In this document: positions 1 through 21,311 of the stretch, one piece after another
Layout of the letters: each line of letters opens with the position of its first letter
Position numbering within the stretch: position 1 is the stretch's first letter
Origin: Methanomicrobiales archaeon
GTDB taxonomy: Archaea; Halobacteriota; Methanomicrobia; Methanomicrobiales; JACTUA01
Length of the DNA stretch: 21,311 nt
Assembly: GCA_028678965.1 (NCBI GenBank)
Contig: JAJRCM010000087.1
Location: 1 to 21,311, forward strand
Direction: 5' to 3'
Translations under genes and position numbers: made by a program
The notes under the pieces: model-generated
What the model was told of the DNA's origin: nothing
Database searches by the model: none
What the model saw: the letters and a program-made list of their open reading frames with translations, nothing else

Positions 1-371
1 GGAGATCCTGAAACCGGGTCAAAGATCACTGCAACCTCATCGTCAGATTCCACGACTCCCTGCCGGTACATGTGATAAATAACCCCGATACCCTCCATAC
101 CAAGCGTGTCAAGTTCCGCGCTGCGCAGCGCTCCCATGCTCGAAGCACCGATGACCCGCACCCCTCGTTCAAGGGCGCTGAGGATCTCCCGGTGACCGAC
201 TGCACATTCCTGGAAAAATACCCCATCGATCAGGCAGATAATCTCTGCTCCATCGTCCACCGCCCGCGTCATATCTCCCCTCGCTGCGGGGGGACGGAAG
301 GTGGCATCCACAATGCGCCGGGCTTCGTCAAGCGGGAGTGATGGGCCGAGAAAAACGATGATCTTGGGCAT
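1..371 (-). CDS. tfuA: TfuA-related McrA-glycine thioamidation protein (3' part outside the window)
   Basis: TfuA-family protein that partners YcaO in converting a peptide-bond oxygen to sulfur; in methanogens the pair makes the thioglycine of McrA, the large subunit of methyl-coenzyme M reductase. About 123 residues are visible from the ATG at 371; the C-terminus lies before base 1. The N-terminus MPKIIVFLGPSLP, then EIICLIDGVFF, and the core VIGASSMGALRSAEL followed by GMEGIG and a tyrosine-rich stretch, are typical of TfuA. The start lies inside the end of ycaO, a 44-base overlap, so the two are surely one transcript and may be translationally coupled. The McrA role is inferred from the YcaO partner and the methanogen setting; the family also serves other thioamidated peptides in bacteria. 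Confidence 0.88.
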   Translation of the reverse strand, partial: MPKIIVFLGPSLPLDEARRIVDATFRPPAARGDMTRAVDDGAEIICLIDGVFFQECAVGHREILSALERGVRVIGASSMGALRSAELDTLGMEGIGVIYHMYRQGVVESDDEVAVIFDPVSGS

Positions 372-1545
372 GTCTGCACCGTTCTCCCCTGCGGTCAGGG
401 TCAATCGCATATATCTCCAGGCCAGGAACGATTACCCTGACCACAGGAATATCGATCTCTGGTCTGGTCAGATCCACCGCAATGACCTGCTCAATGCCCC
501 GTGCATGAAGGGTACGGAGGATGAGAGTGATATCATCCAGGAAGTCCGGGGTATCGCAAGAATGGATCTCATTGAACTCAACAGAATTTTTCGCCTCAAA
601 CCAGTGCCGGTTTATTCTTTTTGTCCTTTCATATCCCATTTTTTTGCGGAACTCAGCGACGGTTGTATCCTCCCGTGCACCGTGAATCTGGGTGAGCCTG
701 CTCTGGGCAACTTCACTTAGTGCCCGAATAGCAGCGATGGTCGCATTGGTATGGGTACCCATACCGATAGTGAGGAGAGCGGGATCCTTCAGCATGACAT
801 CATCCGCCACCGCTGCGATAGTGGGGATACCAATGTCGCTTGTGATGTCCCGCAACTGAATGTCGATACCATTGCTTGTGAACCGGTTCGCCATCTCTCC
901 TACCATCGTATCATCAGTGAGGACAATACGTGGGCCGGCATCCTTTAATGTCTCCACGAGGGACCACGCATCCCGTTCAATCACTTCAGCGAGAGCATGA
1001 AATACTGCCTCCTCTAGCGTGTTCCCCGAGGCAAGCCCATTGGTGCTTGTCCTGAACAGGGGCGGAACAAATTTGGGAAGAGGATGGTACACGGCATGAG
1101 CTGGCACGAAGATCGGCTGGTTGCTTACCAGGTCATGTCCTTCCACCCACATGAGAGGCGCTTCCGGGTCTGAACCCAGGGGAAGGATCAGATCAGCAGG
1201 ATTGAGGGTGAGACCTTCCATCCCCATCTCACGGTAGGTCCGTATCACTGGGTCAGTAAACTGGTATTCGCCTGAGTACCGTTCAATCCCCTCCATCATC
1301 GCTGAGACCCTCGCTGCAAGGGGGGTGGCACCTTTCCCATTGTAAACCGTAATAGCACCAGCTTTCGCGGTCGGGCGTATGCAGGAGAAAACCGGAATCC
1401 CCACCCGATCAAGCTGGGTGATGTCGGCGACTCTGGTAATGCCGGCAGCAGGGAGCCGGCTCTCCGCTTTCAGGAGTGTCTCGTCAAGGGAGACTGCTCG
1501 CTGGGTCTCTTTACTGTACAGCTTCTTGCAGGAACGGAGTTTCAT
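328..1545 (-). CDS. ycaO: YcaO-related McrA-glycine thioamidation enzyme
   Basis: ATP-dependent YcaO cyclodehydratase-family enzyme. With TfuA it phosphorylates the backbone amide of the McrA glycine and installs sulfur to give thioglycine. From the chosen start the protein has 405 residues. The YcaO ATP/Mg signature is present: GATPLAARVSAMMEGIERYS at about 72-91 (with the ExxxE pair) and STNGLASGNTLEEA followed by AEVIERDA at about 167-193. The ATG at 1545 is chosen because GGTGA lies four bases upstream and MKLRSC resembles family N-termini as remembered. An in-frame ATG at 1602 would give 424 residues and also has a weak AGGT upstream. The C-terminus runs 44 bases into tfuA, so the last ~14 codons are read in two frames. 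Stand-alone YcaO proteins of other pathways exist, but the TfuA neighbour points to McrA. Confidence 0.9.
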   Translation of the reverse strand: MKLRSCKKLYSKETQRAVSLDETLLKAESRLPAAGITRVADITQLDRVGIPVFSCIRPTAKAGAITVYNGKGATPLAARVSAMMEGIERYSGEYQFTDPVIRTYREMGMEGLTLNPADLILPLGSDPEAPLMWVEGHDLVSNQPIFVPAHAVYHPLPKFVPPLFRTSTNGLASGNTLEEAVFHALAEVIERDAWSLVETLKDAGPRIVLTDDTMVGEMANRFTSNGIDIQLRDITSDIGIPTIAAVADDVMLKDPALLTIGMGTHTNATIAAIRALSEVAQSRLTQIHGAREDTTVAEFRKKMGYERTKRINRHWFEAKNSVEFNEIHSCDTPDFLDDITLILRTLHARGIEQVIAVDLTRPEIDIPVVRVIVPGLEIYAIDPDRRGERCRHAQDHRFSRPITPA

Positions 1546-1691
1546 GTACTCACCGAAGCCTTCAGGCGTCATCGAGCCAGAATGGGAGGGATCATTCTCC
1601 ATAGTGGTTGACCTGCCACTGCATAAATCTCCCCTGATAGAGAGCACGGAGGGGAAAGCATTTGTATCCTCCGCATACAGCTGTCACTCGC

Positions 1692-2105
1692 ATGTACCGT
1701 ACTACCTTCACCGTCACCACCCATGGTGAGGGTGATATCTGTAATATCACCTCTCACGTGCAGCGAGCTGTCCATGAAAGTGGCATTGATAATGGCATCG
1801 TTCACCTTTTTGTGACTCACTCGACCGCGGCGCTCACCACCATTGAGTATGAGGAGGGTGTGCTCGCCGACCTGCAGCGGGCACTCTCCGTTCTGGCTCC
1901 GAACGATATCCCCTACGCACATGACCGTGCGTGGGGGGACGGCAATGGCCGGTCGCATGTCAAAGCAGCCCTTGTGGGGCCCTCACTCACCATTCCTGTC
2001 TCCAATGGTATGCCCGTCTGTGGTACCTGGCAGCAGGTGGTCCTTCTGGAACTCGATGTCCGGAAAGGAAGGACGAGAAGCATCATCTGCACGGTGGCAG
2101 GATAA
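1692..2105 (+). CDS. yjbQ: YjbQ / UPF0047 family protein (secondary thiamine-phosphate synthase type)
   Basis: Small single-domain protein of 137 residues, the usual length for the YjbQ/UPF0047 family. Members have weak thiamine-phosphate synthase activity in complementation tests, but their true role is unsettled. Family marks are HLFVTHSTAALTT near residues 39-51, YAHDRAWGDGNGRSH (a His-rich metal/anion site), and GTWQQVVLLELD near the C-terminus. The ATG at 1692 gives the family-like start MYRTTFTV; an in-frame TTG at 1662 would add ten residues and is less likely. It is divergent from ycaO–tfuA and convergent with the UPF0147 gene, 13 bases stop to stop. No good Shine–Dalgarno precedes the start, so a leaderless mRNA is possible. 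Confidence 0.88.
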   Translation: MYRTTFTVTTHGEGDICNITSHVQRAVHESGIDNGIVHLFVTHSTAALTTIEYEEGVLADLQRALSVLAPNDIPYAHDRAWGDGNGRSHVKAALVGPSLTIPVSNGMPVCGTWQQVVLLELDVRKGRTRSIICTVAG

Positions 2106-2112
2106 AAAAAAA
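2104..2112 (-). terminator. T9 tract after the UPF0147 gene
   Basis: Nine consecutive A on the plus strand give a T9 run on the minus strand, beginning six bases after the UPF0147 stop. Runs of T are the main archaeal intrinsic termination signal. The same bases include the stop codon of yjbQ, so the convergent genes share this gap. Confidence 0.6.
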
Positions 2113-2118
2113 GTGGAC

Positions 2119-2382
2119 TCAATCCAGAGGAACAGTTTCCAGCTGGGAGACCAGCTCCCATATTTTGGTACGGGCGTGTACCGGCATATTGGGGTCATTG
2201 CTTATCTCATCGATAAGGGAGATCGCGGTAGCCGCGCGAAACCCGATACTTTTTGCCCCATTCATCAATACACCCCTCGTCTCATCGGCCACACGGCGGA
2301 TATTGCGGGGAATGGAGGGATCCTCCATGATCTGCTGCAGCATCTGGATGCAATACTGGACTGTCTGCTCAGGCGTGGGCAC
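2119..2382 (-). CDS. UPF0147 family protein
   Basis: Protein of 87 residues belonging to UPF0147, an archaea-restricted family of small helical proteins with no known function. The recognisable core is [15 protein letters not shown], followed by [20 protein letters not shown] and a helical end. The start codon is GTG at 2382: GGTGA lies four bases upstream (2387-2391 on this strand), and a TATA element centred near 2421 would put transcription start at about 2394. Length and start agree with the family. It is divergent from the zinc protein gene at 2449, with which it seems to share a promoter. Confidence 0.9.
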
Positions 2383-2415
2383 GAAATCACCTTCCTATTA
2401 TTAATCATGTGAAGC

Positions 2416-2425
2416 CATATATAAG
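2416..2425. promoter_or_regulatory. Shared, near-palindromic TATA box for two divergent genes
   Basis: CATATATAAG is the only strong TATA element between the GTG at 2382 and the ATG at 2449. Read rightward, its centre (about 2421) is 28 bases before the ATG at 2449, implying a leaderless mRNA. Read leftward, it predicts a start near 2394 and a 12-base leader containing GGTGA. The two-way use is inferred from spacing alone. Confidence 0.55.
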
Positions 2426-2448
2426 TTCACAGAGAGAGTGGCCTCGAT

Positions 2449-2826
2449 ATGGCAGAGAGAGCACCGGACGTGATCATGGCGGAGTATCTCCTGAACGGAG
2501 GTAAAATGCTGGCAAAAACGTGCCAGGTGTGCGGAGCACCGCTCTTTGAATACAAAGGAGAGACGAAGTGTGTGGTCTGCGAGGAGAGGAAAAAGAGCCC
2601 GCAGGCTTCCAGTGATTTAACGGAGGTTCAGAAGACGATGCAGAAGGAGATGGAGATCCAGCCGGTTAGGGGAGCAGTTAGTGACCGTATACAGGAGGAG
2701 CTGACCATCACCATCCTCACTCTCTGCCAGCGAGTCAGAGAGGAGCCCGAGCCGGAGCGTTGCCTGGCGCTGGTGGAATGCCTGAGTACCAGCATTGAGG
2801 CTCTCCAGCGGATCCGTCACCCGTAA
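2449..2826 (+). CDS. ZNRD2 / Sjögren-scleroderma autoantigen 1 (p27) family zinc protein
   Basis: Protein of 125 residues with an N-terminal helix (MAEYLLNGGKML, about 10-21), then a zinc-ribbon-like C25-x2-C28 … C41-x2-C44 around CQVCGAPLFEYKGETKCVVC. A charged linker and a C-terminal helical region follow. This is the architecture of the autoantigen p27 (ZNRD2) family, found in most archaea and in eukaryotes, whose molecular role is not established. The ATG at 2449 sits 28 bases after the centre of a TATA box, so translation probably begins on a leaderless transcript. The last ten bases overlap the convergent end of hef. Confidence 0.82.
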   Translation: MAERAPDVIMAEYLLNGGKMLAKTCQVCGAPLFEYKGETKCVVCEERKKSPQASSDLTEVQKTMQKEMEIQPVRGAVSDRIQEELTITILTLCQRVREEPEPERCLALVECLSTSIEALQRIRHP

Positions 2827-5051
2827 GGGTGCCGCAGTAGCTCCCATATTCCTTCTGCAGTTTTTTCTCCAATACCATGGATAGATACGAGGTCTTCACG
2901 TTCAGCATTGATCAGATCCCGAATGGTACCGAAATGTTCGAGAAGCAACCGTGCATGCTTCAGACCGACCCCGGGGAGAGAAGCAATGAGATATTCCTGC
3001 TGCTCCTTTAGAGACCGATAACTCTTGTGGGGATGGAGTTTCCCTTCCTGGGGCTGGTCAGCTGCCCGTCGTGCCAGTACAAGGAGCATATGGGCAGTCT
3101 CACCTGCATCCTTCGTGAAGAGCACAGGTATCCCCATATCCACCGCAATGGCAGCCAGTGTCCCCCGTACTGCATTGGGGTGGATATCCCTGATGGTGAA
3201 GAGATCGCCCCCTTCAATGATCATCACCGGACGAGGTGCTGCCGCGGCAAGCATGGTCAGCTGACCAAAGAGATTACGATCGACCAGGGTATTCATGAAG
3301 TCCACGGTGGTTTTTCTCTCAACCAGGATGCGATCCCCAATAGCATAATCTCCCTGTTCGAGCCGCTGAAGGGTAATACGGGCCCCCAGTTCAGAGAGTA
3401 CCTCTACTACTTGGGAGGAGGATTCGCGATCATCAACCGTGATGGCGGGGCCATCCTGCAGGAATGCTGAAATTTTCATTTGTCCTGTGACAGCCGGTTC
3501 CGCAGGTGCAGGGCGATCCCCCATACTCCTGATCTCGGAGAGCATCGCCCGCTCCTTTGTCTGGCTGACATAGCGATACGCCTCATCGGAGGTCCCCTTG
3601 GTAACAAGAACAATGATTCTTCCCCTTCCGGTGCGCCCTGTCCTCCCTTTCCGCTGGATACTTCGTATCTCGGAAGGTACCGCTTCATAGAAAATAACGA
3701 GATCGGTCGATGGAACGTCCAGCCCTTCCTCGCCAACTGATGTAGCAATAAGGACTTTCAGCTCACCTGCCCGAAAGCGGTTGAGTATCTCCAGCTGTTT
3801 TTTCTGGGAGAATCCCCGGTCTGCATCGCGTGTTGCCTGCCCAATAAACCGTTCTGCAGGGATCCCCTCCGCCCGAAGGGCATCAGACAGGAGCTGTACC
3901 GTATCCCGATAGGAGGCAAAGATGATGCTCCGGCTCTCAGGGGATGAGACGAGCTGCGCCTTTATCAGCGAGATAGCGATACCCAGCTTGGGATGGCGCT
4001 CTTCCTGCCATTCCTTTGAGGCGAGATACAGGTGACGGAACTGCGGGTCACGGGCAAGCCTCACACTGGCCTTCGATCCGCCAGGTGCGTTTCCCTCGTG
4101 AGCCAGTTTCTCCAGATATCGTTTCAGCGCTTCACTCCCCTGCGATTCGACAAGCGCGATAGCATGCCGGATCTTCATGATCTCAGCATGGATTGAGGCT
4201 GCCCCGTATGCACTCCGATCTCGGTTCCTGATTCGCTCCTGTATCTGCATCTGGATTCCATTGAGGGCTTTCATGGTGAGGTGCTGTCGTTTGGGGACGG
4301 TGAAATGCAGCTTCGCCAGTGCCTGCAGGCGTATTTCCACCAGGCGTTGTAATACGTCAAGAGCCTGGCCGAGCGAATCAGGAAGGTCTATGGTGATGAA
4401 TTGCAGGTCCCGCTCGTGAATATAGGGTCTGACATCGGGGTCGCTCTCTACCCTGGTCTCGACAATCTCGATCCCCAGGTTATGGCATACCTCATCTACA
4501 CGAGCCCGATCACCTCCCGGTGAAGCAGTCATAGCGAGGATAAGGGGTCGTCGCGCAGTTGTTAAGTACCGCCGGGCAAGATAGACATAGGCATAGTTCC
4601 CCACCGCACGGTGGCATTCATCGACAATAAGGAGAGATACTTCTTCCAGGCCGTAGCGTCCTGCGATCACATCATTTTTTATTACCTGGGGGGTGGCGAA
4701 AATGACCTGTGCTTCCACCCACCCTGCCGTGCGATCTTCAATGGGAGTCTCGCCGGTGAACATGACCATAGAGGGAGTATTGACTGCTGGAGCCTCCCCT
4801 GGCACGAGGAACTGGGTAAAAAACCGGAGATGCTGTTCCACCAGGGGTTTGGTAGGAGCAAGGACGAGCACCTTGCCACCCTCGTTTTTAAGCCGTGATG
4901 CGACGACGAGAAGTGCGATTGCTGTCTTTCCCAGCCCGGTAGGGAGAACCACCATGGTATTCCCGTCGAGAGCCCGCATCGCGATCGCCAGCTGGTATTC
5001 CCGCTCTTCCAGCGCCTCGCAGCGGATGAGGGAGTGGGTGATGAACTTCAT
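2817..5051 (-). CDS. hef: Hef-type helicase/ERCC4 nuclease for stalled replication forks
   Basis: Hef (FANCM/XPF homologue) of 744 residues that unwinds and cleaves branched DNA at stalled forks. Superfamily 2 helicase motifs: Walker A LPTGLGKTA (36-44), DECH (144-147), TASPGG (175-180), TSVGEEGLD (436-444) and QRKGRTGRTGRG (465-476). An ERCC4 nuclease domain follows, with VDDRE (538-542) and ERKT (577-580), then helix-hairpin-helix repeats SLPGVGLKHARLL and SIHGIGEKTAEGI at the C-terminus. The helicase and nuclease residues all look intact, and both halves sit in one frame as in full-length archaeal Hef. Its ATG overlaps the glyS stop in ATGA, so it is translated behind glyS. Confidence 0.95.
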   Translation of the reverse strand: MKFITHSLIRCEALEEREYQLAIAMRALDGNTMVVLPTGLGKTAIALLVVASRLKNEGGKVLVLAPTKPLVEQHLRFFTQFLVPGEAPAVNTPSMVMFTGETPIEDRTAGWVEAQVIFATPQVIKNDVIAGRYGLEEVSLLIVDECHRAVGNYAYVYLARRYLTTARRPLILAMTASPGGDRARVDEVCHNLGIEIVETRVESDPDVRPYIHERDLQFITIDLPDSLGQALDVLQRLVEIRLQALAKLHFTVPKRQHLTMKALNGIQMQIQERIRNRDRSAYGAASIHAEIMKIRHAIALVESQGSEALKRYLEKLAHEGNAPGGSKASVRLARDPQFRHLYLASKEWQEERHPKLGIAISLIKAQLVSSPESRSIIFASYRDTVQLLSDALRAEGIPAERFIGQATRDADRGFSQKKQLEILNRFRAGELKVLIATSVGEEGLDVPSTDLVIFYEAVPSEIRSIQRKGRTGRTGRGRIIVLVTKGTSDEAYRYVSQTKERAMLSEIRSMGDRPAPAEPAVTGQMKISAFLQDGPAITVDDRESSSQVVEVLSELGARITLQRLEQGDYAIGDRILVERKTTVDFMNTLVDRNLFGQLTMLAAAAPRPVMIIEGGDLFTIRDIHPNAVRGTLAAIAVDMGIPVLFTKDAGETAHMLLVLARRAADQPQEGKLHPHKSYRSLKEQQEYLIASLPGVGLKHARLLLEHFGTIRDLINAEREDLVSIHGIGEKTAEGIWELLRHPYG

Positions 5052-6769
5052 ACGTTCAACTGACTGAAGGTCAGTGTACCCCTGATGAGGGATCTCAGGA
5101 TCTCGGGCACTTTCTCTATCGGAACCCGCACCTGTGCCATGCTGTCACGTTCACGGATGGTGACCGTGCCATCATCCTTGGTCTCGTAATCGATGGTGAT
5201 GGCATAGGGTGTTCCGACCTCATCCTGCCGCCTGTACCGACGACCTATGGCTCCATTATCATCGTACTCTGCTACCATGTTTTCGGCAGCGAGGGAGTCA
5301 ACCAGGGTATGTGCAAACTCGTCAAGACCATCTCGGGGCATGAGGGGAAACACAGCTACCTGTACCGGAGCGACCCATGGTGGGAACCGGAGGACCCGGC
5401 GGAGCTCCCCTTCCACTTCCTCTTCTGTATATGAGTGTTCCAGCACCGCATAGATCATACGGTCGATCCCATAGGAGGGTTCGATCACATGGGGGACAAC
5501 CTCTTCTCCCCTGACTTCCACCGTCTCATCCTTCACTTCATAGAGCTCCGGCGGCACGTGGATCAACTCATTCTCCAGGGTTATCTCCATCCCTTGATCA
5601 CCCGGTATACCATGCTCGATCGCTTCGGCCACCTTCTTTGCACGGTTCCTGAACCGGGGGCCAAGACGGCCCATATTGGGGATAATACGGCGCCGCTGTA
5701 CCACGAGGGGTGTCTCGTACGGGATGTATGCGGTAAACGACAGGCCACTGTGAGCAGCATGTGCTTTCAGGTCGTAATCGGTTCGGTCAGCAATCCCCAC
5801 CACCTCTACCCAGCCAAACCGCGGGGAATGGAATTCGGCATCCCAGCAGTCGGCCGCATAGTGGGCACGCTCATCCATCATGTGCTGACGGAAGCGTATC
5901 TTGGCGGGGTCGACCCCGATGGTCACCAAGATGTCATGAGTTAGGGCAATATAATACGCCACGTACTCGCTGGCGATAATCCCCGCACGGACCGCGTCGC
6001 CCATAGGGATCAATTCCGGTTCCTGACCCTGCTGCTGGTGCAGGCATGAGAGGAGCGGAACGCGATACCCCCGGTACCGTGCGAAGGAGGGATGGTTCTT
6101 CTCCCCGGGGTGGACAAAGATCTCTGCTTCCGCCTGAGTGAACTCCCGGAGACGGATCATGCCCTGCCGCGGTGAGATCTCATTCCGAAAGGCTTTTCCG
6201 ATCTGAACAGCACCAAATGGTAGTTTATCCCGGTAGAATCGGAGAAGCCTCCCAAAATCGGTGAACATCCCCTGGGCTGTTTCCGGGCGCAGGTACCCTT
6301 TCCGCTGGGACCCCGGTCCGATACTCGTCTGGAACATCAGGTTGAAATCGAAGACCGCGACAGGACCAAGTTTTGTCCCACACGACGTGCAGGGGACGTG
6401 GCGCAGTACCTCTGCGATGGCGTCATGGGATCCTCCTCCTGGCCATTTCCCTCCTGCAGCAGCAACCACATGGTCTGCCCGTAAATACTCACCGCAGTGA
6501 GGGCACTGGCACATTATATCGCTGAACCCCTTCACGTGTCCTGAAGCCACGAAAATGGGTTCAATTCCGATGGTGGGGCACTCAATCTCATAGTATCCTT
6601 CCCGCACCACATAAAAATCCCGCCAGATATTCTCTATTTTCCGTTTCATCATGGCCCCGAGAGGACCGTAGTCCACAAACCCTGCGACAGAACCGTAACA
6701 TTCTGCAGCAGGCCAGATGAAACCTCGGCGTTTCGCGAGTTCCATGACATTCTCATAGATATCGGTCAT
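5048..6769 (-). CDS. glyS: Glycyl-tRNA synthetase, archaeal/eukaryotic homodimeric type
   Basis: Class II synthetase of 573 residues that charges tRNA-Gly in the cytoplasm. Seen in order: KRRGFIWPAAECYG near residue 13, a zinc-binding insert with C89-x2-C92 and C127-x2-C130, motif 2 FRNEISPRQGMIRLREF (194-210), a long catalytic insertion, motif 3 around PSYGIDRMIYAVLE, and a C-terminal anticodon-binding domain. The ATG at 6769 gives the usual N-terminus MTDIYENVMELAKRRG; the frame is open another 33 codons upstream, but that part is not family-like. A TTTTATC element (6808-6815) would start transcription about 15 bases before it. It overlaps hef by ATGA at its end and is divergent from the HTH gene at 6983. 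Confidence 0.96.
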   Translation of the reverse strand: MTDIYENVMELAKRRGFIWPAAECYGSVAGFVDYGPLGAMMKRKIENIWRDFYVVREGYYEIECPTIGIEPIFVASGHVKGFSDIMCQCPHCGEYLRADHVVAAAGGKWPGGGSHDAIAEVLRHVPCTSCGTKLGPVAVFDFNLMFQTSIGPGSQRKGYLRPETAQGMFTDFGRLLRFYRDKLPFGAVQIGKAFRNEISPRQGMIRLREFTQAEAEIFVHPGEKNHPSFARYRGYRVPLLSCLHQQQGQEPELIPMGDAVRAGIIASEYVAYYIALTHDILVTIGVDPAKIRFRQHMMDERAHYAADCWDAEFHSPRFGWVEVVGIADRTDYDLKAHAAHSGLSFTAYIPYETPLVVQRRRIIPNMGRLGPRFRNRAKKVAEAIEHGIPGDQGMEITLENELIHVPPELYEVKDETVEVRGEEVVPHVIEPSYGIDRMIYAVLEHSYTEEEVEGELRRVLRFPPWVAPVQVAVFPLMPRDGLDEFAHTLVDSLAAENMVAEYDDNGAIGRRYRRQDEVGTPYAITIDYETKDDGTVTIRERDSMAQVRVPIEKVPEILRSLIRGTLTFSQLNV

Positions 6770-6773
6770 CACA

Positions 6774-6786
6774 ACCACAATGTGGT
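6774..6786. promoter_or_regulatory. 13-base inverted repeat just upstream of glyS
   Basis: ACCACAATGTGGT has two 6-base arms that are exact reverse complements around one central base. It ends five bases before the glyS ATG and covers the predicted transcription start, so it could be an operator or a small leader hairpin. No ligand or regulator can be named. Confidence 0.3.
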
Positions 6787-6807
6787 ACGTACGTGAGATG
6801 ATAAGAG

Positions 6808-6815
6808 ATAAAACA
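6808..6815 (-). promoter_or_regulatory. Probable TATA box of glyS
   Basis: TTTTATCT on the minus strand, centred about 42 bases before the glyS ATG, would place transcription start near 6784. It is A/T-rich but not a perfect TATA; a second candidate (TTTTTATC near 6880) would give a leader of about 85 bases. Confidence 0.35.
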
Positions 6816-6932
6816 CCTCGTGTGACTCGTTCATTCACTGTGCCAACCGATTTGAGAGGGATAATCAACGACGGAACTGATAAAAATCCCGTGTTTTACA
6901 TTCGTTCCCGTCCATTTCTTCCATATCGTTAC

Positions 6933-6941
6933 TATTAAATA
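6933..6941 (+). promoter_or_regulatory. TATA box of the HTH gene at 6983
   Basis: TATTAAATA is centred about 46 bases before the ATG, predicting a transcription start near 6964 and a leader of roughly 19 bases. The leader holds GTGAG, a weak Shine–Dalgarno, eight bases before the ATG. Confidence 0.5.
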
Positions 6942-6982
6942 CAATAAGAAGGATTTTATTCCGTATTTAGTGTGAGATAGTA

Positions 6983-7594
6983 ATGCAGACCAACACCAGA
7001 AAGCAGCAACTCTTCGAGCTCTTCATCAACATCACTAACAAAACGAAAATTGTTGAGCCAATGAAGAAAATACATGGATCTCTCCGAGATAAAGACGCCA
7101 TCGAACGTGAGATTGCCCTTATCATGCGGGAGATTCTGGACCATGGGCTATTCAAGACAAAGCTCACACCGCGGCAACTTGCCCACCTCGTGATACTTTT
7201 TCATGAAGGAAAAAACGACACTGAGATTGCCCGCTCACTAGGAGATGAAAAGCTCTCCAAGACCGTGGCCCGCGCCCGGGTGAGGCTGAAGCTATTTCGT
7301 GAGCTGGACTTCAATATGCCCTTTGATCGAGAGCGGATGGAATACCTGGTGAATTCAGGCAAGACTATGAAAGAGGTGAGCGAGGAGCTGGGGATCAGTC
7401 CCTCAACCCTGCGGGAGTATCGCCACATTGTCGAACAGGAAAATGACGCTACCATTGACGATTACCTTGACCGGATAATAGGGGTGATGGAGGATCGGGA
7501 TCTTACCGAACAGATGACCCGAGGTCTCACTGATGATGGGCTTTCTGAAGCTATCGATATCACCGAGGCTGACCTGGCTGATATGATGCAATGA
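6983..7594 (+). CDS. Double helix-turn-helix protein, 'conditioned medium-induced protein 4'-like
   Basis: Soluble, charged protein of 203 residues. Two helix-turn-helix-like segments are visible: LFHEGKNDTEIARSLGDEKL (about 72-91) followed by a basic helix, and VNSGKTMKEVSEELGISPST (about 123-142) followed by LREYRHIVE. The acidic C-terminal quarter carries EQMTRGLTDDGLSEA. This layout resembles, from memory, the haloarchaeal 'conditioned medium-induced protein 4' (Cmi4) family, named for induction by spent medium and likely DNA-binding; no target is known. It is divergent from glyS and followed by a UPF0173 hydrolase 43 bases downstream, with a T7 run in the gap. The family name is a recollection; the HTH reading stands on the sequence. 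Confidence 0.7.
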   Translation: MQTNTRKQQLFELFINITNKTKIVEPMKKIHGSLRDKDAIEREIALIMREILDHGLFKTKLTPRQLAHLVILFHEGKNDTEIARSLGDEKLSKTVARARVRLKLFRELDFNMPFDRERMEYLVNSGKTMKEVSEELGISPSTLREYRHIVEQENDATIDDYLDRIIGVMEDRDLTEQMTRGLTDDGLSEAIDITEADLADMMQ

Positions 7595-7606
7595 ATAAAC
7601 CGCAAC

Positions 7607-7613
7607 TTTTTTT
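7607..7613 (+). terminator. T7 tract after the HTH gene
   Basis: Seven T begin 12 bases after the stop at 7594 and precede the next gene at 7638, as expected for an archaeal T-tract terminator. Partial read-through into the next gene is possible because the gap is short. Confidence 0.5.
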
Positions 7614-7637
7614 CCATCACGACCCCGTGACTTCTCT

Positions 7638-8318
7638 ATGAGACTTACCTGGTTGGGACATTCCTGCGTACTGCTGGAGGGGACGCACACGGTGATATTC
7701 GATCCCTTCACCCCCTCCCTTCCCATTCCACGATCCCCTGATATTATTGCCCTGACCCATGGGCACGGGGATCACATTGGAGAGACAGTGCACCTGCACA
7801 CGACGACGGTTGCTATCAATGAGACCGCAAAAGTGCTCGCTAAGGAAGGTATCGATGTTGAGGGAATGAACATCGGGGGCACTATTGAGGTCAAGGGCGT
7901 CACCTTCACCATGACGCCCGCCATCCACTCCGGTGGCCTGGAACTCGGAGGATCCATGAAGTACGGGGGTGGGGCCTGCGGGTACGTGGTAGCTATGGAC
8001 GATCTGAAGGTGTATCATGCGGGGGATACTGCGATCTTTACCGATATGGAACTGATCGGTGAACTCTACTCTCCTGATGTTGCCCTCCTCCCCATCGGTG
8101 GAAGGTTCACCATGGGACCGCGGGAAGCGATGATGGCCGCCCAATTCATCGGTGCCCCGCTCGTTATTCCCATCCACTACGATACATGGCCCGCCATCCG
8201 GCAGGATCCCATATCATTCAAAAATGCAATCGAGCGCACCACTGACCTCCATGTCGCGGTGTTGAAAGCAGGAGAGTCGCTGGATTTGGATGCAGCCACC
8301 ATCAGGAAGCGAGTGTGA
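7638..8318 (+). CDS. UPF0173 metal-dependent hydrolase (metallo-beta-lactamase fold)
   Basis: Protein of 226 residues, the normal length for UPF0173, a branch of the metallo-beta-lactamase superfamily related to UlaG. Two-metal-site motifs are complete: GHSC (7-10), HGHGDH (41-46), a third-ligand candidate H97 in AIHSGG, HAGDT (127-131) with bridging D130, and IPIHYDTWP (177-185) with H180. The substrate is unknown; relatives include lactonases and phosphodiesterases. There is no signal peptide, so it is cytoplasmic. The ATG at 7638 gives the standard start MRLTWLGHSC. It is convergent with fae-hps. Confidence 0.92.
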   Translation: MRLTWLGHSCVLLEGTHTVIFDPFTPSLPIPRSPDIIALTHGHGDHIGETVHLHTTTVAINETAKVLAKEGIDVEGMNIGGTIEVKGVTFTMTPAIHSGGLELGGSMKYGGGACGYVVAMDDLKVYHAGDTAIFTDMELIGELYSPDVALLPIGGRFTMGPREAMMAAQFIGAPLVIPIHYDTWPAIRQDPISFKNAIERTTDLHVAVLKAGESLDLDAATIRKRV

Positions 8319-8410
8319 AGCGGTTATCGGTAATAACTTCCCTCCCTTCTCTGTTTCTTTACCTGGAGAACAACAGATAGAAGCGTGCGGTTAAAAAGGA
8401 TGTTCGAGGT

Positions 8411-8428
8411 AAGTACTACGTACTTTTT
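8411..8428 (+). terminator. Hairpin with T-run after the UPF0173 gene
   Basis: AAGTAC, a 3-base loop TAC, then GTACTT form a perfect 6-bp hairpin that merges into TTTTT. It lies about 92 bases after the UPF0173 stop in the gap between convergent genes, so it is a plausible terminator for the plus strand. Confidence 0.45.
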
Positions 8429-8436
8429 GCATTCAG

Positions 8437-8442
8437 AAAAAA
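8437..8442 (-). terminator. T6 tract directly after fae-hps
   Basis: Six A on the plus strand read as T6 on the minus strand, starting immediately after the fae-hps TAA. Simple T-tract terminator in the convergent gap. Confidence 0.45.
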
Positions 8443-9624
8443 TTAAAAGTCCGTTATCACCCGGAACTGGTCGATATCCTCCTTGCTCAGCTGCTCGAGA
8501 AACTCCTCAGCAGCGTGATGAACATCCTTGCTCGCGGTTATAGCCCGGCCGACGACGAGAATGTCCGCCCCTGCCTTGAGGGCGGTCTTCACCACATCGA
8601 CCTTGATACCTCCGGCTGTTGCGATGAGAATCTTCTTTCCTGCCGCCTTCCTGATGGCCTCGATATCGCCCCACCGATGGTCAGATCCCTCGGCATCGAT
8701 GGCACGGTGCAACTCCACAATGTCCGGTTTGATAGTCAGTTGCTTGACCACCTTGGCGGGATCTGGCACATTAAGCATATCCACAATGGAATAGATCCCG
8801 GTCTTCTTTGCCTCATTGATTGCCTTCTCCATGGTCTCTTTCGGTGCAAGGCCGGAGATCACCACCGCATCGGCAGAGGCATCAGAGGCCATACGGGCTT
8901 CCAGATTACCGGTGTCCAGGATCTTCAGATCGGCAATGATGAATGCATTGGGGCGGAGCTTTCGGAGCTGCCCGATTACCTCCACTCCGAACTTCTTGAT
9001 CATGGGTGTTCCCGCTTCGATGATCAGGTGATCATTATCGGGAAGAGACACGATAACCGAGGTGATACGGTTCATGTCCACGAGATCCATGGCCACTTGC
9101 AGGTAGGGAGGATCCCAGAGGCGCTGGACCTTGAAGCCCATGATGGGGTGGGCCTGGCGATCCTTTTCGTAAAGGAGAGTAGCCGCGTCCGGAAATTTAT
9201 CGAAAGCACGCCGGATGGCGAGCTTCATCGCCCCGTAGTTGTAGCGGTAGAGCTTATTGTAGTCATTCGCAGTGGGGTGAATGAACACACTGGCGAGGAT
9301 GACAAGCTGCTCAATGTCCGCGTCTTTAAAAATGCCCTCCTCCACTGAGTCCGCGACAGCCTTTGCCACCGCTGCTTGTACAGGGCCGAAAACCTGGTTG
9401 ACCTGTGTTTCTTTGCGGATGGTCACCTTGGGTATCACCAAAGTCGCCGGCTTGGCGAGAAGGTTCGGTCTTACCACCGCAAGGAGGGGGGTATGACCCT
9501 TGGAGAGCTGGGAGAGGGCATTGGCGAATGCCGTCCCTGCAGGTCCGTTCTTGTCCCCGATGATCAGATCGATGTGTGCAAGCTCTGCACTATCCCCGAC
9601 GAGTGCTTCTCCCACAAGATACAT
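8443..9624 (-). CDS. fae-hps: Bifunctional formaldehyde-activating enzyme / 3-hexulose-6-phosphate synthase
   Basis: Fused enzyme of 393 residues. The N-terminal Fae domain (about 1-160) condenses formaldehyde with tetrahydromethanopterin; its catalytic histidine H17 is in place in ELAHIDLIIGDKNGPAG, and the family stretch VFIHPTANDYNKLY is at 113-126. The C-terminal Hps domain (about 165-393), an OMP-decarboxylase-fold TIM barrel, shows IIEAGTPMIKKFG (201-213), ADLKILDTG (231-239) and ATAGGIK. In methanogens the fusion runs mainly toward ribulose-5-phosphate supply, releasing formaldehyde that Fae captures. The ATG at 9624 gives MYLVGEALVGD, the usual start, with weak GGAA ten bases upstream. 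tRNA-Trp ends 59 bases upstream on the same strand with a T6 run between. Confidence 0.96.
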   Translation of the reverse strand: MYLVGEALVGDSAELAHIDLIIGDKNGPAGTAFANALSQLSKGHTPLLAVVRPNLLAKPATLVIPKVTIRKETQVNQVFGPVQAAVAKAVADSVEEGIFKDADIEQLVILASVFIHPTANDYNKLYRYNYGAMKLAIRRAFDKFPDAATLLYEKDRQAHPIMGFKVQRLWDPPYLQVAMDLVDMNRITSVIVSLPDNDHLIIEAGTPMIKKFGVEVIGQLRKLRPNAFIIADLKILDTGNLEARMASDASADAVVISGLAPKETMEKAINEAKKTGIYSIVDMLNVPDPAKVVKQLTIKPDIVELHRAIDAEGSDHRWGDIEAIRKAAGKKILIATAGGIKVDVVKTALKAGADILVVGRAITASKDVHHAAEEFLEQLSKEDIDQFRVITDF

Positions 9625-9663
9625 AGCAATTCCAGTCCGATGTAGTTATTCAACCGACCGGTT

Positions 9664-9669
9664 AAAAAA
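9664..9669 (-). terminator. T6 tract after tRNA-Trp
   Basis: T6 on the minus strand begins 14 bases after the tRNA-Trp discriminator base. It may end the pre-tRNA. The same A/T-rich bases (TTTTTTAA) could instead serve as the TATA region of fae-hps, about 40 bases from its ATG. Confidence 0.4.
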
Positions 9670-9683
9670 GATACGCGAAACGA

Positions 9684-9833
9684 TGGGGCTGGTGAGATTT
9701 GAACTCACGATCGACGGGTCTCTCCGACATGCGTCAGTGCTCCAACGGATCATCACCTATTCAGAAGACCCATTGTTCATCATACGCAAACACCGCTGGA
9801 GCCCGTCGCCATTCCTGACTAGGCCACAGCCCC
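9684..9833 (-). tRNA. trnW: tRNA-Trp (CCA) with a 76-base intron
   Basis: The acceptor arms GGGGCTG and CAGCCCC pair fully, the discriminator is A, the D arm is GCC…GGC, and the T arm is GTGAG-TTCAAAT-CTCAC. The anticodon stem ACGGG/CCCGT closes a loop CUCCAGA after intron removal, giving anticodon CCA (9799-9797). The intron lies between positions 37 and 38; the mature tRNA is 74 bases without an encoded CCA end. The splice junctions form a bulge-helix-bulge: CUCC pairs with GGAG, with 3-base bulges AGC and AGA cut after AG. An intron after position 37 is the classic site for euryarchaeal tRNA-Trp. Confidence 0.96.
9720..9795 (-). ncRNA. tRNA-Trp intron acting as a box C/D 2'-O-methylation guide
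   Basis: The intron carries box C ATGATGA (9783-9777), box D' CTGA (9764-9761), box C' GTGATGA (9756-9750) and box D CTGA (9737-9734). A terminal stem GCGT/ACGC abuts boxes C and D. Upstream of box D, the segment reading TTGGAGC pairs with positions 31-37 of the same tRNA, and the fifth base before the box faces C34. Upstream of box D', GGGTCT pairs with AGACCC (36-41), and the fifth base faces C39. By the box-plus-five rule it should direct Cm34 and Cm39. Haloarchaeal and Pyrococcus tRNA-Trp introns are known to do this at 34 and 39. Box and pairing positions are seen directly; methylation is inferred. Confidence 0.92.
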
Positions 9834-10091
9834 GATCACTGGCGTGGTGCCAGCAGTATGCTGACCAGTACACACTCTCCCTATCCTGATTTAAGGATTA
9901 TGATATCGGTGTTTTTTCGGTATCCGATAGGCCTCTCCATCCCCCACACTGCCCCCAATGAAGTCCTGCCGAACATCATGTTGGTGATAGGACATGTCCC
10001 ACGGGTGACCGGAACGATTCTGACATGGTGTGGGCGAGAGATGTTTATCCCACAGCCAAACCTGGAGGATAGGTCGCTATTCGAGGTTACC
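9834..10091. other. Gap between tRNA-Trp and the GDPD gene
   Basis: No convincing gene in 258 bases. Short frames exist on both strands but have no family resemblance or ribosome site. Overlapping small hairpins (CTGGC/GCCAG at 9839-9853, CAGCA/TGCTG at 9851-9863) precede tRNA-Trp. A palindrome GGACATGTCC lies at 9990-9999. CCTTAAATCA near 9889-9898 on the minus strand may be the tRNA-Trp TATA region. Confidence 0.4.
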
Positions 10092-10778
10092 TTATGCTCG
10101 TTCCAGTGACACCATCACTTTCTTCCCCCAGCAGGGATTATCAGTGACAAAGCCATCGGCCTGTCGCTGGAGGGCCATTCGTACCTCCCGTTCGTGGTTT
10201 AGTGTCCAGGGGACAACCAGCAGGTGCTGATGGTGGGCTTCCCTCACCATCAACGGGGTGAGGAGGGAGAATTCGGGGAATATCATCTTCGCCTGGATAG
10301 TGATAGCACGTTCAATGGTCGTGGGATCGACTCTTGAAAAAATGAGGCCGCGACTGATATGGGGAAGTGCATCTTTCGCCTCCTTCAATGCCTGATCATG
10401 AAAAGAGACAATCCAGATCGTGGTATCTGTTGTTCTGGCAATGAGATCGAAGACCGGGCTATTACCTTCTGGCTCCTTCAGTTCTATCACCAGCCCGCAG
10501 CGACCCTTCGCCGCAGACAGTACCTCTTCCAGTGTGGGGACCTGTTCCCCCTTTCCGGCATCAAACATTCGTAGGGTTGCAAGGTCAAGCTCACGTACCC
10601 GCCCGATCCCGTTGGTGGTCCGATCGACAGTCGCATCATGCATGATGACCGGCACCCCGTCCCTGCTCAACCGGACATCCACCTCCACGAAAGGTGCACA
10701 CTCTATCCCCTTACTCAGTGCACGGAGCGTATTCTCAGGTTCGCATCCCGCGGCACCCCTATGGCCGATGACAAACAT
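10092..10778 (-). CDS. Glycerophosphodiester phosphodiesterase family protein
   Basis: Soluble GDPD-family TIM-barrel enzyme of 228 residues that hydrolyses glycerophosphodiesters to glycerol phosphate and an alcohol; in archaea the natural substrate may be an ether-lipid head-group product. The catalytic pattern is complete: GHRG (5-8) with H6 and R7, EPENT (13-17), VEVDVRLSRDG (31-41) with the E and D metal ligands, and MHD (46-48) with H47. LVIELKEP follows, and the barrel closes with VPWTLN and GFVTDNP. There is no signal peptide or membrane helix, so it is cytoplasmic. It stands alone, with 127 bases upstream to the next gene; a TTTAAA-like element near 10840 may be its TATA box. Confidence 0.92.
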   Translation of the reverse strand: MFVIGHRGAAGCEPENTLRALSKGIECAPFVEVDVRLSRDGVPVIMHDATVDRTTNGIGRVRELDLATLRMFDAGKGEQVPTLEEVLSAAKGRCGLVIELKEPEGNSPVFDLIARTTDTTIWIVSFHDQALKEAKDALPHISRGLIFSRVDPTTIERAITIQAKMIFPEFSLLTPLMVREAHHQHLLVVPWTLNHEREVRMALQRQADGFVTDNPCWGKKVMVSLERA

Positions 10779-10897
10779 ATCCTTTTCTCAGTAATACTCC
10801 CATAAGGAGAGTGTGATAGTTCGCAGAGCACATTTCTCTTTTAAATGTCAAGACCATGCGGACGACTAATTGCGGTTTCCTTTCCCGAACGTACCAC

Positions 10898-10903
10898 AAA
10901 AAA
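10898..10903 (-). terminator. T6 tract after dadD
   Basis: T6 on the minus strand begins two bases after the dadD stop, a likely T-tract terminator for the MTIP–dadD transcript. Confidence 0.45.
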
Positions 10904-10905
10904 CC

Positions 10906-12231
10906 TCAGGAGAATGCCCTCTGCAGGAGTTGTTCTGCAGCACGCGCAGCACCGGCAATGATGCCCGCTTCCCCCGGAACCGTTCGGTGATGCATCAGGA
11001 CCTTTCCGTTGCAGATGACGGTGTTCACTGCTGACCCATTACAGGCATACACCACATTGGATTCAACGTTGTGTAGCGGGGTATTGCACGGACCGTTCCG
11101 GTCAATAAGGATGATATCTGCCGGAGCGCCCGGTGCTATCTTCCCTGGACCGAAGCCTAGAGCCCGTGCTCCATTGGAGGTGGCCAGGGTGAGCGCCTCT
11201 TTTGCCGGCAGGATCGTCCCCGAATTCCAGAAAAATTTCTGGAGGAGTGAGGCGCACTTCATGGTCTCAAACATATCGAGACTGTTATTGGAAGCGCAAC
11301 CGTCAGTTCCAAGAGTCACGTTTACATTATTTTTGCGGAGTGACGGGTATGGCATGGCACGGTTCACGGCGAGCTTCATGTTGCTCTGAGGATTATGTGA
11401 GACGTGCACCCCCTTCTTCCCGAGTAGAGCGCATTCATTTTTATCGATCCAGCAACAATGAGCAGCGATGGTGCGCGGGGTGAGAATACCGCAGGAGTCA
11501 AGATAGGCAGGAGGGCGCCTCCCGAATTTCGATAGGCACTCCTGCACTTCGTGTTCCGTCTCACTTACATGGATATGGATGGCGACTCCCATCACTTCAC
11601 TGAACTCCGCCAGCCAGCGGAGACCTTCATCAGAGACAGTGTAGACCGCATGCGGTCCCACCGCGGGTCGGATTCGGGGATTTTTCAACCCAAGGAGATA
11701 GTTCACCACGTCCTCTGTGGCGTGAATCTCCCGCTCCCTTCTGTCTTCGTCACCGAGATCGATGAACCCGTAGGAGAGCACCGCCTTCATTCCCGAGTCA
11801 ATGACCGCCCGTGCCGCGTCCTTCATAAAAAAGTACATATCATTGAACGCGATGGTCCCGCTCTTGGTCATTTCCAGGCAGGCAAGCTTCGTGCCCCAGT
11901 ATACATCGTCTCCTTTCAGATGGGCTTCCAACGGCCAGATTTTCTGTTCCAGCCATTCCTGCAGGTTCATGTCATCCGCATATCCGCGAAGGAGGGTCAT
12001 GGCGGCATGGGTATGGGTATTGACAAGACCAGGAAGGGCAATCGCCCCTCGGCCATCGATCTCCAGAGTATCCTGTCCGCGAAGGGACGTTTCGGCACCC
12101 TTTCCCATGGCTTCGATGTGTCCTGCCTCGTTGATGCAGATATCAGCTACCTGCTGGTCTATCAGAACATTCCTGACCAGAAGCGGACCACGGTGGCGAA
12201 AGAGTTCCTCTCCCACCGTTTCCCCTCTCAT
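10906..12231 (-). CDS. dadD: 5'-deoxyadenosine / MTA / SAH deaminase (DadD)
   Basis: Amidohydrolase of 441 residues from the archaeal DadD branch of the MTA/SAH deaminases, which turn 5'-deoxyadenosine, methylthioadenosine and S-adenosylhomocysteine into their inosine forms. Metal and substrate residues are intact: NTHTHAAMTLLRG (71-83) with H73 and H75, AIHIHVSETEHE (217-228) with H221, AAHCCWI (257-262), VSHNPQSNMKL (277-287) and GTDGCASNN (308-316) with D310. Its ATG overlaps the stop of the phosphorylase gene in ATGA. Together they form a two-step salvage: deamination here, then phosphorolysis of the inosine product. The chemistry is sure; which substrate dominates is not visible. Confidence 0.92.
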   Translation of the reverse strand: MRGETVGEELFRHRGPLLVRNVLIDQQVADICINEAGHIEAMGKGAETSLRGQDTLEIDGRGAIALPGLVNTHTHAAMTLLRGYADDMNLQEWLEQKIWPLEAHLKGDDVYWGTKLACLEMTKSGTIAFNDMYFFMKDAARAVIDSGMKAVLSYGFIDLGDEDRREREIHATEDVVNYLLGLKNPRIRPAVGPHAVYTVSDEGLRWLAEFSEVMGVAIHIHVSETEHEVQECLSKFGRRPPAYLDSCGILTPRTIAAHCCWIDKNECALLGKKGVHVSHNPQSNMKLAVNRAMPYPSLRKNNVNVTLGTDGCASNNSLDMFETMKCASLLQKFFWNSGTILPAKEALTLATSNGARALGFGPGKIAPGAPADIILIDRNGPCNTPLHNVESNVVYACNGSAVNTVICNGKVLMHHRTVPGEAGIIAGAARAAEQLLQRAFS

Positions 12232-12902
12232 CGCAATCCCTCCATAATACGATGAATGATCGATGCAGTCCTGTCGCAGTACCGTCGTGAAATGTCAAGA
12301 ATATGCTCATAGCTAAGCACTTCCTCCGCCAGTCCATTGGCACAGTTATCGACGGTACATATGGCGGCAAAGGGGATGCCTAACTCATTCGCCAGCGTTG
12401 CCTCATTCGCGAGCGTCATCCCTACCACATCACCTAACCGGGAGAGCATCCGCACTTCAGCGACGGTTTCGATGCGTGGTCCCTGGGTCTGGATATAGAT
12501 CCCCCCATACCTGGCCTCAGGAATAAGGCGGGATAGTGCAGAAGCAAGCTCGGGGGATATCTCAGGCCGGATATGCACAATCGCGTGGTCATGGATCGTG
12601 GGTATACGACCGATCGTCAGGTAGTCGGTGGGAATAAGGAGGATCCCGGGCGATATCGCTGGGGAGAGGGATCCGACGGAACCAATGGCGATAAGTCTGT
12701 CCACTCCTGCGATCGCAAGTGCTGCCAGCTGTGCCCGTACATTGATGCGGTGGGGGGGAAGCCCCCGCTGGTGGCGCAGGAGGAGGATTGCCCCATCGCT
12801 ACGGTGCACATTCGCTGACCCGTATGGGGTGGCGATTGTCTCCAGTGATGCGGGAGGTAGATCAGAGAATAGAAGGCTCGTGCCACCAATGATACCGAGC
12901 AT
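12228..12902 (-). CDS. S-methyl-5'-thioinosine phosphorylase-like protein (MTAP/PNP family)
   Basis: Nucleoside phosphorylase of 224 residues, somewhat short against 250-280 for typical MTAP. Family marks: GIIGGTS (3-9), PPHRINVRAQLAAL (49-62), QTQGPRIETVAEV (138-150) and GMTLANEATLANELG (161-175). The base-recognition loop reads TVDNCANG (183-190), where methyladenosine-specific MTAPs have TDYDC. Asp at the key place is replaced by Asn186, as in enzymes that prefer 6-oxopurines. This fits methylthioinosine or 5'-deoxyinosine rather than methylthioadenosine. It overlaps dadD by ATGA, the deaminase that would make its substrate. The ATG at 12902 begins MLGIIGGTS, the expected N-terminus. Confidence 0.88.
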   Translation of the reverse strand: MLGIIGGTSLLFSDLPPASLETIATPYGSANVHRSDGAILLLRHQRGLPPHRINVRAQLAALAIAGVDRLIAIGSVGSLSPAISPGILLIPTDYLTIGRIPTIHDHAIVHIRPEISPELASALSRLIPEARYGGIYIQTQGPRIETVAEVRMLSRLGDVVGMTLANEATLANELGIPFAAICTVDNCANGLAEEVLSYEHILDISRRYCDRTASIIHRIMEGLR

Positions 12903-13146
12903 TACCGGCCCCCCGTATCAGATACTTCGAGTCCTTGAGAGATCCTCCCTGTACTCAATTCACCGCATGTTTCGTTGTTCACTTTCTCCTCTCCTCCCTG
13001 CTTTCCACCATACTCTTCATCCCGCCCTCACCGATTACCGTCTCCTCGCAAGTGTATTACAGAGTGTATGACGCCACGGCCACAAAAACCAGTCGTCCGT
13101 TCAATAGTCCGGAGAAGTAATAAGGGTCGGTGGGTGATGAGTATAC
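12903..13146. promoter_or_regulatory. Divergent promoter region between MTIP and nicotinate phosphoribosyltransferase genes
   Basis: 244 bases without a supported gene. AGTAATAA (13115-13122) lies about 28 bases before the ATG at 13147 and may be its TATA box; GGTGATGAG just before that ATG is a good ribosome site. The middle is pyrimidine-rich on the plus strand. No clear TATA for the leftward gene was found. Confidence 0.35.
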
Positions 13147-14301
13147 ATGGGACGCTTCAGGATAGTCGATGACCAGACCATCGGGGAAGGGATGTGCACT
13201 GATATCTATTTTCTGCGGACCGAAGAGATCCTTCACCGCGAGGGACTGAATCCCCAGGTGACTATGGAGGTGACGGCGACATCCCTTCCCTCATCATGGG
13301 GGGTATTCTGCGGTCTCGAAGATGTGCTCACTCTCCTTGAAGGGGTCCCGGTCTCCCTTGACGCGATGCCAGAAGGATGCCGTTTTTTCCCTAATGAACC
13401 GGTGGTGAGAATAACCGGGGGGTATGCAGATTTTGCCCGCTATGAAACCGCTATCCTCGGTTTTCTCTGTCATGCCTCTGGTATTGCCACCGCTGCTGCT
13501 CACATCACCGCCGCGGCTGCTGGAATTCCCATCTACTCCTTTGGATCCCGTCGGCAGCACCCTGCCATCGCCTCCATGGTAGAACGAGCAGCATGGATCG
13601 GGGGAGTGAGCGGGGTGAGTAATGTCTGTGCACCGGAGGGTGTTCCACGTGTGGGAACCATGCCTCACTCGTTCATCATCTGCCATTCCTCGCCAGAAAG
13701 GGCATTCCGGGCGTTCGATCAGCATGCCGGTGGAGAGGTCCCCCGCATTATGCTCTGCGATACTCACTGCGATGAGAAGCGTGAGGTACTCATCGCAGCA
13801 GCCGCGGGAGCGGAAGCGGTCCGGCTCGACACCCCGAGCTCTCGAAGGGGGGATTTGAGGGCTATCCTGGAAGAGGTGCGGTGGGAGCTTGATGCAGCTG
13901 GGTTCGAATCGGTCCAGATTGTCCTTTCCGGTGGACTGACCAGGGAGGATGTCCTGAAATACCGCGACCTTGTAGATGCCTATGGTGTTGGTGGAGCAAT
14001 CGCGAATGCCCCGGTCATTGATTTTGCACTGGATATTGTGGAGATCGGTGGGCAACCGTATGCCAAACGGGGAAAACGGAGCGGGGTGAAACAGGTATAT
14101 GAGCACGAGAATCTCCACCACGAGACACGCCGTGCTGAGCAAATCCCACCTAAAGGTGCCCACCCGCTCCTCCAGCCCTGGATCGAGCACGGGCGGGTGC
14201 TCGCTCGACCTGACCTCCAGGAGTCCCGGGAACGAGTGCTCCGCGCTCTCCAGTCAGATGCGGGGGGTGTTCCGGCGGAGGGGGATAAGCAATTATTATA
14301 G
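13147..14301 (+). CDS. pncB: Nicotinate phosphoribosyltransferase (archaeal type)
   Basis: Enzyme of 384 residues that makes nicotinate mononucleotide from nicotinate and PRPP, the entry step of NAD salvage. It belongs to the shorter archaeal (Thermoplasma) type, not the ~400-500-residue bacterial form. Recognised: MGRFRIVDDQTIGEGMCTDI at the start, NEPVVRITGGYADF (83-96), IYSFGSRRQHPAIASM (129-144) with the conserved histidine H138, GTMPHSFI (170-177), VRLDTPSSRRGD, and the phosphate-binding IVLSGGLTRED. The ATG at 13147 has GGTGATGAG immediately upstream. Its last codons contain the TATA element that seems to serve the following tRNA unit. Confidence 0.93.
   Translation: MGRFRIVDDQTIGEGMCTDIYFLRTEEILHREGLNPQVTMEVTATSLPSSWGVFCGLEDVLTLLEGVPVSLDAMPEGCRFFPNEPVVRITGGYADFARYETAILGFLCHASGIATAAAHITAAAAGIPIYSFGSRRQHPAIASMVERAAWIGGVSGVSNVCAPEGVPRVGTMPHSFIICHSSPERAFRAFDQHAGGEVPRIMLCDTHCDEKREVLIAAAAGAEAVRLDTPSSRRGDLRAILEEVRWELDAAGFESVQIVLSGGLTREDVLKYRDLVDAYGVGGAIANAPVIDFALDIVEIGGQPYAKRGKRSGVKQVYEHENLHHETRRAEQIPPKGAHPLLQPWIEHGRVLARPDLQESRERVLRALQSDAGGVPAEGDKQLL
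14291..14300 (+). promoter_or_regulatory. TATA box for the tRNA-Ala unit
   Basis: AATTATTATA overlaps the last codons of the preceding gene. Its centre is about 27 bases before 14323, so transcription should begin right at the degenerate tRNA-like copy at 14327. No other TATA lies closer to the intact tRNA-Ala at 14395. Confidence 0.5.
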
Positions 14302-14326
14302 GTTCCACGTCCAATGTTCTAGGCAC

Positions 14327-14363
14327 GGGCCGATGGATCGGTGATAGATCGCCACCCTGACAT
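14327..14363 (+). pseudogene. Decayed copy of the 5' half of tRNA-Ala
   Basis: The 26 bases from 14327 match the first 26 bases of the intact tRNA-Ala at 21 positions, and all five differences are transitions. With one inserted C and one lost T the match extends to the anticodon loop CAT. The 3' half, including the T arm and the acceptor partner strand, is absent or unrecognisable, so it cannot fold into a tRNA. It is most simply the remnant of a tandem tRNA duplication; a retained role in the leader cannot be excluded. Confidence 0.6.
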
Positions 14364-14394
14364 CTCACGATCAGACAGGTCCCCCCATCACCGC

Positions 14395-14466
14395 GGGCTG
14401 GTAGATCAGTGGTAGATCGCACGCTTGGCATGCGTGAGGCCGCGGGTTCAATTCCCGCCCAGTCCA
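14395..14466 (+). tRNA. trnA: tRNA-Ala (GGC)
   Basis: Complete 72-base cloverleaf with no intron. The acceptor stem GGGCTGG/CCAGTCC carries the G3·U70 wobble that marks alanine tRNAs; the discriminator is A. D stem GATC/GATC, anticodon stem CACGC/GCGTG with loop TTGGCAT (anticodon GGC at 14427-14429), and T arm GCGGG-TTCAATT-CCCGC. No CCA end is encoded. It is followed by T7 at 14481 and then the first DUF47 gene. Confidence 0.97.
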
Positions 14467-14480
14467 TTGCTTCACAGCTC

Positions 14481-14487
14481 TTTTTTT
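14481..14487 (+). terminator. T7 tract after tRNA-Ala
   Basis: Seven T begin 15 bases after the tRNA end and 26 bases before the DUF47 start; a likely terminator for the tRNA. No separate TATA for the DUF47 gene is evident, so read-through may feed it. Confidence 0.5.
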
Positions 14488-14512
14488 CCTCGAACTGCTA
14501 CATTCCTATGAT

Positions 14513-15142
14513 ATGCGCCTCCATGACCTCCTCCTGCCTGAAGACCGGGTCTTCTTCGATCTCTTCCTCCAGATGGCCGTGACCCTGAAGGAAACCGCCG
14601 TTCAACTTTCAGGTATGACCTCCGACCTCTCCACCGCCCACCAGAAGTGCCATTCAATTCGCCAGCTGGAGCATGATGCGGATGGGGTAGCACGGCATAT
14701 CTACGATCGTCTTGATGAATCACTCATCACACCGCTTGAACCAGAGGAGATTGCTCGGCTCACTCCCGCACTCGATGATGTGATTGACAGTATTGACTGG
14801 GTCTCGCATCAGCTGTGCAGCTATGGAATCACTGACTCCAATGAGATCCTTGTCGAATTCTCGGAGCTCATCATACGGTCCGCAGAGGAGATTGAGCGAG
14901 GGGTGACCCTGCTTAGTACCTTGAAGAATCCGGCAGAGGTGCAGGCACGGAGCATCGAGATCAACCGGTTGTGGAACCGCTCGCGGGACCTCCTCTCTCA
15001 TGCTGTCCTTGACCTGTTCAAGACGAAAGATCTTCTCCTCATTATCAAGTTCAAGGATATCTATGAAAACTTGGAAGAGGTTCTTGCCAGGTGCAACAAT
15101 GTCGGTCATGTGTTGAATGACATCTCCATGCATCATACATGA
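14513..15142 (+). CDS. DUF47 / PhoU-like protein, first copy
   Basis: All-helical PhoU-like protein of 209 residues; DUF47 proteins are encoded beside PiT phosphate transporters and are thought to control them. The first ExxxD-type metal motif is present in SIRQLEHDADGVA (48-60), as is LITPLEPEEI. The second motif, which in the other copy reads NRLENLADD (151-159), is NRLWNRSRD here, so E154 became W and D158 became R. The two paralogues are colinear over 209 residues without a visible gap. Its stop overlaps the PiT start in ATGA. The ATG at 14513 has no clear ribosome site and may be leaderless or reached by read-through from tRNA-Ala. Confidence 0.88.
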   Translation: MRLHDLLLPEDRVFFDLFLQMAVTLKETAVQLSGMTSDLSTAHQKCHSIRQLEHDADGVARHIYDRLDESLITPLEPEEIARLTPALDDVIDSIDWVSHQLCSYGITDSNEILVEFSELIIRSAEEIERGVTLLSTLKNPAEVQARSIEINRLWNRSRDLLSHAVLDLFKTKDLLLIIKFKDIYENLEEVLARCNNVGHVLNDISMHHT

Positions 15143-16317
15143 ACCCCAGTGATTTTCTCATTCCCGGTATCCTCATCGCGCTCCTCTTCAATTTCGTGAG
15201 CGGTCTCAATGGTGCCGCAAACTCCATTGCCACCGTCATTGCCACGAGAGCCCTCTCACCGTTCCGTGCGATTACCCTCGCCGCGGCATGTAACGTGATC
15301 GGACCGTTTCTATTTACCACGGCCATCGCTCACACACTAGGATCCGGCCTCCTTCAACAGTCACAGATTACCCCGCTTCTCCTCTTCATTGCTATCATCG
15401 TCGCTGCCACGCTCGTCATCATCGCTACCCTCTCCGGGCTCCCTATCTCCTCCAGCCACGCACTCATTGGTGGGCTTATCGGAGCAGGGTTCGCAGCAGA
15501 AGGCACAGGAATCCTGATCCTCCCTGAGATGAAGACCCTGCAGGTCCTGCTCTTCACCGTGATTCTGGGGATAGGGGCAGGGAGTGTGGGGCTCGTACTT
15601 CTCACTTCTCTGATGGGTATTGAGCCGGATACCAGAGTCGCCCTGATGGGAGCCCTTTTCTGGATCTCTATCGCCATCCCATTGATGATGTTCTCCGGAA
15701 TCCTCCATCTCTCTGGTATCACTGCCATTATCATCTTCATCATCATCTCCCCGGTGCTCGGTTTTATGGGTGCCTTCACCTGCGATCTCACCATCCTGTA
15801 CCTCTTCCGCCGTTCAAGGATGGATATTCGACGCCGGATCTTCACTCCCCTCCAGGTGCTTGCCACTGCATTTCAAGCACTCGGGCATGGAGCTCATGAT
15901 GGTCAACTGGCCGCGGGGATTATCGTTGCCTTTTTCATTTCCATGGGATTGATGACCAGTTTCTTCGTCCCACTCTGGGTAACCCTCGCCACTGCTGGAG
16001 CTATCGGGCTAGGAACCCTCTTTGGTGGATGGCGTGTCGTTGAGAGGATGGGAAAAAAGATTACACGTTTGCGCCCCTACCAGGGATTTGCCGCTTCCAC
16101 ATCAGCGGGACTCATCATCTCCTCACTGACCTCTGTCGGTATACCCATCTCGACCACCCACGTGATTGGTGGCACTATCGTCGGTGTGGGGGCAACCAGG
16201 GGACGAGCAGCAGTGCAGTGGGAAGCAGTCAGGATTATCATTGCTGGGTGGTTAATCACCTTACCACTCGCGTTTATTCTCTCATGGCTCCTGTATACGA
16301 CAATTCAATTCCTCTGA
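15139..16317 (+). CDS. Divergent PiT-family transporter, first copy
   Basis: Polytopic membrane protein of 392 residues with about ten hydrophobic helices, in the inorganic phosphate transporter (PiT) family. The inverted-repeat serine/histidine elements are kept: PISSSHALIGGLIGAG and PISTTHVIGG. The two signature loops are not. Where PiT proteins read GFHDSAN, this has GLNGAAN (22-28), losing the Asp; where they read HGTNDAQK, it has HGAHDGQL (250-257), with Thr and Asn replaced. It is also about 50 residues longer than the second copy, mainly in the middle. Transport of phosphate cannot be assumed; another anion, altered coupling or a sensor role is possible. Translation is coupled to the DUF47 gene by ATGA. 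Confidence 0.82.
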   Translation: MNPSDFLIPGILIALLFNFVSGLNGAANSIATVIATRALSPFRAITLAAACNVIGPFLFTTAIAHTLGSGLLQQSQITPLLLFIAIIVAATLVIIATLSGLPISSSHALIGGLIGAGFAAEGTGILILPEMKTLQVLLFTVILGIGAGSVGLVLLTSLMGIEPDTRVALMGALFWISIAIPLMMFSGILHLSGITAIIIFIIISPVLGFMGAFTCDLTILYLFRRSRMDIRRRIFTPLQVLATAFQALGHGAHDGQLAAGIIVAFFISMGLMTSFFVPLWVTLATAGAIGLGTLFGGWRVVERMGKKITRLRPYQGFAASTSAGLIISSLTSVGIPISTTHVIGGTIVGVGATRGRAAVQWEAVRIIIAGWLITLPLAFILSWLLYTTIQFL

Positions 16318-16376
16318 TGGAGTAATCCTAAACCGCCACATTTTTCTGGTTACCATGGTGATATTCGGTGATCTGC

Positions 16377-17006
16377 ATGGGAATCAGGGAGTGGGTGGTA
16401 CCCAGGGATAAGATTTTTTTTGATCTCTTTGAACGCCAGGCTTCGGTGGTGATGCGGGCAGCCGATGAATTGGTGAAGCTGGTGGAGGATTACCGCGATG
16501 TAAAAACCGGTGTGAAACAGATTGAGTCACTCGAACATGAGGGGGATCGTCTCGCTCATGAAATTTACGAACAATTGAACATCACCTTTATCACTCCCTT
16601 AGAACCGCACGAGATCTCCCACCTAGCATCAGCGATGGATGACATCCTCGACTACATTGACGGTACCACCCAGATGATGTACAATTACAGCATCACCGAG
16701 ACCGATTCCCACATGCGGGAACTCGCGAAATTAATCCAGCTTTCTGTCTCGGAGCTCACCGAGGCAGTGCAGCACATCCGGTCCATCAAAGACCCACGAG
16801 AGATTGAGGGGCGGTGTATCGAAGTGAACCGGCTGGAAAATCTTGCCGATGACGTACTGGCCCATGCCATCATCGACCTGTTCAAAACTGATGACGCCAT
16901 CACTATCATCAAACTCAAAGATGTCTACCAGTACCTGGAAGTTGCTACGGACAAATGCGAGGATGCGGCCAACGTCCTTTCTGATATTGCCATACGACAT
17001 TCGTGA
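16377..17006 (+). CDS. DUF47 / PhoU-like protein, second copy
   Basis: Paralogue of the protein at 14513, also 209 residues. Both metal-binding motifs look intact: IESLEHEGDRLAHEI (49-63) and NRLENLADDVLAHAI (151-165). LEPHEI and AIIDLFKTDDAITIIKLKDVY are family-typical. The ATG at 16377 is chosen because GGTGA ends five bases before it; a GTG at 16368 in the same frame overlaps that ribosome site. The next gene, the second PiT transporter, starts 25 bases after its stop, and the pair should be one transcript. Expected role: regulator or partner of the adjacent phosphate transporter at the membrane face. Confidence 0.9.
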   Translation: MGIREWVVPRDKIFFDLFERQASVVMRAADELVKLVEDYRDVKTGVKQIESLEHEGDRLAHEIYEQLNITFITPLEPHEISHLASAMDDILDYIDGTTQMMYNYSITETDSHMRELAKLIQLSVSELTEAVQHIRSIKDPREIEGRCIEVNRLENLADDVLAHAIIDLFKTDDAITIIKLKDVYQYLEVATDKCEDAANVLSDIAIRHS

Positions 17007-17030
17007 TGCTGATTTTCGCTGGAGCCCCCC

Positions 17031-18057
17031 ATGGTACCCTCTTCACCCATTTTTATCGGTGCCATCATCGGCGTTGCGCTCATCTTTGATTTTACCAACG
17101 GGTTCCATGACTCGGCAAACTCCATCTCCACCATTGTATCAACAAAGGTTCTGTCCCCCAAGAGGGCGGTAGTATTTGCAGCCTTTTTTAATCTTATCGC
17201 AGCATTCGGATTCGGTGTCGCTGTGGCGAGTACCATCAGCAAGATTATCAAACTGGACATTGTTGCGACCGAGAGTATTCCCGTCATCGTTCTCGGTGCT
17301 CTCCTGGGGGCGATCAGCTGGAACCTGATCACCTGGTACTTCGGACTCCCCACCTCCTCCTCCCATGCCCTCATTGGCGGGCTCATAGGAGCAGGGATCG
17401 CGGCAGCAGGGCTTCTCTGCCGTCAAGCTCGATACCATCCAGCTGGTAGCAACCTTCATGATCATCTCACCGATTATCGGTCTGTCCTGCGGATTTCTGT
17501 TCATGGCAGTGGTCCTCTGGCTCACACGAGGAGCTCACCGGACCTTGGCTGAGCAGAATTTCCGTCGCCTCCAGCTCCTCTCCGCTGCCTCTTACAGCTT
17601 CAGCCACGGGACAAACGATGCCCAGAAGACCATGGGGATCATCGTCCCTCTCCTGTTCAGTATCGGGTACTTCGGGCCTGCAGTAGATACCAATCAACTG
17701 CCGGTCCCGTTCTGGGTGATTCTCATCGCCCATGCTGCGATAGCTCTGGGCACCCTGACCGGAGGATGGCGAATCGTCAAGACCATGGGGTATCGGATCA
17801 CCAACCTCCGCCCGGTTCACGGTTTCTCGGCTGAAACCGCGGGTGCTGCGACCATCATCGGTGCGTCTGTCATCGGTATCCCAGTCATCACGACACACAT
17901 CATCTGCTCATCGATCATAGGTGTTGGATCAACGATGGGGTTCAGCACGGTAAAATGGGGAGTGGCACGGAGTATCCTCTGGGCATGGATCCTCACCATC
18001 CCCCTGAGCGCACTCATCGGGTACCTCTCCTTCACCCTGATAAGGATCTTTCTCTGA
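17031..18057 (+). pseudogene. PiT-family phosphate transporter, frame broken by one base
   Basis: Canonical archaeal PiT transporter, about 341 residues once the frame is restored. Signature loops are conserved: NGFHDSANSISTIVSTK (23-39) in the first half, HGTNDAQKTMGII in the second, plus GLPTSSSHALIGG and the matching PVITTHII. The frame starting at 17031 runs correctly to GAGIAAAG, then shifts; the right continuation GFSAVKLDTIQLVATFMII is one frame over. Removing one G from GGG at 17409-17411 restores a full protein. Everything on either side is well preserved, so the shift is either very recent, a base-calling error, or a recoding site. Coupled to the DUF47 gene upstream; its end is one base from that of nth on the other strand. 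Confidence 0.85.
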
Positions 18058-18058
18058 A

Positions 18059-18736
18059 TCACCGGGAGGGGGAAGTGGCTGTGGAATGTCCGCTCCCTCT
18101 CTCTCTGTAATACCGGCAGTGGGCAGAGATGGGACACAGCTCACAGCGTGGTTTCCGCGCCGTGCAGCAGGCTCTTCCGTGAGCAATGAGGAGATCCGTG
18201 AGGAGTCCCCACCACTTACGGGGAAGTACCTCCATGAGATCCCGCTCAATCGTCACCGGGTTTGAACTATCGGTCAACCCGATCCTCTTCACAATCCGCT
18301 TGACGTGCGTATCGATAGCAACCCCCTCATTCTTCCCGAAGGCATGGTAGAGGACAATATTGGCGGTCTTACGTCCCACCCCTGGAAGCGTGAGCAGCAT
18401 GTCCATGGTCTCTGGTACCTTGCTATTGAATTCCTCAAGGAGAAGACGTGCCGTCGCGATGATGTACAGCGCTTTCACATGGTAGAATCCCAGGCTGTGG
18501 ATGATGGTCTCCACCTCATCCCCTCGGGCTCTCGCAAGTGCCACGATGTCAGGAAAACGCGCAAAGAGAGTATCGCGGATCCGGTCAACTGCCTGATCCG
18601 TGGTCTGAGCAGAGAGGATAGTGAGGATCAGGATTTCGAAGGGAGATCCCCTCCCTGTGGAGGGCCGGCTATCGAGTTGAACACGGTACCGCGCAAGGAG
18701 GAGTTTCAGTACCTTCTCCGCGGGAAGGGTATGCAT
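18059..18736 (-). CDS. nth: Endonuclease III (base-excision DNA glycosylase/AP lyase)
   Basis: Nth of 225 residues, removing oxidised pyrimidines and nicking at the abasic site. The helix-hairpin-helix LPGVGRKTA (117-125) carries catalytic K123; the catalytic Asp is D142 in IDTHVKRI. A [4Fe-4S] cluster loop C191-x6-C198-x2-C201-x5-C207 closes the protein. The ATG at 18736 gives MHTLPAEKVLKLLL, a normal Nth N-terminus; the frame continues upstream only through the tRNA-Pro gene. Only five bases (TCAGA) separate the tRNA 3' end from the ATG, so no ribosome site fits between them. After tRNA 3' processing, the mRNA would be essentially leaderless. The stop is one base from that of the convergent PiT gene. 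Confidence 0.93.
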   Translation of the reverse strand: MHTLPAEKVLKLLLARYRVQLDSRPSTGRGSPFEILILTILSAQTTDQAVDRIRDTLFARFPDIVALARARGDEVETIIHSLGFYHVKALYIIATARLLLEEFNSKVPETMDMLLTLPGVGRKTANIVLYHAFGKNEGVAIDTHVKRIVKRIGLTDSSNPVTIERDLMEVLPRKWWGLLTDLLIAHGRACCTARKPRCELCPISAHCRYYRERGSGHSTATSPSR

Positions 18737-18741
18737 TCTGA

Positions 18742-18816
18742 TGGGGTAGGGCGGATTCGAACCGCCGTCAAAGCGTCCCAAACGCTCTAGGATGGACCAG
18801 GCTACCCTACTACCCC
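18742..18816 (-). tRNA. trnP: tRNA-Pro (TGG)
   Basis: Complete 75-base cloverleaf without intron: acceptor GGGGTAG/CTACCCC, discriminator A, D stem GGGT/ATCC, anticodon stem GAGCG/CGCTT closing loop TTTGGGA (anticodon TGG at 18780-18778), T arm GGCGG-TTCGAAT-CCGCC. No CCA is encoded. It is followed after five bases by the nth start codon on the same strand. Confidence 0.96.
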
Positions 18817-18845
18817 GCCTGTTCCCGGAGAGTTATCTGGCAAGG

Positions 18846-18853
18846 AAAAAAAA
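18846..18853 (-). terminator. T8 tract after pyrH
   Basis: Eight A on the plus strand are T8 on the minus strand, 21 bases after the pyrH stop and about 30 bases before tRNA-Pro. It is a good T-tract terminator for pyrH, separating it from the tRNA-Pro–nth unit. Confidence 0.5.
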
Positions 18854-18874
18854 GTAGCGCTTCTGAACGGGATC

Positions 18875-19579
18875 TCAAACCGGCAGCTTTTTCGGTCGGC
18901 CCTTGCAGACCACGGTCCCGCTGAACGCTCCTTCCAGCACCGCTTCCCTGATAGCGCGGGGGTCCCGCCCATCCATCACAAACAGGGGTATGTCACTGCG
19001 TTCGATCACCTTTGCTGCCACGATGTCAAACACCGTGTTCGACCCGGCGCCCATCTGGGTCTTACGGATAACCTCCATAAGGCGTGAGGGTGTGAGGTGA
19101 TTGTACCGCTCGGCACGGGGATCTTTCCGGGGATCTGCAGCGTAGATGCCATCCACCGAAGTGATATTAAGAAGGGCACACGCCCCCACGTACTCGGCAA
19201 GCACCGCCGCCACCGCATCGGTTGTCTGGCCAGCAATAGCTCCACCCATCACCACGATCTTGTTACTCTCCCCATACTCCCGCGCCTGAGCATAGGTCTC
19301 GGCAATTCTTGGATATGCTGCGGGTCCCAATGCCCCGGCAAGGAGGGCTGCATTCAAGCGGGTGACCATGATCCCGATGTCATCTGCGGCAGCTTCATCC
19401 ATCCCCAGATCCCGTGCGACCTGGATATATCTCCGTGCCTCTCCGCCGCCTCCTGCCACCGTGAAGACACGGTACTTCACCGCCAGGTCTTTAAGAACGG
19501 TCGCGTAGGCGCTGAAATTATGTGAGCCGATCGAGGGCACCAGGATCGACCCACCGAGCGATACCACGATTGTCTTCAT
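18875..19579 (-). CDS. pyrH: UMP kinase, archaeal type
   Basis: Amino-acid-kinase-fold enzyme of 234 residues that phosphorylates UMP to UDP in pyrimidine nucleotide synthesis. Seen: VVSLGGSIL (5-13) at the ATP phosphates, VAGGGGEARRY (41-51), the UMP-site DDIGIMVTRLNA (66-77), VVMGG, LLNITSVDGIYAADP and the C-terminal GTVVCKG. Length matches the archaeal form. The ATG at 19579 follows a CTATATG element centred 33 bases upstream, which predicts a start near 19585 and an almost leaderless mRNA. It is divergent from the radical SAM gene. Confidence 0.94.
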   Translation of the reverse strand: MKTIVVSLGGSILVPSIGSHNFSAYATVLKDLAVKYRVFTVAGGGGEARRYIQVARDLGMDEAAADDIGIMVTRLNAALLAGALGPAAYPRIAETYAQAREYGESNKIVVMGGAIAGQTTDAVAAVLAEYVGACALLNITSVDGIYAADPRKDPRAERYNHLTPSRLMEVIRKTQMGAGSNTVFDIVAAKVIERSDIPLFVMDGRDPRAIREAVLEGAFSGTVVCKGRPKKLPV

Positions 19580-19608
19580 CTGTCACTGTTATGATTATCC
19601 CAGCTCCC

Positions 19609-19615
19609 ATATAGT
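19609..19615 (-). promoter_or_regulatory. TATA box of pyrH
   Basis: CTATATG on the minus strand, centred near 19612, predicts transcription start about 19585, six bases before the pyrH ATG. It is one of two distinct TATA elements in the pyrH/amrS gap. Confidence 0.5.
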
Positions 19616-19697
19616 TCTTCATTCTTGCCGCCGTATGAGCGGGCGTTCTATGGTGATCTTCCATCAGCATGGCGAAGGCGAGAATTCCATCGGCAGG

Positions 19698-19706
19698 AAT
19701 TATATA
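19698..19706 (+). promoter_or_regulatory. TATA box of the radical SAM gene
   Basis: AATTATATA, centred near 19703, predicts a start close to 19728-19730. That coincides with an in-frame ATG at 19728 and is just before the family-like ATG at 19737, so the mRNA is leaderless or nearly so. Confidence 0.55.
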
Positions 19707-19736
19707 CCGGCATCACGATTGGTTCAGATGGTGACC

Positions 19737-20759
19737 ATGCACCCAGCCCTTCAGTACACACCTCTCGAGGAAAAGACGGTCCAATGTTCACTGTGCGCTC
19801 ACCGCTGCCACATCAAGGAGGGGCACCACGGCATCTGCGGGGTGAGATTGAACCGTGACGGGACGCTCTATGCCACCACCTATGGCATGATAAGTGCGGA
19901 GGCAATCGATCCCATTGAGAAAAAACCGCTGTATCACTATATGCCGGGGACTCTGTCCTACTCGCTCGGCAGCGTGGGGTGTAATTTCCGGTGCGCGCAC
20001 TGCCAGAACTGGCATATTTCCCGTGCCGGAGTCAGTGATGGACTCCTGCGGCCGCTCAGCCATGAGGAGGGGGTTCGCCGTGCCTCTGCGGAAGGCTGTA
20101 CCAGCATCTCCTTCACCTACAACGAACCGACTATCTGGCATGAATATGCCCTCGACATGGGGAACCTTGCCCGGAAGGAATACCTGGGAACGGTCTATGT
20201 GACCAATGGCTATATGACCGAAGAGGCACTGAGGGAGCTCGCCCCCATGCTGGAAGCATTCAGGGTCGACCTGAAGTCCTTTTCCGATGAATTCTACCGG
20301 AAGGTATGCGGGGCGCGGCTTCAACCGGTCCTGGATGCCGCTGCGCTGGCGCGGGAGCTGGGGCTGCATATCGAAACAGTGACACTGGTTATCCCCGGGG
20401 TCAACGATTCGATGGATGAGATGGAGGGTCTTATCCGCTGGGTAGTCGACCATCTCGGTCCAGGAACTCCGATGCACTTCACCCGGTTCCACCCCGATTA
20501 TCAGATGGTAGACCGTCGCCCCACTCCAGTAGAGACCCTGGAGAAGATCCACCACCGTGCACAGGAGCTGGGAGTCCGTTTCCCGTACGTAGGCAACGTT
20601 CCCGGGCACTCCCTGGAAAATACCTATTGCCCCGCATGCAAGGTGCTCCTCATCGAGCGCTCAGGCTATCTCACCCGGATTCGTGGATTGAAGGGAAAGA
20701 CCTGCGGTGCCTGCGGAGAGACCATCGAGCTCGTTACTCATGAAAGAACAACCACCTGA
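19737..20759 (+). CDS. amrS: AmmeMemoRadiSam-system radical SAM protein (AmrS)
   Basis: Radical SAM protein of 340 residues from the family named for its genomic association with AMMECR1 and Memo proteins; its reaction is not established. The N-terminal Cys cluster C17-x2-C20-x3-C24 and C34 (in GICG) is followed by the radical SAM motif C82-x3-C86-x2-C89 in GCNFRCAHCQNW. Next come SFTYNEPTIW, VTNGYM, DLKSF and VIPGVND, and a C-terminal Cys-rich tail with CPAC and CGACGE. The family start MHPALQYTPL at 19737 is chosen; ATG 19728, three codons earlier, is equally compatible with the promoter. AMMECR1 and Memo genes are not in this window. The end overlaps the Mut7-C gene by 20 bases. Confidence 0.9.
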   Translation: MHPALQYTPLEEKTVQCSLCAHRCHIKEGHHGICGVRLNRDGTLYATTYGMISAEAIDPIEKKPLYHYMPGTLSYSLGSVGCNFRCAHCQNWHISRAGVSDGLLRPLSHEEGVRRASAEGCTSISFTYNEPTIWHEYALDMGNLARKEYLGTVYVTNGYMTEEALRELAPMLEAFRVDLKSFSDEFYRKVCGARLQPVLDAAALARELGLHIETVTLVIPGVNDSMDEMEGLIRWVVDHLGPGTPMHFTRFHPDYQMVDRRPTPVETLEKIHHRAQELGVRFPYVGNVPGHSLENTYCPACKVLLIERSGYLTRIRGLKGKTCGACGETIELVTHERTTT

Positions 20760-21243
20760 TACTGAACCACGGTTCATGGCCGATCGGATGCTCGGAACGC
20801 TCACCCGCTATCTGAGGTTCATGGGCTACGATACTGTCAGCGCCAATGACCTCCACAGGGGGAACCGCCGCGAGGATTCTCTTCTCCTGGAGAGGGCGAA
20901 TCGGGAGAAGCGGGTCCTCCTCACAAGAGACCGGGAGCTGGCACGACGGGGTGGTGAGAAGGGGGCGGTCTGGATAGCAGAGGAAGGGGTTATCGAGCAG
21001 GTACGGCAGCTGATTGCACTTGGCCTCGTCATACCCCAGCTCCGGATGAACCGCTGTTCAGTCTGCAACCACCGATTACGGAGGGCACACCCTCAGGAGA
21101 TTACTGCTTCATCCTATGCACCCGATAGGAGTGTCTGCACCGATTTTTACTGGTGTCCCCACTGCCATAAGCTGTACTGGATGGGATCCCATGGTTCGAA
21201 TCTTTCACAACGGCTTAAGGAGCTGACCAATAGACAGGAATAA
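20740..21243 (+). CDS. Mut7-C RNase domain protein (PIN-like, zinc ribbon)
   Basis: Protein of 167 residues. The N-terminal part (about 11-95) is the Mut7-C PIN-like RNase fold, with FMADRMLGTLTRYLRFMGYD (12-31, acidic D15) and VLLTRDRELARRG (59-71, acidic D64). The C-terminal part is a zinc ribbon with C106-x2-C109 and C139-x2-C142, the latter in FYWCPHCHKLYW. The architecture is common in archaea and bacteria; an RNA or tRNA substrate is presumed, not shown. The ATG at 20740 lies within the last codons of the radical SAM gene, so the two are co-translated; an in-frame alternative start 11 codons earlier would overlap more deeply. Confidence 0.85.
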   Translation: MKEQPPDTEPRFMADRMLGTLTRYLRFMGYDTVSANDLHRGNRREDSLLLERANREKRVLLTRDRELARRGGEKGAVWIAEEGVIEQVRQLIALGLVIPQLRMNRCSVCNHRLRRAHPQEITASSYAPDRSVCTDFYWCPHCHKLYWMGSHGSNLSQRLKELTNRQE

Positions 21244-21311
21244 TCTCTGGATATCTCCCTCCTGCAGATAGATAGGTGGTCAGCTTGCTTTTTGAAGAGC
21301 CTTTCGGGACA

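Follow-up and report, generated by a model that had tools for sequence, protein, structure and literature searches.

The intron of the tRNA-Trp gene is described as a box C/D guide RNA in Haloferax volcanii ‘and other Euryarchaeota’ (PMC11408192), a system that is also covered by PMC4090602 and PMC7994747. According to all three of these sources the guide acts in trans, supplied either by a second pre-tRNA or by the intron after its excision. Deletion of the intron is reported to abolish the methylation of both C34 and U39 (PMC11408192) and to leave growth under standard conditions unaffected (PMC11408192, PMC7714728), and a table in PMC6313347 credits the entry ‘Cm34 and Um39 (or Cm39)’ to the intron box C/D guide. 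For the tRNA-Trp of Pyrococcus furiosus methylation has been predicted at C32, C34 and C39; the same report gives the putative positions it lists as undetected, beyond Cm34, Am38 and m22Gm26 in some tRNAs (PMC7668247). The intron is also known as a circle, of 103 nt in H. volcanii (PMC7714728), and the circular tRNA-Trp intron, found in all organisms reanalysed by PMC12558985, is ranked there among the most consistent archaeal circular RNAs.

Here we analyse a tRNA-Trp intron in a stretch of 21,311 nt of DNA, referred to as the window, that covers positions 1 to 21,311 of contig JAJRCM010000087.1 of a Methanomicrobiales archaeon (assembly GCA_028678965.1). A preliminary description, made from the letters alone, had read the intron as a complete box C/D guide with its own tRNA as the target and had added that the principle was known from other archaea, as the reviews cited above indeed describe. 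Very probably the intron belongs to the tRNA-Trp intron type of box C/D sRNA, with two guides that would direct methylation of C34 and C39 of the unspliced pre-tRNA-Trp. The family is a known one and the locus is ordinary within it; the arrangement has long been known in archaea.

The tRNA-Trp gene and its surroundings

The pre-tRNA-Trp(CCA) gene occupies 9833-9684 on the minus strand. Exon 1 lies at 9833-9796 and exon 2 at 9719-9684. The Rfam tRNA model matches the gene with 50.3 bits; the acceptor stem has seven pairs and the anticodon stem and T-stem five each. The gene was missed by ARAGORN as run on the window. Between positions 37 and 38 of the tRNA lies an intron of 76 nt (9795-9720, minus strand). 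The window belongs to Methanomicrobiales, and the host assembly amounts to 1.2 Mb in 180 contigs, with a completeness rated at 77.75%. A scan for promoters and terminators, of which the promoter part covers bacterial-type sites only, gave no result.

On the same strand, 59 bases downstream of the tRNA, sits a gene for Fae fused to an OMPdecase/HUMPS-family domain (8443-9624, minus strand); judged by eye, the apparent start of the Fae-fusion gene also lies 3' of the tRNA at loci L244, L247 and L249. Elsewhere in the window DUF47 (PhoU_div) and PHO4 phosphate-transporter genes occur as a pair twice, the second time at 16368-18057. The PHO4 transporter of this second pair is broken into two overlapping frames (17031-17552 and 17458-18057) that cover profile parts 1-105 and 123-350, the result of either a frameshift or an assembly error.

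Box C/D architecture of the intron

All four boxes of an archaeal box C/D sRNA are present in the intron on the minus strand and in the expected order: box C (AUGAUGA, 9783-9777), box D' (CUGA, 9764-9761), box C' (GUGAUGA, 9756-9750) and box D (CUGA, 9737-9734). A terminal stem, with the 5' arm UGCG at 9788-9785 and the 3' arm CGCA at 9733-9730, adjoins boxes C and D. The anatomy given in the preliminary description for the 76-base intron, that is the four boxes and the terminal stem, is thereby borne out base for base. When the intron was dinucleotide-shuffled 20,000 times, the ordered four-box layout never appeared. Furthermore, the intron (9720-9795) belongs to the Rfam family sR3 (RF01133), which it matches at 9787-9732 over model positions 1-55 of 55 with 61.4 bits, the gathering score being 41.

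The D' guide spacer ACAAUGGGUCUU (9765-9776, minus strand) forms seven of seven pairs with tRNA positions 36-42, and the D guide spacer UCCGUUGGAGCA (9738-9749, minus strand) forms seven of seven with positions 31-37. The fifth base before box D' is the G at 9769, opposite C39 (9718), and the fifth before box D is the G at 9742, opposite C34 (9799), where the coordinates of C34 and C39 are derived arithmetically from those of the gene and the intron. In each case, therefore, a target faces the fifth base before the box, as had been proposed from the letters, and by complementarity the targets are positions 34 and 39, as in Haloferax. The match over six to seven positions that had been described for each guide, with a wobble in addition for the D guide, can be made more exact: all seven bases of G31-G37 are paired with the D guide, with a U-G wobble at G37, and this pairing runs three pairs further, into intron bases +1 to +3. 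For the D' guide, the last two bases of the intron, AG, take the place of A36 and G37 in the precursor.

Pairing of the guides alone is weak evidence. When the composition-shuffled spacers were scored over guide bases 2-8, seven of seven pairs were reached somewhere on the tRNA in 8,300 (D') and 9,932 (D) of 100,000 trials. Such figures, 8-10% per guide, are what one would cite in arguing that a structured tRNA intron resembles a C/D RNA by chance, an idea that is almost certainly wrong in view of the Rfam score, the box layout and the conservation of the element in Methanomicrobiales. Since shuffled spacers often reach seven pairs, the case for a guide RNA rests on conservation; the decisive evidence is the Rfam sR3 match together with the comparison with relatives.

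The splice site overlaps the target of one guide. A canonical bulge-helix-bulge can form, in which CUCC (tRNA positions 32-35, 9798-9801, minus strand), part of the target of the D guide, pairs with GGAG (9722-9725, minus strand) in the central helix, with the bulges AG^C and AG^A. A fold in which the canonical bulges are forced open has an energy of -58.7 kcal/mol, which is 3.3 above the free minimum of -62.0, and the bulge-helix-bulge site of the preliminary description is upheld in its canonical form. The guide thus lies, as in Haloferax, inside a 37/38 intron of tRNA-Trp(CCA) that has a bulge-helix-bulge motif. The fold of the whole pre-tRNA-Trp is better than 200 of 200 shuffles (z -3.21). 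The isolated intron folds no better than its shuffles (z -1.26; 27 of 200 at least as good), and the strength of that fold was dropped as evidence.

Conservation in Methanomicrobiales

The sR3 family matches 175 of 199 sampled Methanomicrobiales genomes, the host genome included, with 159 of the 199 above the Rfam cut-off; in good-quality genomes of the order the figure is 128 of 132. Phylum-wide, 195 of 392 sampled genomes are above the cut-off and 268 match at a loose E-value of 0.1, an inflated number since two bacterial controls match as well at that value. Methanosarcina acetivorans and Methanocaldococcus jannaschii, 2 of the 14 control genomes, also match, one of them above the cut-off. 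The preliminary description had thought the occurrence in a methanogen worthy of note; given the 175 matching genomes of the order and the two methanogen controls, this claim of novelty was abandoned, and the guide is already in print for ‘other Euryarchaeota’ (PMC11408192).

Distinct pre-tRNA-Trp sequences with introns of at least 50 nt were then compared. Both guides pair with their targets at the threshold used (D at least 6/7, D' at least 5/7, next to any [CT]NGA box) in 203 of the 205, a proportion that overstates guide retention because 172 of the 205 were found only by guide-dependent searches, namely through the Rfam family or the D-guide pattern. A further 3 were found by both routes and 30 only by exon patterns, which were run mostly on genomes picked for being without a strong sR3 match; 29 of these 30 pass the threshold and one fails. 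The set was confined to introns free of N, acceptor stems of at least six pairs, the anticodon loops CTCCAG and CTCCAA, and copies that do not end at a contig edge. Exact CUGA is found at both D and D' in 175 of the 203 passing sequences; a D or D' box is altered in L244, which equals L301, and in L245, which equals L300.

Covariation of guides and targets

The alignment of relatives' introns that the preliminary description had suggested as a check came out in its favour, as the guides follow their targets. Across the 203 sequences, base 39 and D' guide base 5 are C-G in 177, U-A in 21 and U-G in 5; base 41 and D' base 7 are C-G in 171, A-U in 27, U-G in 3 and unpaired in 2; base 31 and D base 2 are G-C in 176, A-U in 23 and unpaired in 4. 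This covariation reflects few independent events in many sequences, mainly one lineage split between U39 and C39. An exon pattern that makes no use of the guides found all 26 sequences with U39, which we take to be haloarchaeal by their likeness to the H. volcanii tRNA. In 5 of these 26 (L259, L260, L261/L262, L263/L264 and L265) a G faces U39, giving a wobble at the methylation target. The terminal stem covaries too: in relatives, the 4-bp stem is paired in 536 of 608 cells when read in the register of the window, and in 99, 121 and 159 of 608 when one arm is slid by one base.

The guides also pair with bases of the intron itself. D base 9 is paired with intron base +1 in all 203 sequences (C-G 176, A-U 27); in the 177 introns without U39 it pairs with +1 in 177 and with mature base 38 in 1, failing there in 176 (one of them N). 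D' base 3 is paired with the last base of the intron in 199 of 203 and fails in 4; in all 26 sequences with U39 it pairs with that base, and never with mature base 37. With D base 9 and D' base 3 thus paired to intron bases, it is the unspliced precursor that the guides fit.

Complementarity between the two guides

Over a stretch of 9 bp the guides can also pair with one another: D' bases 3-11 face D bases 6-14, of which the final two are part of box C'. Through this helix the free intron can close on itself. At least nine contiguous guide-guide pairs are found in 125 of 203 introns versus 14.6% of controls in which the upstream part of the D' spacer was shuffled, a comparison to which no probability is attached as the sequences are related. 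In a fixed register, the number of the 177 introns without U39 that retain a given pair ranges, over the nine pairs, from 147 to 177. Furthermore, where tRNA base 43 is C (21 introns), D' base 9 finds no partner in the tRNA, so its conservation in those 21 is unexplained by the target.

The conserved helix might work like a switch, setting the order of the two methylations and coupling both to the precursor before splicing. We hold this proposal to be tentative and rather unlikely: much of the helix follows from bases that the targets already fix, and the isolated intron, as noted above, does not fold better than its shuffles. To judge by the title of one cited work, something like such a switch may already be described for H. 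volcanii; a keyword look-up of the literature for guide-guide pairing, of limited reach and saying little, gave no match.

Altered and lost guides

Several relatives depart from the common pattern. In G076, a Methanomicrobiales genome of 96% completeness, the intron at L247 is 96 nt long and retains the exon side of the splice site, and it is without recognisable boxes or guides, a natural case of guide loss. Box D is CGGA and C' is altered in G044 (same genus, 62% complete); in G008 (same family, 99% complete) it is box D' that is CGGA, again with an altered C', and there is a long insert. The C box and the D' guide tail are altered in G184, and L056/L127, from one genome, have one extra U before D', which would shift the predicted target from C39 to A38. 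Intronless genes account for 16 of the loci found by exon patterns; at L282 and L283 an intron is present, of 23 and 31 nt, and carries no guides. In G053 (Methanomicrobiales, 99% complete) a tRNA-Trp was not found by the exon pattern, nor among 38 of the 47 tRNA-model matches of that genome.

From this it appears that the tRNA-Trp intron guide is common, yet dispensable over evolution, because there are relatives with lost guides or without the intron. The preliminary description had named loss of boxes or guides in close relatives that keep the intron as the observation that would speak against it; this does occur, in a few genomes (G076, G044 and G008), and it does not overturn the function proposed.

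It is possible to read these losses as a sign that what preserves the C/D element is chiefly a role in splicing or in the stability of the RNA, with methylation as a dispensable by-product. The guideless introns of G076, with its splice-site exons retained, and of L282 and L283 are consistent with this, as are the reports that H. volcanii can do without its intron under standard conditions and that the circular tRNA-Trp intron is among the most consistent of archaeal circular RNAs. Splicing alone, however, needs no match between a guide and a target base, and the guides track their target bases across lineages; moreover, guides are absent in just 1 of the 205 distinct introns of at least 50 nt. 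We consider this explanation improbable.

The position of the irregularities bears on another alternative, that only the D guide and C34 are active while the D' guide and C39 are vestigial. D' is the irregular side in G008 (the box), in G184 (the guide tail) and in L056/L127 (the insertion), but in G044 the irregularity is at D and not at D'. Moreover, D' base 5 and base 39 are paired throughout the 203 sequences (198 Watson-Crick, 5 G-U), the U39-A pairs included, and Um39 is reported for H. volcanii; a vestigial D' guide is thus unlikely.

Some further variants were seen in passing. The stretch from D' to the D spacer, which includes C', is expanded to 61-126 nt in 9 distinct introns (L031, L032, L033, L034, L036, L116, L124, L166 and L245), several of them on contigs labelled Methanoregula. 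L034 and L124, the latter labelled Methanoregula, Lac Pavin, also have a second tRNA-Trp copy, on the minus strand and some 1.2 kb away from the intact one, whose 5' exon and anticodon are decayed; its C/D guide block of 51 nt has stayed intact in both genomes. Selection on this copy was considered and set aside: comparison of the two genomes shows 4 differences over 199 bases beyond the block and 0 over the 51 bases within it, which is not significant (about 0.4, by proportion). L144, labelled Candidatus Bathyarchaeota JdFR-04, has a tRNA-Trp intron guide of the type found in Archaeoglobus-labelled loci, and its contig is possibly misbinned.

Re-homing of the guide as a free sRNA after loss of the intron was also considered. 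The pattern TGATGAN{3,16}TGGAGYNCTGA matched 1 of 27 genomes, of which 16 have an intronless tRNA-Trp, and this sole match (L302, genome G222) is apparently inside protein-coding sequence; at the sensitivity of this pattern, which degenerate guides would escape, there is no sign of re-homing.

Discussion

The preferred reading remains that the intron is a dual-guide sRNA that would act on its precursor. Of the proteins that such a pathway calls for, those of the RNP and the splicing endonuclease were looked for in the assembly, and genes for all of them occur there: fibrillarin (189.8 bits) is adjacent to Nop (117.2 bits) on contig C97, L7Ae-family genes number two, and the tRNA splicing endonuclease is of the two-domain kind. 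By homology with the described systems, L7Ae, Nop5 and fibrillarin would assemble on the C/D and C'/D' motifs of the intron, and on the unspliced pre-tRNA-Trp 2'-O-methylation would be directed to C34 by the D guide and to C39 by the D' guide. The expression ‘aimed at its own tRNA’ used in the preliminary description holds for the complementarity to C34 and C39; it does not hold if taken to mean action in cis, as the reviews report action in trans, and here too the guide at work on a given pre-tRNA would probably sit in a second pre-tRNA molecule or in an intron already excised. The splicing endonuclease would cut the bulge-helix-bulge site, and the excised intron would then be ligated, probably to a 76-nt circle.

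A self-targeting tRNA-Trp intron guide is the rule in Methanomicrobiales and recurs across the phylum. The natural variants found among the relatives, that is the swaps between C39 and U39, the guide losses and the one-base shift, could be used to test the rule that the target faces the fifth base before the box, and the reasons for which the intron persists.

Like the H. volcanii system as described, the locus has an intron in tRNA-Trp(CCA), a dual guide to positions 34 and 39 and bulge-helix-bulge splicing; it differs in that position 39 is C in the tRNA of the window and U in that of H. volcanii, and in that the intron is 76 nt long compared with the 103 reported there. With regard to Rfam RF01133 (sR3) the match extends over the whole model, nothing notable differs and the window adds one more member. 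Archaeal box C/D sRNAs are mostly directed at rRNA and lie outside introns. The guide in the window resembles them in its boxes C, D', C' and D and its two 12-nt spacers, and is unlike the typical ones in being intronic and aimed at the tRNA that hosts it.
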